Source: Comamonadaceae bacterium (lineage in GTDB: Bacteria; Pseudomonadota; Gammaproteobacteria; Burkholderiales; Burkholderiaceae_C). From it: a stretch of 42,852 nt of DNA. The number at the start of each line of letters is the position of its first letter. The first letter of the stretch is position 1. The stretch spans positions 1 through 42,852 of the forward strand of contig CANFHZ010000010.1 of assembly GCA_947446885.1 (NCBI GenBank), given 5' to 3'. The notes beneath the pieces are model-generated. The model was not told the origin of the DNA. It saw nothing but the letters and a program-made list of their open reading frames with translations, and made no database searches. Shown one piece after another: positions 1 through 42,852 of the stretch. The position numbers and the translations under genes are program-made.

Positions 1-141
1 CAACATGGCCACAAAAATGCCCCGGTTCTGGCCCACAAAGTGTCCATAAAAAGCCAGCAATCCGCTTGGCGGTGCGCCCGCAGGCGGCGGCTCGGTGGCT
101 TGGATGCGGGACTCAAAAAAACGAAACAAACGGTCGAACAT
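1..141 (-). CDS. ABC transporter ATP-binding/permease protein, N-terminal fragment (cut by window edge)
   Basis: Only the first 47 codons are present, starting at the ATG at 141 and running off the left edge. The peptide opens MFDRLFRFFESRIQ, followed by a proline/alanine stretch and GLLAFYGHFVGQNRGIF. This resembles the N-terminal leader of fused permease-ATPase (MsbA/MdlB-type) ABC exporters, in which a short cytoplasmic segment precedes the first membrane helix. No nucleotide-binding motif is in the window, so the family call rests on the leader alone. The neighbouring nitronate monooxygenase gene is on the same strand, 65 bp upstream. Any short inner-membrane protein with such a leader could look similar. 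Confidence 0.5.
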   Translation of the reverse strand, partial: MFDRLFRFFESRIQATEPPPAGAPPSGLLAFYGHFVGQNRGIFVAML

Positions 142-152
142 CGGGCAACTAT

Positions 153-205
153 AGGGGTTTACCCCTTTCGGTCGACAGGGGCGGGACTTTGACCTCGGTC
201 GACCG
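153..205. promoter_or_regulatory. Intergenic repeats upstream of the ABC transporter gene
   Basis: The 65-bp gap between two minus-strand genes holds the 9-mer TCGGTCGAC twice (168-176 and 195-203), 27 bp apart. The second copy is part of the 10-bp palindrome CGGTCGACCG (196-205). A small hairpin, AGGGG-TTTA-CCCCT, lies at 153-166. The arrangement could be an operator for the ABC gene or the end of the upstream transcript. No function is established. Confidence 0.3.
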
Positions 206-206
206 T

Positions 207-1424
207 CTAAGCCGGTGTGGGCACCCCATGACCCAGCAAATACGCCATCAAGTCCTGCACCGGGCGGATCTCCTCCCCAAATGGCAAGGCCGCTGCGCCC
301 CGGAAGAACAGACCTTTATCGACATCGCCGGATAAGGCGTGCCCCAGCTGCTTGTCGATGCAGAACTGGCCCATAGCCGCCGTGCCGTCGCGCAGGCCGC
401 AGTGCGACAGGCAGTCAAAGGACATATTGCACCGGCTCTTCTTGTGCGCCGCATCTTTCAACTTGTCCTCCAGCAGCAGGTAGCGCGCCAGCCAGGGCGT
501 GCGCACCGCGCGCGCAGGCAGACCGGCGGTGCTGATGAACTCGACCATGTCAGAGGGCTGGGCGCCAGCCAGCACCTGCTTGAATTTCGGGTGCGCGTCG
601 CATTCTTCGGTGACTGCAAACGCGGTACCCAGCTGCACGGCATCCACACCCAAGGCCTGCAGCCGGGCGATGTCGGCATGGCAGTTGATGCCCCCCGCCG
701 CAATCACGGGGATGCGCCCCTCAATGCCCATGGTCTTAAAAAACTCCAGCACCAGCGGCACAGCCACCGCAAAATCAAAACGCGTGTCCTGGATATCGGC
801 AATGCGCGCCGCGCCCAGATGCCCGCCGGCCAGACGGGGGTGCTCCAGGATGATGGCATCGGGCAAACGCCCTTTTTTCTCCCACTTCTTCACCACCAGT
901 TGCACGCCGCGCGCATCCGACAGAATCGGAATCAGCGCCACGTCGGGGAAACCGGTGGCCAGCTCGGGCAGGTCCAGCGGTAAACCGGCCCCCACCACCA
1001 AGGCCTGGGCACCGCTTTCCAACGACTGGCGCACATGGTCTGCATAGCCGCTGATCGCCTTCATCACGTTCACGGCCACCACGCCCTGGCCATCAGCCAG
1101 GGCCAACGCCTTCTTGATCTCGCGGTCCAGCGCCACCAGGTTGGCGGCGTTGATGGCCTCGCCACCGCCATGCACCTTCTCCATACGCGCCGTCTGCGCC
1201 ATCAGGTCGGGGTGCAGCCGCCGTAAATCCACGGATGACAGCGTGCCCAAAGCCCCCAGCGCCGCCGTGGTTCCCGCAAGCCGCCCCGCCGATACACCCA
1301 CGCCCATGCCGCCCTGCACCACAGGCAGCAGCGCCCTGCCGCGCAAATTCCAGGTCCGCAAGCCACTGGCCCGCGTCAGACCCAATAAATACTCCGACTT
1401 CGACAGTGCTACTTCCATACACAT
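207..1424 (-). CDS. Nitronate monooxygenase-family flavoprotein (2-nitropropane dioxygenase type)
   Basis: A 405-residue TIM-barrel FMN enzyme of the nitronate monooxygenase family, which oxidises alkyl nitronates such as propionate 3-nitronate. Family marks are the N-terminal VVQGGMGVGVSAGRLAG segment (about 35-51), the GxLGAARIADIQDT region near 203-214 and the phosphate-binding stretch VIAAGGINCHADIARLQALGVDAVQLGTAF (240-269, cited as a region). Residues 332-355 carry four cysteines (332, 338, 342, 355; spacing C-x5-C-x3-C-x12-C), which canonical fungal and bacterial enzymes do not need for catalysis. The start could be Met1 (1424) or Met3 (1418). The gene stands alone, 55 bp downstream of hsdM on the same strand. 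The in vivo substrate cannot be read from the sequence. Confidence 0.8.
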   Translation of the reverse strand: MCMEVALSKSEYLLGLTRASGLRTWNLRGRALLPVVQGGMGVGVSAGRLAGTTAALGALGTLSSVDLRRLHPDLMAQTARMEKVHGGGEAINAANLVALDREIKKALALADGQGVVAVNVMKAISGYADHVRQSLESGAQALVVGAGLPLDLPELATGFPDVALIPILSDARGVQLVVKKWEKKGRLPDAIILEHPRLAGGHLGAARIADIQDTRFDFAVAVPLVLEFFKTMGIEGRIPVIAAGGINCHADIARLQALGVDAVQLGTAFAVTEECDAHPKFKQVLAGAQPSDMVEFISTAGLPARAVRTPWLARYLLLEDKLKDAAHKKSRCNMSFDCLSHCGLRDGTAAMGQFCIDKQLGHALSGDVDKGLFFRGAAALPFGEEIRPVQDLMAYLLGHGVPTPA

Positions 1425-1479
1425 CCCAACATACGTAGTCGCATGCTAGGGACTTGGGGGCTGGGGATGTTGATTTAGG

Positions 1480-2940
1480 TCAAGGCGTACTCAAACCCGC
1501 CGCAACATCCCGAAACGCTGCCAGCGCCGCCTCCAGGTGCTCGATGATTTCCTGTTGCAGCACATCGGGCGGGGGCAGATCTTCCAGGTTGTCGAGGCTG
1601 TTGTCCTTGAGCCAAAAAATGTCCAGGCTGGCTTTGTCGCGGGCCATCAATTCGGCGTAGCTGAAGTACTTGAAGCGATCAGTCGCCTTGCGCTCGTGGC
1701 GGTTGTCGGGGTTGTAACAAGCCACGAAGTCCTGCAAATCTTCATGCCGCATGGGCCGGGTTTTGAGCGTGAAGTGCTGGTTGGTGCGTAGGTCGTAAAA
1801 CCACACGCCTTGGGTGTGCGTCTGGCCGTCCTTGGGTTTGGCATCAAAAAACACCACATTGGCCTTGACACCTTGCGCATAAAAAATGCCCGTGGGCAGA
1901 CGCAGCACGGTGTGGACGTCACAGGTTTCAAGCAACTTGCGGCGGATTTTTTCGCCCGCTCCGCCTTCAAACAACACGTTGTCGGGCAGCACTACCGCAG
2001 CCTTGCCCGTGGTCTTGAGCATGCTGACGATGTGCTGCAAAAAGTTGAGCTGCTTGTTGGTCGTGGTTTCCCAAAAGTCCTGCCGCTCATAGACCAGCGC
2101 GTCTTTGTCTTCTTCGCCTTCAGCGTTGGTAAAGCTCATGCTGCTTTTCTTGCCAAAGGGCGGGTTGGCCAGCACGTAGTCCACTTTTAGCGCAGGCTCG
2201 CTAATCAGCGCGTCAGAGCGCTCCACCAAGGGTGTTCCGTCCAGCTCGCCAATGTTGTGCAAAAACAGGTTCATCAAACACATTCGCCGGGTGCTGGCCA
2301 CGATTTCGTTACCGTAGAAAGTCTTGTCACGCAAAAACGCTAACTGCCTCTTGTTGAGTTGGTTTTCCGTGCGGGACAGCCAGTTGTGGGCGCTCAGAAA
2401 AAAACCGCCCGTGCCACAGGCCGGGTCGGCAATCGTCTTCATCGGCTCTGGGCGCATGCAGGTGACCATGGCGTCGATCAGCACACGCGGCGTGAAGTAC
2501 TGGCCGGCACCGCTTTTGGTGTCTTCGGCATTCTTTTGCAGAAGGCCCTCGTACATGTCGCCCTTGATGTCGGTGCCCAGGCTGATCCACTGCTCGCCCG
2601 CGATCAACTGCACCAAGCGGTAGAGCTTGGCCGGGTCCTGAATCTTGTTTTCCGCCTTGAAAAAAATGGCACCCAACATGCCCGGTTCTTTGGCGAGTCG
2701 CTTGAGAATCTTCAGGTAGTGCGCCTCCAGCGGCTCGCCCACCTTTGATGTCAGGCTGAGCCAGTCGTAGCCGGCGGGCACCTGGGTATTACGGTTGTAG
2801 GGCGGCTCGGCGTATTCATGGGCGAACTTGAGAAACAGCAGGTAGGTGACTTGCTCCAGATAATCGCCATAGCCCACGCCGTCGTCGCGCAGGGTATGGC
2901 AGAAATTCCAGATTTTTTGGACGAGAGTGGAAGCGTTCAT
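1480..2940 (-). CDS. hsdM: Type I restriction-modification system DNA methyltransferase subunit (HsdM)
   Basis: A 486-residue N6-adenine methyltransferase subunit. It has the HsdM N-terminal helical domain (about 1-130, opening MNASTLVQKIWNFCHTLRDD), the SAM-binding motif I DPACGTGGF (172-180) and the catalytic motif IV NPPF (259-262). With HsdS it forms the M2S1 methylase that marks host sites and, with HsdR, the restriction complex. The ATG at 2940 matches the usual HsdM start. An in-frame GTG at 2970 would add ten residues and is a weaker choice. Unusually, hsdM is the last gene of the island and is separated from hsdS by three other genes. A 347-bp-distant neighbour it is not: the AlbA_2 gene ends only 135 bp upstream. 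Confidence 0.93.
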   Translation of the reverse strand: MNASTLVQKIWNFCHTLRDDGVGYGDYLEQVTYLLFLKFAHEYAEPPYNRNTQVPAGYDWLSLTSKVGEPLEAHYLKILKRLAKEPGMLGAIFFKAENKIQDPAKLYRLVQLIAGEQWISLGTDIKGDMYEGLLQKNAEDTKSGAGQYFTPRVLIDAMVTCMRPEPMKTIADPACGTGGFFLSAHNWLSRTENQLNKRQLAFLRDKTFYGNEIVASTRRMCLMNLFLHNIGELDGTPLVERSDALISEPALKVDYVLANPPFGKKSSMSFTNAEGEEDKDALVYERQDFWETTTNKQLNFLQHIVSMLKTTGKAAVVLPDNVLFEGGAGEKIRRKLLETCDVHTVLRLPTGIFYAQGVKANVVFFDAKPKDGQTHTQGVWFYDLRTNQHFTLKTRPMRHEDLQDFVACYNPDNRHERKATDRFKYFSYAELMARDKASLDIFWLKDNSLDNLEDLPPPDVLQQEIIEHLEAALAAFRDVAAGLSTP

Positions 2941-3075
2941 GGTGTCAGTTGTCTGCCGTTTATCTGCCACATCATCAAGCCTGGCAGAAATTAATCTTAG
3001 TTAAATCAATGACTTAAGGGGATTCGGGTTAGGCCAGTCGCAAAAAACGGTGGGATATACCGATAAGTGGCAGAT
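2941..3075. promoter_or_regulatory. hsdM upstream region with repeated TCTGCCA inverted motifs
   Basis: This 135-bp gap contains the 9-mer ATCTGCCAC at 2962-2970 and its exact reverse complement GTGGCAGAT at 3067-3075, near its two ends. A further TGGCAGA at 2982-2988 forms a 7-bp hairpin with 2963-2969. The middle (2991-3020) is AT-rich and could hold a promoter private to hsdM. No confident -35/-10 pair was found. An operator role is inference. Confidence 0.35.
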
Positions 3076-4728
3076 TCATTTCTCGGGGCCTTCATCAAAC
3101 CAGTAACGCCGCCCCCGGCTCAGCCCCTCAAACCGCAGACTGCCTTGTTCCACCAGATCGTCAATCGCACGCTTAAGCGTGCGGTACGGCACCTCAGAAC
3201 CAACGCGGCGATTGATGTCGCCAGAGGCAGCGCCTGGATAACGGCGCAAATCCTCCACGATCAACGCACGCAGCCGGTGGGGCTCAATACGCTTGAGCGT
3301 CGTTTTGCCATCCAGCCCCTGGCCTTTGAGTACCGCCGGGTTCACAAAATAGCGCATGGCCTGCGTCTTACCCGCCGATTGCACCAGCTCTAAGTCCAGC
3401 AACCTGCCCAACCAAGAGGCTCTCAGTTCTTCGGGTGTCTCAAGTTCGAGTTGGCTGGCCAACTCGCGTGCCGTCATGCCTTCGCTAGCGGCCAACAGCC
3501 CCAAGGCGATTCGCTCACGCTGCCGCAATTGATAGCGCGCATCCGCTTCCGCCATCATCCGAACCACCTCAGGGCGCTTCACGCGGCGTTCAATGGTGAC
3601 GGACACCGAATCGATGCCTTCTTTGGGCCGGGGAATCGGCCTTCCCTGCGACAGCTGAACGTCGTACATCAAGTCAAAGCCCGTGCCCTCTTTTTCCATG
3701 AGCTTCAGGTCATGAAACAGCGTTGCCAAACGGTCATTTCGGCGTTGGCTTGCGTGCAGGATGGTCTGCGGGGTGACACCCAAGGGCAGGCGCCCGGGAT
3801 TGACCACTTCAAACCGATCGGGATGCAGGTTCAAAAACAGGTCGCCCCGCTGGGTATAAGGGCGATGCACCAGCGCATTGACCAGCAACTCACGCACCAC
3901 CCTTGGGTCGTAGGCCGGCAGCTTGTTGCGGTAAAGGCCATCGGCCAGCTCGTAGCTCTCATGGAAATCAGCAACCTCTTGCCAGATCGCATCAATCAAC
4001 TCCACGGGCGACAAGGTGAAATCGTCCCACAGCCATTTGTTGACCTTTGGCCCCATTTCATCGAACTTGATGGCTTGCACCACCGGGGCAGTGCCTAAGC
4101 GCCCCCGATCCATGGCACTGCCAATCATCAGCACCCCCAAATGCGTCAGCCTTGTGCCGTCCGCCAGGCCGTAATGCGCCAAAAGTTCGACGTCACTCTT
4201 TTCTTTGACCGACGCCTTCACCCGGTCCGAACTGCGAAGTTTTGCAAGCAGGCTTTCGCGGCTTTGGGCATTTGCATTCACAAGCGGCACCTCCAGCGTG
4301 GTCAAGGTTTCCCAGGGCACGCCAGGCCGGTCCGTCATCAGGCGAAATACATCGTCCCCCACCACCGGCCTGCATGTGTCGCCCACGCGTTGAAAGTAAC
4401 GACCGTCGGCTGTTGACGCAGGCCCCACTGAGCGCGCGATGTTGAGGACTATGAACTCGCCGCCATTGCTGGCAATGATCATTTCTGGGGCGACGTCCAC
4501 ATTCACAGTTAACTCGCCAATCCGCTTGCGCAAGCGAGTTAGCAAGTCCCGATCTATACGCTGGTCTGCAGGTGGCAAGCGCTGGCCATCCTCAATGCCA
4601 ATGTGCAAACTCCCGCCTGCAGCATTGGCAAAGCATACGCATTCCGCCGCCACATCCGACCAAGCGGTTTTATTGCCAGTGACAACGCGCAGGGATTTTT
4701 GATCGACCCCCTGGTTTTCAAGGCTCAT
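3076..4728 (-). CDS. AlbA_2 (Schlafen-like) N-terminal domain / RecG-C-like ATP-binding protein
   Basis: A 550-residue protein of the family often labelled ATP-binding protein or putative transcriptional regulator. Residues about 10-125 form an AlbA_2/Schlafen-type domain with its hallmark FANAAGGSLHIGIEDG (33-48). Residues about 276-330 form a HATPase_c_4 (RecG C-terminal-like) domain with RELLVNALVHRPY (279-291) and NPGRLP (310-315). The C-terminal 150 residues look like tandem winged helices. Related proteins occur in defence islands and as regulators; whether this one binds nucleic acid, cuts it or senses damage is not known. It has the strongest ribosome binding site in the island, AAGGAGGT at 4732-4739, three bases before the ATG. 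Gaps of 146 bp upstream and 135 bp downstream make it look like a separately acquired cassette. Confidence 0.75.
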   Translation of the reverse strand: MSLENQGVDQKSLRVVTGNKTAWSDVAAECVCFANAAGGSLHIGIEDGQRLPPADQRIDRDLLTRLRKRIGELTVNVDVAPEMIIASNGGEFIVLNIARSVGPASTADGRYFQRVGDTCRPVVGDDVFRLMTDRPGVPWETLTTLEVPLVNANAQSRESLLAKLRSSDRVKASVKEKSDVELLAHYGLADGTRLTHLGVLMIGSAMDRGRLGTAPVVQAIKFDEMGPKVNKWLWDDFTLSPVELIDAIWQEVADFHESYELADGLYRNKLPAYDPRVVRELLVNALVHRPYTQRGDLFLNLHPDRFEVVNPGRLPLGVTPQTILHASQRRNDRLATLFHDLKLMEKEGTGFDLMYDVQLSQGRPIPRPKEGIDSVSVTIERRVKRPEVVRMMAEADARYQLRQRERIALGLLAASEGMTARELASQLELETPEELRASWLGRLLDLELVQSAGKTQAMRYFVNPAVLKGQGLDGKTTLKRIEPHRLRALIVEDLRRYPGAASGDINRRVGSEVPYRTLKRAIDDLVEQGSLRFEGLSRGRRYWFDEGPEK

Positions 4729-4874
4729 GCGACCTCCTTCGCCCGGAGACCACCCGTCGCAATTTCACAACTTGCAAATGCAAAAATCGGTACCCTGGGC
4801 GCGGAGTCCTTTGCCCTGCTGTTAGCGGGTGGCGACAGTGTCTAGCTTTTCTAAAAATTCGGAATATGCACATG
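4729..4874. promoter_or_regulatory. Gap between the PtuB-like and AlbA_2 genes; near-consensus ribosome binding site
   Basis: The minus strand carries AAGGAGGT (plus-strand ACCTCCTT at 4732-4739) immediately before the AlbA_2 start. This fixes the start at 4728. The rest of the 146-bp gap is AT-richer near 4845-4870 and could contain a promoter. I see no clear terminator hairpin and no ORF in it. Confidence 0.55.
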
Positions 4875-5675
4875 TCAGGCCATCATTAGTTTCTCAATCC
4901 AAGGGTGATCAGCATGCCGCTGCCCCTTCAACAGAAAGATCATTTCACCGCTGTAAGGCGCTGTTCGGTCAATGGCACGTCGAATCTTTTTTGCGCTAGC
5001 AGTGAAGTATTCCTTCATCCCCTTACCGAAAAATTCTTTTGCCTGTTCAATGTCAGCCATCAGTCTTACGGCTGCCATATGACGTTGTTTGCAAGTCGGC
5101 TCGTAATCAAGGTGATAAACGTTTATTGAAACTTCGGCCCGATGGATTTCTGTTAAATCCTGACTGGCTGGGCATGGCTTGCCGTTTTCACGCCGACAAC
5201 CGACAAGCTCCCAGTCATGGAGCTCACAAGGGTCAAGCAGAGTTGGCGCTTCCTGGCTCAAGTGGCCCGGCCCATAAAGTCGCGCGGCCTCATCAAGAAG
5301 CGGGAACCTATCAGCCTTGCCTCCGACCGTCCCATTCAGCACATCCTTGCGACGGCTGTTGCAAAAGGTACAGGCATATCGATAGTTCAAGTGATTAAAT
5401 GCAAGCCAACGATACCCAGTGTGCGGTTGAGTCGCCTCAGCCACCCGCCCTTTAGGGCGAAAGTGGTCAACGGCGTTATCAGCACGGTCGACGGGCGATT
5501 CGCAGTACCAGCACTTCTTGTCGGGAAATAAAGCTGAAAGCCCGTCCTTGAGTTCACGCCAGATATTGCCGTGATCGTTAGGATCAGCACCGTTTGAAAC
5601 TGCGGTAACAGCAGTAGCGGCACGCTCCAACCAATCGTCCGGCAACACAAGATCATCTTGAGCGATGTATCTCAC
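4875..5675 (-). CDS. ptuB: PtuB-like HNH endonuclease (Septu-type / retron Ec78-type effector)
   Basis: A 266-residue protein with a zinc-ribbon HNH nuclease core: CxxC at 55-58 (CWYC), the histidine motif AVDHFRPKGRV (68-78) and NHLNYRYACTFCNSRRKD (94-111) with the second CxxC. This matches the HNH partner of Septu systems and of retron Ec78. Its start (5675) overlaps the stop of the upstream ATPase gene by 4 bp (ATGA), as expected for the PtuA-PtuB pair. In known Septu systems PtuA holds PtuB as a complex that degrades nucleic acid during phage infection. No reverse transcriptase is in the window, so a retron is unlikely. The specific PtuB name is from motif reading and context only. Confidence 0.72.
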   Translation of the reverse strand: MRYIAQDDLVLPDDWLERAATAVTAVSNGADPNDHGNIWRELKDGLSALFPDKKCWYCESPVDRADNAVDHFRPKGRVAEATQPHTGYRWLAFNHLNYRYACTFCNSRRKDVLNGTVGGKADRFPLLDEAARLYGPGHLSQEAPTLLDPCELHDWELVGCRRENGKPCPASQDLTEIHRAEVSINVYHLDYEPTCKQRHMAAVRLMADIEQAKEFFGKGMKEYFTASAKKIRRAIDRTAPYSGEMIFLLKGQRHADHPWIEKLMMA

Positions 5676-7402
5676 GGCGCAGACCTGCCCAAGGCTTTGC
5701 TCTCATCAGCAATCAATTTCTCAATGAGCTCAGCAGCCAGTTCTTCGCGATCCTTGCGCGTCAGCGCGACAGTCTTTGCGGCGATCTCCAGTGGGTCCAC
5801 ATCCGCAAGGCGAGTTTTTAACAATTCATTTCGCAGCCGAAGGTAGCGCGAGAATTCATCGTCGGGGTGAAAGAACCTGAAGCCAAGTCGATTTAGTTCG
5901 TCGTTTACCTTGTCCAAAGCTTCCTGCTCTAAAGTTGACAAAACAGCCTTAGCGCCAAGCGCACGCTGCTTTTCCAGTAAATGCTGTGTAGGGGCATCCA
6001 ACGAAGAACTTATGCCAAACATATCGCTGGTCACGATTGCCGCATACCCCATGCCACGCGGTGCCATCTCGGGGTAGCAAGCAACAATATTTCGCTGCGC
6101 ATCTTTTTGGACGACGCGCAAAACCTGTACTTGCTCGCGATCAAGTTCCGCAATAGCGAGCGGATTATGGGTGGTCAAAAGTATGTGGCTTGTCTCTTGC
6201 TGCGTCTTGCCACTGGCAGTGAATTGCTTCAAATATTTGATGTAATCCACGCTCCAACGTGGGTTCAGGTGAGTATCTGGTTCGTCTAGCAAAAACAAAC
6301 TTTCCTCCTCTGCCGTAAAGCAGAGTAAACCCAACACAGTCAATAGCTGTTGTTCGCCCTCGCTAAGCTCACGAAACGTCACACTGCCGTCGTTCTTCTT
6401 CAAGCGCACGCGGATGCGTACTTCTTCAATCAGTTCCGAGACATAGGTACTCTCTAGGTCGCGGAAGAAATCCGCCGGAGCTTGGTCGCCCACCAGGCTT
6501 CGCAGGGCAACAAGGTCTTTGACGTAAAGGTATTTGAACTCGAGCTTTTCCTTGTTCCAAATCGACGTAGCCACGGTGCGACTGATGGTCACCGGGGCCA
6601 AAGCAATCTCATAAAGTCGAGCTAAAAAATCACGCACCACGCCACGGGCATTCCAGAATCGCGGGTCACCATCGGAAGCTTTGGAATGCCAAGGCGGTTC
6701 CCGCAACACGAACAAAACGGATTCAACGCCTTCCTCGGGATCAAGGCCGAGGTGATCGTCTAGGAATTTGCGCACCACCGCCGACTCTTGAATCAAAAAT
6801 GCCAGCAAAACAAACTGGCTGTGCACTGGCATTGCATAAAACAGACGCTTACGTCCAGGGTCGGTGCCCTTGCGCAGTTTGCTGTCGTAGCTCTGCAAGT
6901 AGGGAAGAAAGATTTCCTGCATACGCCGGCTCTCGCCCGAGTAATAGCTAAAAACATAGCTGGGCAGGTGAAGCTTCTCTTCTGCAAAAAAGGGGAATAA
7001 TTTGATGCGATTACCCCTTAACGCTGAAAACTGGGGTTCCCCCTCAATAAACGGCGCTAGAGTGCCGACGCCCTTCGCTTGCGTTTCAGTAGCGACGTGG
7101 ATGATGAAGGGCTCTTTGCTGCGATCAGGGTCTGCGTCAATGTGAATGAATTTTAGGCTGTCGCCAGTCCCCATGCGATATTCAAGCTGGAATGCAAATT
7201 TGGGAACGCGATTCTTAGCTATCAGGTCGCGAAAGATAATCGCCAGCGCTTCGAGCACATTGGACTTGCCGGAGCCGTTCCAGCCGATTAAAACCGTGAC
7301 CCAGTGATCCTGATCGAAGTCAATGGTGACGTTCTTCAGGTTCTTGAACTGGTGAGAGTCGCTATTCTTTTCGCTGCCGATTGTGAGTTTGTCAAGGCGC
7401 AT
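5672..7402 (-). CDS. ptuA: PtuA-like AAA/ABC-type ATPase (Septu-type)
   Basis: A 576-residue SMC/ABC-like ATPase. Walker A is GWNGSGKSN (40-48), the signature motif LSEGEQQ is at 346-352, Walker B LFLLDEPDTHLNP at 369-381, and the switch histidine lies in TTHNPL (410-415). The order and the long insertion between Walker A and the signature are typical of PtuA and OLD/RecF-like defence ATPases. The C-terminal 130 residues are helical and charged and lack an obvious TOPRIM motif, which argues against a plain OLD nuclease. It follows hsdS with only 2 bp between stop and start, so it is co-transcribed with the restriction genes, and overlaps the HNH gene by 4 bp. Base composition is lower in GC than the core genes. 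Confidence 0.75.
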   Translation of the reverse strand: MRLDKLTIGSEKNSDSHQFKNLKNVTIDFDQDHWVTVLIGWNGSGKSNVLEALAIIFRDLIAKNRVPKFAFQLEYRMGTGDSLKFIHIDADPDRSKEPFIIHVATETQAKGVGTLAPFIEGEPQFSALRGNRIKLFPFFAEEKLHLPSYVFSYYSGESRRMQEIFLPYLQSYDSKLRKGTDPGRKRLFYAMPVHSQFVLLAFLIQESAVVRKFLDDHLGLDPEEGVESVLFVLREPPWHSKASDGDPRFWNARGVVRDFLARLYEIALAPVTISRTVATSIWNKEKLEFKYLYVKDLVALRSLVGDQAPADFFRDLESTYVSELIEEVRIRVRLKKNDGSVTFRELSEGEQQLLTVLGLLCFTAEEESLFLLDEPDTHLNPRWSVDYIKYLKQFTASGKTQQETSHILLTTHNPLAIAELDREQVQVLRVVQKDAQRNIVACYPEMAPRGMGYAAIVTSDMFGISSSLDAPTQHLLEKQRALGAKAVLSTLEQEALDKVNDELNRLGFRFFHPDDEFSRYLRLRNELLKTRLADVDPLEIAAKTVALTRKDREELAAELIEKLIADESKALGRSAP

Positions 7403-7404
7403 GA

Positions 7405-9123
7405 TCAGCCTTCCACCAGCTTCAGCTGGTCATGCGATTTGCGGCCTTGCTTGTCGGTGACGGCCTCGACCACCAAGCTATTCGCCTTGTGAAGATCGCG
7501 CAGCTCCGCGTAAAGCGCTTCCACTTGGTCTGTTTCTGCGCCGTCCTCTATACCGCAGCGCTGAAATGCATCTTGCGCCGAGATCCAGCCCTTCGCATCT
7601 GCAAGTACTTCTTTCATTTTTTTAGTCACAGGTGCGTTCTCCTTCTGTTGTTTGGACCTACGCGGTTTAGGAAGTTTTTCTTTATTTGCGCGCTCATTTC
7701 GAACCCTTGCCAGCAGCACGCTGGCGGGCTCGTCGTCCGGGTCTTGGGGAACCAGTTGGCCGGAGAAGGCGGCGCGCAGGATGTTTTGGCGTTGGGCGGC
7801 GGATTGTTTGAGGGAATGCGAAACCCATTTCACTTGTGCGTCCAACGCTGAAAGACCCTTTACTAACTCTGTAATCGCCGCCTCTTGCTCAATTAAGGGG
7901 GCTATGGGAACAGGTATCTTGGAAATTTTCCCCACACTGAGGGTGTAAAGACCGCTTGTAGTGGCTGCAAGCTTTGTCAATTTATCGATACCACCCAAGG
8001 AATTGAGCCAAGTCTCTACAAACTGACTCGCCAACGCTATCGGGCGAACTCGTATAAGGTGGTTTTGATGGACTGCGTTCAATATGGAACCGTCCCAAAT
8101 TGCGCAGCGGCCAATTTCAGTAAGGCTCCCATTTCCTTCAACAATCAACACATCACCTTGGATTAATGCAAGGCGCTCAAGTTCACCAGGGAAGAGTTCG
8201 ATTTGATGAACTTCATCCAAGTTGAGTTTTCCGCGTGCAACATTAGCAACTCGCAAGAATGGATACTTATTCAATACAGGTGCTCGTGACGGTTGTTTTT
8301 GTATCCCCCCTTGAATTTCTGATAACTGATCAACGCTCGCCCAAACCCACCCCGTCGGCAACTCTGGCAAGTCGTTGGTATCGGGCGACACCGGCTCGGG
8401 GTACTTCTTCTGCCAGTCTTTGGGCGGGGCTTTGCCTTGGGCTTCAAATTTGGCTCGTTGTTTGGCTTCCCAGCGGGCGCGGCGTTCTTGCAGGATGCGG
8501 GTGAGCAGTTGCGCGCCGGTTTCGGTGGGGGTGTTCTGGTCGCGCCATTCGGCGGTGAGGCTGCCGTCCACTGCGGCTTTGAGCAGGGACTGGCGGTACT
8601 GCGCTAGCTTGTTTTGTGCGGCTTTGAGTTCGGCTACGCCAGCGTCCAGGCCGGTGAGCAGTTCTTCGAGTTTTTGGACGATGCGGGTTTGTTCGGCGAG
8701 GGGCGGCAATTGAAATTTCAAAGCCGCCAAGACCACTGGATCAACGTGCGGAATCCCCACGCCCTTGGTTTGGCTGTTTAAAACACCGAATTGAGAAGAT
8801 ATGAAGTAATACAAATATCCGGGGATAACCGCGCCGGATCGCAATCTGGACAGTGTTGAACCAATAAATCCACTCGCACCCCGCCCGGCGAGGCCAGCCC
8901 GTGCCCCGTCCCACACCAAAAGGGTGTCATCCGGCTCGCAAACGGGAACATCTTGCGCAGGTGCGTACTCAGCGATCACCTGGGTTTCAAACGCTGCGAT
9001 GTTTATGTAGGCAATGGTTCTGCTGTCGCTTCGCGGACCAAGCCCTGTCGGCTTCCTGCCCTTTTGGAGTTGTACAAGTTCGCCGAATTTGGTGTCCACC
9101 CACCCAACAGGTAATTCGCTCAC
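7405..9123 (-). CDS. hsdS: Type I restriction-modification specificity subunit (HsdS), with C-terminal extension
   Basis: A 572-residue HsdS with two target-recognition domains, each opened by an LPxGW motif (LPVGWVDTKFGELV near residue 4 and LPTGWVWASVDQLSEIQGG near 255). They are followed by conserved helical spacers with PPLAEQTRIVQKLEELL (about 137-153) and APLIEQEAAITELV (about 404-417). The two domains read the two halves of a bipartite asymmetric target. HsdS is usually about 400-460 residues. Here about 110 extra residues follow the second spacer (lysine-rich linker, then a small helical domain near 490-572 that could be a winged helix). The start overlaps the hsdR stop by 4 bp. The recognised sequence cannot be deduced. 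Confidence 0.92.
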   Translation of the reverse strand: MSELPVGWVDTKFGELVQLQKGRKPTGLGPRSDSRTIAYINIAAFETQVIAEYAPAQDVPVCEPDDTLLVWDGARAGLAGRGASGFIGSTLSRLRSGAVIPGYLYYFISSQFGVLNSQTKGVGIPHVDPVVLAALKFQLPPLAEQTRIVQKLEELLTGLDAGVAELKAAQNKLAQYRQSLLKAAVDGSLTAEWRDQNTPTETGAQLLTRILQERRARWEAKQRAKFEAQGKAPPKDWQKKYPEPVSPDTNDLPELPTGWVWASVDQLSEIQGGIQKQPSRAPVLNKYPFLRVANVARGKLNLDEVHQIELFPGELERLALIQGDVLIVEGNGSLTEIGRCAIWDGSILNAVHQNHLIRVRPIALASQFVETWLNSLGGIDKLTKLAATTSGLYTLSVGKISKIPVPIAPLIEQEAAITELVKGLSALDAQVKWVSHSLKQSAAQRQNILRAAFSGQLVPQDPDDEPASVLLARVRNERANKEKLPKPRRSKQQKENAPVTKKMKEVLADAKGWISAQDAFQRCGIEDGAETDQVEALYAELRDLHKANSLVVEAVTDKQGRKSHDQLKLVEG

Positions 9124-11897
9124 GCCACCAACTCCCGATTCATCTCTTCCATCAGCCCATCCAGCTGCCCGTCAAACACGCCCCAGGCTTTTTGCAGGCC
9201 GCCTTGGGCGGCCAGCGCGGCCAGGTCAAAGTCGCTGCGGTGGATGGCGCAAGAGCTGGCAATGTGGTCTTTCATCAGGCGCAGCCAGTCGGTTTGGTCC
9301 ACGCTGAAGGCTGTGCCGCGCTGGGCGTTGTGGCGGAATATCCATTCCTGAAAGCGCTTATCCACTTGGTCGCTGAAGGGTTTGAGCTCTGCGTCCAGGC
9401 CTATGGCAAAGCGCACCAGGGCCAGCAGGTCGGTGAGTTGCCTTTTGGTGCCCGCGCCTTTGACCTGGCCCGCCTGTACCCGCGCGTAGGCGCCCCATAG
9501 CTTTTCGGTGGTCAGCATGAGCGGCGGCCGGCCCAGGTGCGCGTGCAGGGCTTCGACCATGTCCAGGGTGATGTGCCTGCGCTGGTAGGGCTGCTGGTAG
9601 AAAAAGCGCAGCGCTTCGATTTCGTCTTTGTGCTGGGCGATGTAGCTGGCAAAGCTGTCAATGGTTGCCTTGGCCTGCGTCTCCGCCTGCGCGCTAAAGC
9701 CCGAAAAGGTGACCTGGTCCGGGTTGATGTGGTCTATGAGTTGTTCGCGCTCGCGTCGGGCGGCTTCGATTTCTTCACGCAGTTCGGGCTGGTCAAAGGG
9801 CGCGCACGCAAAGGCCACGCGCAGGGCGCGGGCGGCCTCGATTTCTTCGGGCAGCAAGGTGTCTGCGTTGCGGGTAATGCCTTGGGCTTGGGCTGTGGCC
9901 AGCGCGGCGGCATGGATGGCGTCGGGGTCCAGCGCGTTGATCAAGGCTTTGCCGAGTTCGGCCACCGGCACGCCACCCGCAGCTTTGGCGACGCGAGCCT
10001 GGGCTTTGTCGTCGAGCTGCTTACCCAGGCGCACCAGGCGGTTGGCGAGCGAGAGCACGGTGTCGTCGTCGCGCAGGCCTACGGCCACGGCTTCGAGCAA
10101 GCCTTTGAGCGGCACGCCGGGTTTCTTTTCCAGTGGGCGGCTGTCGGTTTTGAGGCTTTTCTCTACGCCCACGGCGTCAATCAACACAAAGCGCTCTTTG
10201 GCACCGGGGGCGCTTTGGCTCACTTTTTTCAGGCCGTCGGCGTCCAGGCTGCGCACCCCCCGGCCTTTCATTTGCTCGTAGTAGCCGCGTGAACGCACGT
10301 CGCGCATAAAGAGCAGCACCTCCAGCGGCTTGACGTCGGTGCCGGTGGCGATCATGTCCACGGTGACGGCGATGCGCGGGTTGTATTCGGTGCGAAAGTC
10401 TTTGAGCGCGCCTTCGGGGTCTTCGGCGTTGTAGGTGACTTTGCGGCAAAAGGCGTTGCCCTGGCCGTAGACCTCTCGCACCATTTGGATGATGTCGTCA
10501 GCGTGGCTGTCGGTCTTGGCAAAGATGAGGGTCTTGGGTGTTTCCTTGCGAGCGGGGAAAATGGTGGTTTCAACCGCACGCTTCATTTCGGCGACGACGC
10601 TGCGGATCTGGCTGGGGTTGACGACCGAGCGGTCGAGCTCTTTGCCGGTGTAGGCCGTGTCTTCTTCGGTTTCGGCCCAACGCCTCTGGCGGGTTTGCCG
10701 GTCGCGGTGGTCTACGTACTCACAGGCGGGCAAGACTTTGCCGTGTTGGGTGACGTCGGTCTCGATCTCATAAACGTCATAACCCACATTGACGCCGTCG
10801 GCCACGGATTGTTCGTAGCTGTATTCGGCGACGATGTTTTCGTCAAAAAAACCAAACGTGCGCTTGTCGGGGGTGGCGGTCAGGCCGATGAGGAAGGCAT
10901 CGAAGTAATCGAGCACCTGTTTCCATAGGTTGTAGATGCTGCGGTGGCATTCGTCGATGACGATGAAGTCAAAGGTCTCCACCGGCACGACCGGGTTGTA
11001 GCGCACCAGCTTGGCTTGTGTAGCGCCGGCTTGCAGGTTGCTTAATGAAATGTCTTCGGCGGTCTCGGCCAGGTGTTCATTGGCCAGGATCGCGTACATG
11101 CGCTGGATGGTGCTGATGCAGACCTGCGCCTGTGCGTCGATACGCGGGGAGTTGAGCCTCTGCACGTTGTACAGCTCGGTGAACTTGCGGCCGTCATCAG
11201 GCGGGGTGTAGGCGGCAAATTCCTGGTGGGCTTGAATGCCCAGGTTGCGCGTGTCCACCAAAAACAAAACCCGCTTGGCACCGCCAAACTTCAGCAGTCG
11301 GTAAACGGACGTGATGGCGGTGAAGGTTTTGCCAGAGCCCGTGGCCATGTGTACCAGGGCGCGGGGTTGGTTACGGGCCAGAGACGCCTCCAGGCCGGTG
11401 ACGGCGCTGACCTGGCAGTCGCGCAGTTTTTGCGCGGGCAAGGCGGGCAAGCCTTCAGCCAGTTTGCGGCGCAGGCTGGGCGGGTTGGCGTGCCAATCGG
11501 CCAAGGTCTCAGGCTTGAAGAAATGAAAGATTTCACGCGAGCGGGGCGCGGCGTCGGCGTTGTCGGTGAAACGGATCACCACGCCAGTGGCTTCAAACAA
11601 AAAGCGCAGCGGCGTGTTTTCGGTGCGCCATTTGAGCTTGGCGACGGCGTAGCGCCCTGTCTGCATTTCTACCGTGGTCAGACGTTCACCGGCGGTGTCG
11701 GGCTTGGCTTCAATCACTCCTACGGCCTGGCGGTTCACAAAGAGTACGTAGTCAGCCGGACCGGTGTCGGTGGGGTATTCGCGCACCGCCACACCCTGTG
11801 CCGCACCCAGATTGAGCTGCTTCATGTCTTGCAGCAGCCAGCCCGCTTGAACGAGCTTGCGGTCGATGTGCTGACGGGCTAGGGCCTCGGGGGTCAT
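9120..11897 (-). CDS. hsdR: Type I restriction endonuclease subunit R (HsdR, EcoEI-like)
   Basis: About 925 residues. The N-terminal nuclease domain has D49 in GPADYVLFV and the E-x-K pair 63-65 in VIEAK. The superfamily 2 helicase motor has Walker A MATGSGKT (184-191), DECH (315-318) and GLTATP (338-343), then a helicase C domain and an EcoEI-type C-terminal region. HsdR translocates DNA with ATP and cleaves at a distance when HsdS meets unmethylated targets. The ATG at 11897 aligns with family starts (MTPEALARQHIDRKL). However, the only good ribosome binding site, GGGGAGGG at 11952-11959, suits a GTG at 11945, and an ATG lies at 11951. The start is therefore uncertain by 16-18 codons. The gene is first in the island and divergent from the J-domain gene. 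Confidence 0.92.
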   Translation of the reverse strand: MTPEALARQHIDRKLVQAGWLLQDMKQLNLGAAQGVAVREYPTDTGPADYVLFVNRQAVGVIEAKPDTAGERLTTVEMQTGRYAVAKLKWRTENTPLRFLFEATGVVIRFTDNADAAPRSREIFHFFKPETLADWHANPPSLRRKLAEGLPALPAQKLRDCQVSAVTGLEASLARNQPRALVHMATGSGKTFTAITSVYRLLKFGGAKRVLFLVDTRNLGIQAHQEFAAYTPPDDGRKFTELYNVQRLNSPRIDAQAQVCISTIQRMYAILANEHLAETAEDISLSNLQAGATQAKLVRYNPVVPVETFDFIVIDECHRSIYNLWKQVLDYFDAFLIGLTATPDKRTFGFFDENIVAEYSYEQSVADGVNVGYDVYEIETDVTQHGKVLPACEYVDHRDRQTRQRRWAETEEDTAYTGKELDRSVVNPSQIRSVVAEMKRAVETTIFPARKETPKTLIFAKTDSHADDIIQMVREVYGQGNAFCRKVTYNAEDPEGALKDFRTEYNPRIAVTVDMIATGTDVKPLEVLLFMRDVRSRGYYEQMKGRGVRSLDADGLKKVSQSAPGAKERFVLIDAVGVEKSLKTDSRPLEKKPGVPLKGLLEAVAVGLRDDDTVLSLANRLVRLGKQLDDKAQARVAKAAGGVPVAELGKALINALDPDAIHAAALATAQAQGITRNADTLLPEEIEAARALRVAFACAPFDQPELREEIEAARREREQLIDHINPDQVTFSGFSAQAETQAKATIDSFASYIAQHKDEIEALRFFYQQPYQRRHITLDMVEALHAHLGRPPLMLTTEKLWGAYARVQAGQVKGAGTKRQLTDLLALVRFAIGLDAELKPFSDQVDKRFQEWIFRHNAQRGTAFSVDQTDWLRLMKDHIASSCAIHRSDFDLAALAAQGGLQKAWGVFDGQLDGLMEEMNRELVA

Positions 11898-11951
11898 CGG
11901 CCCCGACCGCCCATGCGGCGCACCGCAACCCAGACCGAAATACACATACAT

Positions 11952-12012
11952 CCCTCCCCTGGCGTTTGAATGGAACCGCTCGCGGAGGCGGCTTCTATTT
12001 ATTCAAACGCCA
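11952..12012 (-). promoter_or_regulatory. Long inverted repeat abutting the hsdR ribosome binding site
   Basis: TGGCGTTTGAAT (11960-11971) and its exact reverse complement ATTCAAACGCCA (12001-12012) flank a 29-nt loop. The loop itself has a GC-rich near-palindrome around 11975-11993. In the hsdR transcript the stem ends directly at the GGGGAGGG ribosome binding site. It could act as a translational control hairpin or as a DNA operator for the divergent hsdR/J-domain promoters. The repeat is seen directly; the role is inferred. Confidence 0.6.
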
Positions 12013-12147
12013 TGGTAAACCAGTTATTGCACCAAATAGTTAATTTTTTGATTTTTAACGCATGTCCTTTTGCCTTGCCCGATCACAGAGCTGGGGCGGT
12101 TCGCGTCACTCGGCGTAACGTATTTGCCCATACGGCAAAATGCACCC
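12013..12147. promoter_or_regulatory. Divergent promoter region between hsdR and the J-domain gene
   Basis: An AT-rich block at about 12020-12060 (runs of A/T in otherwise GC-rich DNA) is the likely promoter zone for hsdR on the minus strand. Immediately before the J-domain start, TTTGCC (12123-12128) and GGCAAA (12134-12139) form a 6-bp inverted repeat with a 5-nt spacer. No confident -35/-10 pair could be fixed by eye. Confidence 0.35.
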
Positions 12148-12435
12148 ATGACTGACCACTACACCGCGCTGGGATTGCGCAGCGACGCTGCCCTGGCGGA
12201 TGTGAAGAAGGCCTTCCGTCAGATGGCGGCGCTGTACCACCCGGACCGCAACAGCGACCCCGAGGCGCCAGCCCGCTTTCGGGCCGTGCAAGAGGCCTAT
12301 GAGGTCCTGGCCGACGCCGACCGGCGTGCGGCGTATGACGCCAACCGCAAGCGCAACCTGCTCGACAAGCCGCTGGAGACCGCGCAATCCATTTGGAACG
12401 CCTATTTCGACCCGCTGGTCGAAGCGGCCCGCTGA
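12148..12435 (+). CDS. Minimal J-domain (DnaJ-type) co-chaperone
   Basis: A 95-residue protein that is almost only a J-domain: helix II KKAFRQMAALYHPDR with the HPD motif at 31-33, helix III ARFRAVQEAYEVLADADRRAAYD. J-domains stimulate the ATPase of Hsp70 (DnaK) and deliver clients. There is no Gly/Phe region, zinc finger or client-binding domain, so substrate choice must come from the short tail (70-95) or from partner proteins. The ATG at 12148 starts the conserved domain directly; longer in-frame starts upstream add non-conserved sequence. It heads a plus-strand cluster with three unknown genes (gaps 29 bp, 18 bp, and a 4-bp overlap). Confidence 0.88.
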   Translation: MTDHYTALGLRSDAALADVKKAFRQMAALYHPDRNSDPEAPARFRAVQEAYEVLADADRRAAYDANRKRNLLDKPLETAQSIWNAYFDPLVEAAR

Positions 12436-12464
12436 CACTGCCTCACCCGAAGCCCCCCCGACTT

Positions 12465-13025
12465 ATGCACCCTACCCCGTTTTTTTCCGATCTGCGCAAA
12501 GCCTACGAGGCCGAGTTGCATGACTTAAGTTTTGACTCCGATGGCAAACATGTTCTGAAAAAGCACCTGGCCGAGCGCCGCAAGGAACTGCCTTTTCTGG
12601 TGCAGATGATGGCGGCCAGCCCGGAGATGGTCAGCGTGGTGTTTCACCAGGGATTTCGCTTTGTGCGACCCGAGGCCATGCACCAGCTGCTGGCCACTGA
12701 GGCCGAGTCGTTCCCCGATTGGGACGCGCTAGGCGCTGCGGTGACCTTGGAGCCCTGGGCGCAGCCACTGGCTGATGCCGTGCTGAAAGAACCCCAAGGC
12801 GAATGGCTATTGGCCGTGGCCGCAGGCCTGGAATTCATGCACAGCCACCCCAGCGCGCGCCCCGCCCGCAGCGGTGACGATGAAGCCGACACCGACGACG
12901 AAGATGCCGACAAGCCAGAAGGCGAGGACGGCGAACCCGAAGACGCCGACGAGCGCGAAGCCCGCGAGCACGAAGCGGCTGGCCAGGCCTGGATGGAGTC
13001 GCAAGGCTTTGACCGCAAAGAATAG
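12465..13025 (+). CDS. Uncharacterised protein with acidic low-complexity tail
   Basis: 186 residues; not recognised. Residues 1-130 look like a folded, mostly helical domain. Residues 138-170 are dominated by Asp/Glu (GDDEADTDDEDADKPEGEDG and onward). The last 16 residues return to mixed composition (AWMESQGFDRKE). The start at 12465 was chosen because the upstream in-frame ATG at 12393 lies inside the J-domain gene. No good ribosome binding site precedes 12465, so translational coupling to the J-domain gene is likely. Acidic tails of this kind occur in chaperones, histone or DNA mimics and RNA-polymerase-binding proteins; none of these roles is supported further here. Confidence 0.7.
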   Translation: MHPTPFFSDLRKAYEAELHDLSFDSDGKHVLKKHLAERRKELPFLVQMMAASPEMVSVVFHQGFRFVRPEAMHQLLATEAESFPDWDALGAAVTLEPWAQPLADAVLKEPQGEWLLAVAAGLEFMHSHPSARPARSGDDEADTDDEDADKPEGEDGEPEDADEREAREHEAAGQAWMESQGFDRKE

Positions 13026-13043
13026 ACAGACAAGGAGCACACC

Positions 13044-13793
13044 ATGAACCAACTCGCACTGATTGCCAAAACCCAGGCCCTGATAGCCGCCGGTGACATC
13101 AGCGGCGCCGAGGCGGCGCTGTCCGAACTGGCCGACGCCGAGGGCGATGGCGCGCTGATGGTGGTGCTGGAGCAGTTGCCCCCCAAAGACGTGCTGGCGG
13201 TCATGCGCGAGTACGACGACTCCAAGGGTTCCATCATCAACATGATGGTGACTCCCGCGCAGTTTGCACATGCAGTGGTGATTGAGAAGCAGTACAAAGA
13301 CCTTACCCGCAGCCACCTGCGCGGCATGATGAATTCGGTGATTTTTCGGGATAACGGCGCGCTGGCGGTGGAGTTTTTGACCGCGATTGGCGACCTGGAG
13401 GGCGGCAGCGAGGCGCTGGCGGATTACTTCACCGAGCGCTGGAGCCGTATCGAAGCCTTTGCCCGCAGCGGCCTGTTTGACACGGTCGAAGACGATGGCG
13501 AAGTGCTCAGCGAAGACGAGCTCTACGCCAATACCTACGCCAAACCCCGTCTGGACGAAGACGAGGTCTGCGACCAGGACTGGATGCAAATGGCATTCAC
13601 GCTGCGCTACCAGCTGCCAGACTTGTTCATTGAAATGCTGCTGGTGCTGCGCGCCAAAGCGCGTGCCTTTGAGCGCGGCATGGGCGAAGAATTTGAGGCG
13701 CAGGAAGACGATGGCCGCGTCGAGACCAAAGACACCGACCGGGGCAAAGCCACCCCGGCCGCGCTCGAAGCCGACGAGGAATCTGCCATTTGA
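13044..13793 (+). CDS. Uncharacterised protein of the J-domain gene cluster
   Basis: 249 residues; not recognised. The N-terminal 130 residues are helical, with repeat-like pairs such as ALIAAGDISGAEAALSELAD (residues 12-31), reminiscent of TPR-like packing. Residues about 145-180 and 210-249 are rich in Asp/Glu. The central segment LRYQLPDLFIEMLLVLRAKARAFERG is amphipathic. A good ribosome binding site (AAGGAG, 13031-13036) supports the ATG at 13044. It overlaps the next gene by 4 bp and is presumably made together with it. It shares the acidic character of the preceding protein but no obvious sequence identity. Confidence 0.72.
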   Translation: MNQLALIAKTQALIAAGDISGAEAALSELADAEGDGALMVVLEQLPPKDVLAVMREYDDSKGSIINMMVTPAQFAHAVVIEKQYKDLTRSHLRGMMNSVIFRDNGALAVEFLTAIGDLEGGSEALADYFTERWSRIEAFARSGLFDTVEDDGEVLSEDELYANTYAKPRLDEDEVCDQDWMQMAFTLRYQLPDLFIEMLLVLRAKARAFERGMGEEFEAQEDDGRVETKDTDRGKATPAALEADEESAI

Positions 13794-15034
13794 CTGCGTC
13801 AACGCCTGCGGGTGCCAGCGGCATTGCCGTTTTCGACGCCCGCCCCTTTTTTGCCAAAGCGCTGGCCTACGGCGTGCAGCAGCGGCTGCTCGACGCCGCC
13901 AAACTCTCTGCCATGCGCGCCGAAGCACCCAAAGGCATGGTGCAGATTGCGCGCTATTTCGGCACCGAGTACCTGCGCCCGGAGCTGGAAGCAGCCAAAG
14001 AGCGAATGGTCAACCTGATCAGCCTGCACCTGCAAATCGCCAGCGGTGGTGACCTGCGCGTGGCGGCTGAATTGCTGCGCGACCATTCCCTGCTCTCGCG
14101 CTCCAAAGCCGGTTCGGACATGCTCAAGGCGCTGCTGGGCATGCCGCAAAACAGCCACTTCAGCATGCATGAAGGCCGTGGTTTTCAGGACGAGCAGATC
14201 CCGGTGCTGGAGCGCTGGACGCGCAAGCCCGACGCCACGCTGGTACCCGAATACCAGGCCGAGCTGGCCAAGCGCCAGACCGTGGCGCACACCATTGACG
14301 CGGCACTGTGGCTGGCCGAGCAGCGCGGCATGGATTACGACGCGCTCCTGGAAGAAGGCCCGGACGCGGAGGCCGTGATCCGCACCTGCCTGCTCATGGG
14401 TATGACCCGGCGCAGCGACATGCCCGATTGGGTTACGTTCGAAAAAGTCATTGCCTCGCTGCGGGCCAAATTCGGTACCAAAGCTACAGAGCTGCCCAAG
14501 CTGATGGTTCCCAAAGGGGCGCCTGCAGAATGGGCGGCAACGCTGCAAACCCAGCGCGAAAGCATCTGGAGTGACTGGCACAAAATCGTGGACAGCAGCG
14601 TTCCCGTGCGCAAGCTGTTCCAGAACACGCCCGCATTCACGGGCCGCTATTTCTGGCTCGAAAACGGGCTGGCCGAGGTGGACGAATGGGAGCGCAGCAT
14701 CAGTGCTGCTTGGACCCAGGCCACCCAGGGTGCTGAGGACGAAGGCTCTTTGATGACGGTTTTTGTGACCCTGGCCGCAGGCAACAAGCCCAGCACCGTG
14801 CTCACTGAAAAACAGGCTGCCACGCTGGTGCGCAAAATCCGCAAAAACGGCCTGCATGCGCAAGTCGCTGCGGACTTCATCCGCAGCCACGCCCCACCGG
14901 ATTTCCGCGACGACTACCTCGCCATATGGGAGGCGTTTGTCGAAGACGCGCTGCCCACGCTGCGCAGCGACTTGGACTACGCGCTGCACGACGCGCTGGC
15001 CCTGCTGCGCCGCGAATGCAACGTCAGCGCCTGA
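13790..15034 (+). CDS. Uncharacterised 414-residue protein, last gene of the J-domain cluster
   Basis: Not recognised. The start is a TTG at 13790 that overlaps the preceding TGA (TTGA), so translation is probably coupled; no better start lies nearby. The protein appears all-alpha and soluble, with no signal peptide or membrane segment. It has a conserved-looking core (VQIARYFGTEYLRPELEAAK, about 46-65) and a C-terminal helical part. No nucleotide-binding, nuclease or protease motif was found. Its size and strict coupling to the acidic protein suggest a complex with that partner and, through the first gene, a link to Hsp70. This is inference from gene order only. Confidence 0.72.
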   Translation: MTASTPAGASGIAVFDARPFFAKALAYGVQQRLLDAAKLSAMRAEAPKGMVQIARYFGTEYLRPELEAAKERMVNLISLHLQIASGGDLRVAAELLRDHSLLSRSKAGSDMLKALLGMPQNSHFSMHEGRGFQDEQIPVLERWTRKPDATLVPEYQAELAKRQTVAHTIDAALWLAEQRGMDYDALLEEGPDAEAVIRTCLLMGMTRRSDMPDWVTFEKVIASLRAKFGTKATELPKLMVPKGAPAEWAATLQTQRESIWSDWHKIVDSSVPVRKLFQNTPAFTGRYFWLENGLAEVDEWERSISAAWTQATQGAEDEGSLMTVFVTLAAGNKPSTVLTEKQAATLVRKIRKNGLHAQVAADFIRSHAPPDFRDDYLAIWEAFVEDALPTLRSDLDYALHDALALLRRECNVSA

Positions 15035-15064
15035 ACCGCACTGCCGTGCACGCGAGCGAGGCCT

Positions 15065-15658
15065 TCAACGCAGGTGCTTGAACATGCGCGCCTTGAAGCG
15101 CTCGGGAATACCCATCTGCCGCGGCCCCGCAAGCACGGTAAAAGTCTGCCCCAACTCCACACTGCCCGGCGTGTCCACGGCCAGATAAAAACCGCAGTAC
15201 CCGGTCTGCGCCATCCGCTTGGATGCGCCGTTAAAGCCCATAGCGGCATTGAATTTGGAGCAGGGTTCACGCGGGTCGGTCACGCGCAGCGCGCAGTCGG
15301 GGAACTGCAACACATCGCCAATCCAGACATCGGCCTCCAGCAGGCCGCTCAGGGTCAGGTTCTCACCCAGGCTGCCGTAGGCCAATGCATCGTCCAGACC
15401 GGCCACACCGGCCTCTACCCGGGCGGCGCGCCAAAAGGCGTAGTGCGCAGCCGGATAGGCGTACACCGCCTTACCCAGGCCGCCGTGTACCGACAAGTCG
15501 GCCTGTTCGTCGTCCACCAGACCCAAAGGCCCCACCGGTGCCGGACCGGTGATTGCGGTCTTGTGGATAGCGGAAGACACCAGCCGCCCACCCAAATGGA
15601 TTTTGCGGGCCCGCGCGCCCTGCACACCGACGACTTGGAATGCCGTGTTCGCGCTCAC
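15065..15658 (-). CDS. MOSC domain protein (YiiM-like)
   Basis: A 197-residue MOSC-domain protein. MOSC domains bind the molybdenum cofactor sulfur and take part in sulfur transfer or in reducing N-hydroxylated compounds (YiiM, MARC). The expected cysteine is C133 in DPREPCSKF (128-136), with GENLT at 99-103 and the N-terminal DLSVHGGLGKAVYAYP (54-69) typical of YiiM-like members. The start (15658) overlaps the stop of the exonuclease gene by 4 bp (ATGA), so the two are co-translated. The substrate is unknown. Confidence 0.85.
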   Translation of the reverse strand: MSANTAFQVVGVQGARARKIHLGGRLVSSAIHKTAITGPAPVGPLGLVDDEQADLSVHGGLGKAVYAYPAAHYAFWRAARVEAGVAGLDDALAYGSLGENLTLSGLLEADVWIGDVLQFPDCALRVTDPREPCSKFNAAMGFNGASKRMAQTGYCGFYLAVDTPGSVELGQTFTVLAGPRQMGIPERFKARMFKHLR

Positions 15659-16710
15659 AGGCTGCGCTCCGAAAAATCACCGCTGCGGCTGGAATAGCGC
15701 ACCAGCGCGTCGGTCTGCTCCAGGGCCACGCTGGCCTGGCGCGTGCCGTAGACCTGTGCGCGCAGCCATTGCAGCTCGGTCTCCAAAGCAGCATCGCTGC
15801 CAATACGGGTCTGCCAGACGCGCTGCTCGCCGTTCCAGCGGTAGCCCCGGGTTTTGAGGCGGTCTTTGCTCTCGAAAGGCGCGCCCGTTGCGCTCAGGCG
15901 GTAGGCGGCTTGGCGGGACGCGGTGATGAGCGTGGCCAGCGCATTGCCCGAGGGGTCTTTGGGCAAGGGCGCGGTGAGTACGGCGAGCAAGGCGTGGCAG
16001 TCCATTTCGGCGCGGTGCGCGTCATAAAACAGGCCCAACTCCTGCGCCAGGCTCTCCAGCTTCTGCGAACTGCGGCCCTGCGCTTTCCAATCCATATCGG
16101 CAAAGGAACAGGCCCAGGCGATGTCCTGGAAGAGCGCACAGCGCGCCTCGCAAAAAGGCCGGTCAAAGCCGGCGTTGTGGGCGATCACCAAATCGGCTCC
16201 GTCCAACATCTCCGCCACCCGCTGCATATCCAGCCGTTTGCCGACAACATCCGCGTCGCGGATTCCAGTGAGTGCTTGTACTTCAGCTGGAATGGGAATG
16301 CCCGGGTCTTCGAGTTCGTCAAAAACCTGCACCTGGCCCACGGGCAGGCCGGTGGCCATGTCCACATCGAAACGCAGCATGGCCAGCTCGATGATTTTGT
16401 CTTTGCTGGCGTCCAGGCCGGTGGTCTCGGTATCCAGCACCACCACACGCAAGCGCAGCGCGCCCGGCGTGTTCGGCGTGTTCGGCCAGTCCAGGCGCGG
16501 CATGAGGCGGCGCAGCACGCGGTAGTCGGGGTGGGCGTCCAAGGCACGGGCCAAGGCCTCCGGTTCAGCACCGGGCGGCATGGACGGCGAAGGCACCGGC
16601 AAGGGCTTGGGCGCGAGGGCTTTGGGCTTTTTGCGGGTCTGGGGTTTTTCCAATGGGGCAAAGACCGGCAGGTCGGGGAACAAATCAGCGGTGGTGGCGT
16701 CGGGGGTCAC
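15655..16710 (-). CDS. DnaQ-like 3'-5' exonuclease (DEDDh family)
   Basis: 351 residues. After a proline-rich N-terminus (about 1-60) comes an exonuclease domain with VLDTETTGLD (D93, E95), the second motif IAHNAGFDRPF (D183) and the third motif AHRAEMDCHA (H232, D237). This is the complete DEDDh set of proofreading-type exonucleases. Residues 250-351 form an extra C-terminal region not found in DNA polymerase III epsilon, so the protein is probably a stand-alone repair or RNA-processing exonuclease rather than the replicative proofreader. It is the first gene of a two-gene unit with the MOSC protein and divergent from the CoA transferase. Confidence 0.87.
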   Translation of the reverse strand: MTPDATTADLFPDLPVFAPLEKPQTRKKPKALAPKPLPVPSPSMPPGAEPEALARALDAHPDYRVLRRLMPRLDWPNTPNTPGALRLRVVVLDTETTGLDASKDKIIELAMLRFDVDMATGLPVGQVQVFDELEDPGIPIPAEVQALTGIRDADVVGKRLDMQRVAEMLDGADLVIAHNAGFDRPFCEARCALFQDIAWACSFADMDWKAQGRSSQKLESLAQELGLFYDAHRAEMDCHALLAVLTAPLPKDPSGNALATLITASRQAAYRLSATGAPFESKDRLKTRGYRWNGEQRVWQTRIGSDAALETELQWLRAQVYGTRQASVALEQTDALVRYSSRSGDFSERSL

Positions 16711-16718
16711 AGGCGTCC

Positions 16719-16748
16719 TTGCCGTATCGGAGAAGGGGCAACTATATT
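16719..16748 (+). promoter_or_regulatory. Likely sigma-70 promoter of the CoA transferase gene
   Basis: TTGCCG (16719-16724) and TATATT (16743-16748) are separated by 18 bp and sit in the 56-bp gap and start region between divergent genes. Predicted transcription would begin near 16755, giving a very short leader before 16767 or 16779. Confidence 0.45.
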
Positions 16749-16766
16749 GCAGGCCTTATCCCCAAC

Positions 16767-17654
16767 ATGCCCACCACCATGCCCGTGCGACCCCTGCGTG
16801 CGACCCGTATCCTCAGCCTGGCGTTGAACCTGCCCGGCCCGGCCGCGCTGATGCGCCTGCGTGCCATGGGCGCGCGCTGCACCAAGCTGGAGCCGCCCGC
16901 CCCGCCGGGCCGCAGCGGCGATCCCATGCAGCGCTACAACGCCCATGCCTACGCCGCCATGCACCAGGGCGTGAAAGTGCTGCAGGCAGACCTGAAGACC
17001 GATGCGGGCCAGTCCAGGCTGCACGCCGCGCTGGCGGGCACCGACATTCTGCTCACGTCTTTCCGGCCCTCGGCGCTGACCAAGCTGGGGCTGGGCTGGG
17101 CTGGCCTGCACAAGGCCTATCCGGCGCTGTCCATGGTCTGCATCGTGGGGTCCAGTGGCGCGCGCGCCGAGGAGCCGGGCCATGACCTCACCTACCTGGC
17201 CGAAGCCGGGCTGGTGGGCGGTATGGAACTGCCGCCCACGCTGTACGCCGACATGGGCGGCGCGCTCATGGCCAGCGAGGCGATTGTGCAGGCGCGGCTG
17301 GAACAACTGCGCACCGGGCGCGGTGTTCGGTTGGAAGTGGCACTGGCCGACGCCGCGCACTATCTGGCGCTGCCGCGCAGCTGGGGGCTGACAGCGCCTG
17401 CTGGCGCAGTTGGCGGTGCCCATGCGGGTTACCGCATCTACCGCTGCAAAGACGGGCGTGTGGCCCTGGCCGCGCTGGAGCCGCATTTCGCCCAGGCCCT
17501 GGTGCAGCTGCTGGAGCACGCGGGCACCGCAGAAACCACCATGTTCAGCCCGGAACGGCACCAGGCCGTCGCGGAGTTTTTTGCAGGCAAAACGCGCCGG
17601 GCGGTGGACGCGCTGGCGCGGCGCTACGACATTCCCTTGTTCACCCTGCGCTAG
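16767..17654 (+). CDS. CaiB/BaiF (family III) CoA transferase-like protein, short form
   Basis: 295 residues if started at the ATG at 16767; a second ATG lies at 16779. Family III CoA transferases move CoA between carboxylates through an aspartyl-CoA intermediate. The catalytic Asp is D140 in GHDLTYLAEAGLVGG, and the N-terminal NLPGPAALMRLRAMGARCTKLEPP matches the CoA-binding part. Family members are usually 380-420 residues. This one is about 100 residues shorter, mainly in the C-terminal half, as in alpha-methylacyl-CoA racemase-like short homologues. The substrate cannot be told. It is convergent with the HAD gene. Confidence 0.8.
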   Translation: MPTTMPVRPLRATRILSLALNLPGPAALMRLRAMGARCTKLEPPAPPGRSGDPMQRYNAHAYAAMHQGVKVLQADLKTDAGQSRLHAALAGTDILLTSFRPSALTKLGLGWAGLHKAYPALSMVCIVGSSGARAEEPGHDLTYLAEAGLVGGMELPPTLYADMGGALMASEAIVQARLEQLRTGRGVRLEVALADAAHYLALPRSWGLTAPAGAVGGAHAGYRIYRCKDGRVALAALEPHFAQALVQLLEHAGTAETTMFSPERHQAVAEFFAGKTRRAVDALARRYDIPLFTLR

Positions 17655-17690
17655 GTCGGGCCCACACCGGCGTCGGCGGGCGCTCGCCTG

Positions 17691-18389
17691 CTACAGCCCC
17701 AGCGCCTCGCACAGGTGGCGCAAATCGTCCACCACCAGGTGGGCATGCGCACTCTGCGGCGCTTCTATGGCCGTGGGGTGGCGCAACCAGACGGCCTGCA
17801 TGCCCGCCTGCGCGGCCCCCACTACATCGGCTGCGTGGTCGTCGCCCACATGCAAAACCTGGTGCGGCGCGCAACCCAGATGCGCAGCAGCGGCATGAAA
17901 AATCCGGGGATCGGGTTTGGCCACACCAGCATCGCGAGCGCTAACGCTGCCTGAAAAATACGCGCCCAACCCAACGCGCACCACATCCGCGTTGCCGTTG
18001 GAGACGGCCAGCAGCGGATAGCGTGCGCTCAGGCGCTGCAAGACTTCTGCGGCCTGTGGGTACAAATCAACCTGCTGGCGCGCGGCGAAAAAAACCTCAA
18101 AAGCGGGCTCTGCCAGAGCGGCGTCCTCGCCCGCACGCGCCAGGCCCAGCGCCAGTGCGCGCAGGCGCTGAAAGCTCAGGTCGTGCAGGTAGTCGGGGTG
18201 CTGGTCCAGCACCTCCTGGCGCAAGGCCAAGCGGCGCGGGGTATCCGCAAACAGTGCCGCGGTGCGGGGTGCGCGAGGGGCCAGCCAATCGCACAAAGCG
18301 GCCTCGGCCCGTACCAATGTGGGCAGCACGGGCCACAGGGTGTCATCGAGATCGAGGGTGATGGCGGTGATGCGGGCGGTGTCGAGCAT
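17691..18389 (-). CDS. HAD-superfamily phosphatase
   Basis: 232 residues from the ATG at 18389. HAD motif I is TLDLDDTLW (D13, D15), motif II is VSNGNADV, motif III the lysine in VAKPDPRIF and motif IV HVGDDHAADVVGA. The helical cap insertion between motifs I and II indicates a subclass I enzyme acting on small phosphomonoesters (YjjG/phosphoglycolate phosphatase group). The start was set at 18389 because upstream in-frame sequence overlaps hemH and lacks similarity. It diverges from hemH with only 22 bp between the starts, so promoters must overlap coding DNA. Confidence 0.85.
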   Translation of the reverse strand: MLDTARITAITLDLDDTLWPVLPTLVRAEAALCDWLAPRAPRTAALFADTPRRLALRQEVLDQHPDYLHDLSFQRLRALALGLARAGEDAALAEPAFEVFFAARQQVDLYPQAAEVLQRLSARYPLLAVSNGNADVVRVGLGAYFSGSVSARDAGVAKPDPRIFHAAAAHLGCAPHQVLHVGDDHAADVVGAAQAGMQAVWLRHPTAIEAPQSAHAHLVVDDLRHLCEALGL

Positions 18390-18411
18390 GGCTGGGAGAG
18401 AATAGCCGACT

Positions 18412-19503
18412 ATGCCTTTTGCGACCGAACCCCTATTTACCCACGGCCAAGCGCCTAAGACAGCAATTTTGTATTGCAATCTGGGCACGCCCGATGCGCC
18501 CACGCCCGCCGCCGTGCGCCGCTACCTGGCCGAATTTTTGAGCGACCAGCGGGTGGTGGAAATACCGCGCCTGCTCTGGCTGCTGATTCTCCACGGCATC
18601 ATCCTGCGCTTTAGACCGGCCAAGTCGGCAGCCAAATACGCCAGCATCTGGACGTCGGAAGGCTCACCGCTGAAGTTGTGGACAGAAAAGCAGGCCGCGC
18701 TCTTGCACAAGGTGCTGCGGGAGCGGGGTGAGCAGGTCACAGTGCGCTGGGCCATGCGCTACGGCAGCACCTCGATTGCCTCGCAGCTCGACGCACTCAA
18801 AGCCGAGGGCGTCAACCGGGTTCTGCTGCTGCCGGCGTATCCGCAGTATTCGGCCACCACCACCGCCAGCCTGTTTGACGCGGTCTACACCTGGGCGGCC
18901 CGCACCCGCACGGTGCCCGAGTTCCGCTTCATCAACCGCTACCACGACGACCCGGGCTACATCGCGGCGCTTGCCGCATCGGTGCAAGCGCACTGGGCGG
19001 CGAACGGGCGGGGCGACAAGCTGGTGATGAGCTTTCACGGTGTTCCCGAGCGCACGCTGCATCTGGGAGACACCTACCACTGCGAGTGCCACAAAACCGC
19101 ACGCCTGCTCGCTGAGGCCTTGGGCTTGGACAAGTCCCAGTACCAGGTCACCTTCCAAAGCCGCCTGGGCCGCGCCAAATGGCTGGAGCCCTATACCGAA
19201 CCCACACTGATCGCGCTGGCACAAGGGGGTTTGAAGCGGGTGGACCTGGTCTGCCCAGGCTTCAGCAGCGACTGCCTGGAAACGCTGGAAGAAATCAATA
19301 TGGAAGCCCGCGCCGCGTTTCTGGAAGCCGGTGGCAGCGCCTTTCAATACATACCCTGCCTGAACGACCACAGCGCGTGGATCGCGGCGCTGGCCACCCT
19401 GTCCCAGCAGCACCTGGCCGGTTGGCCGACCCGGCAGGCCGCTGACACCGCTTCGCTGGAGGCGTCCAAAGCCGCAGCCCTGGCCATGGGCGCGCCCCGC
19501 TGA
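18412..19503 (+). CDS. hemH: Ferrochelatase
   Basis: A 363-residue ferrochelatase, which inserts Fe2+ into protoporphyrin IX in the last step of haem synthesis. Marks are NLGTPDAPTPAAVRRYL (23-39), the metal-site histidine H209 in MSFHGVPER and the C-terminal CPGFSSDCLETLEEI with its conserved glutamate. Length and layout match proteobacterial HemH. It is followed after 11 bp by dusC on the same strand, so the two may share a transcript. Confidence 0.95.
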   Translation: MPFATEPLFTHGQAPKTAILYCNLGTPDAPTPAAVRRYLAEFLSDQRVVEIPRLLWLLILHGIILRFRPAKSAAKYASIWTSEGSPLKLWTEKQAALLHKVLRERGEQVTVRWAMRYGSTSIASQLDALKAEGVNRVLLLPAYPQYSATTTASLFDAVYTWAARTRTVPEFRFINRYHDDPGYIAALAASVQAHWAANGRGDKLVMSFHGVPERTLHLGDTYHCECHKTARLLAEALGLDKSQYQVTFQSRLGRAKWLEPYTEPTLIALAQGGLKRVDLVCPGFSSDCLETLEEINMEARAAFLEAGGSAFQYIPCLNDHSAWIAALATLSQQHLAGWPTRQAADTASLEASKAAALAMGAPR

Positions 19504-19514
19504 AAGCCGCTGCC

Positions 19515-20489
19515 GTGCCGCAAATTGTGCTGGCGCCCATGGAGGGCCTGCTCGATTGCGTGCTGCGCGATGTGCTCACCCGCATAGGCGGCATAGACCG
19601 CTGCGTCTCCGAATTCATCCGGGTCACCAACACCCTCTTGCCCGAGCGGGCCTACCTGCGCGTGGTGCCGGAACTGGCCCACGGTGGGCGCACCCCGGCC
19701 GGTGTGCCGGTGCGGCCCCAGCTGCTGAGCTCAGACCCGGGCTGTCTCGCTGACAACGCCGCGCGGGTGGCGGGCATGGGCTGTGACGGGGTGGATCTGA
19801 ATTTCGGCTGCCCCGCCAAAGTGGTGAACCGCCACGGCGGGGGTGCTGCGCTGCTGCAAGACCCCGAGCTGTTATGGCGCATCGTCAGCGCCGTGCGCAA
19901 GGCGGTGCCCGCGCACCAGGTGGTCAGCGCCAAGATGCGTCTGGGCTTTCTGGACGACAGCCGCGCAGTCGAATGCGCCCAAGCCTTGCAAGAAGGGGGC
20001 GCGGACGAAATCGTGGTCCACGCCCGCACCCGTGCCGACGCCTACCGCCCGCCGGCCTACTGGGCGCGCATTGCTGACATCCGCGCGGCCATCCACACAC
20101 CGCTGGTAGCCAATGGCGAAATATGGAACACCGCAGACGCCTGCCGCGCACGCCGCGAATCGGGCTGCCCGGACCTGATGCTGGGGCGCGGAATCGTCAC
20201 CGATCCCGGCCTGGGCCGCAGTCTGCGGGCTTGGGATACGGGCATCAGCGACAGCGCCACCTCGTGGGACGATTTGCAACCGCATTTGCGCTATTTTTGG
20301 AGCGTGGTACGTGCCCGGCTGGACCGACGGCAACAGGCCGGACGGCTCAAGCAGTGGTTGAATTTTTTGCGCCGCAAATACCCGCAGGCGCAACTGGCCT
20401 TTACCAGCCTGCGCACAGTTCAAGACCCCAGCGCGGTGGATGCCTGGTTTTCCCTCCAAACACCACCGGCGCGCACCGCATGGGTCTAG
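19515..20489 (+). CDS. dusC: tRNA-dihydrouridine(16) synthase C
   Basis: A 324-residue Dus flavoprotein that reduces uridine to dihydrouridine in tRNA. The FMN-binding start VLAPMEGLLD (5-14) and the catalytic cysteine C99 in DLNFGCPAKVVNRHGGGAALL are clear. The MEGLLDCVLRDVLTRIGGIDRCV opening is the DusC subtype (U16) rather than DusA or DusB. Translation begins at a GTG (19515); no ATG is available in frame. The stop codon overlaps that of convergent tctA in a shared CTAG (20486-20489). Confidence 0.9.
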   Translation: MPQIVLAPMEGLLDCVLRDVLTRIGGIDRCVSEFIRVTNTLLPERAYLRVVPELAHGGRTPAGVPVRPQLLSSDPGCLADNAARVAGMGCDGVDLNFGCPAKVVNRHGGGAALLQDPELLWRIVSAVRKAVPAHQVVSAKMRLGFLDDSRAVECAQALQEGGADEIVVHARTRADAYRPPAYWARIADIRAAIHTPLVANGEIWNTADACRARRESGCPDLMLGRGIVTDPGLGRSLRAWDTGISDSATSWDDLQPHLRYFWSVVRARLDRRQQAGRLKQWLNFLRRKYPQAQLAFTSLRTVQDPSAVDAWFSLQTPPARTAWV

Positions 20490-21988
20490 CCGCTTGGGGC
20501 TGGGGTGCGGGACTGGAGCAAGCGCGGTACCAACAGCACCGCGACTACCACCAGCAGAATCGCCAGCGACGCCGGACGCTGCACGAACACCAGCCAGTTG
20601 CCCTCGCCAATCGACAGCGCGTTGCGCATTTGCGCCTCCGCCAAAGGTCCCAAAATCATGCCCACCACGACCGGTGCGCTCGGAAAACTGAAGCGCCGCA
20701 TCACCAGCCCCAGCACACCGATGGCATAGAGCAGCACCAGATCAAACGCGCTTTGCCGCATACCGTAGGCCCCCACCGTGGCAAAAATCAGGATGCCCGC
20801 ATAGAGATGCGGACGCGGCACCTTGAGCAGCTTGACCCACAAGCCCACCAGCGGCAGGTTGAGCACCAGCAACATGAGGTTGCCGATGTACAGCGAGGCA
20901 ATCAGGGCCCACACCAGCGCGGCCGAACTGCTGAAGAGCTGGGGACCCGGCTGTATGCCGTAATTCTGGAATGCACCCAACAGCACCGCCGTGGTGTTGC
21001 TGACCGGAATCCCCAAAGTGAGCAGCGGAATCAGGGCCGTAGTCACCGTGGCGTTGTTGGCTGCCTCGGGGCCGGCCACGCCTTCAATCGCGCCGCTGGT
21101 ACCGAACTCAGCCAAAGCGTCGCCGGTGGCAAGCTTCTTCTCGGTGGCGTAACTCAAAAAAGTCGGGATCTCGGTGCCACCGGCCGGGATGCAGCCGAAG
21201 GGCGCGCCAATCGCCGTGCCGCGCAGCCAGGCGGGTACCGAACGCCGCCAGTCGCGCGCGCTCATGCCGACCCGGCCCATGTGGTTGCGTGACTCCTCCA
21301 CCCGGCCCTCAAACAGGACGGCGTGCAAGGCTTCGGCCACCGCAAACAGGCCCACAGCGACCAGCACGATTTCCACACCGTCGAGCAACTCCGGCACCCC
21401 GCCGGTGTAGCGCGCCTGCCCGGTAATCTGGTCCATGCCAACCAGCCCGGCAGCCAATCCGATAAAGAGCGCGGTCAAGCCGCGCAGGGTGCTCTGACCC
21501 AGCACGGCGCTGACCGTGGTCAAGGCCAGCAACATCAGACAAAAGTATTCCGGCGGCCCCAGCTTGACGGCGTACTGCGCCACCAGCGGCGCAAATAGGG
21601 TCACGAACACGGTGGCCACGGTTCCGGCCACAAACGAGCCAATGGCTGCAGTGGCCAGCGCGGCACCCGCGCGCCCGCTCTTGGCCATTTTGTTGCCTTC
21701 CATGGCAGTGACCATGCTGGCAGTTTCCCCCGGCGTGTTGAGCAAAATCGAGGTGGTGGAGCCGCCGTACATCGCGCCGTAGTAGATGCCGGCAAAAAAG
21801 ATCATCGACGCCGTCGCTTCCACCTTGGCCGTGATGGGCAACAACATGGCCACCGCGGTAGCCGGGCCGATGCCTGGCAAAACACCCACGGCGGTTCCAA
21901 GTGCGCAGCCAACCAAAGCCCAGAGCAGGTTGATAGGCGTTCCCGCAGTTGCAAAGCCCGCGAGCAGTTGCTGCCAGATGTCCATCAC
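20486..21988 (-). CDS. tctA: Tripartite tricarboxylate transporter, large permease TctA
   Basis: A 500-residue membrane protein with about twelve helices. Family marks are the opening [41 protein letters not shown] and [28 protein letters not shown], given here as regions about 10-50 and 85-115. TctA is the transport channel of TctABC-type secondary uptake systems for citrate and other carboxylates. It overlaps tctB by 4 bp and is the last gene of tctC-tctB-tctA. The transported substrate depends on the binding protein and is unknown. Confidence 0.93.
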
Positions 21989-22500
21989 AGCCAGCCGCTC
22001 GTGGTGAGTGCGGGCAGGCTGATCGCCAAAAACCGGGTGAACAGCCAGAACACCGGTGCCGAAATCGCGATGCCGCCTATCGCGTCGCGCAGCGTGACCA
22101 TCCAGGTCTGCGAAGTCTGCTGCTCAGCACCGCGCAAGCCGCGCGCTGCGCAGGCAAAACACAGGGCGCAACTCAGAATAAAACCGATGTGGGTGATCAG
22201 CAGCGCATTCAGCAAGAGCCCGCCTGACATCCAGACAAAGCCGCGCCAGTAAGGACCGTCGGCCGGCGTGCTCAGCTCCTCCATGTCGGCAAAGCCACCG
22301 CTGTGCGCCGCGCGGACCAGGCCGATACCGCAACCCAGCAAGGCCAGAGCAAGCACCCAGGGCAGAAAATTCGGACCCACGCCAGCGTAACCGGCCTCGG
22401 ATGAAATCGACAGCGCCCCCCAGCCGATTGCCAGCCCGATCAGGGCAACCGCCACGCCAAGAATGCCTTGGCGCGCCGGGCTGTGTTTCTGCGGGATCAA
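21985..22500 (-). CDS. tctB: Tripartite tricarboxylate transporter, small permease TctB
   Basis: A 171-residue protein with four predicted membrane helices (about 13-32, 45-62, 88-110 and 130-165), as expected for the small subunit. It overlaps tctC (22497-22500) and tctA (21985-21988) by 4 bp each, so the three subunits are translationally coupled. TctB is poorly conserved in sequence; the call relies on size, topology and position. Confidence 0.88.
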   Translation of the reverse strand: MIPQKHSPARQGILGVAVALIGLAIGWGALSISSEAGYAGVGPNFLPWVLALALLGCGIGLVRAAHSGGFADMEELSTPADGPYWRGFVWMSGGLLLNALLITHIGFILSCALCFACAARGLRGAEQQTSQTWMVTLRDAIGGIAISAPVFWLFTRFLAISLPALTTSGWL

Positions 22501-23456
22501 ACCATGCCCGACAGATGCATGATGCCGCGCAGCCGGGCGAATTCGTCGTCAACGAAGTCGTCAAAAGCCTTGCCCGTCAGCAAGGCCGGTGTCCAGCTGT
22601 ATTTCTGCAGCGCCTCCGTCCAGGCTTTGCTCTGGGTCGCTTTGACCACCATCTCGGTCAGCGCAGCGCGCTGAGCGGCACTGATATCCGGAGCGCCGTA
22701 GAGCGCGCGCCAATTGCCCAGCACCACGTCAAAGCCCTGCTCTTTAAGCGTGGGAATGTCAATGCCGGGGAGCCGTTTCTCGGAGGTGACGCCAATGGGG
22801 CGCATTTTGCCGGCCTTGATGTGCTCGGAAAACTCGCTGTAGCCGCTACCGCCCACCGTGACGTTGCCGCCCAGAATGGCGGAGATAGCTTCACCGCCGC
22901 CCCGGAAAGCGACATAGTTGACCTTCTTGGGATCGACCCCCGTCTTGGTGGCCAGCATGGAGGCACAGATGTGCTCGGTGGAACCGCGCGAGCCGCCGCC
23001 CCATTTGACGCTGCCGGGGTCTTTTTTCAACTGCTCGACCACGTCTTTCATGGTCTTGAGTGGCGAGTCCGCCGGAACCACGAACACGTTGTACTCGCTG
23101 GTGAGGCGCGCAATCGGTGTGATTTTTTCCATGCCCACCGCCGGTTTGGCGGTGATGATGCCGCCCACCATCACGGCGCCGGTCATGATGATGCTGCTGG
23201 GGTCGCCCTTGGCCGCGTTAACAAACTGCGCCAAGCCCAGCGCACCCGCCGCACCGCCCTTGTTTTCGTACTGCACGGTATCGGCCACTTTGGCGTCCAG
23301 CAAGGCCTTACCCAATTCACGTGCGGTGGTGTCCCAGCCACCGCCGGGGTTGGCGGGAATCATCATCTTCAGATTGGCAGCAGCCCGGGCCTGCATGGAC
23401 ACCCCCGACACGAGGGCCGCAGCGGCCATCGATTTCAGAAAAACATCACGACGCAT
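22497..23456 (-). CDS. tctC: Bug-family (TctC) periplasmic substrate-binding protein
   Basis: 319 residues from the ATG at 23456, preceded by GGAG about 8 bases upstream. The N-terminus MRRDVFLKSMAAAALVSGVSMQARA is a signal peptide with an arginine pair. The mature part shows the Bug marks IPANPGGGWDTTAREL and a C-terminal ALTEMVVKATQSKAW region. Bug proteins bind carboxylates in the periplasm and feed them to TctAB. Expansion of this family is characteristic of Burkholderiales. A longer in-frame start (23501) would disrupt the signal peptide. Confidence 0.92.
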   Translation of the reverse strand: MRRDVFLKSMAAAALVSGVSMQARAAANLKMMIPANPGGGWDTTARELGKALLDAKVADTVQYENKGGAAGALGLAQFVNAAKGDPSSIIMTGAVMVGGIITAKPAVGMEKITPIARLTSEYNVFVVPADSPLKTMKDVVEQLKKDPGSVKWGGGSRGSTEHICASMLATKTGVDPKKVNYVAFRGGGEAISAILGGNVTVGGSGYSEFSEHIKAGKMRPIGVTSEKRLPGIDIPTLKEQGFDVVLGNWRALYGAPDISAAQRAALTEMVVKATQSKAWTEALQKYSWTPALLTGKAFDDFVDDEFARLRGIMHLSGMV

Positions 23457-23560
23457 CACACACACTCCAGTTGGATACAGGGCTTCTATGATGACAAGCA
23501 ATTCAACCCACGTCGGCCTTCATGGTCTAGGTATAAACCCTTTAATCTTCGAAAAATTCC

Positions 23561-23980
23561 ATGACCGGCTTCCCCGGTCTTCCGGTGCGCATCGACAAGT
23601 GGCTGTGGGCTGCACGCCTGTACAAGACCCGCGCGCTGGCCAGCGAAGAGGTCAGCCTGGGCCGGGTACAGCTCAATGGCAACGATGTGAAGCCTGCCCG
23701 CGAACTCAAGATCGGCGACCGTTTGCGGCTGCGCCAAGGACGTTTCGAGCGGGAATTGATCGTACGTGGTCTAAGCCATCAACGCGGGCCCGCACCGGTG
23801 GCGCAGCAGTTGTACGAAGAAACCCCTGACAGCATAAAGACCCGCTCCGAGCTGGCCGAGCGCCTGCGCTTGGCCCCTGAACCTGCCGCTGCGATGGAAC
23901 ACGGGCGTCCCACCAAGCGCGAGCGGCGCGATTTGCAAAAAGGCTGGGACAAGCGCTGGAGCGCCAGCGTGGACGATTAG
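23561..23980 (+). CDS. hslR: S4-domain RNA-binding heat shock protein 15 (HslR/Hsp15)
   Basis: 139 residues. The S4 RNA-binding domain spans about 8-70 (VRIDKWLWAARLYKTRALASEEV, then GRVQLNGNDVKPARELKIGDRLRLRQG), followed by a basic C-terminal helix ending in a KRERRDLQKGWDKRW motif. Hsp15 binds stalled 50S subunits carrying peptidyl-tRNA and helps recycle them. It is divergent from tctC; a TATAAA-like element lies near 23539 in the 104-bp gap. Confidence 0.88.
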   Translation: MTGFPGLPVRIDKWLWAARLYKTRALASEEVSLGRVQLNGNDVKPARELKIGDRLRLRQGRFERELIVRGLSHQRGPAPVAQQLYEETPDSIKTRSELAERLRLAPEPAAAMEHGRPTKRERRDLQKGWDKRWSASVDD

Positions 23981-23985
23981 CGGGG

Positions 23986-23991
23986 GATAAT
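23986..23991 (+). promoter_or_regulatory. Candidate -10 element upstream of ribB(X)
   Basis: GATAAT at 23986-23991, directly after the hslR stop, resembles a -10 hexamer and would give a leader of about 45 nt. No good -35 was found. The 62-bp gap is too short for an FMN riboswitch and shows none of its conserved features. Confidence 0.25.
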
Positions 23992-24042
23992 GCGCGTTGG
24001 CTGCGCCGTGCGTAGCCGGTCATTTACCTATTCTGTTCTTTT

Positions 24043-25170
24043 ATGTCCCAGAGCCCGCCCTCCCCCGCACCGATTTCCCCGGTCAGTGACATCGTTGCCG
24101 AATTGCGCGCCGGTCGCATGGTGATTCTGGTCGACGAAGAAGACCGCGAAAACGAAGGAGATCTGGTGCTGGCGGCTGACCATGTCAGCGCCGAGGCCAT
24201 CAACTTCATGGCCCGCTTCGGACGCGGCCTGATTTGCCTGACGCTCACACGCGAGCGCTGCGAGCGGCTGGCGCTGCCACCCATGGCCACCCGCAACGGC
24301 ACCAAGCACGCCACCGCATTCACCGTATCTATCGAAGCAGCCCAGGGCGTGACCACCGGCATCAGCGCCGCCGACCGGGCCCGTACTGTGCAAGCCGCGG
24401 TAGCCCCCGGCGCAATAGCCAGCGATCTGGTACAGCCGGGACACATCTTTCCCTTGCAGGCAGTGGACGGCGGGGTGCTGATGCGGGCGGGCCACACCGA
24501 AGCCGGGTGCGACCTGTCGGCCATGGCCGGGTGCTCACCTGCGGCGGTCATTTGCGAAATCATGAATGACGACGGCACCATGGCCCGCTTGCCCGATTTA
24601 CAGCTGTTTGCCGCCGCCCACGGTCTGAAGATTGGCACCATTGCCGCGCTGATCGAATACCGCAGCCGCGAGGCCTCCCTGCTGCAAAAGCTGGGGACCC
24701 GCAGTCTGCAAACGGCCCAGGGGCTGTTCACCGCCCACGCGTTCCGCGATACCGCAGGCCTGGGTGTGCACCTGGCGCTGGTTACAGGCAGCTGGGAACC
24801 GGGCGACGCAGTCAGTGCCCGGGTACACGAGCCTTTGTCGGTGCTGGACGCACTGGAGGTGGGGAGCAGCATGCACTCCTGGAGCCTGGACCGCGCCTTG
24901 CAGCACATCCAGCGCGAAGGGCGTGGCGTCGTCGTCCTGCTGAACTGCGGGGAGAGCAGCGAACAGTTGCTGGCCCAGTTTGAGGGTACGGCGCGCCCGG
25001 CCCAAGCGCCCGAGCGTGGGCGGCTGGACTTGCGTACCTACGGCATCGGCGCACAAATACTCTTGCACTGCGGCGTGCGCCGCATGCGGCTGATGGGCAG
25101 TCCGCGGCGCATGCCCAGCCTGGCTGGGTTCGGATTGGAAACGGTGGGCTACATCAGCCAGACCGATTGA
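24043..25170 (+). CDS. ribB: 3,4-dihydroxy-2-butanone-4-phosphate synthase with degenerate RibA-like domain (RibBX type)
   Basis: 375 residues. The N-terminal half (about 12-215) is a complete RibB domain that makes the four-carbon riboflavin precursor from ribulose 5-phosphate; [18 protein letters not shown] (31-48) holds the acidic metal site. The C-terminal half (about 220-372) resembles GTP cyclohydrolase II but lacks the three zinc cysteines: where RibA has a C-x10-C-x-C cluster after RVHSE, this protein reads [17 protein letters not shown]. It therefore should not have cyclohydrolase activity, matching the RibBX variant described in proteobacteria. A separate ribA is expected elsewhere. 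It heads ribB-ribH-nusB. Confidence 0.9.
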
Positions 25171-25192
25171 TCGACAAAGAACAAGGAACACT

Positions 25193-25669
25193 ATGTTTGG
25201 TGCAAACAAGGGCGCAACCCCTGAGCGTGAACAGGCCCTGGACGGCAAGGGACTGCGTATTGCGTTGGTGCAGGCCCGCTTCAACGCGCCGGTTACCGAG
25301 TCGCTGACCGCGCACTGCCGCCAGGAATTGATGGCTCTGGGTGTGCATGCGCGTGACATTGACCACTACAGCGTTCCCGGCGCCCTGGAAATTCCTGTTG
25401 TGCTGCAGGCACTGGCAGAAAAAGCCTCGCACGATGCCTTGATTGCGCTGGGCTGCATCATCCGGGGCGAGACTTACCACTTTGAGCTGGTGGCCAACGA
25501 ATCGGGCGCCGGTGTGACCCGCATCGCGCTGGACTACCACGTGCCGGTGGTCAATGCCATCCTGACCACCGAGGACCTGGCGCAGGCCGAGGCCCGTCAG
25601 GAAGAGAAAGGCCGTGAGGCCGCCCGCGTGGCGGTGGAGATGATCAACCTGCTGGATCGCATCGGCTGA
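25193..25669 (+). CDS. ribH: 6,7-dimethyl-8-ribityllumazine synthase
   Basis: 158 residues; condenses the RibB product with the pyrimidine intermediate in the penultimate riboflavin step. Typical segments are [16 protein letters not shown], the substrate loop [14 protein letters not shown] and the catalytic-histidine motif [25 protein letters not shown] ahead of 25193 supports the start. The stop overlaps the nusB start by one base (TGATG). Confidence 0.95.
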
Positions 25670-26187
25670 TGGTCCAGTCCACCATGCCCCCCGCCGCGTC
25701 CCCGGACGCAGGCGCGCCGCCCAAGGCGCAGAAGTTCCCGAAGAAGAGCGCGCGCACCCGTGCCCGCGAATTCGCTCTGCAAGGCCTGTACCAGCATCTG
25801 GTCGGAAAAAATCCGGCCGAGGACATCGACCATTTCACGCGCGATCTGATGGGTTTTCACAAAGCCGATGCAGTGCATTTCGACGCGCTGCTGCACGGCT
25901 GCATTGCCCAGGCCACCGTGCTGGACGCCCACATTGCCCAAAAAGTAGACCGCCCGCTGGCGGATCTGTCGCCGATTGAGCATGCGGTGCTGTGGATAGG
26001 CGCCTACGAGATGCTGCACTGCGCCGATGTACCCTGGCGTGCCGTGCTCAATGAATGCATCGAACTGGCCAAGGAATTTGGCGGAACCGACGGCCACAAA
26101 TACGTGAACGCGGTGCTCAACGGGCTGGCCCCCATGCTCAGACCGGACGAAGTACGCGCCCACCGGGCCGCTCCTGCCGCGTCATGA
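25669..26187 (+). CDS. nusB: Transcription antitermination factor NusB
   Basis: 172 residues. The NusB fold is recognised by [19 protein letters not shown] (about 24-42) and the C-terminal [29 protein letters not shown] region. NusB with NusE binds BoxA RNA for rRNA antitermination. An N-terminal basic/proline leader (about 1-22) is longer than in E. coli. It overlaps ribH by 1 bp and the aminotransferase gene by 4 bp, the usual betaproteobacterial context. Confidence 0.94.
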
Positions 26188-27368
26188 AGATCAGCGAACG
26201 CGCCCGCCGCATCACGCCTTTTTACGTGATGGAAGTGGGCAAGGCGGCCGCCGCTCTGGGCGCAGAGCTTGCGGGCAGCGACCGCCCCATGGTTTACCTG
26301 AATATCGGCGAGCCCGACTTCACCGCACCGCCGTTGGTACAAGAGGCCGCAGAGCGGGCCATCCGCGCGGGCAACAGCCAATACACGCCGGCAGTGGGTC
26401 TGACAGCTTTGCGCGAGCGCATCAGCCACTGGTACCACCAGCGCTACGGGCTGGAAATTGGTGCCGAAAGAATTGTTGTCACGGCGGGCGCGTCGGCAGC
26501 CTTGCAGTTGGCCTGTCTGGCGCTGATCGACGCGGGCGACGAGATGCTGATGCCCGACCCAAGCTACCCCTGCAACCGGCATTTTGTGAGCGCGGCCGAT
26601 GGCCGCCCGGTATTGCTTCCCACCACGGCGGCCAGCCGCTTTCAACTGGACGCCGAGCAGGTGCAGCAGGCCTGGGGCCCACACACCCGGGGGGTGTTGT
26701 TGGCCTCCCCCTCCAACCCTACGGGCAGCTCGATTGCACCCGAGGTTCTGCGCGCAATCCATACCCTCGTTCAAGCACGCGGCGGCATCACACTGGTCGA
26801 TGAAATTTACCTGCCGCTGTCTTTTGACGACCGGTTCGGCAGCAGCGCGCTGGCGCTGGATGAGAACGTCATCAGCATCAACAGCTTCAGCAAGTACTTC
26901 AATATGACCGGGTGGCGCTTGGGCTGGCTGGTGCTGCCGCCGGCGCTGGTTCCGGTGGTGGAGCGGCTGGCACAAAACCTGTTTATCTGCCCCAGCACCA
27001 TCGCCCAGCACGCGGCCCTGGCCTGCTTCGAACCCGACAGCCTGGCCATATACGAACAGCGGCGCAGCGCGTTTGCCGCGCGGCGCGATTTTTTTGTACC
27101 CGCCCTGCAGCGCGCCGGACTGCAGGTGCCGGTGGTGCCGGACGGTGCTTTTTATGTGTGGGCCGATTGCCGCGCCGCCTGCGACCGCCTGGGCGTGAAA
27201 GACAGCTGGGACTTTGCATTTGAAGTCATGCGCCGGGCGCACGTTGCCATCACACCCGGGCGCGACTTCGGCCACGCTGATACCGCACAATTCGTCCGCT
27301 TTTCCACCGCCAGCTCCATGGACACCCTGGCTACGGCGGCGCAGCGACTGACCACGCTTTTGACCTGA
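26184..27368 (+). CDS. PLP-dependent class I/II aminotransferase
   Basis: 394 residues from the ATG at 26184 (ATGA overlap with nusB). Fold type I signatures: [13 protein letters not shown] near 34-46, SNPTGS near 177, and the PLP lysine K237 in [16 protein letters not shown]. It most resembles aspartate/alanine-type aminotransferases (AlaA/AspC-like subfamily I). The amino donor and acceptor cannot be fixed. Co-location with ribH-nusB is common in this order and does not imply a role in riboflavin synthesis. Confidence 0.87.
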
Positions 27369-27380
27369 CAGGATAGAACC

Positions 27381-28082
27381 ATGAACCAAGATCTGGACAT
27401 CTTTCAACTTGTGGCGCACGCCAGCCTGGTGGTGCAGGCGGTGCTGGTGCTCTTGCTGCTGATTTCGGTCATGAGCTGGGCCGCGATATTCCGCAAACTC
27501 ATCCATTTGCACCGCATCAAGCAGCAAAACGAAATCTTCACCAAAGACTTTTGGACCGGCGCGAGTCTGGAAGAGCTTTACAACGCAGCCCAGCAGCGCA
27601 GCCAGAACTGCGGCCCCATGGAGCGCATATTTGCCAGCGGCATGCGGGAGGTGCGCAAAGAAATGCGCGAACGCCGCGTGGCTGACGTGGGGCCCGTCAT
27701 GGACAGCGCGCGCCGCGCCATGCGCGCGACCTTGCAACGCGAAATGGATGCGGTCGAGACGAATTTGTCCTTTCTGGCGTCGGTAGGCTCGGTCTCGCCC
27801 TACCTCGGTTTGTTCGGTACGGTCTGGGGAATCATGCACGCCTTCACCGGCCTTGCGGCCCTGCAGCAGGTAACCCTGGCCACGGTGGCACCCGGAATCG
27901 CCGAGGCTTTGGTGGCAACCGCCATCGGCCTGTTTGCCGCGATTCCGGCAGTAGTCGCCTACAACCGCTTTGCGCGCGATCTGGATCGTATCGGCATCCA
28001 ACAAGAAACCTTCATGGAAGAGTTCTCGAACATCCTGCAGCGCAAAGTCAGCACCCTTGCGGCCCCGGTCGCAAGCCGCTAG
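27381..28082 (+). CDS. tolQ: Tol-Pal system proton channel subunit TolQ
   Basis: 233 residues of the MotA/TolQ/ExbB family. Three membrane helices are visible (about 16-38, 130-150 and 163-190), with the conserved SVSPYLGLFGTVWGIMHAF and PGIAEALVATAIGLFAAIPAVVAYN segments. TolQ with TolR forms the proton-driven motor that acts on TolA during envelope constriction at division. It is 11 bp upstream of tolR. No ybgC-type thioesterase precedes it. Confidence 0.93.
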   Translation: MNQDLDIFQLVAHASLVVQAVLVLLLLISVMSWAAIFRKLIHLHRIKQQNEIFTKDFWTGASLEELYNAAQQRSQNCGPMERIFASGMREVRKEMRERRVADVGPVMDSARRAMRATLQREMDAVETNLSFLASVGSVSPYLGLFGTVWGIMHAFTGLAALQQVTLATVAPGIAEALVATAIGLFAAIPAVVAYNRFARDLDRIGIQQETFMEEFSNILQRKVSTLAAPVASR

Positions 28083-28093
28083 GGGGTAGCACC

Positions 28094-28552
<459 letters not shown>

Positions 28553-28555
28553 CAC

Positions 28556-29779
28556 ATGAGCCAAGCCAAGCCGGCCAGCAAGGCGCCCAGGCGGGCGTCG
28601 TTCGCGCCGCCGCCGGAGCGCGGCACCTGGCCGTCGGCGGTGCTGGCCGTGCTGGTTCACATGCTGTTGCTGCTGTGCCTGTCCTGGGTGGTCAAGTGGC
28701 GTGACCAGCCCGTCATACTCACAGCGCAGGCCGAGCTGTGGGACAAGCTTGCGCTGCAAAACCAGCCGGAACCCCTGCCGCCGCCCGAGCCCCCTGCGCC
28801 CACTCCGGCTCCGACCCGTACGCCCGAGCCAGCTCCTCCACCGCCGGCACCGGCTGCAGCCAAAGCGCCACCGGAACCTGCCAAGCCCGCAACCAAAGCC
28901 GAAGTCCTGCCTGCGCCCAAGCCAATCAACCCCAAAGGCGAGGAAGCAGACATTGCTGCGCAGAAAAAGAAAAAAGCCAAGGAGCTAGCCGACGAGCAGG
29001 CCGAAAAACTCGCGCAGGAAGCGGAAGCAGCACGCAAACGTAAAGACAAGGAAGAAGCAGAGGCTGCACGCAAACAAAAAGAGAAGGACGAGGCAGAAGC
29101 CGCGCGCAGGCAAAAAGAAAAAGATGAAGCCGAAGCCGCGCGTAAGCAAAAAGAGGAAGCCGAAGCCGTGCGCAGGCAAAAAGAAAAAGACGAGGCTGAA
29201 GCTGCACGCAAACACAAGGAAAAAGAAGAAGCAGACGCTGTACGCAAGCAAAAAGAAAAAGATGATGCAGAGGCGGCACGTAAGCTGAAAGATAAGGAGG
29301 AGGCTGAAGCTGCGCGCAAACAAAAAGAGGAAACCGCGCGCAAGGAACGTGAGCGTCAGCGCAAGGAACAGGAAGATCGGATCAAGAAGATGGCCAAAGA
29401 GTCGGAGATCAAAGAGCAGACCGAGGACCAGAAGAAACGCATTCTTCAGAAAACGGATGCCGATGCGCCTGCGTCGGAGGCGGCAAGCAAACTGGTGGCA
29501 AAAATGTCGGATAAGTACGCGGCCAGCGTGCAAGCCGCCATCCGGCCGAATATCACCTTCGATGCCGATTCAGTTTCTGGAAATCCTGCGGTAGACATTT
29601 TGGTACGACTGGGGCCAGAGGGCGTGATCATCGGCAGCTCGGTCGTCAACCCCAGCAGCGTGAAGTCCTGGGACACAGCCGCGATGCGGGCTTTGGACAA
29701 AACCGAACGCTTGCCCAAAGATGAAAACGGCCGTACGCCGCCAGCCCTTCTGATCACCCTGCGCCCCCGCGAGCGTTAA
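28556..29779 (+). CDS. tolA: Cell envelope integrity protein TolA
   Basis: 407 residues in three parts: a membrane helix near the N-terminus (about 23-42, AVLAVLVHMLLLLCLSWVV), a proline-rich stretch (about 60-125) leading into a long charged helical rod (about 135-300) and a C-terminal TolA domain (about 315-407) with TonB-like IxxDxVxGNPAVDILVRLGPEGVI. TolA spans the periplasm and couples the TolQR motor to TolB/Pal. The rod is built from near-identical repeats (separate entry). tolB and pal do not follow; the next gene is an M20 hydrolase. Confidence 0.9.
   Translation: MSQAKPASKAPRRASFAPPPERGTWPSAVLAVLVHMLLLLCLSWVVKWRDQPVILTAQAELWDKLALQNQPEPLPPPEPPAPTPAPTRTPEPAPPPPAPAAAKAPPEPAKPATKAEVLPAPKPINPKGEEADIAAQKKKKAKELADEQAEKLAQEAEAARKRKDKEEAEAARKQKEKDEAEAARRQKEKDEAEAARKQKEEAEAVRRQKEKDEAEAARKHKEKEEADAVRKQKEKDDAEAARKLKDKEEAEAARKQKEETARKERERQRKEQEDRIKKMAKESEIKEQTEDQKKRILQKTDADAPASEAASKLVAKMSDKYAASVQAAIRPNITFDADSVSGNPAVDILVRLGPEGVIIGSSVVNPSSVKSWDTAAMRALDKTERLPKDENGRTPPALLITLRPRER
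29024..29332 (+). repeat. Tandem 36-bp coding repeats in the TolA rod
   Basis: Eight and a half head-to-tail units encoding variations of EAARKQKEKDEA run from 29024 to 29332; one unit is shortened to ten residues. The units differ by several silent and conservative changes. Such arrays can vary in number by slippage or recombination. They form an uninterrupted charged helix. Confidence 0.85.
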
Positions 29780-29830
29780 ATTGCCACGCTATCCAACCCG
29801 ATTCACGCCCCACAACCGCCGAGTCTGACC

Positions 29831-31039
29831 ATGAAAATCGACGCCTCTATCCTGCAAGACGCTGCCGCGATTACGGCCATCCGCAAAGACATCCACGCCC
29901 ACCCCGAGCTGTGTTTCCAGGAAGTGCGCACCGCCGAGGTCGTGGCGCAGCAACTGGCCAGCTGGGGCATTCCCATGCACCGTGGCATGGCGAGCACCGG
30001 TGTGATCGGCATCATCCATGGGCGTGATGGCGGGGCCTGCGGGCGCGGCGTGGGCTTGCGGGCTGATATGGACGCACTGCCCATGCAGGAGTTCAACACC
30101 TTTGCCCACGCCAGCACGCATCCCGGAAAAATGCACGCCTGCGGCCATGATGGCCATACCGCCATGCTGCTGGCAGCGGCCAAGCAGCTCGCGGCGCGGC
30201 GCGACTTCGACGGCACGGTTTACGCCATCTTCCAACCGGCCGAAGAAGGCGGCGGCGGCGCGCGCGAAATGGTCAAGGAGGGCTTGTTCACCCAATTCCC
30301 CATGGAGGCGGTGTTCGGCATGCACAACTGGCCCGGCGGCAAAGTCGGCAGCTTCGCAGTCAGCGCCGGACCGGTGATGGCGTCGAGCAATGAATTCAAA
30401 ATCACCGTCCATGGCAAGGGCAGCCACGCCGCCCTGCCCCATAACGGCATCGACCCGGTGCCGATTGCCTGCCAGCTGGTGCAGGCTTTTCAAACCATCA
30501 TTACCCGCAACAAAAAGCCGGTAGACGCGGGGGTGATCTCGGTCACCATGCTGCAAGCCGGGGAAGCCACCAACGTGGTGCCCAATTTTTGCGTCATGCA
30601 AGGCACGGTGCGCACCTTCAGCGTCGCGGTGCTGGACATGATTGAGCAGCGCATGCGCGAGGTGTCCGAGAAGCTGTGCGAAGCCTTTGGCGCGCGCTGC
30701 GAATTCAGCTTCAGCCGCAACTACCCGCCCACCATCAACAGCGAAGCCGAAGCGGCTTTCGCCCGCACAGTAATGCAAGGCATCGTCGGTGCAGAAAACG
30801 TCACGGCGCAGGAGCCGACCATGGGTGCGGAAGACTTTGCCTACATGCTGCAGGCCAAACCGGGCGCGTACTGTTTCATCTCCAACGGCGAAGGCGAGCA
30901 CCGCGCCATGGGCCATGGTGCTGGGCCCTGCACCCTGCACAACCCCAGCTACGATTTCAACGACGAGCTGATTCCGCTGGGCGGCACCTACTGGGTCGAG
31001 CTGGCGCGCCAGTGGCTGGCCGCACCGCAAGGGCGCTGA
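29831..31039 (+). CDS. M20 family amidohydrolase/aminoacylase (hippurate hydrolase-like)
   Basis: 402 residues of the M20D metallopeptidase group, which hydrolyse N-acyl or amide bonds of amino acids. Metal-site motifs are LRADMDALPMQE (77-88), HACGHDGHTAMLL (102-114) and PAEEGGGGAREMV with the catalytic Glu pair near 136-137; GSHAALPHNGIDP marks the dimerisation domain. No signal peptide, so cytoplasmic. The last 43 bp are duplicated at 34504-34558 (see findings). The 3' end overlaps the antisense end of the small Cys protein gene by 52 bp. Confidence 0.9.
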   Translation: MKIDASILQDAAAITAIRKDIHAHPELCFQEVRTAEVVAQQLASWGIPMHRGMASTGVIGIIHGRDGGACGRGVGLRADMDALPMQEFNTFAHASTHPGKMHACGHDGHTAMLLAAAKQLAARRDFDGTVYAIFQPAEEGGGGAREMVKEGLFTQFPMEAVFGMHNWPGGKVGSFAVSAGPVMASSNEFKITVHGKGSHAALPHNGIDPVPIACQLVQAFQTIITRNKKPVDAGVISVTMLQAGEATNVVPNFCVMQGTVRTFSVAVLDMIEQRMREVSEKLCEAFGARCEFSFSRNYPPTINSEAEAAFARTVMQGIVGAENVTAQEPTMGAEDFAYMLQAKPGAYCFISNGEGEHRAMGHGAGPCTLHNPSYDFNDELIPLGGTYWVELARQWLAAPQGR

Positions 31040-31332
31040 AGCGCTGCCTGCGTCTGCGTACTTGCAAGCGGACGGACCGGAATCACCCGTTCAGCGGATG
31101 TACCCGCACCCGGCGGCATCGACGCCGGGCGTCCGCCAGAACAACCATCACAGCCACCGCACGCGCCGCCGACGCGCTGCGGCAGCAAGCACGCCGCCAA
31201 GGCTGCACCGCCGGGCACAGTCAGAACGGCATCCGCCAAGCTTCTGCGCGCATTCGCGCCGACCAAGCGGCGCAGCGCCAATACAGCACACCATGCCACG
31301 ACCAGACCAGCAAAAGCGCTTTGCACGTCCAT
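30988..31332 (-). CDS. Small CGGCDGC protein downstream of feoB (FeoC-position, DUF6587-like)
   Basis: 114 residues from the ATG at 31332, preceded by a strong GAGGAGGG seven bases upstream. It starts 13 bp after the feoB stop, so it is the third gene of feoA-feoB. A hydrophobic helix (about 5-22) and the cysteine motif ACGGCDGCSGG (C58, C61, C64) resemble the small Cys-rich membrane proteins found beside feoB in betaproteobacteria, which may assist or sense iron transport. The C-terminal 20 residues read through into the antisense of the M20 gene, so the natural stop may have been lost or shifted. Confidence 0.65.
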   Translation of the reverse strand: MDVQSAFAGLVVAWCAVLALRRLVGANARRSLADAVLTVPGGAALAACLLPQRVGGACGGCDGCSGGRPASMPPGAGTSAERVIPVRPLASTQTQAALQRPCGAASHWRASSTQ

Positions 31333-31345
31333 CAAAACGCCCTCC

Positions 31346-33235
31346 TCACACCTGCGCCCATAAGGCCAGCCGGTAGGTAATAAACGACGCGGCATAAGCC
31401 AGCGCAAACAAATAGCCCGCCATGAGCAGCGGATAGCGCCAGGAATTGGTCTCGCGCCGCACCACGGCCAGCGTGGACAGGCACTGCGGGGCAAATACAA
31501 ACCAGGCCAAGAGCGAATACGCGGTCGCAACCGACCAGCCCTGCGTCAACACCGGCGCCAGCGCTTCGGCCACGCCGTCGCTGGCAGCCGACAGCGCGTA
31601 TACCGTCCCCAACGCGCCTACCGCAACCTCGCGCGCGGCCATGCCGGGCACCAGCGCAATCGAGATCTGCCAGTTAAAGCCTATGGGCGCAAACACCACT
31701 TCCAAGGCCCGGCCCAGCATACCGGCCACGCTGTACTGGATCGCCGGACCCTGCGAGGGATCCCACGCTGCGGGCGGATGCGGGTAGGTCGAGAAAAACC
31801 AGAGCAAAACCATGAGCGTGAAGATGGTGCCGCCCACCCGCTCCAGGAAAATCCGCGCCCGCTCCCACAAACCCAGCGCCAGGTGGCGCAGATTGGGCAG
31901 CCGGTACGGCGGCAGCTCCAGCATCAGCGGCTGGTAGGCCGACTTCATCCAGACCCGTTTGAGCAACCAGGCCACCGCCATCGCCGAGACCACGCCCGCC
32001 AGGTACAGGCCAAACAGCGTCAGCCCGCGCAGGCTCAGGCCACCTACGCTGCGCTCCGGGATAAATGCCCCGATGACCAGCGCGTACACCGGCAGACGGG
32101 CAGAACAGGTCATCAGCGGCGCGACCATGATGGTGGCCAGGCGGTCACGCCAGTTGGCAATCGTGCGGGTGGCCATGATGCCGGGAATCGCGCAGGCAAA
32201 GCTGCTCAGCAGCGGAATAAAAGCCCGGCCCGACAGGCCCACGCGCCCCATCAGGTTGTCCAGCAAAAAGGCCGCGCGCGGCAGGTAGCCTGAATCTTCG
32301 AGCAGCAGAATGAAGAAGAACAAAATCAAAATCTGCGGCAGAAAAACCACCACGCCACCGACCCCGGCAATCACCCCGTCCACCAGCAGGCTGCGCAGCG
32401 GGCCCTCGTCCATGGCGCTATTCGTCCAGTCGGCCACGGCGGCCATCGCGGCCTTGATCGCATCCATGGGCAGCGCGGCCCAGGAAAACACCGCCTGGAA
32501 CACCAAAAACAAAACCGCCGCCAGCAGGACCAGGCCCCCAAAAGGGTGCATCACCACCGCGTCCATGCGCTCCTGGAAACGGCCCACCCGCGGTGCCTGC
32601 GGCGCCACCACGGCCAGAATCCGCCGTACCTCGGCTTGCAAAACGCCTACATCGACCCGGGCCGGATCGGCGGACACCTGGGCGGCAGCGGCTTGGGGGG
32701 ATGCCGGATGCCGATGCGCCACCAGCCAGTTTTGCAGCGTGTGCAGCAGCGCGGCCGCGCCGTCTGCTTGCACGCCTACGGTTTCCACCACGGGGCAACC
32801 CAGCTCCTGCGCCAGGCGCGGCAGGTCTATCACCAGGCCGTTGCTGCGCGCCACGTCGGCCATATTCAGCGCCAACACCAAAGGGCGGTTCAGCGCCTTG
32901 AGCTCCAAAACCAGCCGCAAATTCATGCGCAAATTGGTGGCGTCCACCACGGCCACCACCAGATCGGGCGCGACCTCCCCGGCACGGCGGCCCTGCAGCA
33001 CGTCGAACATGACCTGCTCGTCGGGCGTCATGGGGTTCAGGCTGTAGGCCCCCGGCAAATCAACCACCGCCACCGTGCTGCCGTCGGGCAAGCGGGCGCT
33101 GCCAACTTTGCGCTCCACCGTGACACCGGCGTAATTGGCGACTTTCTGGCGGGCACCCGTCAACAGGTTGAACAAAGCGGTTTTGCCGCAGTTGGGATTG
33201 CCAACCAGGGCCACCAAGGCCTTCGCAGCGTTCAT
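31346..33235 (-). CDS. feoB: Ferrous iron transporter FeoB
   Basis: 629 residues. The N-terminal G domain has G1 GNPNCGKT (12-19), G3 DLPGAY (59-64) and G4 NMAD. Then come a helical GDI-like domain and a membrane part with Gate motifs such as FLPQILILFFFILLLEDSGYLPR and SSFACAIPGIMATRTI (regions). FeoB imports Fe2+ across the inner membrane. At 629 residues it is shorter than the 773-residue E. coli protein, mainly at the C-terminus. The ATG at 33235 overlaps the feoA stop by 4 bp; the in-frame upstream ATG (33265) lies inside feoA. Confidence 0.95.
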   Translation of the reverse strand: MNAAKALVALVGNPNCGKTALFNLLTGARQKVANYAGVTVERKVGSARLPDGSTVAVVDLPGAYSLNPMTPDEQVMFDVLQGRRAGEVAPDLVVAVVDATNLRMNLRLVLELKALNRPLVLALNMADVARSNGLVIDLPRLAQELGCPVVETVGVQADGAAALLHTLQNWLVAHRHPASPQAAAAQVSADPARVDVGVLQAEVRRILAVVAPQAPRVGRFQERMDAVVMHPFGGLVLLAAVLFLVFQAVFSWAALPMDAIKAAMAAVADWTNSAMDEGPLRSLLVDGVIAGVGGVVVFLPQILILFFFILLLEDSGYLPRAAFLLDNLMGRVGLSGRAFIPLLSSFACAIPGIMATRTIANWRDRLATIMVAPLMTCSARLPVYALVIGAFIPERSVGGLSLRGLTLFGLYLAGVVSAMAVAWLLKRVWMKSAYQPLMLELPPYRLPNLRHLALGLWERARIFLERVGGTIFTLMVLLWFFSTYPHPPAAWDPSQGPAIQYSVAGMLGRALEVVFAPIGFNWQISIALVPGMAAREVAVGALGTVYALSAASDGVAEALAPVLTQGWSVATAYSLLAWFVFAPQCLSTLAVVRRETNSWRYPLLMAGYLFALAYAASFITYRLALWAQV

Positions 33236-33495
33236 GGCGCGGCCACCGCACGGACTTGTATGCATTGCGCCTCTACCAGGCGCAGCGCAAACTGGGTGTC
33301 GCCCACCCGCACCGCCAAGGGTTCGCGCCCGCCCGGCCCCCGGCGCAGCATCTGCACCGGCTCGCCGGGAATAAAGCCCAGTTCGCCCAGGCGCTGCGCC
33401 GTGGCGCTTTGCACCGCAGTGGCACCAGACACCAAACCTGTAACCGTAGCGTGCGTGCCGTTGGGCAAGTCAGACAGCAACTGCAGATGGGACAT
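33232..33495 (-). CDS. feoA: Ferrous iron transport accessory protein FeoA
   Basis: 87 residues with an SH3-like FeoA fold: ATAQRLGELGFIPGEPVQML is the core signature (about 31-50). FeoA binds and supports FeoB. GGAG six bases before the ATG at 33495 supports the start. A Fur-box-like palindrome lies 28 bp upstream. Confidence 0.92.
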   Translation of the reverse strand: MSHLQLLSDLPNGTHATVTGLVSGATAVQSATAQRLGELGFIPGEPVQMLRRGPGGREPLAVRVGDTQFALRLVEAQCIQVRAVAAP

Positions 33496-33522
33496 GGACG
33501 CTCCGATGAAAAACGCAAACCT

Positions 33523-33543
33523 AAATGAGAGTCTATCTCATTT
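33523..33543. promoter_or_regulatory. Fur-box-like palindrome upstream of feoA
   Basis: AAATGAGA (33523-33530) and TCTCATTT (33536-33543) form a perfect 8-bp inverted repeat with a 5-nt spacer, close to the ATGAGA-type half sites of Fur operators. Its position between feoA (minus) and the ParE-like gene (plus) fits iron-repressed feo transcription. Confidence 0.65.
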
Positions 33544-33698
33544 GGGATACCAAATGCGGGGCAAAGTGCGCTGAAGCTTGGATGGCGGGCCGCACGCGGC
33601 CCCCCCAAAGCGCACCAGGGATTCGGCAGGTAGCCAAGGCCTATCTGGCCGCCCGCGCGCAAACCCGCCGCCCGCAAACTCAGCCCTTGAGCGCTCGC

Positions 33699-34004
33699 AT
33701 GGCGCGCATTGAGCTGTCCCCACAGGTCTTCGATGACTTTGACCGCTTATTTGATTACATCGCCCAGTTTGACGCGGGCACTGCGCCCCAGCGCATCGGT
33801 GAAATCCTGGAGGCCATTCAAATCCTGACCCACAGCCCGCTGATAGCGCGGCCCGCCAGAGACGGCCTTCGTGAACTGGTGATCGGTCGCGCTTCGCGTG
33901 GCTATGTGGCGCCATACCGCCATGTGGTAGCCATGGACACGGTGTTTGTGCTGGCGGTGCGGGCGCAGCGGGAGGATGGGTTTCAGCGGGACTATGGTGG
34001 GTAG
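33699..34004 (+). CDS. RelE/ParE-family toxin, apparently without its antitoxin
   Basis: 101 residues from the ATG at 33699, matching the usual ParE start MARIELSPQVFDDFDRLFDYI. The core GLRELVIGRASRGYVAPYRHVVAMDTVFVLAVRAQRE has the arginine/tyrosine pattern of ParE/RelE toxins. An in-frame extension back to 33525 has no toxin similarity and runs into the Fur box, so it is probably not translated. Type II toxins normally follow their antitoxin. Here the 200 bp upstream hold only the feoA control region and a short open stretch, so the cognate antitoxin seems lost. A different antitoxin gene lies convergently downstream. Confidence 0.72.
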   Translation: MARIELSPQVFDDFDRLFDYIAQFDAGTAPQRIGEILEAIQILTHSPLIARPARDGLRELVIGRASRGYVAPYRHVVAMDTVFVLAVRAQREDGFQRDYGG

Positions 34005-34048
34005 CCAATCGGCGTTTCGTGGTGGCGGCTGTAAACCAACCGTTCCAA

Positions 34049-34093
34049 CTAAAGGGAAAGCGGTCCACCCAGCTCTCCAAACCGAACCTGCAT
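34049..34093 (-). pseudogene. Stub of a RelE/ParE toxin downstream of the addiction-module antitoxin
   Basis: A start codon overlaps the antitoxin stop (TGATG, 34091-34095) and opens MQVRF, as RelE/ParE toxins in this position often do. After 14 codons it meets TAG. This looks like the remains of the lost cognate toxin. The stub is too short for a firm call. Confidence 0.3.
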
Positions 34094-34299
34094 CAGTCTT
34101 GACCAAATACCTCGTCAACAGCATAAGTCTGGCCCCGTCCCGCGTCCAGAGCGGCTAGGCGCCGCACAGCCTCGTCGCCCCAAATACGTTCAATCTCTGG
34201 GTCTGGCTTGTCTCGGCTCTGCATCAACTGGGCGACGATCTCAAACCGTGCAGTCGCTGGCAAACGCAAAGCCTCTTGGATGATTTCGTTGATTTGCAT
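34093..34299 (-). CDS. Addiction-module antitoxin (putative addiction module component family)
   Basis: 68 residues. The pattern MQINEIIQEALRLPATARFEIVAQLMQS then a hinge and DEAVRRLAALDAGRGQTYAVDEVF matches small antitoxins of the addiction module component family (TIGR02574), which usually precede a RelE/ParE toxin. AAGGTG a few bases before the ATG supports the start. Its own toxin downstream is reduced to a stub, and the nearby ParE-like gene is convergent, with 88 bp between the two ends. Confidence 0.72.
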   Translation of the reverse strand: MQINEIIQEALRLPATARFEIVAQLMQSRDKPDPEIERIWGDEAVRRLAALDAGRGQTYAVDEVFGQD

Positions 34300-34415
34300 G
34301 GGGACACCTTGGTTGGTTGCGCGTTAGGACGAAGTTACACCGTCCGAGCGCACGACAGGATAAGCCGAGCGCAATTTAATCAGTAGCGAATGGCGTAGGA
34401 ATTCAATGGGCTACA

Positions 34416-34440
34416 GGCACTTTTATTGATAAAAACTGCC
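34416..34440. promoter_or_regulatory. Imperfect palindrome upstream of the antitoxin gene
   Basis: GGCA-C-TTTTAT-TG-ATAAAA-AC-TGCC spans 34416-34440 in the 204-bp region before the antitoxin. Autoregulating antitoxins bind such palindromes. The rest of 34300-34503 has no ORF that I can support. Confidence 0.35.
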
Positions 34441-34503
34441 AGGTGAAACTTAGGCGTGCGAGTTTCGCGGTAAAACAATCGGACTCTGCCCCCGATTCTC
34501 CCT

Positions 34504-34558
34504 CTGGGTCGAGCTGGCGCGCCGGTGGCTAGCGGCACCGCAAGGGCACGCGCGCTGA
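34504..34558 (+). pseudogene. Duplicated 3'-end fragment of the M20 amidohydrolase gene
   Basis: The 55 bp at 34504-34558 match the end of the intact M20 gene (30991-31039): the first 43 bp align with three mismatches. A six-base insertion follows and both copies then end CGCTGA. In frame it reads WVELARRWLAAPQGHAR and stops. Nothing before 34504 matches the gene, so this is a truncated relic of a second copy or a recombination scar. Confidence 0.8.
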
Positions 34559-34561
34559 AGG

Positions 34562-35797
34562 TCAGCCCTTAAGCGGAGGTTGTACCCAGCCAGGCACATT
34601 GACGGTGTAGCGCGTGGCCTTGCCCACGCCTTCTACGCGAATCAAACCATTGGCAAGCAGATTGGCCAGGTCACGCGTGGCGGTGGCTTTGGAGGTGCTT
34701 GTGATCTTGGCGTACTTGTCGCTGCTCATGCCGCCCAGGAATCCGCCGCCCGAGCCTACATGCCCGGCTTCGAGCAGGCGCTCCAGCACCTTGCGTTGGC
34801 GCTCATTGGTTTGGCACTGCGCCGCCCGCAGCCGGAACTGCGCTTTGTCAGCAGCGTCCCGCACCACGGCCTGGCTGGCAATGCAGGCGCGCGTAAACGT
34901 CTGCACAAACCACAACACCCACGGTGTTACGTCAATTGCGCTTGCTTCGGGCGCAATGCCGCGCAAGCGCTGTGCGTAGTTCAACGCGTCGTAGTACGCG
35001 GCGCGGGACTTGAGCATCTGGTGCGCCATGCCATACACGCGCACCAGCGCCGGGTTAGCTTGTGGGTCTTGCGCATGCATTTCCTGGGCCAGCGCCATGT
35101 CTGCCAAAGCGCGGCCCAGGCGGCCATTACCGTCTTCAAACGGGTGGATGGACTCAAACCACAGATGCACCAGCGCCGCGCGGGCAATGCCATTCACGGC
35201 GGAAACATCCGCCGCAGGGCCCGTACTTTCAAACCATGCCAACAAGCGAGTCATCTCCACAGTGACCTGCGCTGAAGGCGGCGCCTCGTAATGCACCACC
35301 TCACGCCCCAGCGCGCCGCTCACGATCTGCATGGCATCGGCATGGCCGCGCACGCGCCCCACCGCGATGCGTGCGATGCCCGATGTGCCCCCAGGAAACA
35401 GCGCCGACTGCCAACGGCACAGCCGGTCCAGGTTCAGCGCAGCAGCGTGGTTGGAAAGCGCATCGCCCATCACCTGCACCAGGCCGTCGACCGACCGGTC
35501 CGCGCCCGGTGCATCCGACAGACTAAGCCGGTGCGCGACGGACGACCGCAAGGATTCGAGGTTGAGCTGTTCGCCCTCAATGGCCGCAGTGGCCAGCGCC
35601 TCTTGTACCCACAGGTCGCGCTGCACGGCGTTGGCCTGATCCAGCCCGATGGCGCCCAGCAGCCCGAGCAAGCGACCCTGCTCCAGTCGCGCCTGGTCCA
35701 GGGCGGGGGCCAGTGCAACCGTGTCAAACGTGAGCTGCGGCCAGGCGGTGTGTTGCCAGATGTAGCGGGGCGTTTGGGGCGGGTGAACAGTAGGCAT
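34562..35797 (-). CDS. Fic-domain protein with N-terminal inhibitory motif (DUF4172-type)
   Basis: 411 residues. The Fic active site is HPFEDGNGR (218-226), which transfers AMP or another nucleotide group to target proteins. An N-terminal domain (about 10-95, opening YIWQHTAWPQLTFD) is of the DUF4172 type. It contains T70-AAI-EG75, a fit to the [S/T]xxxE[G/N] inhibitory helix of class II Fic proteins, so the enzyme is probably autoinhibited. The last 80 residues look like a winged helix (SSDKYAKITSTSKATATRDL). The gene is 57 bp downstream of the small ORF and ATPase on the same strand. Targets are unknown; higher GC than the ATPase gene suggests a separate origin. Confidence 0.88.
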   Translation of the reverse strand: MPTVHPPQTPRYIWQHTAWPQLTFDTVALAPALDQARLEQGRLLGLLGAIGLDQANAVQRDLWVQEALATAAIEGEQLNLESLRSSVAHRLSLSDAPGADRSVDGLVQVMGDALSNHAAALNLDRLCRWQSALFPGGTSGIARIAVGRVRGHADAMQIVSGALGREVVHYEAPPSAQVTVEMTRLLAWFESTGPAADVSAVNGIARAALVHLWFESIHPFEDGNGRLGRALADMALAQEMHAQDPQANPALVRVYGMAHQMLKSRAAYYDALNYAQRLRGIAPEASAIDVTPWVLWFVQTFTRACIASQAVVRDAADKAQFRLRAAQCQTNERQRKVLERLLEAGHVGSGGGFLGGMSSDKYAKITSTSKATATRDLANLLANGLIRVEGVGKATRYTVNVPGWVQPPLKG

Positions 35798-35854
35798 AAG
35801 CCGAAGTATAGATAATACGGATCAAAATATGAGTCGCATTTGCAAAAACATGGC

Positions 35855-35974
35855 TCATTCGGCGTCGGAAAGTCCCGCATAGTCGATGGCATCGATGGCC
35901 TTTTTGAAGCTACTGTGTGCTTGGTCGTGGTTTTTCGCGAATGCGGTTTTAATGGTATCGAGGCTGGCTGACAT
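35855..35974 (-). CDS. Small 39-residue ORF between the ATPase and Fic genes
   Basis: ATG at 35974, stop TGA at 35855. It encodes a 39-residue peptide that opens MSASLDTIKTAFAKNHDQAH and ends in DYAGLSDAE. The peptide is predicted to be one amphipathic helix with basic N-terminal and acidic C-terminal halves. GAG lies five bases before the ATG, and the gene starts 18 bp after the ATPase stop. No family was recognised. It could be a small partner, an antitoxin-like regulator or a chance ORF. Confidence 0.45.
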   Translation of the reverse strand: MSASLDTIKTAFAKNHDQAHSSFKKAIDAIDYAGLSDAE

Positions 35975-35992
35975 TTGATCTCGATTGTTTCG

Positions 35993-37333
35993 CTATTGTC
36001 TTTTCGTGGTTATGCGATTGATCGTTATCTTGATCTCGCTGCCCGTATCCGAATTAATCTTCGCTGTGAGTAAGCGTAGAAGGGTCTGTTCGAAGTCGCT
36101 TTGCGAATTGGCTGACGAAGGCGTGCTCCGCTTTTGAAACTGCGCCAAAGCATACGCTCTATAAATTGGGTCAGAAAATGAATAAAGCCCCGAATTTGAG
36201 TCGTACCGTAAGATTCCGCCGTATTCTAAAGTGCACAATTTCGGCAACAGGTATTTTAGATTGGCTTCAGGATATTTCGTTTCGGCCCGCCTTATTCTGT
36301 TGTATATATCTGTTCTAGCTGCTCCACCTTCCGCTAGCGCGCTAACAGCTTCCAAAATTAGGCTTGCATTTTCGTATTGTGTTTTACGTCGTACCTTCAA
36401 TGCCTTATCAAATGCACTCTTAATACTGTCGGAGGCTTCATCCACATAAGTTTTTATGGCATGCTCGCAGTGCTCCTGAGTAAGAATAACGGGAGCCCCC
36501 CCCGCAGTCTCTGTAAGTCCCGCAGCGTTACACATATTGAGGCAAAGATGATGGCAAACGGAAGCCAACCCGTTGGAATGACGGACAACAAGACGCTTTA
36601 TTTCTGGGTTAAATTGCACGTTCAGTGCTGACTCACCTTTGAGAATAATTGAGGCTATCTCAGCCTCGGTCATTAAGGCAACATGAACTTCAGCAACGCG
36701 GTTACGCATTTCATGATCGTAATCAACCACTTGCCGTGCAGTATCTACAGCTCCGAGTGCGATAATTTTCAGTTCCGGATATTCATCTGACAAATCCATG
36801 AATACTTTCATAAGCTGGGAAAGCTGCGCCTTCTCCGTCTCATCGATTTTATGAAAGTCCTCTAAAACCCAGCATGCTTGTTGAGCGCCAAGAAACCGGC
36901 CTAACGCTTGAGCAGTTAACTGAGGTGGCAAGAGTCGCGTGTGCTTCTCGCTTTTATCAGTTGCCGAATTTAAGGAAATATTCGCCTGAATTGCGTTGTA
37001 AGATGCACCTATATCCACGCCAGAAGAGGTTTTAATAACGGCCTGTTTTTCCAGGGTATAAAAGGGGGATAACTGATCAAAAGCGTCGAGCAGAAGCTGT
37101 TCAAATTTCAGGCCTTTCATACACCTTGTAGTTATATGCCGTTCGTATAGCTGGGTGAGCTTATTTGCTAAAAGGGTAGTTTTTCCAGTGCCTGAGTGTC
37201 CGTAGACCACAATTTGCTTGCCGGGTGTAGTAAGCGAATTTACGAGCTTATTATTCACTGAATCGCGTTCGACAAAAGCTATACGTGCAGGTTTTGTTGG
37301 TGTAAATACATCTCGAGTTTGCGAAATTTCCAT
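35993..37333 (-). CDS. AAA+ ATPase (STAND/Orc-like) of unknown function
   Basis: 446 residues. Walker A is GHSGTGKTT (45-53), Walker B CWVLEDFHK (154-162), a sensor-like strand is IIALGAVDTARQ (190-201), and an arginine-finger candidate lies in HEMRNRV (207-213). Residues about 320-400 form a winged helix, as in Orc/Cdc6- and STAND-type ATPases. No nuclease, TIR, protease or membrane effector is fused, so an effector would have to be another gene: the 39-residue ORF or Fic protein downstream are the nearest. The gene is clearly poorer in GC than its neighbours and has no Shine-Dalgarno sequence, which points to horizontal acquisition. The family could not be named. Confidence 0.7.
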   Translation of the reverse strand: MEISQTRDVFTPTKPARIAFVERDSVNNKLVNSLTTPGKQIVVYGHSGTGKTTLLANKLTQLYERHITTRCMKGLKFEQLLLDAFDQLSPFYTLEKQAVIKTSSGVDIGASYNAIQANISLNSATDKSEKHTRLLPPQLTAQALGRFLGAQQACWVLEDFHKIDETEKAQLSQLMKVFMDLSDEYPELKIIALGAVDTARQVVDYDHEMRNRVAEVHVALMTEAEIASIILKGESALNVQFNPEIKRLVVRHSNGLASVCHHLCLNMCNAAGLTETAGGAPVILTQEHCEHAIKTYVDEASDSIKSAFDKALKVRRKTQYENASLILEAVSALAEGGAARTDIYNRIRRAETKYPEANLKYLLPKLCTLEYGGILRYDSNSGLYSFSDPIYRAYALAQFQKRSTPSSANSQSDFEQTLLRLLTAKINSDTGSEIKITINRITTKRQ

Positions 37334-37376
37334 AAAATTTTTAAAAATTTATAAATTGACGACACATAAAATGTGT
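37334..37376. promoter_or_regulatory. AT-rich palindrome and inverted repeat upstream of the ATPase
   Basis: AAATTTTTAAAAATTT (37335-37350) is a perfect 16-bp palindrome directly before the ATPase start, and ACACAT-AAA-ATGTGT (37362-37376) is a second small inverted repeat. The ATPase leader is almost purely A/T. These are candidate promoter and operator elements. Confidence 0.4.
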
Positions 37377-37418
37377 GTGGTTGAAATTCAAGTCGATCAG
37401 ATCCTGCCACAACAGTAA

Positions 37419-37481
37419 CTGACCCCTATCCTCCCTTCTTAAATTTGGCACGACAACCGCAACAGCAGGCTTTGGGGTCAG
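37419..37481. repeat. Inverted CTGACCCC / GGGGTCAG pair
   Basis: CTGACCCC (37419-37426) and GGGGTCAG (37474-37481) are exact 8-bp inverted repeats 47 bp apart, in non-coding DNA between the ATPase promoter and gene relics. They could be ends of a small degenerate element; no transposase is present. Confidence 0.3.
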
Positions 37482-37522
37482 GTGCTCCAATAATGTCTTT
37501 GGACGCATTGATTCATTACCCG

Positions 37523-37858
37523 TTACCTGAACGCTCCGCCGCCACACGCACCAATAACCAGCCTCTTCGCAGCTCTGGTCGCAGCCACCCATAACACCCG
37601 CGCCTCATCCTGCCAATACTCGCCAGCCGCTGCAGTCTTTGTGCATTTGCAGCAGCTCCACTTGTTCGCGGCTGGACTCGGCGCACAGGATGAGGCCGAT
37701 GGGCGCTTCCTCGCGCGGCCTGAAGCGGCGCAGGTTTTTGGCTTAAAAGCCCCGGCCAGGCGCTGACTGTTGTCAAACGCCGATGTACCCATCCCCGGAA
37801 TCAATGTCGCCATGTATGCAATGCCGCCCCTGTAAGCCCGCAGGGTCAATTGACCCAT
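37523..37858 (-). pseudogene. Mosaic of gene relics (helicase-like and DUF1016/YhcG-like pieces)
   Basis: Three short minus-strand segments resemble pieces of known families but are too short and are in different frames. From about 37815 in one frame, MATLIPGMGTSAF is like the opening of NERD-domain helicases. In the next frame, 37741-37636, KNLRRFRPREEAPIGLILCA and onward EQVELLQM is like the C-terminal part of DUF1016 (YhcG) nucleases, ending at a stop near 37607. In the first frame again, 37525-37614, DEARVLWVAATRAAKRLVI is like the last helicase motif of UvrD proteins. Together they indicate decayed accessory genes. Confidence 0.45.
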
Positions 37859-37905
37859 GTGCGGATAGCGTCATCATATCCAACAAGCGTTGTACGAATC
37901 CGGCC

Positions 37906-40900
37906 TTAGTCGTAAGCAATCACGGCCCGCCCGGCATCCGCCTGCGCCCGCCACAGCGCCAGGGCCGCGTCGCTGGGGTAGAAGCGGAAGGCCTCGTCCA
38001 GCGCCAACTCGGCCTGTGCGCCCTGCAACGCTGGTTGATCGGCGGGGGCCGAACGCACCAGCGCCAAACGTACCGCCAGGCCACGCCGCACCTCGCCTTG
38101 CTCGGTGCTCTCGGTTTGCGCGGGAAATTCGCGCAGCACCCGGGCCACATCGGGGGCCTGGCCATTCACGGCCACGCGCAGGTACTTGCCAAAACGGCAG
38201 CGCGCCTGCTCCAGATCCCACAGCTGGGTGATGGTGAACTGCATGCCACCCGAGAAGCGGTCGGGCTGCGCCTTGCCCATGGCGATCACCAGGGTGTCAT
38301 CTTTGAGCAGATTTTTGTAAGCGTTGAGCAGTTTTTCGTCCGCGCGCGCCTCGATGCTGCCCGAGCCATCGTCCAACTTGAACAGCGCCAACCTGCCGCG
38401 TGCGCCGTTGATCACGCGCAGCTCGTTGATGATGCCGGCCAGCAACTGCGGCTCGCGGGTGTCGAGCAATTCTTCGATGGGTCGTTTGGCGAAGCGGCGC
38501 ACTTCCTGGGCCACCTCGTCAAACAGGTGGCCTGAGAGGTAGAAACCAATCGCCGTCTTTTCCTGGGTGAGGCGCTCCTTCACGCCCCACGGCAGGGCGG
38601 GCACCAGATCGGGCTCCTGGGTGCTGGAGCCGTGGTCGTCGTCGCCCATATCAAACAGGCCGACCTGCTGCGCGTTGGCCACACTAGCCGCAGAAAATTC
38701 AAAGGCACGGTCCACCGAGGCCAGCAGCGAGGCCCGGTTGCGCTCCAGGGTGTCAAAGGCCCCGGCTTTGATCAGGGCCTCCAGGCAACGCTTGTTCATG
38801 CGGCTGCGGTCCACGCGGCGGGCGAAGTCGAACAGGCTGGTAAACGGCCCGGTGTCAGAACTCGGGCCAGCGCCATTGCGGGCGGCGACGATGGCCTCAA
38901 TGGCCTGCTCGCCCGTGCCTTTGATGGCGCCCAGACCGTAGCGGATTTGGCGCTTGGAAATCGGCTCAAAACGGTAGCTTCCCCGGTTGATGTCCGGCGG
39001 TTCGAAGCTGATCTCAAAGCGCTGCGCGTCCTCGAACAAGACCTTGAGTTTGTCGGTGTTGTCCATCTCCACTGTCATGTTGGCGCAGAAGAACTCGGCG
39101 GTGTAATGCACTTTGATCCAGGCCGTGTGGTAGGCCAGGAGCGAATAGGCAGCGGCATGCGACTTGTTAAAGCCATAGCCCGCAAACTTTTCCATCAAAT
39201 CGAAGACCTCGTCGGCTTTGGCCTCGGTGATGTCGTTTTTGGCGGCACCGGCGCGGAAGATGGCGCGGTGTTCGGCCATTTCTTCGGCCTTTTTCTTGCC
39301 CATGGCGCGGCGCAGCATGTCGGCACCGCCCAGGGAATAGCCGCCCAGAATCTGCGCGGTCTGCATCACCTGTTCCTGGTACACCATGATGCCGTAGGTC
39401 TCGGACAGCATCTCGGCCACCAGCGGGTGCGGGTATTCAATTGGCTCGCGTCCGTGCTTGCGCGCCACAAAGCTGGGAATCAGGTCCATGGGGCCGGGGC
39501 GGTACAGGGCGTTCAGGGCAATCAGGTCTTCCAGCCGGGTGGGTTTGGCGTCGCGCAGCATGCCTTGCATGCCGCGGCTCTCAAACTGGAACACGGCCTC
39601 GGTCTTGCCCTGCGCAAACAGGCGGTAAACCTGCGCATCGTCCAGCGGCAGCGTCTCATACGAGAAGCCTTCCTGCCCGGGGTGGCGGCTGGCAATCATC
39701 GCGCGGGCCAGCTCCAAAATGGTCAGCGTCGCCAGGCCCAAAAAGTCGAACTTGACCAGCCCGATGGATTCCACATCGTCCTTGTCAAACTGGCTCACCG
39801 CCGATTCGCTGCCCGGTTGCTGGTAGAGCGGACAAAAGTCGGTGAGCTTTCCCGGCGCGATCAGCACGCCCCCGGCGTGCATGCCCACGTTGCGGGTCAT
39901 GCCCTCGAGCTTGCGCGCCAGCTCCAGCAGGGTTTTGACGTCCTCTTCTTTGGCTTCGCGCTCGGCGAGCAGCGGCTCTTCCAGCAGCGCGTAAGCGGTC
40001 TTGTCACCGCGCTTGGCACCGGGTGGCGGCAGTTGCAGGCTCACGCTCATGCCGGGCTTGTTGGGAATGAGCTTGCTGATGCCGTCGCAAAAGGTGTAGC
40101 TCAGGTCCAGCACCCGGCCCACATCGCGTACCGCCGCACGCGCAGCCATGGTGCCAAAGGTGACGATCTGGCTAACCGCCTCTTTGCCGTATTTGTCCTT
40201 GACGTAATCGATCACCAGATTGCGGTTGGTCTGGCAGAAGTCGATGTCAAAGTCGGGCATGGACACCCGCTCGGGGTTCAAAAAACGCTCGAACAGCAAG
40301 TTGTATTGCAGCGGGTCCAGGTCGGTGATCTTGAGGGCGTAGGCCACTAGCGAGCCCGCGCCGGAACCGCGTCCGGGCCCGACCGGGCAGCCGTTGGACT
40401 TGGCCCAGTTGATGAAGTCGCCCACGATCAAAAAGTATCCGGGGAAGCCCATCTTGACGATGGTGGCGATTTCAAACTCCAGGCGCTCCTCGTAGCGTGG
40501 GCGCTGCGCTTCACGCAGTGCGGCATCGGGGTAGAGCAGCGCCAGGCGCTCATGCAGACCCTGGTGGGAGGCGTAGCGGAAATAGGCCTCGGGCGTCATG
40601 CGCTCCCCGTCGACCAGCGGCGTGGGGAACTCCGGTAACTGCGGCTTGCCCAGCACCAGGCTCAGGTTGCAGCGCTTGGCGATCTCCAGCGTATTGCTGA
40701 TGGCCGACGGAATGTCTTCAAACAGCGCGAGCATGTCTGCCGTGGATTTGAAATACTGCTCGCGCGTAAACCGGCGTACGCGACGGGGGTTTGCGAGCAG
40801 CTCGCCGTCGGCGATGCAGACCCGCGCCTCGTGCGCCTCAAAGTCCTCAGCGGCCATGAATTGCACCGGCTGGGTGGCCACCACCGGCAGTTTCATGCGT

Positions 40901-41460
40901 GCAGCCAAAGCGACTGCAGCAGCCACATGGGCCTCATCGTCAGGCCGTCCGGCGCGTTGCAGCTCCAGATAAAAACGGTGGGCAAAAATGCCTGCCAGTT
41001 GCAAGGCCAATTCGTGTGCGCGGACGGTGTCGCCCTGCACCAGCGCCTGCCCGACCGGCCCGGCCTGCGCACCGGAGAGCGCAATCAAACCCTCATGCAG
41101 CTCGGCCAGCCAGGCCAGACTGGCCACGGCCTGCGGCCGGCCGGGGTTGCGCGTGAAGCAGCGCGCAAGCAACTCCGACAGGTTCAGATAACCCTGCTTG
41201 TTTTGCACCAGCAAAACAATGCGCGAGGTGGCAGCCGGGTCGCTGCCCATGCCCTCCAGCAGCAGCTCCGCACCAATGATGGGCTTGACGCCGCGTGCCC
41301 GCGCTTCGCGGTAGAACTTGACCGTGCCAAAGAGGTTGTTCAGGTCGGTGATGGCCAGTGCCGGCTGCCCATTGGCGGCGGCGGCTTGCACGACTTCATC
41401 GATGCGGGTGGTGCCGTCGACGACGGAAAATTCGGTGTGCAGGCGCAGATGGCAAAACAT
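37906..41460 (-). CDS. dnaE: DNA polymerase III subunit alpha
   Basis: 1184 residues, the catalytic subunit of the replicative polymerase. The N-terminal PHP domain (HLRLHTEFSVVDGTTRIDEVV, about 4-24), the catalytic acidic motif PDFDIDF (about 400-406), the VGPGRGSGAGSLVAY segment before it, and C-terminal helix-hairpin-helix (YGLGAIKGTGEQAIEAI), OB-fold and tau-binding parts are all present in order. Length is standard for DnaE1. It is divergent from trhO with 38 bp between starts. The nearest downstream DNA is the relic patch. Confidence 0.97.
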   Translation of the reverse strand: MFCHLRLHTEFSVVDGTTRIDEVVQAAAANGQPALAITDLNNLFGTVKFYREARARGVKPIIGAELLLEGMGSDPAATSRIVLLVQNKQGYLNLSELLARCFTRNPGRPQAVASLAWLAELHEGLIALSGAQAGPVGQALVQGDTVRAHELALQLAGIFAHRFYLELQRAGRPDDEAHVAAAVALAARMKLPVVATQPVQFMAAEDFEAHEARVCIADGELLANPRRVRRFTREQYFKSTADMLALFEDIPSAISNTLEIAKRCNLSLVLGKPQLPEFPTPLVDGERMTPEAYFRYASHQGLHERLALLYPDAALREAQRPRYEERLEFEIATIVKMGFPGYFLIVGDFINWAKSNGCPVGPGRGSGAGSLVAYALKITDLDPLQYNLLFERFLNPERVSMPDFDIDFCQTNRNLVIDYVKDKYGKEAVSQIVTFGTMAARAAVRDVGRVLDLSYTFCDGISKLIPNKPGMSVSLQLPPPGAKRGDKTAYALLEEPLLAEREAKEEDVKTLLELARKLEGMTRNVGMHAGGVLIAPGKLTDFCPLYQQPGSESAVSQFDKDDVESIGLVKFDFLGLATLTILELARAMIASRHPGQEGFSYETLPLDDAQVYRLFAQGKTEAVFQFESRGMQGMLRDAKPTRLEDLIALNALYRPGPMDLIPSFVARKHGREPIEYPHPLVAEMLSETYGIMVYQEQVMQTAQILGGYSLGGADMLRRAMGKKKAEEMAEHRAIFRAGAAKNDITEAKADEVFDLMEKFAGYGFNKSHAAAYSLLAYHTAWIKVHYTAEFFCANMTVEMDNTDKLKVLFEDAQRFEISFEPPDINRGSYRFEPISKRQIRYGLGAIKGTGEQAIEAIVAARNGAGPSSDTGPFTSLFDFARRVDRSRMNKRCLEALIKAGAFDTLERNRASLLASVDRAFEFSAASVANAQQVGLFDMGDDDHGSSTQEPDLVPALPWGVKERLTQEKTAIGFYLSGHLFDEVAQEVRRFAKRPIEELLDTREPQLLAGIINELRVINGARGRLALFKLDDGSGSIEARADEKLLNAYKNLLKDDTLVIAMGKAQPDRFSGGMQFTITQLWDLEQARCRFGKYLRVAVNGQAPDVARVLREFPAQTESTEQGEVRRGLAVRLALVRSAPADQPALQGAQAELALDEAFRFYPSDAALALWRAQADAGRAVIAYD

Positions 41461-41498
41461 GCGGGCATTGTAGGTAGGCGGCCCGTAAAATCCTTGGC

Positions 41499-42239
41499 GT
41501 GAACCCCGTGCTCAATATCTCTGCCTACAAATTCATCAACCTGGACGATGCGCCTGCACTGCGGACCAGCTTGCACCAGCAGGCCAGTGTCTTGGAACTC
41601 AAGGGCACGGTGCTCTTGGCCGAAGAAGGCATCAACTTATTTCTGGCAGGCGCAGCCGACGCCGTGCGCCAGTTTGTGGCGCAACTGCAAGCGGATGCAC
41701 GGTTCGACGACCTGAACCCCAAGGAGAGTTGGTCCAGCAGCCAACCTTTCAAAAAATTGCTGGTCAAGGTCAAGCGCGAAATCATCCGCATGAACCACCC
41801 GGCTATCCAGCCCGCCAAGGGCCGGGCGCCTGCCGTGAGTGCGGCCACAGTGCGACGCTGGCTCGAAGCCGGCCAGGACGACCAAGGCCGCCCGGTGGTG
41901 ACCCTGGACACCCGCAATGCCTTTGAGGTGGACGAGGGCACGTTCACCGGCGCGATCGACTGGCGCATCGACAAATTCAGCGATTTCCCCGAGGCCTTGC
42001 GCGCCCACAAAAGCGCTTTGCAGGACAAGACCGTGGTGAGCTTTTGCACGGGCGGCATCCGCTGCGAAAAAGCCGCCATCCTGATGCGCGAAGAAGGGCT
42101 GGAGCACGTCTACCAGTTGGACGGCGGCATCCTCAAATACTTTGAAGAAACCGACGGCAAACACTACAGCGGTGCCTGCTTTGTGTTTGACGAGCGCCGC
42201 GCCGTCGGGCCCGATCTGGCGGTGGCACCGCTGCGCTGA
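41499..42239 (+). CDS. trhO: tRNA uridine(34) hydroxylase TrhO (YceA/UPF0176)
   Basis: 246 residues: an N-terminal domain (VLNISAYKFINLDDAPALRTSL) and a rhodanese domain (about 110-220) with the cysteine motif FCTGGIRCEKA (C183, C189). TrhO hydroxylates U34 of some tRNAs toward 5-hydroxyuridine. Translation starts at a GTG (41499). A TAAAAT box at 41486-41491 lies so close to it that the transcript may have almost no leader. The gene is shorter than E. coli YceA, lacking part of its C-terminal extension. Confidence 0.9.
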   Translation: MNPVLNISAYKFINLDDAPALRTSLHQQASVLELKGTVLLAEEGINLFLAGAADAVRQFVAQLQADARFDDLNPKESWSSSQPFKKLLVKVKREIIRMNHPAIQPAKGRAPAVSAATVRRWLEAGQDDQGRPVVTLDTRNAFEVDEGTFTGAIDWRIDKFSDFPEALRAHKSALQDKTVVSFCTGGIRCEKAAILMREEGLEHVYQLDGGILKYFEETDGKHYSGACFVFDERRAVGPDLAVAPLR

Positions 42240-42240
42240 A

Positions 42241-42852
42241 TCACGCGCCGCGCAGCAGTGCGCGCAAGCCCTGCCAGTACAGGGGCACGCGGATCAACAC
42301 GAAGACACAAAAAACTGCATTGGCCAGGCCGGTGGCCAAAAACACCTCCGGCACGGTCAAGCCCGCACCCAAAAGCGCGCCGGCAATCAGCGCGCTGGCA
42401 ACCATAAAAAGGGCGTTCAGGATATTGTTGGCGGCAACGATGCGGGCCCGGCAATCGACCGGGCTGCGCAGCTGAATCAAGGCGTACAGGGGCACGCTGA
42501 ACAAGCCGGTAAACAGGCTCATAAAAAGCAAATCCGCCATGACCCGCCAATGGGCGGCATCCGCCGCAAAAGCGGCGGCATCCATCAGCGCGGAAGGCGC
42601 TAAGCCGCTTACGGCGAAATACAAATCCACAGCAAAGGCGCTCATGCCCAGCGCACCAATCGGCACCAGACCCACGCCCTGCGCGCTGGGGCCGCCGCGC
42701 CGCCCCAGGCTTTCGCACAGCAAAGCGCCCACACCCACACCCAGCGAAAACAACACCAGCAGCAGCGAAGCCACCTGCTCGTCCCCGTGCAGCACGTCTT
42801 TGGCAAAGGCCGGGAACTGGCTCAAAAACACCGCCCCGAAAAACCACATCCA
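42241..42852 (-). CDS. MFS transporter (LplT-like), C-terminal half, truncated by window edge
   Basis: The last 204 codons of a membrane protein that continues beyond the right edge. Several helices are visible, with the loop KDVLHGDEQVASLLLVLFSLGVGVGALLCESLGRR (region near the start of the fragment), typical of the MFS group around the lysophospholipid transporter LplT. Its stop lies one base after the trhO stop (convergent). The N-terminal half, which carries the diagnostic MFS motif A, is not in the window. Confidence 0.75.
   Translation of the reverse strand, partial: WMWFFGAVFLSQFPAFAKDVLHGDEQVASLLLVLFSLGVGVGALLCESLGRRGGPSAQGVGLVPIGALGMSAFAVDLYFAVSGLAPSALMDAAAFAADAAHWRVMADLLFMSLFTGLFSVPLYALIQLRSPVDCRARIVAANNILNALFMVASALIAGALLGAGLTVPEVFLATGLANAVFCVFVLIRVPLYWQGLRALLRGA

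Follow-up and report, generated by a model that had tools for sequence, protein, structure and literature searches.

The window (the whole stretch of Comamonadaceae DNA that was analysed, 42,852 nucleotides) carries on its reverse strand, at positions 1480–11951, six genes in the order hsdR, hsdS, ptuA, ptuB, an SLFN_AlbA_2 gene and hsdM. The hsdR gene (9120–11951, −; 943 residues as called) encodes the type I restriction subunit with ResIII and EcoEI_R_C domains (Pfam); its product scores 355 bits against NF008521, under the cut-off of 729 bits, and is the single match to that profile in its own genome at E ≤ 1e-10. The true start is probably at 11897, because homologues align from residue 19 of the called protein. 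The hsdS gene (7405–9123, −; 572 residues) encodes the specificity subunit (Methylase_S; PDLC03127, 410.7 bits) with a C-terminal extension. It is followed by ptuA (5672–7402, −; 576 residues), a Septu-type ABC ATPase by profile (PDLC00302, 1088.5 bits; AAA_21 and AAA_15) and by fold, and by ptuB (4875–5675, −; 266 residues), an HNH nuclease (PDLC00330, 323.7 bits). The remaining genes are an SLFN_AlbA_2/HATPase_c_4 accessory gene (3076–4728, −; 550 residues; Pfam) and hsdM (1480–2970, −), the N6-adenine methyltransferase subunit (N6_Mtase and HsdM_N; PDLC03026, 646 bits; NPPF motif), which probably starts at 2940 because homologues align from residue 11. HsdR, HsdM and HsdS are therefore all present (Pfam and PADLOC), as in a type I restriction–modification system, and ptuAB is flanked by hsdR and hsdS before it and by hsdM after it. 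The hsdR and hsdS genes overlap by 4 bp, hsdS and ptuA are separated by 2 bp, ptuA and ptuB overlap by 4 bp and ptuB lies 146 bp from the SLFN_AlbA_2 gene. Judged only by this spacing, the operon is likely to be co-transcribed; a scan for promoters and terminators found such sites to be no more numerous than in shuffled sequences. An earlier note on this DNA had described the hsdS–ptuA gap, the ptuA–ptuB overlap and the outer coordinates of the hsdS–ptuB stretch, all of which are correct on remeasurement, as are its motifs, which read GWNGSGKSN (Walker A, residues 40–48), LSEGEQQ (346–352) and DEP (373–375) in PtuA, and CWYC and VDHF in PtuB. It omitted the other half of the operon, that is, the accessory gene and hsdM. 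The accessory gene is not constant among relatives; other loci that have it are L010, L021, L024, L057, L059 and L060.

PtuAB is a Septu-type pair, as had been proposed, on the agreement of the PADLOC profiles (1088 and 324 bits) with the fold. In a Foldseek search with PtuA the first 47 rows are all entries for retron I-A/Eco7/Ec78/Ec83 or E. coli Septu complexes, followed by AriA. The ATPase motifs (Walker A, signature and Walker B) are invariant across 25 aligned PtuA sequences, and so are His71 and Asn97 of PtuB (25/25). Membership of the retron Ec78 type I-A family was rejected, with the ATPase at 48.2 bits against the PtuA equivalog cut-off of 500 and the HNH protein at 17.9 bits against the PtuB cut-off of 150. 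The absence of a reverse transcriptase from the hsdS–ptuA junction was noted correctly, only 2 bp being available there, and a Pfam scan detected none among the operon genes. The best PADLOC match of PtuA other than PtuA itself is AriA of PARIS (82.5 bits). PrrC and RloC families appear neither among its Pfam matches (E ≤ 0.01) nor among the best 25 of 136 PADLOC rows; PtuB matches PtuB/HNH profiles, with no AriB among the best 25 of 31 rows. HsdR residues 19–155 also match the PtuA profile PDLC00302 (53.8 bits, PADLOC); direct comparison shows no similarity between PtuA and HsdR, and we suspect that the match is due to a mixed profile.

The gene order recurs, a point that the earlier note had put forward for checking, in Alpha-, Beta- and Gammaproteobacteria and in one Bacteroidota genome. 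The constant neighbour of ptuA is HsdS. Of 22 genome loci retrieved with PtuA, 21 have ptuA immediately after hsdS and the other is a decayed fragment; with the same junction in 21 loci, the arrangement is more than chance. A search of the Phages collection returned one match (24.5%).

The hsdS–ptuA adjacency had thus been recognized; what had gone unnoticed is a tail of about 76 residues at the end of HsdS (residues 497–572; 7408–7635, −), seen in an alignment, which we regard as a candidate docking domain for PtuA. The tail is predicted to be a winged helix (AF2, pLDDT 84.6), and many transcription factors are among the structural matches of the model. It is found in all 27 near ptuA-linked records (26 distinct) and is absent from all 26 control loci without ptuA, in 21 of which HsdS was recognized and which all come from one bacterial family. 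Used as bait, the tail retrieved four new distinct loci, and PtuA adjoins in every one. The phylum sample also gave three weak matches (G775, G869 and G582; E of 3e-4 to 1e-3), which are without PtuA and were counted as chance, and the tail query gave one match among plasmids, within a relaxase gene (E of 1). The tail profile matches none of eight distant ptuA-linked HsdS proteins (best 14.2 bits, E of 0.11), in which an extension was judged by length or by eye only. The tail was expected to track the PtuB type, and the comparison shows no such pattern; PtuA residues 521–576 do track it. Since the tail is seen only beside PtuAB, the restriction enzyme may act as a sensor that switches on a second nuclease.

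The same tail and PtuA are common to different hsd backbones. Two of these share on average 40% identity in HsdM and 26% in HsdS when the tail is left out, but 54% in the tail and 63% in PtuA. Within backbone groups PtuA and tail distances are weakly correlated (Mantel; in group i r = 0.40, where the value for HsdM is 0.27), and the two groups taken together give 0.55, with 0.56 for HsdM; the correlation was not used as support for coevolution. The near records are kin: the HsdM tree gives three independent contrasts on well supported branches, the sign test is not significant, and three contrasts are too few to be counted as support.

These data bear on two rival explanations. The first is mere linkage, with an ordinary Septu pair that uses the hsd promoter from a cargo slot behind hsdS and shares no mechanism with its neighbours. 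Free-standing AAA–HNH pairs are indeed known (H9, H10 and H12), and relatives without ptuA hold other genes between hsdS and hsdM, namely Fic (L053 and L055), a YhcG nuclease (L054), SLFN_AlbA_2 (L059), a transposase integrase core (L057), a D12 methyltransferase (L067) and DUF3037 (L070). However, linkage accounts neither for the tail and its absence from the 26 control loci nor for a likeness of tail and PtuA that exceeds that of HsdM across backbones, and we consider it unlikely. Alternatively, the tail could bind DNA instead of docking PtuA, as a regulatory winged helix that steers transcription of the operon or the search for targets. This would suit the predicted fold and its transcription-factor matches, but it accounts neither for the lack of a tail in comparable hsd operons without ptuA nor for the sharing of the tail, together with PtuA, between backbones, and we consider it less likely still.

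The partner that is not constant is hsdR. It is absent from nine of the 27 near records and a remnant in one, and is kept in the other 17 (HsdR profile built from 36 rows; L115 was read separately); it was not seen in six of the eight distant loci. HsdR is therefore rejected as a necessary partner, and the suggestion that its action is the trigger is unsupported as a general rule. The earlier reading is thus upheld in part, for the Septu-type pair and its recurrence, and not for the Ec78 kind or the HsdR trigger. The hsdR-less records keep the HsdM NPPF and PtuA motifs and, lacking one of the three subunits (HsdR, HsdM and HsdS), do not qualify as type I restriction–modification systems. Ten chosen ORFs near hsdR-less loci encode integrases, Fic, DUF4357, polymerases or one LysR regulator, or have no Pfam match. 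As regards HsdR supplied in trans, a genome search with NF008521 recovers all three positive controls (G895, G896 and G897), has matches in G888, G889 and G890, and has none in G811, G887, G891, G892, G893 and G894, all genomes with hsdR-less loci. With HSDR_N added, a profile under which HsdR goes undetected in two of the positive controls (G895 and G897), only G811 and G892 are without any match.

The distribution of hsdR also bears on a PrrC-like guard, in which PtuAB would fire only when phage anti-restriction proteins disable the restriction enzyme and unmodified DNA alone would be no trigger. The ptuAB pair occupies the same slot behind HsdS as PrrC170, which was cloned with HsdR, HsdS, PrrC and HsdM, listed in that order. 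PrrC associates with EcoprrI, is silenced by it and is activated by Stp, and AriA of PARIS, to which this ATPase is similar, senses Ocr. The 17 near records that keep hsdR would suit a guard, whereas in the other ten the thing to be guarded is missing or a remnant and HsdM and HsdS stay; we regard a pure guard as rather unlikely.

In the mechanism that we propose instead, HsdM–HsdS would act as sensor and PtuAB as an effector that the winged-helix tail tethers to it, much as PrrC sits on EcoprrI, with HsdR a separate and optional effector; we give this reading an even chance. PtuA would grip the tail with its ATPase body and PtuB with its C-terminal segment. PtuAB would be silent while HsdM–HsdS is in its normal state. 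A phage would drive HsdM–HsdS into an abnormal state, in which it is either bound at unmodified sites or held by an anti-restriction DNA mimic, and PtuA would then allow PtuB to cleave nucleic acid (tRNA or DNA, going by precedent), aborting the infection. Unmodified DNA is placed slightly ahead as the trigger, since loci devoid of hsdR retain HsdM and HsdS. Published accounts of PtuAB describe action on tRNA-Tyr, a retron-Eco4 PtuAB for which tRNA is probably not the target and another Septu cited as a cutter of nicked DNA; given the latter two, the target is not deducible from homology. The sensor reading is weakened by the kinship of the near records, with its three supported contrasts, by the weak PtuA–tail correlation within groups, by the 17 near records that keep hsdR, by distant HsdS proteins that miss the tail profile and by controls from one family.

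If the sensor reading is correct, one class of PtuA gains a recognizable candidate for its sensor and, in a stretch of about 76 residues, a candidate docking domain, and what switches Septu on becomes a question answerable by a deletion experiment. A type I methyltransferase would be able to drive an effector besides HsdR, which would connect Septu with the way in which PrrC and PARIS work, and surveys that count `Septu' and `type I RM' separately would be splitting one system. Likewise, hsdR-less loci taken as broken restriction–modification systems may be complete. Comamonas composti and Luteimonas padinae have in common, at 98.2% identity, a 10.1-kb block of integrase, M, S, ptuA and ptuB that has no hsdR. 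We tentatively suggest, as a possibility on the doubtful side, that the HsdR-free set HsdM–HsdS–PtuA–PtuB forms a restriction-like immune system in its own right, in which the methyltransferase would distinguish self from non-self, the HsdS tail would recruit the ABC ATPase, the Septu HNH nuclease would replace HsdR and the whole would spread on small integrase islands. The window, with its full hsdRSM–ptuAB operon, would on this view carry a version with two effectors. No account of the HsdS tail or of the hsdR-less form was found in the literature consulted; hsdS-linked PtuAB may already be described in the work on ABC ATPases by Krishnan et al. (2020).

Several known systems are similar in part. 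Septu type I shares the ABC ATPase and HNH nuclease, their overlapping genes and the PADLOC PtuA1/PtuB1 profiles, but is a free-standing two-gene system, whereas the pair lies inside an hsd operon, beside an HsdS with a tail, in the window and inside hsd operons in 21 of the 22 loci. The PrrC systems (PrrC–EcoprrI and PrrC170) likewise place an ABC-ATPase toxin gene inside a type I hsd locus; they differ in that ours is a two-gene ATPase–HNH pair, with no PrrC anticodon nuclease family among the Pfam matches and best PADLOC rows given above, and often without hsdR. Retrons Ec78/Eco7 and Ec83 have the same effector fold and hold PtuAB in complex with a sensor, whereas in the window ptuA follows hsdS with no reverse transcriptase in between, and the pair scores far under the Ec78 NCBIfam cut-offs. 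PARIS differs in having a TOPRIM AriB in place of the HNH partner. MADS has HsdM-like, HsdS-like and AAA ATPase components of weak similarity, all below the NCBIfam cut-offs (MAD2 97.1/720, MAD3 40.8/420 and MAD5 46.5/400 bits), and, to our knowledge, has no HsdR. ATPase–nuclease pairing in restriction–modification-like loci is already in print: OLD-ABC/nuclease pairs are described as backup effectors of modification systems, including OLD-ABC/HNH dyads in BREX (PMC12839542), from which the window differs in having type I hsd genes instead of BREX; the available part of that source does not mention an HsdS tail. Finally, the restriction system-associated AAA ATPases of TIGR04435 (PADLOC PDC-M01) also stand with a partner gene in type I hsd loci (H7, H8 and H11). 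PtuA scores 143.7 bits against the TIGR04435 cut-off of 300, and the partners in those loci match PDC-M01B or PDC-M62B best and PtuB weakly. The HsdS of one TIGR04435-type locus (L079) also has a long end.

The type I restriction operon of the window lies on the reverse strand and comprises hsdR (9120–11951), hsdS (7405–9123), ptuA (5672–7402), ptuB (4875–5675), a gene with Pfam SLFN_AlbA_2 and HATPase_c_4 matches (3076–4728) and hsdM (1480–2970). The hsdR and hsdS genes overlap by 4 bp, and the gene coordinates bear out the 2 bp gap between hsdS and ptuA and the 4 bp overlap of ptuA with ptuB described in the earlier note. The intergenic distance is 146 bp between ptuB and the SLFN_AlbA_2 gene and 105 bp (called start) or 135 bp (likely start) between the latter and hsdM. 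Promoter-like and terminator-like sites were no more frequent than in shuffled sequence.

The assignment of the pair to PtuA and PtuB stands on the PADLOC profiles (1088.5 bits against PDLC00302, covering PtuA residues 1–573, and 323.7 bits against PDLC00330 for PtuB). The pair is not of the retron Ec78 kind, with scores of 48.2 bits (cut-off 500) and 17.9 bits (cut-off 150) against the NCBIfam Ec78 PtuA and PtuB families; PtuA is also under the cut-off of NCBIfam TIGR04435 (143.7 against 300 bits). A profile of 25 PtuAs finds only distant sequence matches among solved structures, scoring 58.2 bits with 9n69, 46.2 with Ec83, 40.4 with Ec78, 38.5 with Septu PtuA (8ee4) and 34.8 with AriA. In a Foldseek search with an AF2 model of PtuA (20 rows; pLDDT 76.7, pTM 0.75), 47 retron or Septu PtuAB rows precede the first AriA among the best 50, with TM-scores by query of just 0.26–0.34 that make domain placement unreliable. 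The PtuA profile PDLC00302 also matches residues 19–155 of the window HsdR (53.8 bits), and direct comparison of PtuA with HsdR shows no similarity; the profile may contain some HsdR sequence and could thus make counts of Septu too high. The PtuBs of L017, L072, L075, L076 and L103 keep the HNH histidine and asparagine and have lost some zinc-pattern cysteines.

The hsdS–ptuA order to which the earlier note drew attention is recurrent. In one PtuA scan of the species-genome collection, ptuA lies immediately 3′ of hsdS in 21 of 22 loci, hosted by Alpha-, Beta- and Gammaproteobacteria and, within the Bacteroidota, by one genome of Siphonobacter, the 22nd (L024) being a decayed, rearranged fragment. 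In 19 of the 21 the two genes have a gap of 1–5 bp or a 4 bp overlap; L017 has the same close spacing from the homologous start (the longest frame gives a 65 bp overlap) and ptuA is split in L020. The clade is rare, with two of 369 genomes of the window's class matching at E ≤ 1e-20, its own genome counted. A plasmid search returned 14 records, of which 12 (H1–H12) were examined. Five of the six with at least 36% identity (H1–H5) carry ptuA directly after hsdS; the sixth (H6) is decayed, and it too is located in an hsd locus. The TIGR04435 records H7, H8 and H11 all lie within hsd loci, and no hsd genes were found in the stretches examined of H9, H10 and H12. The gene likewise follows hsdS in three distant viral-contig loci (L108–L110; 33–38%), and the sequence of L103 (genome G276; 39%) starts at ptuA, with the upstream neighbour outside it.

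HsdS at ptuA loci is about 76 residues longer than in relatives (residues 497–572 in the window). This tail has 17 invariant columns in an alignment of 21 sequences (A2) and no Pfam family match at E ≤ 0.01. A tail profile matches all 27 closely related ptuA-linked records (the window, the 21 loci L003–L023, L084, L085, L086, L092 and L115) with 74–137 bits, 21 of the 27 having been used to build it. Because L085 and L086 are 100% identical across 16.2 kb, the set holds 26 distinct records, or 25 if the island shared by L009 and L019 is counted once. The controls were all 26 other HsdM matches with E ≤ 1e-100 when 150 genomes from the same family as the window were searched; none of these loci, in 21 of which HsdS was recognised, matches the tail profile, and none has PtuA (sole match 5 bits, E 27). 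Measured without the profile, 93–116 residues follow the common LVPQDxxDEPA motif in 28 of 31 ptuA rows (three were not measurable) and 24–35 in 13 distinct controls (three further rows are duplicates); eight more control HsdSs, of 407–489 residues, are without the motif. The Fisher value for tail against ptuA is 4e-14, on rows related by descent. On the HsdM tree (46 rows) ptuA presence changes eight times, five of them forced by well-supported branches, which provide only three independent contrasts of tail and ptuA (sign test p 0.25–0.5); these scored L017 as tail-less after a failed motif search, and the tail profile does find its tail. The profile matches none of the eight distant loci, L072–L076 and L108–L110 (best 14.2 bits, E 0.11); an extension of 93–115 residues, known by length alone, is present in four of five plasmid HsdSs (L073 was not measurable), and the HsdS ends of L108–L110 have a similar pattern as judged by eye.

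Used as bait, the tail recovered L084, L085 and L086 from viral contigs, one strong new match (G811) from 398 genomes of the phylum and one (G898) from 298 genomes in the genus to which L005 belongs, where the other two matches were L005 and L023 again. PtuA adjoins the tail-bearing HsdS in all four distinct new loci (L084, L085, G811, where it is broken in two, and G898), a result not independent of descent, as a clade's own tail is expected to recover the same clade. A further three matches, weak at E 3e-4 to 1e-3, are without PtuA and look like chance.

Grouped by hand, the loci have two backbones, mostly hsdR–hsdS–ptuA–ptuB–hsdM (group i; 14 loci) and mostly hsdM–hsdS–ptuA–ptuB (group ii; nine loci). 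Since mean identity between the groups is higher for the tail (54%; last 76 HsdS residues) and PtuA (63%) than for HsdM (40%), tail-less HsdS (26%) and PtuB (41%), two different kinds of type I system appear to share the tail and PtuA. PtuA residues 521–576 track the PtuB type, with 27–55% identity to the window where PtuB has 59–73% and 12–19% where it has 28–33% (18 rows, two loci intermediate), and the tail does not track it in 18 rows, as if the PtuA C-terminus faced PtuB and the body another partner. A special tie between PtuA and the tail is weakened because over both backbones PtuA distances correlate no better with the tail (0.55) than with HsdM (0.56); within group i the correlation with the tail is only a little stronger (0.40 against 0.27).

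hsdR is optional in ptuA-linked hsd loci. Among the 27 near records, 17 carry the gene, which is truncated by a contig end in two of them and split in another; it is a deleted remnant in L004 and is absent from the available sequence of L005, L006, L007, L009, L016, L018, L019, L020 and L092, that of L007 stopping just after ptuA and that of L006 2.3 kb after it. Two of the eight distant loci (L076 and L110) have hsdR; it was not seen in L072–L075, L108 and L109, the check covering just 1.5 kb upstream in L108 and extending to the final 10 kb of the circular record in L072. The NPPF motif is present in 26 of 26 HsdMs checked, as are the signature and Walker B motifs in 26 of 26 PtuAs; Walker A is present in 25, the checked piece of split L092 being without that region. 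Tyrosine integrases adjoin L009, L020 and L092. Comamonas composti (L009, 4525–14649) and Luteimonas padinae (L019, 4526–14660) share a 98.2% identical 10.1 kb block with integrase, hsdM, hsdS, ptuA and ptuB and no hsdR, which suggests recent transfer of the gene set as a unit.

The AF2 model of the tail (pLDDT 84.6, pTM 0.68) contains three helices and a hairpin. Most of the Foldseek rows listed for it are winged-helix proteins, with TMq of up to 0.71; no listed row reaches E ≤ 1e-3, and one is a weak match to a cohesin head module (6qpq, E 0.09). In cohesin the kleisin winged helix binds the ABC ATPase head; for the tail this is an analogy only.

Given the precedents of PtuAB, PrrC and PARIS, HsdM–HsdS could act as a sensor with PtuAB as its docked effector, a reading to which we give about even chances. 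Expression of retron-Eco7 PtuAB leads to loss of tRNA-Tyr, direct cutting by PtuAB being left open by the authors, retron-Eco4 probably has no tRNA target and another Septu is cited as a nicked-DNA cutter (PMC11555353); Septu EcB88 cuts the variable loop of tRNA-Tyr and requires its Walker and HNH motifs (PMC13096335). EcoprrI physically associates with PrrC and silences it, T4 Stp activates PrrC (PMC2610378), and PARIS senses Ocr and cuts tRNA (PMC12839542). PrrC170 was cloned, as listed, as HsdR, HsdS, PrrC, HsdM, with PrrC in the same slot as ptuA in the window operon. Pairs of such ATPases with nucleases in RM-like loci have been published before. NCBIfam already includes a 'restriction system-associated' ATPase family, and the phrase 'restriction system-associated AAA' retrieved no paper; among the matches listed in literature searches combining Septu or PtuA with hsd or type I terms, neither an HsdS tail tied to PtuA nor an hsdR-less M–S–PtuAB set is described.

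In the ptuA-less relatives L053, L054, L055, L057, L059, L067 and L070, other genes (Fic, YhcG nuclease, SLFN_AlbA_2, transposase core, D12 methyltransferase or DUF3037) lie between hsdS and hsdM, and the stretch behind hsdS looks like a cargo slot. The SLFN_AlbA_2/HATPase_c_4 type of gene also occurs in L010, L021, L024, L057, L059 and L060, before hsdR, behind hsdS or before hsdM, and we read it as another mobile accessory gene of hsd operons. The hsd loci L077, L078 and L079 carry TIGR04435 ATPases with partners that best match PDC-M01B or PDC-M62B and PtuB weakly; in L079 the ATPase is preceded by an HsdS with 106 residues after the LVPQDxxDEPA motif. These loci are perhaps a second family on the same plan. 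Pfam matches among ten further window ORFs are to ferrochelatase, RibBA, an aminotransferase, DnaE and an AAA_16 protein; a 446-residue protein (35996–37333) matches AAA_16 and, at borderline level, nSTAND1.
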